From contig JAAUSE010000011.1 in NCBI GenBank assembly GCA_012031925.1, forward strand, positions 1-32,662: DNA of 32,662 nucleotides. The letters run 5' to 3'. Source of the DNA: Candidatus Altimarinota bacterium (GTDB lineage: Bacteria > Patescibacteriota > JACMRA01). Both the position numbers and the translations under genes were made by a program. This document shows positions 1 to 32,662 of this stretch, piece after piece (position 1 is the first letter of the stretch; each line of letters opens with the position of its first letter). The notes beneath the pieces are model-generated. The model was not told the DNA's origin, ran no database searches, and worked only from the letters and a program-made list of their open reading frames with translations.

Positions 1-806
1 AGAAAACACTGGATCCGCTTTCTTTGAAACAAGCATCGCATAATAGTAACTTTGTGCAGTAACATTTGCACCTAGTTTAAACTCTGATTGGGATCAGCGG
101 AATTGCAGGTGAATAGAACTGTCAAAGCACCTGATGATGTTGATAGACAATACTTGGGATAAAAGAAAGATTTGACTTGAAAGTATCCTCCTCCAAGATC
201 TACAAATCCAAAACTACCATACCTTCCACTTGCATTAGTGTACGCATGTATATTCATCGCGTTCCCACCAAGACCAATATAATCTAGTCCAGTAGAAGAA
301 AGTCCATAAGTAGTTTGATCACGATACAATGTATATGCATAACCATTCCAATTGAATTTGATTCTTTGACTAGCATCGTTGTTGTTTGGAGTTCTCCCTT
401 GGATAGCTCCACCATTAGCTAAGTTCGGTAATGATATTCTTTTGCCTGCTTGAGACTCAAGAATACCTACAGATCCGTTTGATAGTGGTTGAACATAATT
501 AGGGTTTCCAGTGATGTAAGTTTTTCTCCAGATTTGGTCTGTATCACTCGCATTACATGGGAACAGATTGATCACAACATTTTGTTGACTACCTGGTACA
601 TTGATACAAAAGTTTGAATTGCTTTTGAGTCGCAACAAAAACTTTGTTTCTGTGTTGTCAATACCATCAAAGTAGAAATATTGGTTGTTATCAGAAACGT
701 TAGTAGTAGCTACTACTAGCTGAGTCGAGCCATTGGTTGCTGGGTTGTTTGTTGGAGACCGAAATGATAGATTGGTTCCATTGAGTTGAAAGTTGTCTAA
801 CGGTAC
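1..806 (-). pseudogene. Ricin-B-type lectin-like protein, frame-broken and cut by the window edge
   Basis: The clear part is 72-638 (188 residues, TTG at 638), with two lectin-like blocks, one around FCINVPGSQQNVVINLFPC and one around KYCLSTSSGALTVLFTC, each followed by a DxxQ-type motif (DTDQIW, DPNQS). This spacing resembles ricin-B carbohydrate-binding repeats. The same frame is open upstream to 806, immediately after a TAG at 807-809, and holds lectin-like sequence (FQLNGTNLSFR, QYFYFDGI) but no ATG, GTG or further TTG start, so the 5' end is missing or frame-shifted. At the 3' end the frame stops at 72-74, but another frame continues to base 1 with plausible protein (SEFKLGANVTAQSYYYAM); adding one C to the CCC run at 90-92 joins them. 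It is probably one longer secreted protein. Family assignment is by pattern only. Confidence 0.55.
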
Positions 807-945
807 CTAATACAATAGATAAATTTGAAAAGTGGTAATTGTTTCAATTAATTAAGGTGAGGATGTAAAATATTTGTACATAAAAATAAGGTTTGAATAA
901 TCAGTATTGTCAAAGAATGAATGGCTCTAGAAGTCAAAATTTCAA

Positions 946-974
946 TTGACATTACCATATATGTGCTATCATAT
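946..974 (+). promoter_or_regulatory. Sigma70-like promoter of the 1004-1490 cassette
   Basis: TTGACA at 946-951 is followed 17 bases later by TCATAT (969-974); TATCAT at 967-972 with a 15-base gap is the alternative -10. It lies 30 bases before the first gene of the cassette. The 197 bases between the lectin gene and this cassette (807-1003) hold no other gene that I can see. Confidence 0.5.
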
Positions 975-1003
975 TGCTGTTGTATCGCTAGAAAGAGAAT
1001 GTT

Positions 1004-1309
1004 TTGAAAAAGTCGTTCAAAATTTATTTAGGGCGAAATATTCCTAATTCAAAGATTATCGTTAGTGATGAGAATTTTGAAGAATTTCTTAATGATCAGA
1101 CAATTTTTGAGTCATTCACTATCTATGAAGCCAAAGGTTTTTGGAAGGGTGAATTAGAGTCGGTGTTTATCATAGAGGTGTTTCACACAACTCTTGACAA
1201 TGCTCAAAACTTCGCTCAACTATATGCTGAGAGGTACGATCAAGAAGACGTGCTAATCAACGAAATTACATCAACCGCTCAATTACTGCGAGGTGACATC
1301 AATGGTTGA
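1004..1309 (+). CDS. Orphan 101-residue protein, paralogue of 20407-20715 (DUF3574-like)
   Basis: This is a small soluble protein with no signal peptide. It shares with the product of 20407-20715 an ordered set of motifs: FKIYxGRxIP near the N-terminus, a FxEFL segment, FExxxIxExxGxWK in the middle and a QE/QED segment near the end. The GRxIP, then FL, then GxW order is reminiscent of DUF3574 proteins, but I rank that as a weak resemblance. The start is TTG at 1004; an ATG at 999 is one base out of frame and would become the start if the T4 run after it had five bases. The gene overlaps its partner at 1302 by 8 bases, so the two are probably translationally coupled. Function is unknown. Confidence 0.75.
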   Translation: MKKSFKIYLGRNIPNSKIIVSDENFEEFLNDQTIFESFTIYEAKGFWKGELESVFIIEVFHTTLDNAQNFAQLYAERYDQEDVLINEITSTAQLLRGDING

Positions 1310-1490
1310 AAAAACCCACTTATATAACGCTAAGACCAAACAAAGTAGAGAGATTCATTTAGTAGATAATATCTGGATATATACTGAAGATAATACACCA
1401 GTGCCAGAAGCTAAATTGAAAGGGTTTCATACTAATGGACTTAATGTCACAACCGACCAAATACAAACACAGTGTTGTCAGACAGCTTAA
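1302..1490 (+). CDS. Orphan 62-residue cassette partner, paralogue of 20712-20897
   Basis: I chose the ATG at 1302 because GAGGT lies 6 bases before it and the paralogous gene at 20712 starts at the same place relative to its partner; a GTG at 1293 is possible. The protein is small and polar. It aligns loosely with the second gene of the other cassette: a K-rich start with RE (SREI against MREV), a central acidic residue with PV (NTPVPEAKLKG against GKPVDDKYLKG), then NGLN against NALN. The LKG segment is the best-kept point. It ends with a cysteine pair (QCCQT). A terminator follows at 1507. No known family is recognised. Confidence 0.65.
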   Translation: MVEKTHLYNAKTKQSREIHLVDNIWIYTEDNTPVPEAKLKGFHTNGLNVTTDQIQTQCCQTA

Positions 1491-1506
1491 CTTATTATGA
1501 GACTGA

Positions 1507-1537
1507 AAGGAGTAACATGTATTACTCCTTTTTTTAT
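1507..1537 (+). terminator. Rho-independent terminator of the 1004-1490 cassette
   Basis: AAGGAGTAA (1507-1515) pairs perfectly with TTACTCCTT (1522-1530) around a 6-base loop, and the T run extends to 1537. Confidence 0.85.
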
Positions 1538-1660
1538 CGTCCAAATTTCCTGATACAATTAGTAATGATACCCCAATTTGCAACTTCTATACATTAAATA
1601 TTTCAACGGGTGGGTAATCTGATTCTCCAGTAAAAGCCTCGAATTAATAAGTGGAGTCTC

Positions 1661-1847
1661 ATGGACAAACCAAAAATGTGTTGACCCTCAAAAAATAGAG
1701 AATATTAGAGATAGCGGAGATACCAAACGTGTTTTGATGCAAACAAATACTGCTCAAAATATTGAATGTATGCGTCTTAGATTGGAAGCTATCAAAAATA
1801 GTATTAATGCTGATGATGTTTGTGTATTGCAAAATCATTCGCAATGA
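1661..1847 (+). pseudogene. Small orphan gene with a one-base frame break
   Basis: GTGGAG lies 5 bases before an ATG at 1661, but that frame stops after seven codons. The neighbouring frame is open from about 1622 to the TGA at 1845-1847 and reads as ordinary protein (CVDPQKIENIRDSGDTKR, then MRLRLEAIKNSINADD). If the A5 run at 1672-1676 is four bases long, the ATG joins this frame and gives a 61-residue protein starting MDKPKCVDP. A good terminator follows directly at 1855. An internal ATG at 1737 would give only 36 residues. The family is not recognised. Either the gene is real and the base run is misread, or it is decayed. Confidence 0.45.
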
Positions 1848-1854
1848 AAATTAT

Positions 1855-1881
1855 TTCACCCTTTTTCGGGTGAATTTTTTT
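1855..1881 (+). terminator. Rho-independent terminator behind the 1661-1847 gene
   Basis: TTCACCC (1855-1861) pairs with GGGTGAA (1868-1874) and is followed by seven T. The end of the convergent dgkA-like gene falls inside the T run. Confidence 0.85.
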
Positions 1882-2281
1882 AGAATATTTGCCCTACAAC
1901 TAGATATACTTGATAAATTATTAGCATTAGCCAAAGGAATGAAAATACCAAGACTGCTCCTGCTGCTATGTCTTTGACTGCTTTGATTTCGTAATTGAAT
2001 TTGCCGTCTACCACATCGCAAAGGGTCTCAAAAGCGGTGTTAAGTAGCTCAAAAGCAAGCACTTGAAAACCGGCAAAAAGATTAATCACTATCCAATAGT
2101 TTGGTAGTTCAAATAAGATATTAGCAAAAGAAATCATCAAAATCAAACCTGCTTGAATTGAAAGATTTTTTTCTCTAGCAAAAGCTAATTTGATTCCAGA
2201 AATGGCGTATTTGATTGATTTTAGCGGAGAGTATATCACATACTTTTTGGGAGTCACAGTTTTTAGTTGTAACTTTGCCAT
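1880..2281 (-). CDS. dgkA: DgkA-type diacylglycerol/undecaprenol kinase
   Basis: The product is a 133-residue integral membrane protein of the prokaryotic diacylglycerol/undecaprenol kinase family, which phosphorylates lipid alcohols in the cytoplasmic membrane. Seen in the sequence: an N-terminal amphipathic SIKYAISGIKLAFAREKN segment, the catalytic-region motif FELLNTAFETLCDVVD (family form ELxNTAIExVVD) and the KAVKDIAAGAVLV segment just before the last helix (family form AKDxAAGAV). Three hydrophobic helices are visible at about residues 45-62, 66-83 and 105-130. Length matches the family. The ATG at 2281 is preferred; a GTG sits directly before it. It faces the gene at 2339 divergently. 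Whether the substrate is undecaprenol or diacylglycerol cannot be told from sequence. Confidence 0.87.
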   Translation of the reverse strand: MAKLQLKTVTPKKYVIYSPLKSIKYAISGIKLAFAREKNLSIQAGLILMISFANILFELPNYWIVINLFAGFQVLAFELLNTAFETLCDVVDGKFNYEIKAVKDIAAGAVLVFSFLWLMLIIYQVYLVVGQIF

Positions 2282-2338
2282 CACTAGTTGTCAAGAAAAT
2301 TCCTTGTATAATTTGCTAAAGTTGTTGAGAATTTTACT

Positions 2339-2935
2339 ATGAGTAATAACCTAATTCAACTTAGTACTGGAAATGAGTTTGTACTTGAGAGTATAAATGA
2401 TGGTTTGGTGGTTATATTTTCTGGGGATCTTAATAGTGATCTGCTTGAGCAACAAATAAAAGAATACCAAAAGAATAAAAACTTGTTGGCAGATTTAAAT
2501 TGTTCATTGTTTTTTGTGACTAACAAGACTGAGAAAACTGAAATAGATAATATTATTTTGGATAATGATTTTGTTTGTTACGCTCTTTCTCCGCAGCTTA
2601 GGGATATGAATGAAATATGTGAAAGTATAATTTTCTTAAAAAAGACAGGTGCCAAAATAGAACATGTTTATACGAGGTTGAGACCCAAGGCTAAGTATGA
2701 TTGGATGAGTGAAGTGATTGAATTTTGTAAAAATTACTCCAATAAAAAGAGCTTTGATAACAAGTGGAAATTTGGACAAGTCGTTCTTGTTAGCGGTGAA
2801 TATTTATGTACTAATTGTGGTTATATTATGGATATGAACCAAAACCAATTATTTCCTGTGTGTGAAGTCTGCCTTTCTGGTGCGCCTCGTGGAGCTTGTT
2901 CAGTTAGGGAAGCTTTTTGGAAAAAACTTGACTAG
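2339..2935 (+). CDS. Zinc-ribbon protein of unknown function
   Basis: This 198-residue soluble protein ends in a zinc ribbon: CTNCGYIMDM, then CEVCLSGAPRGACS, giving CxxC-x16-CxxC near residues 157-180. The ribbon resembles the rubredoxin-like ribbons at the ends of DUF1451-type proteins. The first 140 residues look like an alpha/beta domain (QLSTGNEFVLESINDGLV, CSLFFVTNKTEKTEID) with no motif I recognise. A weak promoter TTGTAT-N17-GAGAAT (2305-2333) ends 5 bases before the ATG, so a leaderless message is possible. It lies just upstream of the DnaE fragment without overlap. Confidence 0.7.
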   Translation: MSNNLIQLSTGNEFVLESINDGLVVIFSGDLNSDLLEQQIKEYQKNKNLLADLNCSLFFVTNKTEKTEIDNIILDNDFVCYALSPQLRDMNEICESIIFLKKTGAKIEHVYTRLRPKAKYDWMSEVIEFCKNYSNKKSFDNKWKFGQVVLVSGEYLCTNCGYIMDMNQNQLFPVCEVCLSGAPRGACSVREAFWKKLD

Positions 2936-2967
2936 TGTGTGATTTTGAGATTTGCTCATAATCAAGT

Positions 2968-3954
2968 ATGAAGTCAAGAGCAGATTTTGTGAAAGTGAGG
3001 TCTTTTTTGTTTGCTAATGTGGAGAATCTTTTGGAACATATGGGCCAGCAAAGGCATATGAACCAGGTTAGTTCTGACGGGCTTTTTGGAGGTGAAATAA
3101 CTACAGTCAATGTTAATTGGGATCTTAATTATAAGCCACAATCAAAAATGGCAGTTTTGGTGCAGGAAAAAGAAAGCTTAGGTTTGTACGTTAGTGGTAA
3201 CCCGCTTAGTGAATACAAAGATCTTTTGGTATATGTGCAAGATTCAGTCTATAGAGATGATGTAATATTAATACTTATTAACAAAATTAAAAAAATTTTT
3301 ACCAAAAAAGGTGATATGATGTTTGCCTTACTAGTCAGCACACCTTTTGGCGATTACGAGGCTATTATTTTTCCGAAAAAAGCCATGGAACTTTCTCCTA
3401 TTTTGCTAGAGAAGGACATATTTTGGGTAGTAGGTAAGATTGAGGAAAGTCAAAAGAGCTCAACTGACAAGCTTGATGAAGAGGGTAAAAGTACCGAATA
3501 CGAACAAAAACCGAAGATTTTAATTGATTCTATGGCACCATTAGAAGGTGACCTGTTGGAGCTTTTGACCAAACCAACATCCGTAAATAATCGTCAAAAA
3601 CAACATAATGAATTAAGTGAAGCTTCAAAAAAACGGATTGAGGCTCTGAGTATCAAAGATTTTTTGAATACTCAAATTACTCCTGCAGATGAAACAAATA
3701 AAACTGGTTTGGGAAACGCTCAACAAAAACCGATACCAAATGAACCTGCTAACTCACCTAAAGTAATTAGAATATACCAAAAATATTCAATGGATTTGGT
3801 GAAAAAAATCAAATCGTTGTTAAAAAGCTCTGAGGAAAAAGGTCTTAGCCAAGTAACAATTGAAGTCCAAACGGATAAAGAAGAATGGAAAAAAGCCAAA
3901 GGAAGCTTTTGGGTGGATATGACTCTGTTAGAAAGTTTAGATACACATGATTAA
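2968..3954 (+). CDS. Isolated C-terminal part of DNA polymerase III alpha (DnaE-like)
   Basis: The product (328 residues) matches only the last third of DnaE. Residues 1-45 look like the end of the helix-hairpin-helix region that normally precedes the LFGG segment (LLEHMGQ, then GLFGGE). Residues 65-85 carry EKESLGLYVSGNPLSEYKD, the DnaE landmark usually written as E-LGFYxSGHPL. Residues 105-155 form the OB-fold (INKIKKIFTKKGDMMFALLV, then YEAIIFPKKA). The rest is a low-complexity linker and the DnaE tail. PHP, palm and fingers domains are absent, and an in-frame stop lies three codons upstream of the start. It may be a decayed copy or a stand-alone OB-fold protein; the open frame over 987 bases favours some retained use. 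Confidence 0.7.
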   Translation: MKSRADFVKVRSFLFANVENLLEHMGQQRHMNQVSSDGLFGGEITTVNVNWDLNYKPQSKMAVLVQEKESLGLYVSGNPLSEYKDLLVYVQDSVYRDDVILILINKIKKIFTKKGDMMFALLVSTPFGDYEAIIFPKKAMELSPILLEKDIFWVVGKIEESQKSSTDKLDEEGKSTEYEQKPKILIDSMAPLEGDLLELLTKPTSVNNRQKQHNELSEASKKRIEALSIKDFLNTQITPADETNKTGLGNAQQKPIPNEPANSPKVIRIYQKYSMDLVKKIKSLLKSSEEKGLSQVTIEVQTDKEEWKKAKGSFWVDMTLLESLDTHD

Positions 3955-3958
3955 TTAT

Positions 3959-4336
3959 TCAAAAATTCATTGGGTTGATTTTGTTAGGTGTCTTAATTAA
4001 TTTGCCATCAACTTCTATTTGATTATTTTCATCTCCTTCATTGTACTTGGATTTATAAAAATCATTATTCCCACCTATATACTCTCCTTGGATATATATT
4101 TGTGGCAAACTCACTAAATCACTAGAATCTGTTGGTTTCCAGCCATAATTTTTTAGTAAATTTTTTAGTTCAACTAAGCTAAAATCTATATCCAAAGTGA
4201 ATATTTCAAATGGTTTTAGTATTTTGGTCTCTTCTAGCTTGGAGGCAAGTTTTTTGGTGGTACTACAAAAAGCACAACTTTCTTTGACAAATAGAATATT
4301 TTCTTGATTAGCCAAAGCTTTTTCCATTTTATTCAT
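3959..4336 (-). CDS. Glutaredoxin-like thiol-disulfide protein
   Basis: The product is a glutaredoxin-fold protein of about 125 residues that would exchange thiols with a partner or with glutathione-like thiols. Visible marks are the active-site strand ILFVKESCAFCSTTKKLA (CxFC in the place of CPYC), the cis-proline strand SLPQIYIQGEYIGG and the GGNNDF segment (family GGxDD/E). I prefer the ATG at 4336 (MNKMEK) or 4327. The longer frame to 4432 runs back through the divergent promoter region and would add an unlikely hydrophobic start. It ends 4 bases after the DnaE fragment (convergent). A C-terminal stretch after the domain is unusual. Confidence 0.7.
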   Translation of the reverse strand: MNKMEKALANQENILFVKESCAFCSTTKKLASKLEETKILKPFEIFTLDIDFSLVELKNLLKNYGWKPTDSSDLVSLPQIYIQGEYIGGNNDFYKSKYNEGDENNQIEVDGKLIKTPNKINPMNF

Positions 4337-4378
4337 ATACCCCAGGGTGTATATTTTTGAGTTTTTTGTCAAAAAAAC

Positions 4379-4407
4379 TTGCAATATAGTAATGATTGTG
4401 ATAAAAT
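4379..4407 (+). promoter_or_regulatory. Promoter of the 4438 gene
   Basis: TTGCAA (4379-4384) and TAAAAT (4402-4407) are spaced by 17 bases, about 30 bases before the GTG start. Confidence 0.5.
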
Positions 4408-4437
4408 TAGTATAACCAAAAAACAAAAACAAAATTT

Positions 4438-4812
4438 GTGCCCAAACAAAAAAATTCTAATACTGGTTTTTCCTATTTTTTGAGCGTTTTTTTGCTCATC
4501 AACTTCTTATCTTTTGGTTTTAGTATTTATCAAGCTCTTAATATATTTTCTGGCAAACCTGTGACAAGCACTGCTGCTTCAATGGATCCTAATAATGCCT
4601 TAATCCAAAGACTAGAGTTACTTGAGCAAGGTAAAAAAAATAACTTAATCAAAATTGAGACTCTTGAAGAAAAAAATGACTCACTTGATGGTGAGAATAT
4701 TAACCTTAGAGAAATTATTCACAAATATGAAGTTCAACTAGATGAGCAAAATAATTTGGTTGAGAAATTATTGCAAGAAAAAAGCTCAGAAAATTCTGAG
4801 CATAAACAATAA
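4438..4812 (+). CDS. Small membrane-anchored coiled-coil protein
   Basis: The start is GTG at 4438. Residues 12-33 form one hydrophobic segment (FSYFLSVFLLINFLSFGFSI), then a short linker, then a heptad-rich coiled coil from about residue 50 to 118 (LIQRLELLEQGKKNN, LEEKNDSLDGENINLRE, EQNNLVEKLLQEKSS). This FtsB/DivIC-like plan (one helix plus a coiled coil, about 125 residues) would suit an envelope or division scaffold, but no sequence motif ties it to either, and the context gives no help. It converges with the gene at 4842. Confidence 0.7.
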   Translation: MPKQKNSNTGFSYFLSVFLLINFLSFGFSIYQALNIFSGKPVTSTAASMDPNNALIQRLELLEQGKKNNLIKIETLEEKNDSLDGENINLREIIHKYEVQLDEQNNLVEKLLQEKSSENSEHKQ

Positions 4813-4841
4813 TCAAAGTAGTCAATGAAAAACTATTTTGA

Positions 4842-5381
4842 CTATTGGGAACTAGGAAGATCATCTAGATCAATAGTTGGAAGCTCAGTTGATTTGTGTA
4901 AGGTTCTCATCTCAAAAGTCTTTATAGCCTTATCCATTTCTACTTTGCTAGTATTTGTTAGACATATTTGAAGACTACTAGTTTCTTTGTTGGCTATTTG
5001 ATCAACTTGAAAGGTAAACTTAAAATTTATACACTTGCCTGTATTATCCAAAGTTTTATCCAATAAGATATAGCGAGATTTTTCTTGGAAATATTTTAGT
5101 TTTGCTGGATCTTTTGAACAATAGGATAATACAGTTTCTGATTTTACAATTTGATTATTCATTACTAAAGAATAACCAATGTTATTGCAATTCATAACAC
5201 CATCCAATTGTGTTGTATTGGAAAGTTCATCAGTTTTTTGAGGTTGTTCTTTGGATTCTGATTCAACTTGTTTGGTAGCCTCAGTGTTGATTTTTATTTT
5301 GTTGAATGGGATGTTTTTTACGGCAATCAGCTCAGGTGTTTGACTGGTTGAAATTAAAGAAAATACTAATAAATCAAACAT
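4842..5381 (-). CDS. Putative exported protein of unknown function
   Basis: The 179-residue product begins with a short hydrophobic stretch (FDLLVFSLISTSQT), then a polar low-complexity linker (about residues 30-58), then a globular part with five cysteines (MNCNNIGYSL, LSYCSKDP, GKCINFKF, LQICLTN and nearby) that could form disulfides outside the cell. The cysteines plus N-terminal signal suggest export; the signal is weak and lacks a clear lipobox. A TTTTTCCTC run (AGGAAAAA on the coding strand) lies before the ATG. No family is recognised. Confidence 0.6.
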   Translation of the reverse strand: MFDLLVFSLISTSQTPELIAVKNIPFNKIKINTEATKQVESESKEQPQKTDELSNTTQLDGVMNCNNIGYSLVMNNQIVKSETVLSYCSKDPAKLKYFQEKSRYILLDKTLDNTGKCINFKFTFQVDQIANKETSSLQICLTNTSKVEMDKAIKTFEMRTLHKSTELPTIDLDDLPSSQ

Positions 5382-5450
5382 TGTTTTTCCTCTAAAAAAT
5401 TATGGACTAGATTTGTTTAACAGATTAAAGAACTTTTGGCAAGATAAAAA

Positions 5451-5470
5451 CCACCCTGTTTTGAGAGTGG
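5451..5470 (-). terminator. Terminator of the 5494-5886 gene
   Basis: On the minus strand CCACTCT and AGGGTGG form a 7-bp stem (one T-G pair), followed by a T5 run. Confidence 0.6.
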
Positions 5471-5493
5471 AATAGTTTGAATTTAGATAAGAT

Positions 5494-5886
5494 TTAGCTT
5501 CTGATGTTTTTTGTCAGAGACTCAAACATTTTGATGGCTTCTGATGTGGAAAACTTAGGCTCAAACCTAAGTGTATTTAATTTGGTAGACTCAAAAGCTT
5601 CCAACCAAGATATTTCAAAAATTGGTTTAGACAAAGCAATTGAATTTATCTCAGAAAATACTGCAATCTCCCCTGAAGTCTGGATGAAAATAAATTTGGA
5701 GTAATTATCTTTGAACATTCTGATTTTGAGAACTTCATATTTAAGATAGTCAACATCATCCACTCCTGTATTTACAATTATATGTTGAATGTACCAACCT
5801 TCTTCTTCAAGTTTTTCAATAACTTTCAAAGCTTTGACTAACTGTTCTTTTTTCAAAAAAACAAAAATGGATCTAGTATCCTTCAC
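5494..5886 (-). CDS. Orphan 130-residue protein
   Basis: A soluble alpha/beta-looking protein with a GTG start at 5886 and GAGAGG 8 bases before it. It opens with a helix (EQLVKALKVIEKLEEEGW), then strand-like pieces (YIQHIIVNTG, SKFIFIQTSGEIAVF) and a C-terminal helix region. It has its own terminator at 5451. Its layout (single gene, own Shine-Dalgarno, own terminator) matches the two paralogous genes just upstream, but the sequence is not obviously related to them. I do not recognise the family. Confidence 0.6.
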   Translation of the reverse strand: MKDTRSIFVFLKKEQLVKALKVIEKLEEEGWYIQHIIVNTGVDDVDYLKYEVLKIRMFKDNYSKFIFIQTSGEIAVFSEINSIALSKPIFEISWLEAFESTKLNTLRFEPKFSTSEAIKMFESLTKNIRS

Positions 5887-6093
5887 TTAATTTTCCTCTC
5901 TAAGGTAACCAAGATAATATTTGAACTCTTTAAATCATATTTTTTAACATCCTAAAATCAAAATCACCACCACACCCATACAATTTTATCAGGTACTTAT
6001 ATATCTTAAACTCAAAAGTACTGACGATTTGATTTATATTAATTATTTGATTATGTCAATAAAATAACCCACATTTTTGAAGGCTAGGAAAAC

Positions 6094-6411
6094 TTATTTG
6101 TTTTTGTAAAAATAGAACTCTTCTAATATCGACCTCTTATCTTTCATCCATTTGTTTATCCTTTCAGCAATGTTTTCTAAAGTATCGCCTTCTAGGTATT
6201 GAGTGAAGGAAAAAACTCTATTAGGCTTGATTGTAAATACAACCATCAATATTGTAGGCTTGGTAATTGAAACATTATATTCAAAATAAGCATTAGAGCT
6301 TGGCTCGGGTTGAAGATAATTATCGAAAATTATACCATCAATTGAAATTTGATTAACAAAGGTATATCTGTTTTCTATAATAATTTGTATAAAATTCTCA
6401 AGGTTACTCAC
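6094..6411 (-). CDS. Orphan 105-residue protein, tandem paralogue of 6526-6825
   Basis: The GTG at 6411 is preceded by TTGGAG, and a TTGACA box lies further up at 6462-6467 with no clear -10. The product aligns along its length with that of 6526-6825: N-terminal FIQIIIEN against FITIIEDG, central DGIIFDNY against DGILFRVY, and C-terminal INKWMKDKRSILEEF against FHQWIANEKSKLEEF. This is a divergent tandem duplication. No signal peptide or known domain is visible, and the function is unknown. Confidence 0.6.
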   Translation of the reverse strand: MSNLENFIQIIIENRYTFVNQISIDGIIFDNYLQPEPSSNAYFEYNVSITKPTILMVVFTIKPNRVFSFTQYLEGDTLENIAERINKWMKDKRSILEEFYFYKNK

Positions 6412-6525
6412 TGTTATTCTCCAAATTTATTGGTTATTTTTGTTTTCCAAAATGCTCAATTTGTCAAAAAATTTACTAACAATTTGTTAGTAAAACCTTT
6501 TTTAAGTTCCAAGAAATCTAATGAA

Positions 6526-6825
6526 TCAAACACTGGTTTTGAACTCTTCTAGTTTGGATTTTTCATTAGCAATCCATTGATGGAATTTATTCATAACTAT
6601 ACTTGGAGATTCGGTAAGCGATAGAGTTTTTTTAACGATACCGCCATTTGGGTGAGTTACAGACATAGTAACCAAAAACCCGCCACCAAGTGAAATAAGA
6701 AACTTTGTATTTGTAGCTTGGTTTGATTCATAGACTCTAAAAAGTATACCATCCAAAACTTCAAAATTTGATAAAACAAAACCTCCATCTTCAATGATTG
6801 TGATAAAAAGCTGCACGTTATTCAT
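6526..6825 (-). CDS. Orphan 99-residue protein, tandem paralogue of 6094-6411
   Basis: The ATG at 6825 follows a clear promoter at 6853-6881. The product is a mixed alpha/beta protein with a glycine-rich middle (LISLGGGFLVTM) and the conserved C-terminal helix WIANEKSKLEEF shared with its downstream neighbour. The two genes lie head to tail, 114 bases apart. No Shine-Dalgarno is evident in the T-rich leader. No family is recognised. Confidence 0.6.
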   Translation of the reverse strand: MNNVQLFITIIEDGGFVLSNFEVLDGILFRVYESNQATNTKFLISLGGGFLVTMSVTHPNGGIVKKTLSLTESPSIVMNKFHQWIANEKSKLEEFKTSV

Positions 6826-6852
6826 TTTTTTATTCCAATAAAGAACATCATT

Positions 6853-6881
6853 GTTTTATACAAATATATTTGTTTTGTCAA
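6853..6881 (-). promoter_or_regulatory. Promoter of the 6526-6825 gene
   Basis: On the minus strand TTGACA (6881-6876) is followed 17 bases later by TAAAAC (6858-6853); TATAAA at 6860-6855 is the 15-base alternative. Confidence 0.55.
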
Positions 6882-7000
6882 ATAAACACGCGATCCAGTA
6901 GAAAAGAATGAATGATTTGAAGTCTTGATTACAAATACACTTTTATAACGAGAAAAGAAATTACCTTTAGAGTATTATGGATCAGTTGGATATTATGGAC

Positions 7001-7029
7001 TTGTTTTTATTGTTTGGTTCTTGTAAAAT
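7001..7029 (+). promoter_or_regulatory. Promoter of the FAD oxidoreductase gene
   Basis: TTGTTT (7001-7006), a 17-base spacer and TAAAAT (7024-7029), with the ATG at 7056. Confidence 0.45.
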
Positions 7030-7055
7030 ATTATTAAGTAGAAAATGCTAATTCT

Positions 7056-8390
7056 ATGTTAAATAACTCTCCTTGGATTGAGCAACTGGAAGATATTAAT
7101 TATGATCAATTAGAGAAAACTGTTGATGCTGAGGTTTGTGTTGTAGGGGCTGGAATTTCTGGATGTTTGAGTGCATATTACATTCTGGAAAATACCCAAA
7201 AATCAGTTATTTTATTAGATGCTTGGAAGGTTGGACAATCAGCAAGTGGACATAATGCTGGTCAAGTTATTAATCAATTTGAAAGATCTGCAAAAAGTAT
7301 TGAAAAAGAATTTGGTACTAAAAAAGTTATTGAAGCAAGACAGGTCATTGAAGATAGCTGGACTAGATTACTAGAGATTTTAGATAAAATAGATTTAACT
7401 CCTCAACCTAGAATTTTTAAAGGTTATGATGCTTATAATTCTGTTGAGCAACTTAACAATATATTAGATGATCTTGTTGTTTATAATAAGCTTGGTCAAA
7501 GAAATTTTGAAAAGTTGTATATTTTGAAAGATATCCACATAGATCACAAGTATGCAGGATTGTACCAAAGAATTGAACTTAAAAAACTTAAGGATTATTT
7601 AGATACTCAAAGGGATGATTTTGTTGGCGCTTTGGAAAGAAAAACTTTAATAATGAACTCAGCCCTGGTATGTCAAAAATTAATTCAATTCTTACTACAA
7701 GTATACCCAAAAAGATTTCGTGTATTCGAAAAAACTGAAGTGATTAGAATTGACCTTGGACTACAAAATTCTTTCTTAAAATGCAACAAAGGCTTGGTTA
7801 ATTGTAACAAGATAGTTCTATGTACTAACGGTTTCGAAAATTTTCAAATCAATAATAAAAATGGAGAGGATATTATTAAAAGTTTTCATCAGAATATTAT
7901 TGGTAAAGTAGGATTGATGCAAGGTTATTTTAGTTTTGATTATAAAGAAGAAATTTACTCAGCTGTTTCATATTCGCCAAGAAAAGGTAATTTAAAAGAA
8001 TATGAAGAATATATTTACACAACCAAAAGAAGGTTTGGTGAAGGGTTTTTGTTAACTGTTGGAGGAACAGAAATGAATTTGAAAGAAGGATATAAGTACA
8101 ATAGAGATGTTGATTATAAAGCTGATAAATACAAAAATTTAGAAAAATTTATTATAACAGAATACGCAAACCTGCCAAAAAAAGTAATAAAAAAATACCA
8201 CTGGCATGGTTTAATGGGTTATACTAAGAATATGATTAGAATTGTTGGAGTGGAACCAAGAAATAAGAATTTACTTTATAACTTAGGCTGTAACGGTGTT
8301 GGACTACTTCCAAGTGTTTTTGGAGGTTGGAAGATTAGTCAAATTATTGGTGGTAAAAAAGTTGAAAAAGATATTTTTGACTCTGTGTAG
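7056..8390 (+). CDS. FAD-dependent oxidoreductase (DAO family)
   Basis: The 444-residue product belongs to the D-amino-acid oxidase/glycine oxidase-like flavoprotein superfamily. Residues 27-36 (VCVVGAGISG) are the dinucleotide-binding GxGxxG loop, followed by the acidic end of the second strand (ILLDAWKVGQSASGHNAGQV), where the SGHNAG segment is typical of DAO enzymes that oxidise secondary or tertiary amines. A C-terminal FAD-contact segment is visible as YNLGCNGVGLLPSVFGG, with WHGLMGYT before it matching the W-G-xx-T landmark. Full length for the family. No partner gene lies nearby that would name the substrate; the gene is a single transcription unit. Most likely cytosolic. Confidence 0.85.
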   Translation: MLNNSPWIEQLEDINYDQLEKTVDAEVCVVGAGISGCLSAYYILENTQKSVILLDAWKVGQSASGHNAGQVINQFERSAKSIEKEFGTKKVIEARQVIEDSWTRLLEILDKIDLTPQPRIFKGYDAYNSVEQLNNILDDLVVYNKLGQRNFEKLYILKDIHIDHKYAGLYQRIELKKLKDYLDTQRDDFVGALERKTLIMNSALVCQKLIQFLLQVYPKRFRVFEKTEVIRIDLGLQNSFLKCNKGLVNCNKIVLCTNGFENFQINNKNGEDIIKSFHQNIIGKVGLMQGYFSFDYKEEIYSAVSYSPRKGNLKEYEEYIYTTKRRFGEGFLLTVGGTEMNLKEGYKYNRDVDYKADKYKNLEKFIITEYANLPKKVIKKYHWHGLMGYTKNMIRIVGVEPRNKNLLYNLGCNGVGLLPSVFGGWKISQIIGGKKVEKDIFDSV

Positions 8391-8484
8391 AGATTTGGCT
8401 AGATTTTTCTCAACAGATGATCAACTAATTTGAGTCTTCCACTAGAAGTTGAGTCACTCTACAGAAACAAGAATTAGACTGGCT

Positions 8485-8955
8485 TTATACTTTTTGATAG
8501 GAGTTACATTCAATAACCCCTTTCGATGAAGGTAACATAAATATACTAACCCCCACAACTTCTAGTTTAAAATTATTATCCCCTTGCGAATTGGAATCAC
8601 AAGTATAATTTAATTTGGAAATATCTGTAACAATGTAGTTAATATCAAAGTTACCCATCTTTTTGTCAAATGGAGAGTCTACACTTCTTAATTTTTTTTG
8701 GATAAATTCGTATTCTGCATCACTATTAGATTGTAAATTATCACTAATTGACAACCATTTATTGTTTAGTATTGCAATAGGAAAAACCAATCCAACAAGC
8801 AATATATAGAGAAAAATCAATATAGTATATGATCCAATCAACATAGATTTCTTACTTATGGAATAGGCTTGTATCTTCTTTATTAAGTAAATCAATAGGA
8901 TGATGAATAAAAAGTTGTACGCTATTGTAGTTATAATATACATATAATTAATCAC
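8485..8955 (-). CDS. Small membrane protein downstream of the large secreted protein
   Basis: The 156-residue product has two hydrophobic helices, about residues 5-24 (YIITTIAYNFLFIILLIYLI) and 40-64 (LIGSYTILIFLYILLVGLVF), then an exported-looking soluble domain with two cysteines (YTCDSN and VIECNSY). It starts at GTG 8955 with GAGGG just before it, 8 bases after the stop of the 8964-11171 gene, so the two are an operon. It may assist or anchor the secreted protein; that is inference from context. No family is recognised. Confidence 0.65.
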   Translation of the reverse strand: MINYMYIITTIAYNFLFIILLIYLIKKIQAYSISKKSMLIGSYTILIFLYILLVGLVFPIAILNNKWLSISDNLQSNSDAEYEFIQKKLRSVDSPFDKKMGNFDINYIVTDISKLNYTCDSNSQGDNNFKLEVVGVSIFMLPSSKGVIECNSYQKV

Positions 8956-8963
8956 ACCCTCTA

Positions 8964-11171
8964 TTATTTGTTATATACATTATACCAGTAAGGGTATGTT
9001 CCATTTCTGTTAAACATATCTGATTCCGATATTGTCCAGGCAAACTCTCCGTCACAATCACCTTCACAACTATCTACAAAACTGCACCACTGATCTCCAT
9101 CATTTGAATTACAATCATACCTTGTATTTGCATCTATAGAACCACTACACATACTTGATAGTATACACCAATCTGGTCTCATCTCTCCTTTTTGAAATCT
9201 CAATGAATACCTGGGTCTATCTTTTTGACCTAGGTCATCTACCCAATAGTTTATATATTGTGAGTCAGTAATAATTTGCTTTGGATAAGAAGAGCCTATA
9301 GTATATGTTACTTCACTAGAACCACTATCACAGCCAGTTCTTTGTTGTATATTGTTTGGAAAGCCTAATACCCTTGTGTCAAGATATAAATTTGGCAAGT
9401 TTGATGTAGCGTAATTAGGGGTTGGCATACATGACGGAAAACCTGTAGTATCTTTTCCAAGATATGTTTGAAAATTGGAGTTTTGTCCGTTTCCGATTGC
9501 AATTTTTTGCTCATAGGTGCTGTTTTCTTCAAATCCTGACGAACCATCACTCCATATCATTTCTGAAAGATAGCCCCTATCTGTAGATGTGCCTAAAGAT
9601 CTAAATCTAACTGAGGAGCCAGGTGAAGATTGTGTAAAACCTCCCACTGTAACTTGCATTAGATCCCAGTCTTTACCTAATACTGGCGCTATATTACTAA
9701 ATATATTTGAATGAATTGTAAAAGGTTGTACTGGCAAAGTCGGATCATCACTACAACCTTGAACTAATTGGCTGTCAAAATCTCTGAATAAAAAACAAAT
9801 ATTTGAACCAGTACTTGCCATACCAAAGCTCTCATCTACACCAATTCTAACCTCTCTCCAATTATTATCACTCCAACTCAACGCATTTGTATTTACATAA
9901 GCTCTATTATTGGTTCCTCTAATGCCAAAATATAGTGTGTTATTATGTGCTGCTAGAACAGGTTTATCAATTGTTGACCACCCACCTTTAAGTGACCAGC
10001 CTGTCCAACTATTACTTCCATTATCCATTCTGTTAAGATAGAGTCTTCCGCCACCTCCTCTAGCACCCGCATAAAGACTATTACCTACCCTTTCTAGGTC
10101 AAATCCACTATAAATAGCTCCACCCATAGAAGTCCAATTTGTCCAAGTAGCTCCGCCATTGGTTGAATATTTGTAATACGGAGCATTATTAGTGCCACGA
10201 ATCCCAACATAGAGTCTCCCCCAATACCATTCGATAGTTGGTGCTGATGGTGTAACCCAATTATTCCCAATCTCAGCCCAGCCTAGAAAATTACTTCCAT
10301 TACTACTGCCCCACGTACCTACATAAACTTTGTTATCATTTCCCCTTACAGCTACATACATTTTTCCATTTCCAAATGCAACTGAAGGTTGAGCATTTGA
10401 GTTACCGCTATCATGTTTCCATTCACCGCTAACCCAAGTTCCGACTTCATCCATATCAAAGAAATTTACACTGCTAAAATCTGGGACCCAGTCTGGTGCT
10501 AATTGTGCTTCTGCTTGGATGCTTGGCATTATTCTATCTATCCAATATGAGGTTTTTTCTTGGAATTCTTTGACTGGGTTTGGTTGTGGCTTATCTTCTG
10601 GAACCTCATATTTGAGCTCTTGCTCATTGACTTCAACGAAGCTATTGTTATCATCAAGCTTGGATTTTAGATCATCTTTAGTTTCTATTTTTGTTAAGAA
10701 CTTGAGTTCTCTAATATTTGAAATTTCTGAGTTGATCTTTTCTCTTGCCTCTCTGATCTCTTCTGGAGAACTCTTTATGATTTCTGGATTTTCATCAGCT
10801 ACACTTGGAGCGTTTTCAAGATTGTGGAGATACCCACTTCTGTGATTATCTAGCTCTCTTTCAATCTCTGCTGTATCCTCATCTTTGGTCTTGATGAGAA
10901 AATCTGTTTGTGTCTGCTCACCTATTTGGAATTCACTTTTGATTGTCACTCTATCATATTCTACATCTTTCAAATTATCTTTGATGGAATCTGACTTGTA
11001 TCCTTCTTTGGTTTTGGCGATAATTTCGATTAGCTCAGGTTTGGCTTCTTTTTGAACTTCCTGTGCGTTCACGTCAAATACTGGTCTGAGAAAATTAAAT
11101 GAAACGAGAATTATTGCAAAAATAATAACTCCCAAAATAGAGTTTTTTAATGATTGGTTGAGTTGTAGCAT
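8964..11171 (-). CDS. Large secreted protein with beta-propeller-like repeats
   Basis: The 735-residue product has a signal segment at about residues 10-35 (SILGVIIFAIILVSFNFL) ending in VNAQ, a plausible signal-peptidase site. Residues 45-200 resemble a subtilase propeptide (LIEIIAKTKEGYKSDSI, then VEVNEQELKYEVPEDKPQPN), yet no serine-protease domain follows. Residues about 265-425 hold at least four repeats of the form LYxGxRGxxNxxY (MYVAVRGNDNKVYV, LYVGIRGTNNAPYY, LYAGARGGGGRLYL, LYFGIRGTNNRAYV), like DUF346-type lectin propellers. The C-terminus (about 650-735) is cysteine-rich (CILSSMCSGS, CEGDCDGEF), suggesting disulfides. It is probably surface-exposed or released, and might bind host glycans. 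Confidence 0.75.
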   Translation of the reverse strand: MLQLNQSLKNSILGVIIFAIILVSFNFLRPVFDVNAQEVQKEAKPELIEIIAKTKEGYKSDSIKDNLKDVEYDRVTIKSEFQIGEQTQTDFLIKTKDEDTAEIERELDNHRSGYLHNLENAPSVADENPEIIKSSPEEIREAREKINSEISNIRELKFLTKIETKDDLKSKLDDNNSFVEVNEQELKYEVPEDKPQPNPVKEFQEKTSYWIDRIMPSIQAEAQLAPDWVPDFSSVNFFDMDEVGTWVSGEWKHDSGNSNAQPSVAFGNGKMYVAVRGNDNKVYVGTWGSSNGSNFLGWAEIGNNWVTPSAPTIEWYWGRLYVGIRGTNNAPYYKYSTNGGATWTNWTSMGGAIYSGFDLERVGNSLYAGARGGGGRLYLNRMDNGSNSWTGWSLKGGWSTIDKPVLAAHNNTLYFGIRGTNNRAYVNTNALSWSDNNWREVRIGVDESFGMASTGSNICFLFRDFDSQLVQGCSDDPTLPVQPFTIHSNIFSNIAPVLGKDWDLMQVTVGGFTQSSPGSSVRFRSLGTSTDRGYLSEMIWSDGSSGFEENSTYEQKIAIGNGQNSNFQTYLGKDTTGFPSCMPTPNYATSNLPNLYLDTRVLGFPNNIQQRTGCDSGSSEVTYTIGSSYPKQIITDSQYINYWVDDLGQKDRPRYSLRFQKGEMRPDWCILSSMCSGSIDANTRYDCNSNDGDQWCSFVDSCEGDCDGEFAWTISESDMFNRNGTYPYWYNVYNK

Positions 11172-11205
11172 AAATTTGGAATTGAATTTATTTTAACTAC
11201 TAGGA

Positions 11206-11235
11206 TACATAAGACATTTCGTTTTTTTTTGTCAA
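11206..11235 (-). promoter_or_regulatory. Promoter of the secreted-protein operon
   Basis: On the minus strand TTGACA (11235-11230), an 18-base spacer and TATGTA (11211-11206); it begins 4 bases after the recR stop. Confidence 0.5.
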
Positions 11236-11238
11236 ATA

Positions 11239-11871
11239 TTATATCTCCCGCCTGTCTTCCAGGGCTTGGATCATTGTGGCTTGATCTAATGTGTCTGGGT
11301 TGTAATATAGTGGGAGGCCTTGGGCTAACTTGGTTATTTTTAAATTTTTAAGCAAACCTTTTTCTTGGAGAAGATCTTTGATATAGGCTGTGGTTGCTTC
11401 TGCTGCAAATCCTGCTCGAAAAAAGATTATAACTTCTAAGTCGTTGTTTTTTTGTAGTAATGATGGGATTCTACTGGCAACTAATTGTGAAATAGTTGTG
11501 TTCTCGGCAAAAATATTATCTAGCGGGGAGATGAGATTAGTTAAAACATGATATTTGCCACGAAAGATTTGGCTTTTTTCGATGGTTAGAACATCAGTTG
11601 GTTTTTCAAGAATACAAAGTTGATAAGAGTTACGGGTCTCATCTTGGCAAATTTCACAGATTGAATTTGATTGTTTTTTGGAAGAGAAAAAACCGCAAGT
11701 CTTACAAAAAGATATTTCTTGGCGGACTTGCTGTAAAGAGCCTAGTAGTTCTTGATATTTTTGGATATCTAGTTCTAATAGATCCAAAGCAAGTTTTTGG
11801 CTGCTTCTTTTGCCAATCCCTGGAAAAACTTGAAATTTTTCTGACAAGTCTTCAATAGCTTGTGGTAACAT
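11239..11871 (-). CDS. recR: Recombination mediator RecR
   Basis: RecR helps load RecA on SSB-coated single-stranded DNA in the RecFOR pathway. At 210 residues it has family length. Residues 12-30 form the helix-hairpin-helix (FQVFPGIGKRSSQKLALDLL). Residues 55-75 hold the four-cysteine zinc finger (CKTCGFF, then CEICQDETR). The Toprim domain follows (LCILEKPTDVLTIEKS, family VxExxxDxxAIE, then YHVLTNLISPLDNI, family YHVLxGxISPLxG). TNL in place of the usual glycine-containing LGG is a small deviation. The Toprim acidic pair is partly kept (E and D of LEKPTD). A promoter 6 bases before the ATG suggests a leaderless transcript. Confidence 0.93.
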   Translation of the reverse strand: MLPQAIEDLSEKFQVFPGIGKRSSQKLALDLLELDIQKYQELLGSLQQVRQEISFCKTCGFFSSKKQSNSICEICQDETRNSYQLCILEKPTDVLTIEKSQIFRGKYHVLTNLISPLDNIFAENTTISQLVASRIPSLLQKNNDLEVIIFFRAGFAAEATTAYIKDLLQEKGLLKNLKITKLAQGLPLYYNPDTLDQATMIQALEDRREI

Positions 11872-11877
11872 TTCTTT

Positions 11878-11906
11878 AATATTTCAAAAATATTTTGATT
11901 AGTCAA
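11878..11906 (-). promoter_or_regulatory. recR promoter, placed for a leaderless message
   Basis: TTGACT (11906-11901), 17 bases, AATATT (11883-11878), then only six bases to the ATG at 11871. Confidence 0.5.
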
Positions 11907-11946
11907 CTAACATCCATAACTTTACTCTTCTATGATGTTACAAAAC

Positions 11947-13281
11947 TTATAAGGTTCTGTAACTTGCGTAAAGACCCACAGGATCACGTAAATTGACCCA
12001 CAGGATCAATTTATACCTAACTTGGATATCAATAATTTTTCTAATTTTGATTAGATCTTTTTTGAGCTGGTCTTCATTTTCATGGGCCAAAATAGCAAAG
12101 CAGGTCTTCTTGTGACCTTTGGTAACTGGACCAACAATCTCCCCATCTGAGACCAACCTTCCATGACGAATATAGCTAGGTAATTTTTGAATCTCTCCAT
12201 CAAGTCCTTGGATTTTTATAAGCTCACCTTCTTTTTCGGCCCAAAATTGTGGACAAGCAGAGTGTTTTAAAAATTTATCTTTGACCAAGACTGGTTTGTT
12301 GGTATATGTGTTTACCACGTTGAGTATATGATTGGTGTCATAGCTTTCTAAAAGCATACTAGCTCTATAACCACCTGGTCTGATGTTTACTTCGATGATT
12401 TTGGGAATATTTTTGGAAGTGACTTTGACTTCAACGTGAGTTACAGTGCCTACAACTTTGAGCGATTTGATAGCTTTGGAGACAGTGTCGAGAACTTCTT
12501 GCTCTTTTTTTGGACTTAAGTGACTTGGATAACCGGAATAATAAGTTTGAAAATCATCAAAACCCAGATCATGACTAATTACCTGTTTGCAAACAGGGGT
12601 GTGGGTTATATTACCTTTAACATCAATATAAGAGTCTACTGAATATTGTTGTCCATCAATGAATTTTTCAATGATAACTTGAGGTTTGCGTCGAACATTT
12701 TGTTTCTCATAAACTTCAGTGACCTTATCTAGAACATAGCTGACATTTTTGATAAGCTCTTCGAGATTGTTACAGATGTGAACTAGCTTTCCTTGTGATA
12801 GATTAGCTGGTTTGACTATGATTGGGAAACCATATCTGCGAGAAAAAGTATAGGCACCGTGAAAAGTACGAATTTTTTTGAAAGGTACGGTGATTTCTGG
12901 ATAGTTTTGGATAAACAATTGTCGCTGAAAAAACTTATTAGTGATATTTCGGGCGGTCTCTACTGGCATTAGATTGGACTGTTTCAATCCTAATATCTCA
13001 GCAATCTTGGCTTGAGCCAAAAAATAATTATCTCTAGTGCCTACTAAAATTGTATCTTTGTGAAGATGAAAGCCAGCTAAGGATTTTTGAATAGACTTGA
13101 AAGAAGAGAAATTAATGGGATAAACAAAAGAAAGGTGTGGGAGAATGTTTTTTTGAAAATCACTAGATTGTTGAGGGTTTTGGGAATCTATAAAAAACCC
13201 AATTTCATAATCTTCCTTGAGGAAAATTTCTAGGTTGGAAGTAAGAATGTGACCAATAAAAATTGCAATTTTCTTTTTCAT
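11947..13281 (-). CDS. ATP-grasp carboxylate-amine ligase-like protein
   Basis: The 444-residue product has the ATP-grasp plan. An N-terminal Rossmann-like domain (KIAIFIGHILTSNLEIF) is followed by the ATP-binding strand RYGFPIIVKPANLSQGKLV (about residues 150-168), the hinge VIIEKFIDGQQYSVDSYI and the metal-binding core THVEVKVTSKNIPKIIEVNIRPGG (E, then ExNxRPGG). Enzymes of this type join a carboxylate to an amine through an acyl phosphate; the substrates here are unknown. Its ending may be altered by a 22-base tandem duplication over codons near the stop. It is transcribed divergently from gltX. Confidence 0.85.
   Translation of the reverse strand: MKKKIAIFIGHILTSNLEIFLKEDYEIGFFIDSQNPQQSSDFQKNILPHLSFVYPINFSSFKSIQKSLAGFHLHKDTILVGTRDNYFLAQAKIAEILGLKQSNLMPVETARNITNKFFQRQLFIQNYPEITVPFKKIRTFHGAYTFSRRYGFPIIVKPANLSQGKLVHICNNLEELIKNVSYVLDKVTEVYEKQNVRRKPQVIIEKFIDGQQYSVDSYIDVKGNITHTPVCKQVISHDLGFDDFQTYYSGYPSHLSPKKEQEVLDTVSKAIKSLKVVGTVTHVEVKVTSKNIPKIIEVNIRPGGYRASMLLESYDTNHILNVVNTYTNKPVLVKDKFLKHSACPQFWAEKEGELIKIQGLDGEIQKLPSYIRHGRLVSDGEIVGPVTKGHKKTCFAILAHENEDQLKKDLIKIRKIIDIQVRYKLILWVNLRDPVGLYASYRTL
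11973..12008. repeat. Imperfect tandem 22-base repeat in the 3' end of the ATP-grasp gene
   Basis: GACCCACAGGATCA occurs at 11973-11986 and again at 11995-12008, a period of 22 bases. Since 22 is not a multiple of three, the copy has shifted the reading frame for the last dozen residues of the protein. Confidence 0.8.
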
Positions 13282-13319
13282 ACTAAAATGTCTTAATTGA
13301 TGTTGATTGAAAAAATATT

Positions 13320-13355
13320 CTCCTGTAATATAGCTATATCTATCTGCTACAGGGG
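13320..13355. promoter_or_regulatory. Hairpin with nested palindrome between the ATP-grasp gene and gltX
   Basis: CTCCTGTA (13320-13327) pairs with TACAGGGG (13348-13355, one T-G pair). The loop contains the perfect 12-base palindrome ATATAGCTATAT (13328-13339). It lies in the divergent promoter region, 100 bases upstream of gltX, and could be an operator or an RNA structure. No long T run follows in either direction close enough to make a typical terminator. Confidence 0.4.
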
Positions 13356-13421
13356 AAAAATTTTGCCAAATGAATATAATCTAATAATTGAATCTTGTCA
13401 ACAAGTATGCCGAAGATGTGA

Positions 13422-13449
13422 TTGACAATTACGGTCTTTTTGGTATATT
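13422..13449 (+). promoter_or_regulatory. gltX promoter, placed for a leaderless message
   Basis: TTGACA (13422-13427), 16 bases, TATATT (13444-13449), then eight bases to the ATG at 13458. The TTG of the -35 box is in frame with gltX and can be mistaken for its start. Confidence 0.65.
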
Positions 13450-13457
13450 TTTTTATT

Positions 13458-13796
13458 ATGGATAAGCAAAAGAATTCTAAATTTCGAACCAGACAAGCTC
13501 CTTCACCTACTGGATATCTCCATCTTGGTACTGCTAGGCAAATACTGTTTACTCAGCTTTTTGCTATGATTAACCATGGGATTTGGTATTTGAGGATTGA
13601 AGATACTGACAGACAAAGACTACAAAGAGAATCGGTTACTAATCTTTTGGACACTCTCGACAGATTGACTTTGCAACCTGATGAGGGGGTGGTGGAAGTT
13701 GCCAAAACCAATGGAAGGCCAGAATTTTTGAAGATGATTTTTATGGTGTTTTTCAAAAAGGACAACTTGGTCCTTATATTCAATCGGAGAGATTAG
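13458..13796 (+). CDS. gltX: Glutamyl-tRNA synthetase, N-terminal piece
   Basis: GltX charges tRNA(Glu) with glutamate in the cytosol. This piece carries the class I HIGH-type motif in RTRQAPSPTGYLHLGTARQ and the IEDTDRQR loop that contacts glutamate and ATP. The last useful residues are about GRPEF; the frame then runs into unrelated sequence and stops at 13796. If the T5 run at 13725-13729 had six bases, the protein would continue as EFFEDDFYGVFQKGQLGPYI and join the next piece, restoring the family landmark GPYIQSER. The ATG at 13458 is chosen because the upstream TTG is part of the promoter. Confidence 0.85.
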   Translation: MDKQKNSKFRTRQAPSPTGYLHLGTARQILFTQLFAMINHGIWYLRIEDTDRQRLQRESVTNLLDTLDRLTLQPDEGVVEVAKTNGRPEFLKMIFMVFFKKDNLVLIFNRRD

Positions 13797-13798
13797 AT

Positions 13799-15106
13799 TT
13801 GTATCACAAATACGCCCAAGAATTGATCAATAAAAAACTAGCTTATTGGTCATACCTTACTCCCATAGATAAAGAAGACTTGCAAAATCTGAAAAAAGTT
13901 ACCAAAAAACCAATAGATTATTATCTTGAAAATATCTTGAGGCACCCAAAGTTTGCAAAATCCAAAAAAAATCCAGAAACCCTCAAAAAAGAAGCTGAGA
14001 ATGAAGTAGAGTATTTGTTTGCTAATGTAGAAAAAATTTTGACTAGCAAACAAAAACCTGCTTTGATGTACAGACTTCAAAGAGCTGAAAACTTCGAATG
14101 CTTTGATGAACTATTAGGTCAAACTAGTTTTGATTTATCTTTGGAAGAGGATTTTGTCATCCTCAAATCTGACGGCTACCCTACCTATCACTTAGCTCAT
14201 TTGGTAGACGATCATCTTATGCAAACTTCTCTGGTTCTTCGGGCACAAGAATGGTATCCAAGTATTGCCAAACATCAAGTAATGTTTAGCGATTTTTGGG
14301 GGAAAGACCAAATTCCAAAGTATCTTCACTTACCTCTTATTCTTGGAGAAACTGGCAATAAAAAATTATCCAAAAGGGATGGAAATGTAAATATGGCGGG
14401 TTATCTTGATCAGGGCTTTTTGCCAGAATCAATTGTCAATTATTTGGCTTTTTTGGGATGGAGCCCAGGAACAGATAAAGAGCTTTATTTGAGTCAAGAA
14501 GATGTTCAAAAATTTCCACAGCCTATTAGAGTCACAAGAATAATTGAAAACATTGCCAAGGATTTTTCCATCCAAACTATTAGCAAATCACCAGCTAGAT
14601 TTGGTAGCAAAAAATTAATTTGGTTCAATCGGGAATATATAAAAATGTTAAGTCTTGATCAATTTATTGAACTTTGTAGGCAATATTTGATAGATTTGAA
14701 AATGACTAACACAAATACCAAAGAATTGGATAGGGCTGAAACCTCTGCTGGAATTTTGGAAAATATTCAACTCAAAGTTGAGCTTTCCGAACTGGCTGAC
14801 TCAAATAAAAAACTAGATGAAAAAACTAGACTAGCTTTTTTACTCGATAAAAATCGAATTGACACTCTATCCCAGATTGGAACTGAAAGTCAGTGTATTT
14901 TGAATTGGCAAAAACCAGATAAAGAAGTTCTCAAATGGCACAAATCAGAGCTTGGTCAAAGCCTTGAGAATTTGAATCAAATAAAAGAATTGATTCAGGA
15001 AAAATTTTTAGATATTAAATCCAATGAAATTGATTTGGTGGAAGCTTTTTTATCTAAATCCAAACAGTGGGAAGATTTGATCAAAAAAGTGGTTAGAAAA
15101 AAATAG
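13799..15106 (+). CDS. gltX: Glutamyl-tRNA synthetase, central and anticodon-binding piece
   Basis: This frame contains the rest of the catalytic domain: YRLQRAENFECFDELLGQ, the YHLAHLVDDHLMQTSLVLRAQEW region and the KMSKS-type loop KKLSKRDG, followed by the GluRS landmarks YLDQGFLPESIVNYLAFLGW and the helical anticodon-binding region. The TTG at 13799 is not a true start; the open frame extends upstream through GPYIQSERLDLYHKY. It stops at 15104-15106 directly after an A7 run (15097-15103). With six A the frame continues as RKNSYDTGAYLWPLRVALSG, the usual GltX ending. Both breaks lie at base runs and gltX is normally essential, so a sequencing cause is likely. Confidence 0.85.
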   Translation: MYHKYAQELINKKLAYWSYLTPIDKEDLQNLKKVTKKPIDYYLENILRHPKFAKSKKNPETLKKEAENEVEYLFANVEKILTSKQKPALMYRLQRAENFECFDELLGQTSFDLSLEEDFVILKSDGYPTYHLAHLVDDHLMQTSLVLRAQEWYPSIAKHQVMFSDFWGKDQIPKYLHLPLILGETGNKKLSKRDGNVNMAGYLDQGFLPESIVNYLAFLGWSPGTDKELYLSQEDVQKFPQPIRVTRIIENIAKDFSIQTISKSPARFGSKKLIWFNREYIKMLSLDQFIELCRQYLIDLKMTNTNTKELDRAETSAGILENIQLKVELSELADSNKKLDEKTRLAFLLDKNRIDTLSQIGTESQCILNWQKPDKEVLKWHKSELGQSLENLNQIKELIQEKFLDIKSNEIDLVEAFLSKSKQWEDLIKKVVRKK

Positions 15107-15243
15107 TTATGATACAGGAGCTTATTTGTGGCCACTAAGAGTAGCACTTTCTGGACAAGCCAAATCCCCTTCACCATTTGAAATTTTGAGTGTTTTGGAC
15201 AAAGATGAAATACTCAATCGTATTAATAGTGTTACCAAATAAA
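15107..15243 (+). pseudogene. gltX: Out-of-frame C-terminal tail of gltX
   Basis: The frame reading SYDTGAYLWPLRVALSG, then SPSPFEILSVLDKDEILNRI and a TAA at 15241-15243, matches the end of GltX (family form WPLRxALSG, SPxPFEI, LGKEexLxRI). It has no start of its own and joins the preceding piece by a one-base change in the A7 run at 15097-15103. Confidence 0.8.
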
Positions 15244-15256
15244 TTATACCAAATTT

Positions 15257-15913
15257 GTGCCAGCTCACCAAACCCATTTAGAAGTTGACGAGAGAATGCT
15301 TATTCGCCAAAGAGCTTTGGTTTTTCTTCTGTCTAATGGGTTTTTACTTATAGATAACAAAAGAAAGTTGGATGATATTGGTTATGATTTTGTACAAATC
15401 AAAGATAATATTGAGGCTTTTCAAGTATTGAATGAGTTTGCGGATGGGGTTGAATTTATGGAGGGAATGAGAAAAGATTTGCGAAAATATTCCAAATCAC
15501 TTGGACGTATTGGTTTGGACTTTGAGTGGAATTATTTGGGCCAGAATGATGAGAGGATAATGTATATTGATTATATTGAGAGGACTTTTTGGTGTAACCA
15601 AAACAACACCCAATTGCAAGAGTTAGTTGATTTTCAAAGCTTAGTTGAGCAGCCTTGGAAGTTGATTAGGTATCACAATTTGATTGAGGATTTTTGTATA
15701 CCAGCAGATTTTTTTGGTTCAACTACAAATGGTTTTGTAATGAAAATTCAAGAACTTTTAGGTAACTGGCGATTGAACCCTTTCTTGATACTGGATACTG
15801 AGTCTAATTTTCAATGGGCAATACACTACGAAGAAAATATGATTATTGAGGGAGTAATTTTCAAAGATAAAAAATCTAATATTATTCACAAATATTCTTT
15901 TGGACTGTCTTAG
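15257..15913 (+). CDS. Orphan 218-residue protein behind gltX
   Basis: The GTG at 15257 lies 13 bases after the gltX stop, so it is probably co-transcribed. The product is soluble, aromatic-rich and acidic (FEWNYLGQNDERIMYIDYIERTFW, then FLILDTESNFQWAIHYEE) with a helical N-terminus (ERMLIRQRALVFLLSNGFLLI). The alternating strands near the end suggest an alpha/beta fold. No signal peptide, membrane helix or catalytic motif is visible and I do not recognise a family. Confidence 0.65.
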   Translation: MPAHQTHLEVDERMLIRQRALVFLLSNGFLLIDNKRKLDDIGYDFVQIKDNIEAFQVLNEFADGVEFMEGMRKDLRKYSKSLGRIGLDFEWNYLGQNDERIMYIDYIERTFWCNQNNTQLQELVDFQSLVEQPWKLIRYHNLIEDFCIPADFFGSTTNGFVMKIQELLGNWRLNPFLILDTESNFQWAIHYEENMIIEGVIFKDKKSNIIHKYSFGLS

Positions 15914-16108
15914 AAGGTTTTGTTTGATTGTGTCAGGTTAGAGAGCTGCTTGTTTTTCATTTCTCTTTTGAGTTGATTGCTTAGACCTCTTTCCTAATAA
16001 TCTACCTTACTACCAGTCCATCTAGCATTATTAGCTTTTCAATATAATCGAACTACATTAAATTATTACACTGCTGTACCTATCAAATAGACAACAGAGT
16101 TACCTATA

Positions 16109-16137
16109 TTGACAGGATTTGGGTTATTTGAGATAGT
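16109..16137 (+). promoter_or_regulatory. rnc promoter, placed for a leaderless message
   Basis: TTGACA (16109-16114), 17 bases, GATAGT (16132-16137), then six bases to the ATG at 16144. I see no gene in the 230 bases between 15913 and rnc. Confidence 0.6.
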
Positions 16138-16143
16138 TCTGAC

Positions 16144-16872
16144 ATGAACATGGAGAAAAGAAATAGTTCTTTCAAAACAAGATCTAATTTAGCTAAAGTT
16201 GAAAATATTATCAGTTATGTATTTGAGGATAAAGAGTTGTTGCAAAAAGCCTTGATACACCGCTCATATCTAAATGAAAAAAGTCGAGATGATAGCCTGA
16301 CTAATCATAATGAGCGGTTAGAGTTTTTGGGGGATGCAGTCTTGGAGTTGATCGTTTCTGATTATTTGTACAAACAACTTGATGTTGATGAAGGGCAGAT
16401 GACCAAGCTGAGATCTTCTTTGGTCAAAGGTAAAATAAATGCCGAAATTGGGATCAAGCTTGGTTTGGATGGAGAAATTTTGCTAAGTAAAGGAGAGTTA
16501 GAGGATTTTGGCAAAGCTAGACCGTCAATTGTAGCTGATTGTGTGGAGGCTATTTTGGGGGCAATGTATTTGGATGGTGGTCTAAAATCATGCCTTAACT
16601 TCATTCAACAAAATATGTTAGTGTTACTTCCCCAAATAATTGATACCAAATCTTATGATGATTACAAAACGATTTTGCAAGAATATTGTCAAAAAACCAA
16701 AAAAATAACACCCAAATACAAAGTCATCAGTGAGACGGGCAAAGATCATAACAAAATCTATATATGTGGAGTTTGGATAGATAACAAACTATTCAGCCAA
16801 GGTACTGGTAGAACCAAACAAGAAGCTGAAACAGAAGCCGCCAAGATTGCTTATGAACAACTTAGTATTTAA
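16144..16872 (+). CDS. rnc: Ribonuclease III
   Basis: RNase III cuts double-stranded RNA in rRNA precursors and other structured transcripts, as a homodimer. The 242-residue product has the signature HNERLEFLGDAVLELIVSDY at about residues 55-74, with metal ligands E60 and D64, and the second acidic pair D132 and E135 in ADCVEAILGAMYLDGG. The double-stranded-RNA-binding domain occupies about 165-241 (YKTILQEYCQKT, then GTGRTKQEAETEAAKIAYEQL). Length and order are normal. ATG at 16144 or 16150 both fit; the promoter spacing favours 16144. Type V-A arrays are processed by Cas12a itself, so no link to the CRISPR locus is implied. Confidence 0.95.
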   Translation: MNMEKRNSSFKTRSNLAKVENIISYVFEDKELLQKALIHRSYLNEKSRDDSLTNHNERLEFLGDAVLELIVSDYLYKQLDVDEGQMTKLRSSLVKGKINAEIGIKLGLDGEILLSKGELEDFGKARPSIVADCVEAILGAMYLDGGLKSCLNFIQQNMLVLLPQIIDTKSYDDYKTILQEYCQKTKKITPKYKVISETGKDHNKIYICGVWIDNKLFSQGTGRTKQEAETEAAKIAYEQLSI

Positions 16873-16905
16873 TTTGTCTGTTTAAGTATCTATCCAAATA
16901 AAGGC

Positions 16906-16934
16906 TTTACATTAGTTATTTTTTGTGTTATAAT
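16906..16934 (+). promoter_or_regulatory. Promoter of the 16970 membrane-protein gene
   Basis: TTTACA (16906-16911), 17 bases, TATAAT (16929-16934). A TTGGAG Shine-Dalgarno follows at about 16957-16962, 7 bases before the ATG. Confidence 0.75.
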
Positions 16935-16969
16935 GTTCTTATTATTTATTGAGGATTGGAGTTGAAAAG

Positions 16970-17694
16970 ATGAATAATTCTGATGAGTCCATCAAGGGGT
17001 TTGAGTTGATTCGAACTAAAAATCCTTCTAGCTCAAGCAAATTGTTTAGCTACCTTGATTATCTAAAAATTCTTATTTGGACGATTTTTTTTATTTGGTT
17101 CATTTTTGGTGGTTTTTGGTATTAATACCAACAGTAATTGGATTATTTGGGCTGATATTGGGTGTTGTAATTTTTTTGATTACTAATCTTCCCCTTATAA
17201 TATTCTTTGGGGTTGCTGGTTATGTGATCTACAAGTCTTACAAACTTATCAAAAAGAACAAGGGTCAGAGACTTAAGATTTATACTATAAAAGAGTACAA
17301 TAATCTTGAGAAAAAACGACAACCCAAATCAAAATATAATTATGAAGGTAGTAAGAAATACAATCTGATTAATTGGTTTTATAAAATTCTTAGAGTTGTT
17401 GGATTACTTCAATTCTTGGGTTTTTGGTCTTGGATTTTTATCCTAGTAGTTGCTTTTTTGATGGCCTGGATTGGAGTTACTTTTCGTTTTCGTCTAACTA
17501 ATGTAATGTGGACTTTTGGAGACAACAAACCAGGACAAATTAGACCAGCTTTGTATCTTATTCCCTTGGTAATTTTATACCCTTTTGCGTATGTTTTTTT
17601 CCCTTGGTTGATTGTTTTGGGGTTGCATATTGTGCTTATCTTATTGCATGCTATCTATGGATGGTATGTTGAGGATTTTGACAACCCTAGATAA
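16970..17694 (+). CDS. Multi-spanning membrane protein, frame-broken once
   Basis: The promoter and Shine-Dalgarno point to the ATG at 16970, whose frame (MNNSDESIKGFELIRTKN, then a hydrophobic helix ILIWTIFFIWFIF) stops at 17123-17125. The frame at 17077-17694 carries the remainder: hydrophobic segments LVLIPTVIGLFGLILGVVIF, LPLIIFFGVAGYVIY, GFWSWIFILVVAFLMAWIGV and two near the C-terminus. One extra T in the T5 run at 17113-17117 joins them (GGFLVLIPTV) into a protein of about 241 residues with roughly six helices and a basic cytosolic loop in the middle (KKNKGQRLKIY to KKRQPKSKY). No family is recognised. Confidence 0.65.
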
Positions 17695-17719
17695 TTTACC
17701 TCTTTCCTAAAAAACTTAT

Positions 17720-17745
17720 CCTCACTATTTTTGGTGGGGTTTTTT
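17720..17745 (+). terminator. Rho-independent terminator before pheS
   Basis: CCTCAC (17720-17725) pairs with GTGGGG (17734-17739, one T-G pair), followed by six T. Confidence 0.75.
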
Positions 17746-17779
17746 GTAACTATTTTACTACCAAATTGCTCTTAGGGTA

Positions 17780-17806
17780 TTGACAAATCTTTGGTTTGGA
17801 TATAGT
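17780..17806 (+). promoter_or_regulatory. pheS promoter
   Basis: TTGACA (17780-17785) and TATAGT (17801-17806) with a short 15-base spacer. The -35 TTG is in frame with pheS and gives a false upstream start. Confidence 0.5.
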
Positions 17807-17821
17807 TTGGAGATAAATACT

Positions 17822-18838
17822 ATGGATTATTCAAAGGAATTTGCTAACAAATCAACTATCTCAGCTTGCTTAACTCTTAGAGATCAACTACTCAATAGTG
17901 AGGAGATTTTTGATCTTATTAATCAAGTCAAAGAGGCTAATAGTGATGAGAAAAAAAATATTGGAGCCAAGTTAAACATAATCAAAAAAGAAATACAAGA
18001 TGCTAGTGATGGACGTATTCAAATTATTCAAAACGAGCAATCAAAAGATAACTATATCCAATTTGATCCTACCTTTTATTCTTCCAAATACCGATCAGCT
18101 GATGGTCACAAACATCCAATTAGTATTGTAGTTGAGGAGATTGTAGATATTTTTTCTAAAATAGGGTTTGATGTTTTTGAGGGTTCTTTGGTAGAATCTC
18201 AATGGTATAACTTTACTTCTGTCAACACTCCTGATTATCACCCTGCTAGAGATATGCAAGATACTTTTTTCCTCAAACAAAAAGATACAGAGGGTTATAA
18301 CTTTGTTATGAGGACACAAGTAACTGCTAGTGCTGTCAAATATGCTAAGAGTCACCCAGCACCATTTAAAGTTATCTTTCCAGGAATTGTTTTTCGCAAT
18401 GAGAATGTTGATGCCACTCACGATATAAATTTCACTCAGTTTGATATGTGGATAGTGGATAAAAAAACTAACTTGGCTCAGTTAGTCGGCTTGATTAAAA
18501 AATTTTTTGAGGAGTTTTTTGATGGAAAAAATATCAAAGTTAGATTTCGACCAAGTTATTTTCCTTTCACTCAACCCTCTTTGGAGGGAGACATTAGTTG
18601 TCCATTTTGTGATAGCCAAGGTTGTAGAGTTTGCTCTAATAGTGGTTGGATTGAAGTTTTTGGGGCTGGCCCAATTCACAAGAATGTAATAGCCAATATG
18701 GGCTTGGATACAGATGAATACAATGGATTAGCTTTTGGATTTGGTGTGGATAGACTTGCTCAACTCAAATTTGGATTGCAAGGTGTATCACAATTCTATA
18801 ATGGTAATCTCAAATTTCTTAGAGGTAGAGAAAAATAG
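17822..18838 (+). CDS. pheS: Phenylalanyl-tRNA synthetase alpha subunit
   Basis: PheS is the catalytic subunit of the (alpha-beta)2 enzyme that charges tRNA(Phe). The ATG at 17822 has GGAG 9 bases upstream and gives 338 residues, normal for the family. An N-terminal coiled coil (about residues 20-60) is followed by class II motifs: motif 2 region FKVIFPGIVFRNENVDATH, the phenylalanine-pocket segment FTQFDMWIVD, RPSYFPFTQPSLEGD and the motif 3 segment GLAFGFGVDRLAQLKFG. A CPFCDSQGCRVCSNSGW zinc-like insert between RPSYFPFTQPS and motif 3 is known from bacterial-type PheS variants. No pheT lies beside it within this window; the next genes belong to the accessory island. Confidence 0.94.
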   Translation: MDYSKEFANKSTISACLTLRDQLLNSEEIFDLINQVKEANSDEKKNIGAKLNIIKKEIQDASDGRIQIIQNEQSKDNYIQFDPTFYSSKYRSADGHKHPISIVVEEIVDIFSKIGFDVFEGSLVESQWYNFTSVNTPDYHPARDMQDTFFLKQKDTEGYNFVMRTQVTASAVKYAKSHPAPFKVIFPGIVFRNENVDATHDINFTQFDMWIVDKKTNLAQLVGLIKKFFEEFFDGKNIKVRFRPSYFPFTQPSLEGDISCPFCDSQGCRVCSNSGWIEVFGAGPIHKNVIANMGLDTDEYNGLAFGFGVDRLAQLKFGLQGVSQFYNGNLKFLRGREK

Positions 18839-18969
18839 CTGTCTTGAGATTTGGTTAAAGTGGTTTATTGTTCAATAGTATGCTGGAACATAACAAAACA
18901 TATATTGATAATACCAGTAATTTGTGAAAACATAACCTATGTATAAAGATTACGCACATTGGAGGGCAA

Positions 18970-19441
18970 ATGAAACACCTGATTGCTGAAACTTTTTTGC
19001 AAGGATTATCTCAGCATTACCCTGAATCATTTATTACTGCTATACTTTTGGTTGTGAGTGGTTTCAGTTTTGGATTGGTTTAAGAATAGGCTTGTTACTA
19101 AGGAAGACAAGGATAACGCAGTGAATGAAACAAAAATTGATGCTATTATAATTAGCTTGGGGAAGTTAAATACAAAAATTGACGAGCTAAAAGCAGATAT
19201 GCAGATACAGGATAATGGTTTGGGTACGAGAATTACTGAGCAAGGTAAAATACTTAACGAAAGGATTGATCAAGTTGAAACCAAATTAACTCAGCGGATT
19301 GATCAAGTTGAAAATAGCTTGATACAAGAAATACAAATAGTTGATAAAAATGTTAACAAATCCAATGCTAACATTGCTATTATAATTAATGTAATGAATC
19401 AAGACCCAAGAAGAAAATCTCCATTGCAAATGATCAACTAA
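18970..19441 (+). CDS. Membrane-anchored coiled-coil protein, paralogue of 27950-28246
   Basis: GGAGG (18961-18965) lies 4 bases before the ATG at 18970. The first frame gives a hydrophobic helix (SFITAILLVVSGFSFGLV) and stops at 19081. The frame from 19058 carries a long coiled coil (DAIIISLGKLNTKIDELKAD, ERIDQVETKLTQRIDQVENS). Removing one T from the T4 run at 19068-19071 joins them as VVSGFSLDWFKNRLVTKED, a membrane helix followed by about 110 residues of coiled coil. The coiled coil contains two copies of a RIDQVE heptad pair. The segment DNGLGTRITE matches GDGLGKRTDE in the paralogue beyond the CRISPR array. Function is unknown; the shape fits a tether or phage-tail-like helper. Confidence 0.6.
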
Positions 19442-19448
19442 ATACAAA

Positions 19449-19479
19449 AGAGTCTAGGAATCAACCTGACTCTTTTTTT
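19449..19479 (+). terminator. Terminator of the coiled-coil gene
   Basis: AGAGTC (19449-19454) pairs with GACTCT (19468-19473), with AGG/CCT extending the stem past a one-base bulge, and seven T follow. Confidence 0.8.
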
Positions 19480-19561
19480 AGCCAGCTAATTTCAAAATTA
19501 AAATTTGTATCATTTCTGGTAAATGGAAAATAAGACTCATTGTCAATTATCGTAGTCCTTA

Positions 19562-19590
19562 TTGACAATAGTCTTATTGTGTAGTATACT
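19562..19590 (+). promoter_or_regulatory. Promoter of the 19622-20034 cassette
   Basis: TTGACA (19562-19567), 17 bases, TATACT (19585-19590): a near-consensus promoter. The apparent TTG start at 19562 is this -35 box. Confidence 0.8.
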
Positions 19591-19621
19591 AGCCTCCAGT
19601 ATAGATTATTTGTGGAGTATC

Positions 19622-19855
19622 ATGAAAAATAGACAGATTTTGCTCCAGCTTACAAAAGCTACTCAAATCATATCTGATCAATCCAAAATGGGTTGGTTTG
19701 TGGTTGATATCTTCTCTAGTTCGGACAATAATAATCCTGAATTTGTACAAAACGGATCACTTGAGATTCAGTTCTCAAAACTTGATGGATCTGGAATATC
19801 CAAGTGGGTTTTTGTATCTCGAGAAGGTAGTTTTGCAAGTACTGGAGAGCTATGA
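19622..19855 (+). CDS. Orphan 77-residue cassette protein, paralogue of 28409-28615
   Basis: The ATG at 19622 has GGAG 5 bases upstream and sits 31 bases after the -10 box. The N-terminus is a helix (RQILLQLTKATQIISDQSK), followed by strands (GWFVVDIF, LEIQFSKLD) and a terminal hairpin KWVFVSREGSFAS that matches KFIFIDRNGTCIQ in the gene at 28409. Apart from that hairpin the two are very divergent. Its stop overlaps the next start as ATGA, so both are translated in step. No known family; the size and pairing resemble a toxin-antitoxin unit but no toxin motif is seen. Confidence 0.6.
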   Translation: MKNRQILLQLTKATQIISDQSKMGWFVVDIFSSSDNNNPEFVQNGSLEIQFSKLDGSGISKWVFVSREGSFASTGEL

Positions 19856-20034
19856 TGCAAATACAAAATTTGGACAACCTGACAGGTCGACAAATTGAAA
19901 ACCTGTTCAAAGAGGGTAAGCTTAATCACCTAAAAGATCAAAGGATTACCTCAGAGCAAATACAGAATATGCTTAGGGGATTGATGTTTGATATGATGAA
20001 GGAAGGAATTATACATCATGAATATATCAAATAA
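19852..20034 (+). CDS. Orphan 60-residue cassette partner, paralogue of 28612-28791
   Basis: The gene starts inside the stop of its neighbour (ATGA at 19852-19855) with GGAG 5 bases before it; a second ATG follows directly. The product is a small helical protein. Its start (LDNLTGRQIENLFKEGKL) parallels LDKLDPKELFRLIQEGIV of the gene at 28612, the best-conserved part of either cassette. The rest (ITSEQIQNMLRGLMFDMMKE) is amphipathic helix. A terminator follows at 20061. The short helical form would suit a DNA-binding or neutralising partner, but that is a guess. Confidence 0.6.
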   Translation: MMQIQNLDNLTGRQIENLFKEGKLNHLKDQRITSEQIQNMLRGLMFDMMKEGIIHHEYIK

Positions 20035-20060
20035 TAATTCATTTTTGTAATCCACAACAC

Positions 20061-20092
20061 AAGAGTAAATGTAATAGTTTACTCTTTTTTTT
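20061..20092 (+). terminator. Terminator of the 19622-20034 cassette
   Basis: AAGAGTAAA (20061-20069) pairs perfectly with TTTACTCTT (20078-20086), followed by a T8 run. Confidence 0.87.
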
Positions 20093-20129
20093 GGGTGTAA
20101 GTAAATGCTCAGGTAATAGATTTGTTCAA

Positions 20130-20219
20130 TCAATTGAAAGTATATTTAATATTAAACTCTTTGAGATTTTCAATAGGATTTTGGTTTTTCACCCAAATAT
20201 TCCAGCTAATAATCTTCAT
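20130..20219 (-). pseudogene. N-terminal relic of an endonuclease/exonuclease/phosphatase gene
   Basis: The minus frame from an ATG at 20219 reads MKIISWNIWVKNQNPIENLK and stops after 29 codons at 20130. The first strand (MKxISWNI) is the usual beginning of proteins in the exonuclease III / DNase I-like superfamily, where the N is a catalytic metal-site residue. Nothing of the remainder of the domain is found downstream. The rest of the 372-base gap between 20034 and 20407 holds the terminator at 20061, C-rich sequence with no convincing gene, and the promoter at 20345. Confidence 0.4.
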
Positions 20220-20344
20220 ATTCCAATCAACCTTGATCGCTCAAAACAGTCAACCAACCTATTTCTAAAACCCTCCCAAAACCAAAACAAAACCTCCAAA
20301 ACAGGCTTCACATATAAAATAGTAAATGCTAATTACCCAAAACC

Positions 20345-20373
20345 TTGACTTTTGTCAAAATCTATGCTACTAT
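20345..20373 (+). promoter_or_regulatory. Promoter of the 20407-20897 cassette
   Basis: TTGACT (20345-20350), 17 bases, TACTAT (20368-20373). GAGG follows 5 bases before the ATG. Confidence 0.7.
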
Positions 20374-20406
20374 ACTACCCAGTAGTGTCAATTTTGTAGA
20401 GGTATC

Positions 20407-20715
20407 ATGCGGGAGTTAGAAGAGATTGAACTATTCAAAATATATTGTGGTAGAGGTATTCCTCCAAAGTACCAATACGAATTATCCAGAAAAGCTTTTT
20501 ACGAATTTCTAGATAAGCACAATTGTTTTGAAAACGTTTCTATCTGGGAGTGCGTAGGGTATTGGAAAAAACATCGTGAAAACACATTTGTATTGGATGT
20601 TGGTGATGCCAATATTGACCAAATTAAACAATTCTGCGAAGAATATGTAGAAGAATTTGAGCAGGAGAATATATGGATAACCCAAACCAAGATTCAAGGA
20701 GGTTTACTCAAATGA
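20407..20715 (+). CDS. Orphan 102-residue cassette protein, paralogue of 1004-1309
   Basis: The ATG at 20407 has GAGG close upstream. Motifs in common with the paralogue are LFKIYCGRGIP (residues 9-19), AFYEFLDK, CFENVSIWECVGYWK and the final EYVEEFEQENIWI. These GRxIP, FL and GxW landmarks recall DUF3574, though I hold that loosely. Predicted soluble, alpha/beta. Conservation of the two-gene arrangement at both loci 19 kb apart argues that both genes are real and act together. Confidence 0.75.
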   Translation: MRELEEIELFKIYCGRGIPPKYQYELSRKAFYEFLDKHNCFENVSIWECVGYWKKHRENTFVLDVGDANIDQIKQFCEEYVEEFEQENIWITQTKIQGGLLK

Positions 20716-20897
20716 CACACACAACCTATTGTTTTGTCAAAGGTCAAGGTATGAGAGAGGTTAAGAAGAAGGATGGAGTTCCCACCTTTGTTGATACCGG
20801 CAAACCAGTTGATGACAAATACCTCAAAGGTTCAATGTCAAACGCTCTCAATTCTTACTTTGCTCTCCCAATACAATTGCAAGTAGAGTTAAATTAA
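20712..20897 (+). CDS. Orphan 61-residue cassette partner, paralogue of 1302-1490
   Basis: An AAGGAGG-type Shine-Dalgarno (20697-20702) lies 9 bases before the ATG at 20712, which overlaps the previous stop as ATGA. The protein begins MTHTTYCFVKGQGMREVKK and carries GKPVDDKYLKG, the segment it shares with its paralogue. The basic N-terminal half and hydrophobic tail (YFALPIQLQVEL) are its only other features. A frame open upstream to 20673 is not the start. Function unknown. Confidence 0.7.
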   Translation: MTHTTYCFVKGQGMREVKKKDGVPTFVDTGKPVDDKYLKGSMSNALNSYFALPIQLQVELN

Positions 20898-20909
20898 AAA
20901 AAATACTAT

Positions 20910-20938
20910 GAGTCAAGGCAATCCTTGGCTCTATTTTT
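20910..20938 (+). terminator. Terminator of the 20407-20897 cassette
   Basis: GAGTCAAGG (20910-20918) pairs with CCTTGGCTC (20923-20931, one G-T pair) around a CAAT loop, then TATTTTT. The stem sequence recurs at 28257 and 29023. Confidence 0.8.
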
Positions 20939-20962
20939 GAAATACTTTAATTACACAAGCTT

Positions 20963-21088
20963 TTACAAGAAGATTATAATCATATACAAGATACCATACC
21001 AAATATTACTTATTTTGCTTTTCCAAAACCAAACCAAAACCTTCAAAGCAATATGATACGCCCCATTCACATCGCCATCTAAAGATGC
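20963..21088 (-). pseudogene. C-terminal relic of a second RuvC effector (Cas12a- or TnpB-like)
   Basis: Directly after the cas12a stop, in a different frame, the minus strand reads ASLDGDVNGAYHIALK (21088-21041). D-x-NGAYHIALKG is the RuvC-III landmark of Cas12a, and DVNGA is shared with TnpB. The present frame then drifts to a stop at 20963; one extra G after 21042 would give ALKGFGLVLEKQNK and a TAA, a natural short C-terminus. The intact cas12a has its own RuvC-III (GDANGAYNIARKG at 21285-21235), so this is the end of a different gene. No upstream part of it remains. Confidence 0.55.
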
Positions 21089-21089
21089 A

Positions 21090-23429
21090 TTACCTATTTA
21101 TTTTCTTGTTAAATTTAACTAGATTTCCTTCAAACCATTTATCAAAGTGATCTATACCTAATAGCCAATTATCCCAAATTTCTTCCGATATGTATGGTTC
21201 ATAACCTTTTTGAGACATGTAATTCATAATTATACCTTTACGAGCAATGTTATAAGCACCATTTGCATCACCACAAGTTGGTAGATCTACTTTTTCATTA
21301 TTTTTCTCTTTATCCCAATATTCTCTTGAATCAAAATAATTTCCGTTATTGTCCCTAATTGGTGAAAAAATAAAGTCTTGATCTCTTTCATTATTACCAA
21401 TATTTCTAATTTGTTGAATCAGATCGATTGCATATCTTAAAGAATCCCACTTACCCATATCTATAATAGCAGAAATTTCCTTACCTTCATCTACAATTTG
21501 AGAAAGCAAAGATCTATTTTTATCAAACTCTTTCTCGTTAAATACTTCATCTAATATACTTTTAACATTTATAGGTTTTATTTCCCATTTTCCATGATCA
21601 TTTTTTTTACCTCTAAATCTATCTAATGTTTTACCGTTTTTACCAGAATACAGCTTCCATATTTTATTAGTGTTACTATCTTTATACTCAAAACAGTAGT
21701 CTCCATCTTCCCAGGTTATATCTGTAAATTTTTCGATAATTTGATTTTTGACTTTTTCTTCACTACCTTTTTGAATGTAAACACTTTTTCGCCATCCAGT
21801 CACTGGATCAGTTACTGAAGTATAATTTGGTCGAGTGTATAACATTATACCTAGTTGCTTTTTGTTTTCTATATCTTGATAATTAGTTACTGGTGGAGTT
21901 AATTGTAGTGCTTGAGTTACAGAACCAACTCCTGATTCTACTTTTTTGTTTACATAAAAATTAAGTTTTTTGGCTAGTGCGAGTTCAAGTTTTTGATATA
22001 CTTGGTTTTCAATTTTGATCCTACTTCTTTTAAAACCTGTGTTTAAGTCTTCTAATACAATAAAAGTAAGTTTTGGATTATCTAGATTAACCGCATTTTT
22101 TATAATTTCTGTGATTACTTGTGAAACATAACCGTTTTTAAGATTTTTGATACTATCGATTGCCTGCCAGTTTTTACGAGCAAAATCACGATTACCTGCT
22201 CGAGCTTCAAGAAGATCATTATAATTCCAACACGTTACTGTTTCAATCTCAAAAGTGCCGTCGTCTTTGCTAATCATTATATTAGCATTTACTGAACATG
22301 GTTTTCCGTCTTTATCGACAAATGGTAGATTGAGACTACCTTGAGAGATAATTTCTCCTTTAGAATTAACCAGACAATAGTATGCAAGATGTTTCTCACC
22401 TCTATCAATTCCAAGATAATAAAGGTTTTCAGATTCGGATTCAAGATAGTTTAAAAAAATTTCATTTACCTTCTTTATAGCATTTCCATTTGGTCTTCCA
22501 TCTCTAACTCCTGAAATTTTTTTTGCATTAATTGTTATAGGAAAATGGAAGAAAAATTGTTTACCTTTACTGTCCTTTGTGCTTGAGTCAGTAAATCTTT
22601 TTCCCTTAATGACCCATGGTTTATTTTCATAACCTTTTTTAATATTTCTTTCTTTTAGACCAATTTTGCGGTAAAATATTTCTCCCTTACCATTCAACTT
22701 GTAAACTAAATTATTCAAGTTATTTTCTGAAAATAAGTTATTAAAATAAATTACTTGTAAATCTTTTCCTGTTTTTTTAATTGAATACAAATCTTTACTA
22801 TAAATCTCAAGCAAATATAAATTTCCTTCTTTTTGGATTTGTTCTAAATATTCTTTAGAAATATTTTCAAACCCAGTGTAGTACATAGTAAGATTTGCTA
22901 TATCTGCAGCTAATTCTTTAGCTAAATTATACTCTTTGTTTAATAATTCTTTAAGCTCAGGGAAAATTGTAATTTTATTTTGTAACATTTTTTTTACATT
23001 CTGTATCAAATCTTTTTGATTTACACTTTCGTTATCAAGGTATTTTTTATCAAACTCACCTTTGTAAGTTGATCCGTATATGGTTTTACCATCCAGTTGT
23101 TTATAAATCATTTTTTTCCATTCTGAGTTTTCAACAAAAGCATTTGGATGAAGCTGTTTGTCAAATATTTTAGGTTTGTTTGTAATTCCTAATAGATATT
23201 TTTCACCATTTTTCAATAAGAATGCTTTGTATTGGGTATTACCTTCAGGACTATCTGCCCAACCTTCAAGTAAACTTGAAGATTCAAAATTGAGCTTTAA
23301 CTTATTTTCTTTTACATCATCTTGTGGTTTTTTGGTAAGATAATTTCTTACTGCATCGTACCACTTGAACCAGTTTATTTCGTAATTTTCTAATATAGGT
23401 TCAAAGATAATATCTTTAAGTGCCTCCAC
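21090..23429 (-). CDS. cas12a: Cas12a (Cpf1), C-terminal part with RuvC and Nuc
   Basis: This frame (779 residues from GTG 23429) holds the WED-II/III, RuvC and Nuc regions of the RNA-guided DNA nuclease Cas12a. Seen: KLNFESSSLLEGW (about 44-57), LVYKLNGKGEIFYRK (241-255), the crRNA-processing region IKGKRFT and KQFFFHFPITIN (274-301), RuvC-I YLGIDRGEKHLAYY with D342, the bridge-helix tryptophan W421 in ARKNW, RuvC-II FIVLEDLNTGFKRSR with E460, the Nuc-region arginine near R675 and RuvC-III GDANGAYNIARKG with D721. All three RuvC acidic residues are present. The GTG is probably not a true start; the open frame extends to about 23457 as NGGTLDPIIVEALKDIIF. Confidence 0.92.
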   Translation of the reverse strand: MEALKDIIFEPILENYEINWFKWYDAVRNYLTKKPQDDVKENKLKLNFESSSLLEGWADSPEGNTQYKAFLLKNGEKYLLGITNKPKIFDKQLHPNAFVENSEWKKMIYKQLDGKTIYGSTYKGEFDKKYLDNESVNQKDLIQNVKKMLQNKITIFPELKELLNKEYNLAKELAADIANLTMYYTGFENISKEYLEQIQKEGNLYLLEIYSKDLYSIKKTGKDLQVIYFNNLFSENNLNNLVYKLNGKGEIFYRKIGLKERNIKKGYENKPWVIKGKRFTDSSTKDSKGKQFFFHFPITINAKKISGVRDGRPNGNAIKKVNEIFLNYLESESENLYYLGIDRGEKHLAYYCLVNSKGEIISQGSLNLPFVDKDGKPCSVNANIMISKDDGTFEIETVTCWNYNDLLEARAGNRDFARKNWQAIDSIKNLKNGYVSQVITEIIKNAVNLDNPKLTFIVLEDLNTGFKRSRIKIENQVYQKLELALAKKLNFYVNKKVESGVGSVTQALQLTPPVTNYQDIENKKQLGIMLYTRPNYTSVTDPVTGWRKSVYIQKGSEEKVKNQIIEKFTDITWEDGDYCFEYKDSNTNKIWKLYSGKNGKTLDRFRGKKNDHGKWEIKPINVKSILDEVFNEKEFDKNRSLLSQIVDEGKEISAIIDMGKWDSLRYAIDLIQQIRNIGNNERDQDFIFSPIRDNNGNYFDSREYWDKEKNNEKVDLPTCGDANGAYNIARKGIIMNYMSQKGYEPYISEEIWDNWLLGIDHFDKWFEGNLVKFNKKINR

Positions 23430-23431
23430 AA

Positions 23432-25144
23432 TTATCGGATCAAGAGTTCCACCATTTTAATTTTACTTTCATTTACAGAGAAATATTGAATTATTGATAA
23501 TACTTTTTTTATACTATCTAAGTATGCTTTTATTTTATCTTTATTATCTTGATTTTTATAATCTGTTATCTTTACCAAACCATCACCTGTTTTTTTGAGT
23601 TGATCTAATTCTTTTTTTATATCTTCAACTATAAATCTTAGTAATGTTTGCGATGCTGAATATTCAGTATTTTCAAATATTATTTGCTTAGCTTCATCTT
23701 CATAGGCTTTTACTTTAAATAATCCTACCTCTCTCCAGTTCTCAACACTATCCAAAACTTCAAAAAGTCCTGTGAGTGGTATTGCCTCAGGTATAATCAC
23801 TTTATAATTTTCTTTTTTTGATCCTCTACCAAAAACCTTAGATTTTTGACATAATTCTTGAACATGAAACCAATTTCCAATATATAAGTTAGAAATTGTA
23901 TTCATCACTTTTTTTGACCAATATAATCCTTCATAATCTTCTTTTTGTAGAATATAATTGATAAAATCATTAACATTACAAATTTCTCCATCACCTGATT
24001 GATCTGCAGTAATTAACTTTTCTACTCCTTTTTTAGTGTTTAAAAGTAGTTCTTGCAGTGAATATGGTTTTGAGAAGTTTTCTTTGTTTTGCTGTGATTG
24101 TTCTTTTGAATCATGTGTTATAGCAAAAAATAATGCATCTTTTTTTCCACACCCAATTTGCTTATAAAGAGTTTTAAATTGAGGCAAACTTTGAAATTTA
24201 TCTTCATCCTTTAGTTCTTTATAATCTTGCTTTTTATGTTGATTGTATAAGTTAATCAAGTAATTATAATCCCCGATTATTCCATTATATTTTTCAATAT
24301 CAGATTGAGATAGATATTTTCTATAGTTATTAATTTCAAAAAAACTTTCATCAATTGCTTTCAACAAAGTTGGATCAATTTCTTTAGATTTTACATATTC
24401 ATAAATTCCAAGATATTCTAGTTTTGTTTCTCTAATGATCTCAGTAACTTTTTTAGTGACTTTATTTTTTTTTCTTTTGATTATTTTTTCAAATTGTTTA
24501 AGATTATCACAATACTTTGGTAGATTATCATGTACAATTCTTGTGGCTATAGCAGTTGCTTTTTCATCTTTGGTAGTGTAATAGTTTTCTCTATTTTGAT
24601 TATAACCAGCTAAGTAACCATAAAAGCTGTATATCTTGCCTACTGCATTATTGACTTCATTAGAAATATTTTTGTCTTTCACTAATTTGACCATATCTTT
24701 TGTGAGTAATATATTAAAGCTTTTTGCAACTGCTGATCCCTTTTTAAAAACATATTTATTTTTATATTTTGTCTTCCAAATTTCACTAGTCTTAATAAAC
24801 AAACTATCAATTTGACTTCTTAAATTTTTTTCAAATTCTTTTAAATCACGATTATCAGACTTTTTGTACTCATTAAAATAACTTTCAAAATCTATATCGC
24901 TATCTTCATTCAGTGTTAAGGCTTCGTTAATAAATTCTTCGTGTATTTTATCTAGTTCGGGCTTTATTAGATTATAAGCATCTTCGATTTCTTGATCTTT
25001 AAGAAAAGTTTGCAAATCAATATCATATCCAAGATTGTTTTTCATATTTTCCAAAGTCTTTCCAACTGGTTTAAGCTCAAATCGTAACGTTTTGGTAAGT
25101 GAATAAAGGTTAGTGAACTTTGAGAATATTGATTGATCTGACAT
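23432..25144 (-). CDS. cas12a: Cas12a (Cpf1), N-terminal part with WED-I, REC lobe
   Basis: The first 570 residues begin with the Cas12a signature NLYSLTKTLRFELKPVGKTLEN (WED-I). They continue through REC1, including YLAGYNQNRENYY and TAIATRIVHDNLPKYCDN at about 175-215 (family YFTGFxxNRxNxY, AIAxRIVxENLP), and REC2. The frame ends KIKMVELLIR at 23432. Adding one A to the A4 run (23455-23458) gives KIKNGGTLDPIIVEAL and a single protein of about 1,350 residues, normal for Cas12a. The ATG at 25144 has AGGAG 4 bases before it. A promoter TTGACA-N17-TAATAG ends 6 bases before the ATG. It is divergent from cas4, unlike the usual same-strand order. Confidence 0.92.
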   Translation of the reverse strand: MSDQSIFSKFTNLYSLTKTLRFELKPVGKTLENMKNNLGYDIDLQTFLKDQEIEDAYNLIKPELDKIHEEFINEALTLNEDSDIDFESYFNEYKKSDNRDLKEFEKNLRSQIDSLFIKTSEIWKTKYKNKYVFKKGSAVAKSFNILLTKDMVKLVKDKNISNEVNNAVGKIYSFYGYLAGYNQNRENYYTTKDEKATAIATRIVHDNLPKYCDNLKQFEKIIKRKKNKVTKKVTEIIRETKLEYLGIYEYVKSKEIDPTLLKAIDESFFEINNYRKYLSQSDIEKYNGIIGDYNYLINLYNQHKKQDYKELKDEDKFQSLPQFKTLYKQIGCGKKDALFFAITHDSKEQSQQNKENFSKPYSLQELLLNTKKGVEKLITADQSGDGEICNVNDFINYILQKEDYEGLYWSKKVMNTISNLYIGNWFHVQELCQKSKVFGRGSKKENYKVIIPEAIPLTGLFEVLDSVENWREVGLFKVKAYEDEAKQIIFENTEYSASQTLLRFIVEDIKKELDQLKKTGDGLVKITDYKNQDNKDKIKAYLDSIKKVLSIIQYFSVNESKIKMVELLIR

Positions 25145-25150
25145 GTTCTC

Positions 25151-25179
25151 CTATTAATTAGATACAATTAAATTGTCAA
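25151..25179 (-). promoter_or_regulatory. cas12a promoter
   Basis: On the minus strand TTGACA (25179-25174), 17 bases, TAATAG (25156-25151). The -10 box overlaps the AGGAG Shine-Dalgarno, so the transcript would start at or next to the ATG. Confidence 0.55.
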
Positions 25180-25196
25180 CTCATTAATCAAACCAT

Positions 25197-25225
25197 TTGC
25201 CTAAATATAATTAACTAGTTACACT
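25197..25225 (+). promoter_or_regulatory. Promoter of cas4-cas1-cas2
   Basis: TTGCCT (25197-25202), 17 bases, TACACT (25220-25225), 14 bases before the cas4 ATG at 25240. It is back to back with the cas12a promoter. Confidence 0.5.
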
Positions 25226-25239
25226 TAAATAAAAAGCCT

Positions 25240-25785
25240 ATGGAACAATACATCCCCGCTTCCTTGCTTAATGACTTTATCTACTCACCAGAGTCTATTT
25301 ATCTCCACTCTATATACAGCGACTTTGACAAATCAATTTATCAAGACCTCCCCCAGATAAACGGCACCCTCAACCACCAATCAATTGATCAAGCTACATA
25401 CACAACAGTCAAAAACACCCTCCAAGGTGTTATGTTTTTTTGTGAGCAATACAACCTTTGCGGACGAATTGATTTGTATAATACCAAGACAGGAGTACTT
25501 ACAGAACGCAAATCCCTCATCAAACATATACACATTGGCTATAGATACCAACTATATGCAGAGATGTTTGGACTCCTAGAACTCGGCTATAAAGTCAATA
25601 AACTCCAGCTCCACTCACTCCAAGACAACAAAAAATACCCCATTCCCTTACCCAACCAGCAACGAATCCAAGAGTTTACCTCCACCATCCAAGACCTCCA
25701 AAACTTTGACCCAATATCAATACTCCAAAATAACCACACCTCACCCAATACCAACATCTCTATCTATCAAAACCTCTCTTTCTAA
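25240..25785 (+). CDS. cas4: Cas4 nuclease without its iron-sulfur cysteines
   Basis: Cas4 trims and selects prespacers with the right PAM and works with Cas1-Cas2. This 181-residue protein has the RecB-type nuclease motifs: H46, D78 in CGRIDLY, E89 and K91 in TERKS and the QLY motif at 104-106 (YRYQLYAEMFGL). The four cysteines that normally bind a 4Fe-4S cluster are absent. The N-terminal FIYCP becomes FIYSPES (S16), and the C-terminal CxxC...C block is replaced by NTNISIYQNLS, with serine or asparagine at the expected places. The only cysteines (C68, C74) are elsewhere. Codons end in C far more often than in cas12a. It leads the cas4-cas1-cas2 operon. Confidence 0.85.
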   Translation: MEQYIPASLLNDFIYSPESIYLHSIYSDFDKSIYQDLPQINGTLNHQSIDQATYTTVKNTLQGVMFFCEQYNLCGRIDLYNTKTGVLTERKSLIKHIHIGYRYQLYAEMFGLLELGYKVNKLQLHSLQDNKKYPIPLPNQQRIQEFTSTIQDLQNFDPISILQNNHTSPNTNISIYQNLSF

Positions 25786-25803
25786 AAACAAAAATACCAG
25801 CAT

Positions 25804-26775
25804 ATGCTATCCAAACCAGACTTTATCCAAAAACAAATCCTCATCATCCACCAAGAAAAAGACATCCAACTAGACTTCAAGTTTTCCAACGATAACATCA
25901 TCATCTACAAAAACTCCAAAATCGCCAACAAAATCTCACTCCACAAAATCTTTGTTATATTTATAATTGGTTCATTTACCATCACCTCCAACCTCATCGC
26001 CCAAGCCAATACTCACTGTATCAATATTTTCCTACTCAAAGAAAATTTTCAAGTCCAATCCCAGATACAATCCTACGCTTCAGGCAACTTTCTACTCAGA
26101 TATCAACAATACCATCACACAACCCACCACGAGCTTTTTATATCCCAATGTATAGTCCTCAACAAAATCACCAACCAAATCCATATCCTCCAAAAATACA
26201 ATCATATTGACTCCAAAAAAGCCAGAGCCCTACTCACAAAAACCACCAACTCCATCAACCATACTATCGACTACAAAGAGCTTCTAGGCATAGAAGGAAC
26301 CTTTGCCAAAACCTACTTTTCTGCTCTTTTCGACCAACACGAATGGACAGGTCGCAAGCCAAGAGCCAAGAACGACATCAACAACCTTCTACTAGATATT
26401 GGCTATACATATATACTCAATTTTATTGACTCTCTTCTCCTCCTTTATGGTTTTGATACTTACAAAGGTGTTTATCACAAACTATTTTTTCAACGCAAAT
26501 CCCTCAGCTGCGATATCATAGAACCTTTTCGGCCGATGATTGATTATTATCTTATCAAAGCTCACAACCTCAATCAAATTAACCCCAAAGACTTCCAACT
26601 AAAATCCCCCACCTACTCACTTCCTTGGAAAAACAGCCGCAAGTACACCACTATTTTCTTTGATGGAATCATGCAAAACAAAGAATCCATTTATGATTAT
26701 GTCCAAAAATACTATAGATTTAACATGAACCCCACTGATAATCCCATGCCCCAGTTTATTTTCAAACCTAGATAA
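25804..26775 (+). CDS. cas1: Cas1 integrase
   Basis: Cas1 joins new spacers to the leader end of the array as part of the Cas1-Cas2 complex. The 323-residue product has the catalytic glutamate E164 in LLGIEGTFAKTYF, the histidine H225 in GVYHKLFFQRKSLSCDIIEPFRP and the acidic residues D237/E240 of the same motif. The N-terminal beta domain (residues 1-75) is followed by the helical catalytic domain. Length is normal. It starts 18 bases after cas4 and ends 9 bases before cas2. Leucine and isoleucine codons CTC and ATC dominate, giving the coding strand a strong C-over-G bias not seen in the flanking genes, which suggests a separate origin. Confidence 0.95.
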   Translation: MLSKPDFIQKQILIIHQEKDIQLDFKFSNDNIIIYKNSKIANKISLHKIFVIFIIGSFTITSNLIAQANTHCINIFLLKENFQVQSQIQSYASGNFLLRYQQYHHTTHHELFISQCIVLNKITNQIHILQKYNHIDSKKARALLTKTTNSINHTIDYKELLGIEGTFAKTYFSALFDQHEWTGRKPRAKNDINNLLLDIGYTYILNFIDSLLLLYGFDTYKGVYHKLFFQRKSLSCDIIEPFRPMIDYYLIKAHNLNQINPKDFQLKSPTYSLPWKNSRKYTTIFFDGIMQNKESIYDYVQKYYRFNMNPTDNPMPQFIFKPR

Positions 26776-26784
26776 TTCTCTTTT

Positions 26785-27066
26785 ATGCTCATAGTAACTT
26801 ACGATTTTAGCAACAACAAAATCCGCACCAAGTTCCACAAATTTCTCAAAAAATATGGTCACCCACTACAATACTCCGTTTTTGAAATCAAAAATAGTCC
26901 ACGCATCCTCAATATTATCATGCTTGAGATAGAAAAAGTATACAAACCCAAATTTACTCTAGCCGATTCGATACTAATTATACCTATTTCCCTTGCTGAC
27001 ACTCACAAAATTCGCCGATATGGGTACAGTGTCCAAGAAGAAAAAGAATTGATTTGGTTTGACTAA
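26785..27066 (+). CDS. cas2: Cas2 adaptation protein
   Basis: Cas2 forms the central dimer of the spacer-integration complex. The 93-residue product has the ferredoxin-like fold of the family: first strand MLIVTYDFSNNKIRTKFHKF with the conserved D, then LQYSVFEIKNSPRI, then SILIIPISLADTHKI, followed by a short C-terminal strand. ATG 26785 is 9 bases after cas1, in the same operon and with similar codon use. The array leader begins directly behind it. No nuclease or fused domain is present. Confidence 0.93.
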   Translation: MLIVTYDFSNNKIRTKFHKFLKKYGHPLQYSVFEIKNSPRILNIIMLEIEKVYKPKFTLADSILIIPISLADTHKIRRYGYSVQEEKELIWFD

Positions 27067-27197
27067 AATAAATATTTTGAATATACTCTTTCTATTGAAT
27101 CTTATCAATTATTTTACAGCTTAATTATTACCAATAAAGGTGAAAATTATGATGCTCATTTTGTAAAACCTTAGTCTTAATATTTTTGACTATGCAA

Positions 27198-27256
27198 ATA
27201 TATGCTATTTAGTCGTGAAACTAACTTTGTTTCATTTGTATCTAAATAGCATATAT
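27198..27256. repeat. Perfect 15-bp inverted repeat with inner stem in the CRISPR leader
   Basis: ATATATGCTATTTAG (27198-27212) is exactly complementary to CTAAATAGCATATAT (27242-27256). Inside the loop TGAAAC (27216-27221) pairs with GTTTCA (27229-27234). The right arm occupies most of the spacer between the -35 and -10 boxes of the array promoter. It may be an operator, a transcribed hairpin, or a docking site for the integration machinery. Confidence 0.85.
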
Positions 27257-27265
27257 ATCTATAAT
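27236..27265 (+). promoter_or_regulatory. Pre-crRNA promoter
   Basis: TTGTAT (27236-27241), 18 bases, TATAAT (27260-27265). The start of transcription would fall at about 27271-27273, the first base of the first repeat, so no leader RNA would be wasted. Confidence 0.6.
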
Positions 27266-27270
27266 CAACT

Positions 27271-27935
27271 GTCTAAAATGATTATTTAATTTCTACTTTT
27301 GTAGATAATGCTCTTAATACTTCTGCAAGTAGGTCTAAAATGATTATTTAATTTCTACTTTTGTAGATAGAAGAATTTTCTGTTTTTGTGTTTGCGTCTA
27401 AAATGATTATTTAATTTCTACTTTTGTAGATCATTCTCAGAACGGTACAGCCACAGGGTCTAAAATGATTATTTAATTTCTACTTTTGTAGATGTGTATG
27501 TAAACATATTATAGATTGTTAGGTCTAAAATGATTATTTAATTTCTACTTTTGTAGATACTGGGCGTAATACCTATAACCTCAAGTCTAAAATGATTATT
27601 TAATTTCTACTTTTGTAGATTCTACTGGTGATACGACAAGTGGCTCGTCTAAAATGATTATTTAATTTCTACTTTTGTAGATGTTTGGTGGTTGTGAGTG
27701 GTCTTTTTGTGTCTAAAATGATTATTTAATTTCTACTTTTGTAGATGTTAGCTTCTTACCGTCAATGTTCTTGTCTAAAATGATTATTTAATTTCTACTT
27801 TTGTAGATAAAGCTGTTTCTTTGCTTTTATAAAAGTCTAAAATGATTATTTAATTTCTACTTTTGTAGATGCTCATATCTATTAGCCTATTAATAACAAG
27901 TCTAAAATGATTATTTAATTTCTACTTTTGTATTA
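27271..27935 (+). CRISPR. Type V-A CRISPR array: 11 repeats, 10 spacers
   Basis: The 36-base repeat begins GTCTAAAATGATTATT and ends AATTTCTACTTTTGTAGAT, the standard Cas12a crRNA handle (stem TCTAC/GTAGA, loop TTTT). Repeats start at 27271, 27333, 27396, 27458, 27523, 27585, 27647, 27711, 27773, 27835 and 27900. Repeats 1-10 appear identical. The last matches through base 33 (27932) and ends TTA in place of GAT. Spacers are 26, 27, 26, 29, 26, 26, 28, 26, 26 and 29 bases, and all differ. I found no spacer matching elsewhere in the window. The orientation is confirmed by the handle: crRNAs read from the plus strand. Confidence 0.98.
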
Positions 27936-27949
27936 CTTGGCATTACTTT

Positions 27950-28246
27950 TTGATTACTAAAAACAATTCTAAGTATCAAAATAAGTCGACAAAAGAAACT
28001 TCTACAGAAATAAAGCAAGAGGAAAGAGTTAAGGAATTAGAAACTATGGCAACAGTACAGCAGATTCAAACTATAGTTGATAACGCAGTTAAAGATCTCA
28101 AAAAAGAAATCAAATCTCAAGGAGATGGTTTAGGCAAACGTACCGACGAGCTAACCACTGAAGTCCAGATCAACAGCAACAGACTATTGGTACTAGAGAC
28201 CAAAATCGATGAAAGGATTCCCAAAAAGCCCCTCATCCAAGCCTAA
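27950..28246 (+). CDS. Coiled-coil protein truncated by the CRISPR array, paralogue of 18970-19441
   Basis: The frame from TTG 27950 encodes 98 residues: a polar start (KNNSKYQNKSTKETSTE), then a coiled coil (VQQIQTIVDNAVKDLKKEIK, SNRLLVLETKIDERI) containing GDGLGKRTDELTTE, like DNGLGTRITEQ in the paralogue. It lacks a Shine-Dalgarno and the N-terminal membrane helix. Bases just before it, between the last repeat and 27950, read LLGITF in another frame, which could be the last bit of that helix. The array therefore seems to have replaced the 5' end of the gene. An internal ATG at 28046 (MATVQQIQ) is an alternative start. It is probably non-functional or shortened. Confidence 0.55.
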   Translation: MITKNNSKYQNKSTKETSTEIKQEERVKELETMATVQQIQTIVDNAVKDLKKEIKSQGDGLGKRTDELTTEVQINSNRLLVLETKIDERIPKKPLIQA

Positions 28247-28256
28247 AAACATATTT

Positions 28257-28284
28257 GAGTCAAGACAATCCTTGACTCTTTTTT
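28257..28284 (+). terminator. Terminator of the truncated coiled-coil gene
   Basis: GAGTCAAG (28257-28264) pairs perfectly with CTTGACTC (28271-28278), then six T. It is nearly the same hairpin as at 20910. Confidence 0.87.
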
Positions 28285-28322
28285 ATCATCTTACTCACTC
28301 CTTGATATACTTGTTCATCTTG

Positions 28323-28351
28323 TTGACTTATTTGTATTTTTGTGCTATTAT
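28323..28351 (+). promoter_or_regulatory. Promoter of the 28409-28791 cassette
   Basis: TTGACT (28323-28328), 17 bases, TATTAT (28346-28351). GGAGG lies at 28366-28370. Confidence 0.75.
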
Positions 28352-28408
28352 TTGGTCACTTATTTGGAGGGACTAGACACAAACAGTGCAAGATATGATT
28401 ATCACACC

Positions 28409-28615
28409 ATGCCAGTATTACTGGATGGACAAACTTGTCAAACAACACAAGCAAGATCAATGGATGGATACCAAAAAATTATTCGCACTTCTATCAACGA
28501 TAAACGTGAAAAAATTGGTATTGTTTGTCTAGTTTTCTTGAAAGATAATATCGAAAAATTCATCTTCATCGATAGAAATGGAACATGTATCCAATTTAAT
28601 AGGAGAAAATCATGA
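28409..28615 (+). CDS. Orphan cassette protein, paralogue of 19622-19855
   Basis: The frame is open from within the promoter to the TGA at 28613-28615. The ATG at 28409 gives 68 residues, but the GGAGG Shine-Dalgarno is 38 bases upstream, with only a TTG (28364) close to it. The true start is thus uncertain and a frame break near 28375-28400 is possible. The terminal hairpin KFIFIDRNGTCIQF matches KWVFVSREGSFAS of the paralogue, and the middle has a strand-rich EKIGIVCLVFLKD. It overlaps its partner as ATGA. No known family. Confidence 0.5.
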   Translation: MPVLLDGQTCQTTQARSMDGYQKIIRTSINDKREKIGIVCLVFLKDNIEKFIFIDRNGTCIQFNRRKS

Positions 28616-28791
28616 AATCAACTGTAGATTTAGATAAATTAGATCCCAAAGAATTATTTCGGCTTATACAAGAAGGTATTGTCGAAGGTGCGTATATTGA
28701 TCCTAGCGATCCAAGAGCTGAAGAAGTTCATGATGGTCTTGCTCGCCAAGACCCAAAGTACAAAAACTACAAATCCCCAAAACGCAGATAA
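28612..28791 (+). CDS. Orphan 59-residue cassette partner, paralogue of 19852-20034
   Basis: ATAGGAG lies 6 bases before the ATG at 28612, which overlaps the previous stop. The protein starts with LDKLDPKELFRLIQEGIV, the segment shared with its paralogue, followed by AYIDPSDPRAEEVHDGL and a basic tail (KYKNYKSPKRR) that could bind nucleic acid. A strong terminator follows at 28800. Its 5' half is conserved and its 3' half is not, so the shared helix probably holds the common function. Confidence 0.65.
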   Translation: MKSTVDLDKLDPKELFRLIQEGIVEGAYIDPSDPRAEEVHDGLARQDPKYKNYKSPKRR

Positions 28792-28799
28792 TCCCACCC

Positions 28800-28828
28800 G
28801 ACCAACTAACCCAAGTTGGTCATTTTTT
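28800..28828 (+). terminator. Terminator of the 28409-28791 cassette
   Basis: GACCAACT (28800-28807) pairs perfectly with AGTTGGTC (28814-28821), then a T6 run. Confidence 0.87.
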
Positions 28829-28964
28829 ACAACAAACTTTTTTGATATTCATCTAGCACCAACTCAAACAAATAATTCCAAGATTTTTGCAATTCTATAG
28901 GAGGATCTTTGGGTAGAATATTTTTATTAAGCAAGTGCTTGGCAAATTTTGCTAAGCTTGTACT
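28827..28964 (-). pseudogene. Minus-strand coding relic without a start
   Basis: Between a TAA at 28967-28965 and a TAA at 28829-28827 the minus strand reads as believable protein: LAKFAKHLLNKNILPKDP, then ELQKSWNYLFELVLDEYQ. There is no clear start codon or Shine-Dalgarno, so it looks like the C-terminal 45 residues of a lost gene. I do not recognise the family. The rest of the 326-base gap between 28791 and 29118 holds the two terminators (28800, 29023) and the ftsX promoter. Confidence 0.35.
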
Positions 28965-29022
28965 TTATTTCAAGTTAAACTTGATGGGAATATTCAACTG
29001 GACTGAAAACAATCGCGATGGA

Positions 29023-29050
29023 AGTCAAGACAACACTTGGCTCATTTTTT
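29023..29050 (+). terminator. Terminator-like hairpin before ftsX
   Basis: AGTCAAG (29023-29029) pairs with CTTGGCT (29036-29042, one T-G pair), then CATTTTTT. No intact plus-strand gene precedes it; it seems to be the end of a lost cassette. Confidence 0.65.
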
Positions 29051-29084
29051 GCATTTGTTGACAATATTAATCTTGACTAGTAAG

Positions 29085-29114
29085 TTACAGTTTAACTAAA
29101 AATTTGGTTATAAT
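29085..29114 (+). promoter_or_regulatory. ftsX promoter
   Basis: TTACAG (29085-29090), 18 bases, TATAAT (29109-29114), only three bases before the ATG at 29118. Confidence 0.5.
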
Positions 29115-29117
29115 TGT

Positions 29118-30017
29118 ATGATAAAACATTCTTTTGTTGGTGGTTTTACCAATCTAATTAGATCTTTCTGGTTGTCTATGACTGCAATTAGTGTTTTGAT
29201 TGTGAGCTTGGCTTCGGTTGCTTTTGTGGCTAGTGTGTCTACTGTTGTTGGTTTTTCTCTAAGAAAATTTGATCAGCAAATTAGTGTTTTGGTATATTTC
29301 AAAGATGAAGCCACAGTGGCTTCGGTTAATGAAATGATTGAGGATTTGAATCAGCAGGAGTTTGTTAAAGAGGTTAATTTTGTTGATGGGTCTCAAGCCA
29401 AAGATGAACTATCCCAAAGCAACAACACAGCCTCTGATCTGATCGAAAAACTGGAAGGGACAGAAGATGAACTTTTTTTGGAATATATTGATGTGTCTCC
29501 GGTGGATAGTGAAAGTTATGAGAAGATTGTAAGCTTTGCTAGAGATCCCAAATTCAATGAGATTGTTGACGAGGTTCGTGACCAACAAGCTTTTATCAAT
29601 CAATTACAAAATATTTATCGGTGGACGAATATTGGTGGACTGGCTTTGATAATAATATTTGCTTTGGTCTCTATGCTGGTGATGTCAAACATTCTTCGTA
29701 TCACAATATTTCATCGAAAAAACGAAATTGAGATTATGAGGTTGGTTGGGGCGACTAACAATTATATCCGTGGGCCATTTATTGTAGAGGGATTTTATTA
29801 TAATTTAATAGCTTCTTTGATTGTGGTTGGTGTTTTTTTGCCAGCTTTGTTTGTGCTACTACCTACTTTGCAAGAATGGCTACAGTTAGATAGCACTACA
29901 AATACAAACGCCTTGATGAACCAACTTTATCTAAGTATTTTTTCTACAATATTTGTAGGCTCTATGGTTGGTGTCTTGACTGCATTTTGGGCTACAAGAA
30001 AATATCTGAAATTGTAG
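29118..30017 (+). CDS. ftsX: Cell-division ABC transporter permease FtsX
   Basis: FtsX, with the ATPase FtsE, transmits a signal across the membrane to peptidoglycan hydrolases during division. The 299-residue product has the family plan: a short cytosolic N-terminus (FVGGFTNLIRSFWLSMTAI), helix 1 at about 21-43, an extracellular domain beginning ISVLVYFKDEATVASVNEM (family ISVYLKxxxs) to about residue 165, and three C-terminal helices from about 170 with the conserved RKNEIEIMRLVGATNNYIRGPFIVEG segment. No ftsE is adjacent: upstream lies the CRISPR island. The promoter at 29085 shows that it has its own transcription start. Confidence 0.92.
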   Translation: MIKHSFVGGFTNLIRSFWLSMTAISVLIVSLASVAFVASVSTVVGFSLRKFDQQISVLVYFKDEATVASVNEMIEDLNQQEFVKEVNFVDGSQAKDELSQSNNTASDLIEKLEGTEDELFLEYIDVSPVDSESYEKIVSFARDPKFNEIVDEVRDQQAFINQLQNIYRWTNIGGLALIIIFALVSMLVMSNILRITIFHRKNEIEIMRLVGATNNYIRGPFIVEGFYYNLIASLIVVGVFLPALFVLLPTLQEWLQLDSTTNTNALMNQLYLSIFSTIFVGSMVGVLTAFWATRKYLKL

Positions 30018-30085
30018 CAGGGCTTCTTGACAAAATTTTGGACGTTTGCGTCAATAGTAGTTGGTTGTCTCTACAAATCAGGCTT

Positions 30086-30328
30086 ATGCAGTTTTCGAAC
30101 CAACCTAATCTTACACCCAAAGAACAGGCTTATGATGATCTTGATGGTTTGTTGGAAAGCAATATTGTTGATAAGTTAAAACTGCAAGTGGATATTTTTT
30201 CTAGCACAGACACTGAGATTAGGATTAGCAAAATCAAGCATTTTTTGTCCAAGAATAATTTTGAACCAAGTGTGGATAATGTGTTTATTTTGGAGAATCT
30301 ACTTGGAGCGATCATGAAAAAAACTTAA
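30086..30328 (+). CDS. Orphan 80-residue protein after ftsX
   Basis: The open frame overlaps the end of ftsX, but the ATG at 30086 is the sensible start, about 20 bases after a possible promoter (TTGACA 30027-30032, 18 bases, TCAATA). The product is a small helical acidic-then-basic protein (LTPKEQAYDDLDGLLESNIV, ISKIKHFLSKNNFEPS, VFILENLLGAIMKK). It ends just before the terminator at 30346. No family is recognised. Confidence 0.5.
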   Translation: MQFSNQPNLTPKEQAYDDLDGLLESNIVDKLKLQVDIFSSTDTEIRISKIKHFLSKNNFEPSVDNVFILENLLGAIMKKT

Positions 30329-30345
30329 TCATGTAGTATTATACC

Positions 30346-30374
30346 ACCAGCTTAGAATAAAAGCTGGTCTTTTG
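30346..30374 (+). terminator. Terminator between the 30086 gene and pilB
   Basis: ACCAGCTT (30346-30353) pairs perfectly with AAGCTGGT (30361-30368) around a 7-base loop, followed by CTTTTG. Confidence 0.7.
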
Positions 30375-30403
30375 TTGACTAAGTTATTTTTTGTTGAGAT
30401 AAT
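30375..30403 (+). promoter_or_regulatory. pilB promoter
   Basis: TTGACT (30375-30380), 17 bases, GATAAT (30398-30403), just before the ATG at 30408. Confidence 0.55.
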
Positions 30404-30407
30404 TGAA

Positions 30408-32123
30408 ATGAACTTAAATATTTTCTTAATGTCAGTACAGCTAAAGCCCAAATCAGATGATCCTAATGAAGTAAATTTGACTACAATCTCCAAGAACAAA
30501 ATCAACCGTAGTGAACGAGTCAAAGACGACTTAGATCAGTTTTTTTTGGAAGGAAATGCTCAACAAAAAGCCGTCGAGTTAGGAATGCCATATATTAATC
30601 TCTATGGATATCCTATAGATACTGATATTTTGATGAAGGTTTCTAAAGAGGATGTGATTAGATCCAAAATGGGTATGTTTTCCAGAGATGGTAATGTTTG
30701 TATGCTAACTACTCCAGAACCTGGCCACCAATATCAAGACGAGGTTATTCAATTAATACAAAAGGATGGTTTCAAAACTAAAATATATTTATGCTCTTCT
30801 TTGAGTTTTGATAAATTAGTTAAAACTTATGATTATGTTTTTGCTACTGAAACCGTTGATGATACTATTAACTTAGATTTGGGAGAAGACAAAGAAGCCC
30901 TAGATTTAAAAAACCTTAAACAATTACTTGATTCCACTTCGACCTCTGAAATTATTGAGACGATTTTACGCGCAGCACTTCAAAACGACGCTTCAGATAT
31001 TCACTTTGAACCAGAAAAAACTGTCTACAATCTAAGACTTAGACTTGATGGAGTATTGTATACTTTTGCCAACCTTCCTAAAAGTAGTCAAAAAACTATT
31101 GAAAGCAGGGTTAAGGTTCTATCAGGACTCAAACTAAACGTGGATAACATTCCTCAAGATGGTAGGTTTAGTTTTGTTCATAAGGAAAAAGAAATTGATG
31201 TTCGTGTCTCTATGCTTCCTTCTAACTATGGTTATTCAATTGTAATGAGACTCTTGGGAACTGGATCAGTAGAGCTGAAGTTAGATGATATGGGGTTCGA
31301 AAATTATTCCAAAGAAAGAGTCCAAGTTGCTTTATCAAAACCTCAAGGGATGATTCTCAATACTGGACCTACTGGTAGTGGAAAAACTACTACTTTGTAT
31401 GCTTTTTTGAACCAACTTAACGACTCCCAAAGTAAAATTATCACTTTGGAGGACCCTATTGAATATAAGCTCCCTGGAATTAGCCAAACACAGATTGATA
31501 AACAAGGGGGTTACACTTTTGCTTCTGGTCTCAAATCAATTCTCAGACAAGACCCTGATATTGTAATGGTTGGTGAGATTCGCGACGGAGAAACTGCTGA
31601 TATAGCTGTAGAATCTTCTTTAACTGGTCACTTGGTTCTTTCAACATTACATACCAACGATGCTGCTGGAGCAATTACTAGACTTATGGAGATGGGAATA
31701 AAAGGATTTTTGCTGGCGGATTCACTATCTGCAATAATTGCTCAAAGATTAGTCAGACGTATTTGTCCAGATTGCAAAAGAGTTGACACTCTTGATGATA
31801 GACAAAAGGAAGTTGTCAAAGGAGCACTTAGTACAATTGACCAAACTTCGGGGGTAAATATTCCACACGAATTAACTTTTTATACTTCTGATGGATGTGA
31901 TAAATGTAACGGACTTGGGTACAAAGGTAGAATTGGTGTGTATGAGGTTCTAACAATTACCAATGGTCTAAGGGAGTTGATTAGTAATCGTTACCCTTCA
32001 ATTGTTGAAGTTCGTAATGTTGCTATGAAGGAAGGAATGTTAACTATGCTTCAAGATGGTGTTCTCAAGGCTGCTAAAGGTATTACAGATATGAAAGAAT
32101 TGTTGGATAATGTTAGTACTTAA
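30408..32123 (+). CDS. pilB: Type IV pilus / type II secretion assembly ATPase (PilB/GspE)
   Basis: This hexameric cytosolic ATPase powers extension of type IV pili. The product (571 residues from ATG 30408; ATG 30429 is the alternative) has an N-terminal GspE-N-like domain, then the N2 domain (ASDIHFEPEKTVYNLRLRLDG). Walker A is GPTGSGKTT, the Asp box region is ITLEDPIEYKLPGISQTQ, Walker B is DPDIVMVGEIRD and the His box is GHLVLSTLHTNDAAGAITRL. The four-cysteine zinc motif ICPDCKR, then CDKCNGLGYKGRIGVYEV, is typical of PilB and GspE and absent in the retraction ATPase PilT. Other pilus genes are not in this window. The promoter suggests a very short or missing leader. Confidence 0.93.
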   Translation: MNLNIFLMSVQLKPKSDDPNEVNLTTISKNKINRSERVKDDLDQFFLEGNAQQKAVELGMPYINLYGYPIDTDILMKVSKEDVIRSKMGMFSRDGNVCMLTTPEPGHQYQDEVIQLIQKDGFKTKIYLCSSLSFDKLVKTYDYVFATETVDDTINLDLGEDKEALDLKNLKQLLDSTSTSEIIETILRAALQNDASDIHFEPEKTVYNLRLRLDGVLYTFANLPKSSQKTIESRVKVLSGLKLNVDNIPQDGRFSFVHKEKEIDVRVSMLPSNYGYSIVMRLLGTGSVELKLDDMGFENYSKERVQVALSKPQGMILNTGPTGSGKTTTLYAFLNQLNDSQSKIITLEDPIEYKLPGISQTQIDKQGGYTFASGLKSILRQDPDIVMVGEIRDGETADIAVESSLTGHLVLSTLHTNDAAGAITRLMEMGIKGFLLADSLSAIIAQRLVRRICPDCKRVDTLDDRQKEVVKGALSTIDQTSGVNIPHELTFYTSDGCDKCNGLGYKGRIGVYEVLTITNGLRELISNRYPSIVEVRNVAMKEGMLTMLQDGVLKAAKGITDMKELLDNVST

Positions 32124-32201
32124 CTTCAATTCAATTAGCAAATTTCATTGATTTTGGTAAGTGATTGGCTAAGTTTTGAAATGAATCTTTTCCAATAAAA
32201 A

Positions 32202-32223
32202 AGTCACCATAAATGTGGTGACT
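32202..32223 (-). terminator. Terminator of the 47-residue membrane protein gene
   Basis: AGTCACCA (32202-32209) and TGGTGACT (32216-32223) form a perfect 8-bp stem; on the minus strand it is followed by TTTTTTAT. Confidence 0.8.
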
Positions 32224-32236
32224 ATACATGAAACTA

Positions 32237-32380
32237 TTACCAAGCTTTGGTTGCTTTGGGGCAATCGTTACCTATACATTTTAAATTAGGCTGATTAGCA
32301 ATATATACTGTTGCGCTTGAAGATATGATAATTGCAAGTGTTGCGATTATCCAAAGCCCTTTGTTGAAGTTATCCAACAT
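32237..32380 (-). CDS. 47-residue membrane-anchored protein with two cysteines
   Basis: A clear transcription unit supports this short gene: promoter at 32419-32447, AAGGAG (32390-32395) 9 bases before the ATG at 32380, and a terminator right after the stop. The protein has one hydrophobic helix (LWIIATLAIIISSSATVYIA, residues 9-28), then an outside tail with two cysteines (LKCIGNDCPKATKAW). It could be a small exported peptide or a partner in the envelope. No family is recognised. Confidence 0.7.
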   Translation of the reverse strand: MLDNFNKGLWIIATLAIIISSSATVYIANQPNLKCIGNDCPKATKAW

Positions 32381-32418
32381 TAATTAGATCTCCTTGGATT
32401 TTTTGTTAATTGCATACC

Positions 32419-32447
32419 ATATTAGCTTAAAAAGCCTCTTTTGTCAA
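32419..32447 (-). promoter_or_regulatory. Promoter of the 47-residue membrane protein gene
   Basis: On the minus strand TTGACA (32447-32442), 17 bases, TAATAT (32424-32419). Confidence 0.8.
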
Positions 32448-32481
32448 GTCAACTAAAGCATTATACAAACTAACACTGACA

Positions 32482-32513
32482 AAAAAATATGGCCAAACGA
32501 AAAGTTTGACCAT
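32482..32513 (-). terminator. Terminator of the gene entering from the right edge
   Basis: On the minus strand TGGTCAAAC pairs with GTTTGGCCA (one T-G pair) around a 5-base loop, then TATTTTTTT. Confidence 0.75.
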
Positions 32514-32516
32514 TAG

Positions 32517-32662
32517 CTAATATTCCTCTTTATTTACTTCAACATTTACTTTCTTGGTGTTTATTGGGAGCTGTATTGATTTTTTTCTGATTTTTTTTAA
32601 AACAAGTTCAACTGGCTTCTTATAGTCTAACAAACTCGTTTGTTCAGTCTCATAAGAAATCT
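32517..32662 (-). CDS. C-terminal 47 residues of a gene cut by the window edge
   Basis: The minus frame is open from the right edge to the TAG at 32517-32519 and ends in a basic, strand-like tail (LLDYKKPVELVLKKIRKKSI, then QLPINTKKVNVEVNKEEY). A strong terminator directly behind it supports a real gene end. Too little is present to name a family. Confidence 0.55.
   Translation of the reverse strand, partial: ISYETEQTSLLDYKKPVELVLKKIRKKSIQLPINTKKVNVEVNKEEY

Follow-up and report, generated by a model that had tools for sequence, protein, structure and literature searches.

A conserved leader RNA in front of CPR type V-A CRISPR arrays that may take over pre-crRNA cleavage from Cas12a

A large inverted repeat lies just upstream of the type V-A CRISPR array in the window, the whole stretch of 32,662 nucleotides analyzed here. 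Comparison with related leaders indicates that this repeat is the stem, P3, of a conserved leader RNA predicted to precede V-A arrays throughout the Candidate Phyla Radiation (CPR). The larger part of this RNA, an anti-repeat upstream of P3, was lacking from the initial annotation of the window. Judged from sequence, the CPR Cas12a proteins have lost their pre-crRNA RNase active site, and we hold, with moderate confidence at best, that the structured leader RNA most likely replaces Cas12a's own pre-crRNA cleavage, probably by way of RNase III. In the whole CPR branch, including the PeCas12a lineage, the RNase site is gone and a repeat-matching leader RNA is present instead, which suggests a guide-making route in these bacteria that differs from any described for Cas12a.

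The CRISPR Locus and Its Relatives

The genome holding the window measures 1.07 Mb, and its Cas1 relatives are mostly from CPR bacteria. The locus contains Cas12a, cas4-cas1-cas2 and repeats of the TCTAC-N-GTAGAT form, as expected for type V-A, in the order cas12a (minus strand), cas4, cas1, cas2, leader and array (Table 1). Relatives were collected by a Cas1 profile scan of species genomes, which gave 62 loci with CPR in the majority; the non-CPR loci came from Moraxella, Campylobacterota, Leptospirales, Spirochaetia, Bdellovibrionales, Chryseobacterium and Clostridia. A readable leader between cas2 and a V-A array was available for 57 loci, the window counted.

Table 1. Positions of the genes and leader elements in the window
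Feature	Coordinates	Strand	Remarks
rnc, ribonuclease III	16144..16872	+	single copy found in genome; putative host nuclease acting on the anti-repeat:repeat duplex
cas12a	21090..25144	-	two pieces, frameshift near 23432-23456; WED segment KIGLKERNIKKGYENKPWVIKGKRF without canonical pre-crRNA RNase His/Lys
cas4 (type V, PREFRAN)	25240..25785	+	TIGR04328
cas1	25804..26775	+	Pfam PF01867
cas2	26785..27066	+	Pfam PF09827
anti-repeat AAAGGTGAAAATTATGATGCTCATTTTGT	27136..27164	+	complementary to 5' ~29 nt of own array's repeat
leader core motif AAACCTTAGTCTTAAT	27166..27181	+	~105 nt upstream of repeat 1; conserved in CPR and non-CPR V-A leaders
small hairpin P2	27172..27192	+	UAGUC 27172-27176 / GACUA 27188-27192; supported in about half of relatives
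hairpin P3	27198..27256	+	outer stem (the inverted repeat), internal loop, inner stem
type V-A CRISPR array	27271..27932	+	11 repeats, final one 3'-degenerate
repeat 1	27271..27306	+	predicted anti-repeat partner; Cas12a handle AATTTCTACTTTTGTAGAT from repeat nt 18

The two halves of the window cas12a occupy different reading frames and therefore reflect a frameshift and not the alternative genetic code 25, which was rejected as the cause of the split. The frameshift is either an assembly error or a mutation, and this copy may therefore be inactive or misassembled. Among the relatives, cas12a is interrupted by a single in-frame stop in L051 and L062 and is in pieces in L086. The last repeat of the window array (27897-27932) ends in GTATTA in place of GTAGAT; degenerate final repeats in other V-A arrays have been described as a means of preventing extraneous crRNA.

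A Conserved Hairpin at the Inverted Repeat

The perfect 15-bp inverted repeat reported in the initial annotation was confirmed. Its arms, ATATATGCTATTTAG (27198-27212) and CTAAATAGCATATAT (27242-27256), pair without a mismatch, and no other perfect inverted repeat of at least 12 bp (loop 3-40) exists within the 32.7-kb window; in dinucleotide-shuffled windows (n = 12) the longest measured 13 bp. With mismatches allowed, the arms extend to 27186-27212 and 27242-27268 (85% paired). The second stem described inside the repeat was also recovered and spans 7 bp counting the G.U, with GUGAAAC (27215-27221) opposite GUUUCAU (27229-27235); an internal loop consisting of UC (27213-27214) and UUGUAU (27236-27241) lies between the two stems. 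The stretch folds much better than its shuffles (z of -4.7 as DNA and -5.4 as RNA).

The initial annotation had proposed covariation of the arms in relatives as a check, and compensating arm changes were indeed found in 28 loci. CPR leaders have a hairpin at the corresponding place, with arms that vary by species yet pair. In the alignment of P3 from these loci, 77.2% of cells were paired, compared to 58.9 ± 1.4 after shuffling, and two-sided changes numbered 122, compared to 46 ± 5.5. The covariation score was 0.481, whereas shuffled alignments gave 0.175 ± 0.018 and slid partners at most 0.24. We also performed an alignment-free count with 28 loci anchored on the internal loop. Here, inner-stem position 2 was paired in all 28 loci with four pair types (UA, GC, CG, UG), and position 3 in 26 of the 28, against a permuted maximum of 19. 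G.U exceeded A.C by 35:1 in the inner stem in the same count, from which we conclude that the P3 inner stem functions as RNA transcribed from the array strand. For the outer stem, the G.U:A.C ratio was 18:20, showing no RNA polarity. The internal loop, GUC/UUGYAUC, is near-invariant across loci, and the 3' end of P3 always lies ~12 nt upstream of repeat 1.

A covariance model built from P3 (R1) matched just 5' of CPR V-A arrays, including loci that were not used for training (G120, 2.3e-9; L106, 8.5e-10; L068, 4e-8), and gave no convincing match outside CPR V-A arrays. Matches outside V-A leaders in 192 CPR genomes were weak (E of 1e-3 to 1e-2 per genome) and were judged to be noise. P3 is absent from non-CPR V-A leaders with cas1-cas2, and no second copy of the leader was found in the window's genome. 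The sole Cas1 relative on viral contigs (L108) has repeats without the V-A handle, and its R1 match was not convincing.

An Anti-repeat That Follows the Repeat of Its Own Array

Upstream of P3, at a distance of ~35 nt in the window and at the corresponding place in other CPR leaders, lies an anti-repeat of 27-29 nt that pairs with repeat nt 2-32 and leaves a gap at nt 16-17. The own-repeat score summed to 1074, compared to 811 ± 20 for permuted repeats with a maximum of 902 in 20,000 reassignments among loci. Restricting the score to repeat nt 1-18, outside the universal handle, gave 700 compared to 572 ± 15 (maximum 633). The leader base opposite the fixed repeat U20 and U24 is exclusively A or G and that opposite A19 exclusively U, as expected for pairing in RNA. 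Over repeat nt 5-30 the paired fraction is high, with a main gap at nt 16-17 (0.49 and 0.54) and a lesser gap at nt 23 (0.63); the main gap directly precedes the handle, which starts at nt 18, and is the canonical Cas12a cut site. When leader and repeat 1 were folded together, a comparison that covered most loci, 20-27 of 29 repeat nt were paired in most CPR loci, compared to ~4.5 with shuffled leaders.

Pairing in the window is weaker than the average among loci. RNAduplex gave -13.6 kcal/mol (z -2.7) for the anti-repeat with its own repeat, which beat each of 56 other repeats; in a neutral alignment, 3 of the 56 scored at least as well as the own repeat. A fold begun at the anti-repeat paired 22 of 29 nt of repeat 1 with it, whereas the pairing was lost in a fold from cas2 onwards, which places the window among the weaker cases.

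No anti-repeat was found in the leaders of Moraxella, Campylobacterota and Leptospirales. Short anti-repeats, which cover repeat nt ~1-16 and spare the handle, occur in the non-CPR leaders L081, L099, L100 and G661 (L142), the first three of which belong to loci with an RNase-bearing Cas12a. The core motif AAACCTNAGTCTTNAT was seen in almost every V-A locus, about 104-154 nt upstream of repeat 1, including non-CPR loci without P3 or a long anti-repeat (L087-L107, G661, G1055 and G999). P2 was dropped as a firmly conserved hairpin, its median z being only -1.4.

Loss of the RNase Site in CPR Cas12a

In FnCas12a, pre-crRNA is processed by H843, K852 and K869 (PMC11127173), and the processing element of Cas12a is a loop of the wedge domain (PMC9522604). 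The segment that bears H843 and K852 is missing in all 40 readable CPR Cas12a proteins, including that of the window, and the segment length has a median of 20 aa in CPR compared to 35. The Fn K869 column holds K in 16 of 40 CPR proteins, compared to 16 of 17 from outside CPR. The window protein has a K in this column and departs from the full Fn set of residues in its missing H843/K852 segment. All 17 non-CPR proteins have a His in the segment, and the long anti-repeat is absent from their leaders; in Campylobacterota and L095 this His sits in a GHH variant of putative activity. An independent RuvC-profile search of 380 CPR genomes found nine with Cas12a, and all of these with a readable segment lack the His; one of them (G202) has the leader RNA too. 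Non-CPR Cas12a proteins found with the same approach kept the His wherever it was readable.

Two leptospiral Cas12a proteins are nested inside the RNase-less clade of the window's Cas12a (support 1.0). They possess the His segment, and their leaders have neither the anti-repeat nor P3. Together with the contrast between CPR and non-CPR loci, this makes leader RNA and RNase site mutually exclusive at two places in the tree. As RNase-site loss and RNA gain each occurred on few branches, the association amounts to about two independent contrasts. The wedge stretch of these two proteins (L095 and L096) appears mosaic, with that of L095 lying nearer to non-CPR Cas12a, a pattern that reacquisition of the RNase segment through recombination would produce.

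PeCas12a (L068) has no His segment either. In the 2015 work of Zetsche it was reportedly active with crRNA alone, and the leader RNA therefore need not belong to the effector.

Leaders without Adaptation Genes

Two loci (G113 and G008) retain cas12a, array, anti-repeat and P3 without cas4-cas1-cas2, of which just an ORF similar to a cas2 tail is left, and the ~100% complete genome of G113 contains no cas1 anywhere. The leader RNA being kept without these genes, the element should serve expression or interference and not adaptation. The inverted repeat had also been proposed as a landing site for Cas1-Cas2. This is unlikely given its retention in the two loci and its absence from non-CPR V-A loci with cas1-cas2, and because ~3 bp of leader suffices for the V-A Cas1-Cas2 of F. 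novicida in vitro (PMC13034035). Directly upstream of the leader in L042 and L044 we observed an ORF of ~40 aa that looks like the C-terminal end of Cas2 (CxxC...YGxA.xED); two unrelated CPR genomes have thus kept it after losing cas4-cas1-cas2. A gene for RNase III was found in the window's genome and in each of 9 other V-A CPR genomes.

Transcription Signals around the Leader

The inverted repeat had initially been read as overlapping the array promoter, with its right arm as the spacer and transcription starting at the first base of repeat 1. The TATAAT on which this reading relied is present at 27260-27265, but its promoter role did not hold: neither a -35 partner nor a promoter was scored at that place, and TATAAT is absent from the equivalent position in all relatives, where the nucleotides before repeat 1 usually resemble CCATTTCCGCT. 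Moreover, were transcription to start at repeat 1, P3 would be missing from the transcript, although the G.U bias of its inner stem implies that it acts as RNA.

No conserved promoter was found at a fixed distance before the anti-repeat across leaders. A sigma-70 promoter at such a distance was rejected, with only a variable TTTGACAA-like motif found. In CPR leaders, a TTTGACAA- or CTTTAACAA-like motif recurs at variable distance ~13-32 nt upstream of the anti-repeat, and its spacing misfits sigma-70 relative to any -10 box. No terminator was scored between leader and array, and the inverted repeat was accordingly rejected as a terminator. With no terminator in between and no conserved promoter, each pre-crRNA should contain one anti-repeat, and action in cis on repeat 1 fits this better than action in trans on all repeats.

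A Possible Route to crRNA Maturation

As CPR Cas12a lacks the RNase active site, the leader RNA most likely substitutes for that cut. The RNA would be transcribed from the array strand and comprise, from its 5' end, the anti-repeat, the core motif, P2 and P3, ending at repeat 1. Its anti-repeat would pair with ~28 nt of the CRISPR repeat, in cis with repeat 1 and possibly in trans with others, and the duplex would have an internal loop at repeat nt 16-17, the position at which other Cas12a proteins cut. A host double-strand RNase, probably RNase III, would then cut the duplex and release the mature handle, as happens with tracrRNA in type II, while P3 would recruit or protect. The structure of the RNA, its strand and its tracking of the repeat are read from the comparison of loci, as are the missing RNase site and the co-distribution of the two; we infer from these that the RNA is produced, takes part in crRNA maturation with RNase III as the nuclease, and has a partner that binds P3. 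More tentatively, we propose that a widespread CPR branch of type V-A dropped self-processing by Cas12a and came to rely on a tracr-like RNA encoded in the leader, together with host RNase III, for crRNA maturation, P3 binding a partner; in this branch the tracr-like RNA may have evolved out of the leader of the array itself. Having one copy per transcript favors action in cis, and the analogy with tracrRNA would favor trans. Observations that speak against tracr-like maturation include the short anti-repeats in non-CPR loci with an RNase-bearing Cas12a, the lack of RNA polarity in the outer stem of P3, and the below-average pairing in the window itself.

If the proposed mechanism holds, it illustrates how a tracrRNA can originate from a leader, P3 would be an RNA hairpin with a binding partner, and CPR Cas12a variants would not be expected to split guide arrays unaided, which is relevant to engineering.

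Comparison with Known Systems

Cas12a is regarded as an effector that can do without a tracrRNA because it cuts guides by itself. According to a survey of V-A effectors, no tracrRNA was reliably predictable (PMC7757703), a study of CPR Cas12a mentions none (PMC6509639), and for V-A none is named in the V-A and tracrRNA passages of the 2025 classification (PMC12669027). The initial statement that no such element had been described for V-A leaders agrees with our searches: none was found in the searchable literature, and no Rfam family matches the leader RNA at gathering score, although literature coverage was partial and an earlier mention of a V-A leader RNA may exist.

The CPR leader RNA resembles the tracrRNAs of type II and of V-B and V-E in several respects. 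Its anti-repeat is complementary to the repeat of its own array, covaries with it and is followed by hairpins, the effector apparently does not cut its own pre-crRNA, and RNase III is at hand. Unlike a tracrRNA, it lies inside the leader of the array, with one copy per pre-crRNA and no terminator of its own seen; the effector is a Cas12a with the usual V-A handle, and the role of the leader RNA is putative. The scoutRNAs of V-C and V-D are likewise small RNAs that lie next to a type V array and are complementary to the repeat, but their complementarity is short and their effectors are Cas12c and Cas12d, in contrast to 27-29 nt and Cas12a here. Canonical V-A loci (F. novicida, Moraxella, Lachnospiraceae) share Cas12a, cas4-cas1-cas2, the repeat handle and, in the non-CPR loci examined, the core motif; they differ in that Cas12a with H843, K852 and K869 cuts its own pre-crRNA, and the non-CPR leaders examined contain neither P3 nor a long anti-repeat.

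Alternative Readings of the Leader RNA

The RNA could instead be a cis-acting leader-repeat hairpin like those of II-A and VI-B, which sequesters repeat 1 and tunes or delays the crRNA of the newest spacer with no role in maturation. These hairpins also arise from a transcribed leader, which base-pairs with the first repeat and so masks it from the effector, and the CPR leader RNA, present once per transcript, is predicted to fold its anti-repeat onto repeat 1 in the same way. The precedents are found in systems whose first repeat gives rise to an extraneous crRNA, which they serve to block (Liao 2022; Migur 2026, PMC13187072). These systems have guide-repeat order, whereas V-A has repeat-guide order and its extraneous crRNA comes from the last repeat; VI-A, with the same order as V-A, shows no such hairpin (PMC13187072). 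As the hairpins are tied to a useless first-repeat crRNA and are missing in VI-A, the explanation given for II-A and VI-B is not transferable to V-A. The CPR leader moreover adds the conserved, covarying core P3, which is absent from the descriptions of those hairpins, and a cis hairpin leaves unexplained both the match with RNase-site loss and the internal loop at the cut site. We therefore regard it as unlikely, if still a serious contender.

A relocated RNase site, by which the RNase-less Cas12a would still mature its own crRNA and the leader RNA would have another role, appears to us distinctly improbable. A His occupies or adjoins the Fn K869 position in about a quarter of the CPR proteins (NHKRY, DHKRY, HKKRY), but no residue there is conserved throughout the clade, and the K869 column is relaxed.

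We give somewhat less weight still to a regulatory leader RNA, in which the P3 loop would control array transcription or the pre-crRNA level through antitermination or protein binding and the anti-repeat would act as a feedback sensor of free repeats. The near-invariant internal loop is what a binding site would look like, and the constant distance of P3 from repeat 1 also agrees with this reading, yet such an RNA would not by itself require ~28 nt of repeat-tracking complementarity, extending to the 5' half that the mature crRNA does not retain.

A DNA element overlapping the array promoter, be it an operator, a cruciform or a Cas1-Cas2 docking site, is very improbable: the perfect 15-bp arms, the TATAAT at 27260 and the lack of strand bias in outer-stem substitutions would suit it, but they are opposed by the 35:1 inner-stem ratio, the A/G-only rule opposite repeat U, the promoter that is not conserved, and the distribution of the element with respect to cas1-cas2, being retained where these genes are gone and missing from non-CPR V-A loci that have them.

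An Additional Locus with a PREFRAN-type Cas1

Genome G000 contains a second locus (G000:C34, L040, 7747-11940), in which a PREFRAN-type Cas1 neighbors a divergent Cas12e/CasX-like effector that is fragmented over two or three ORFs.
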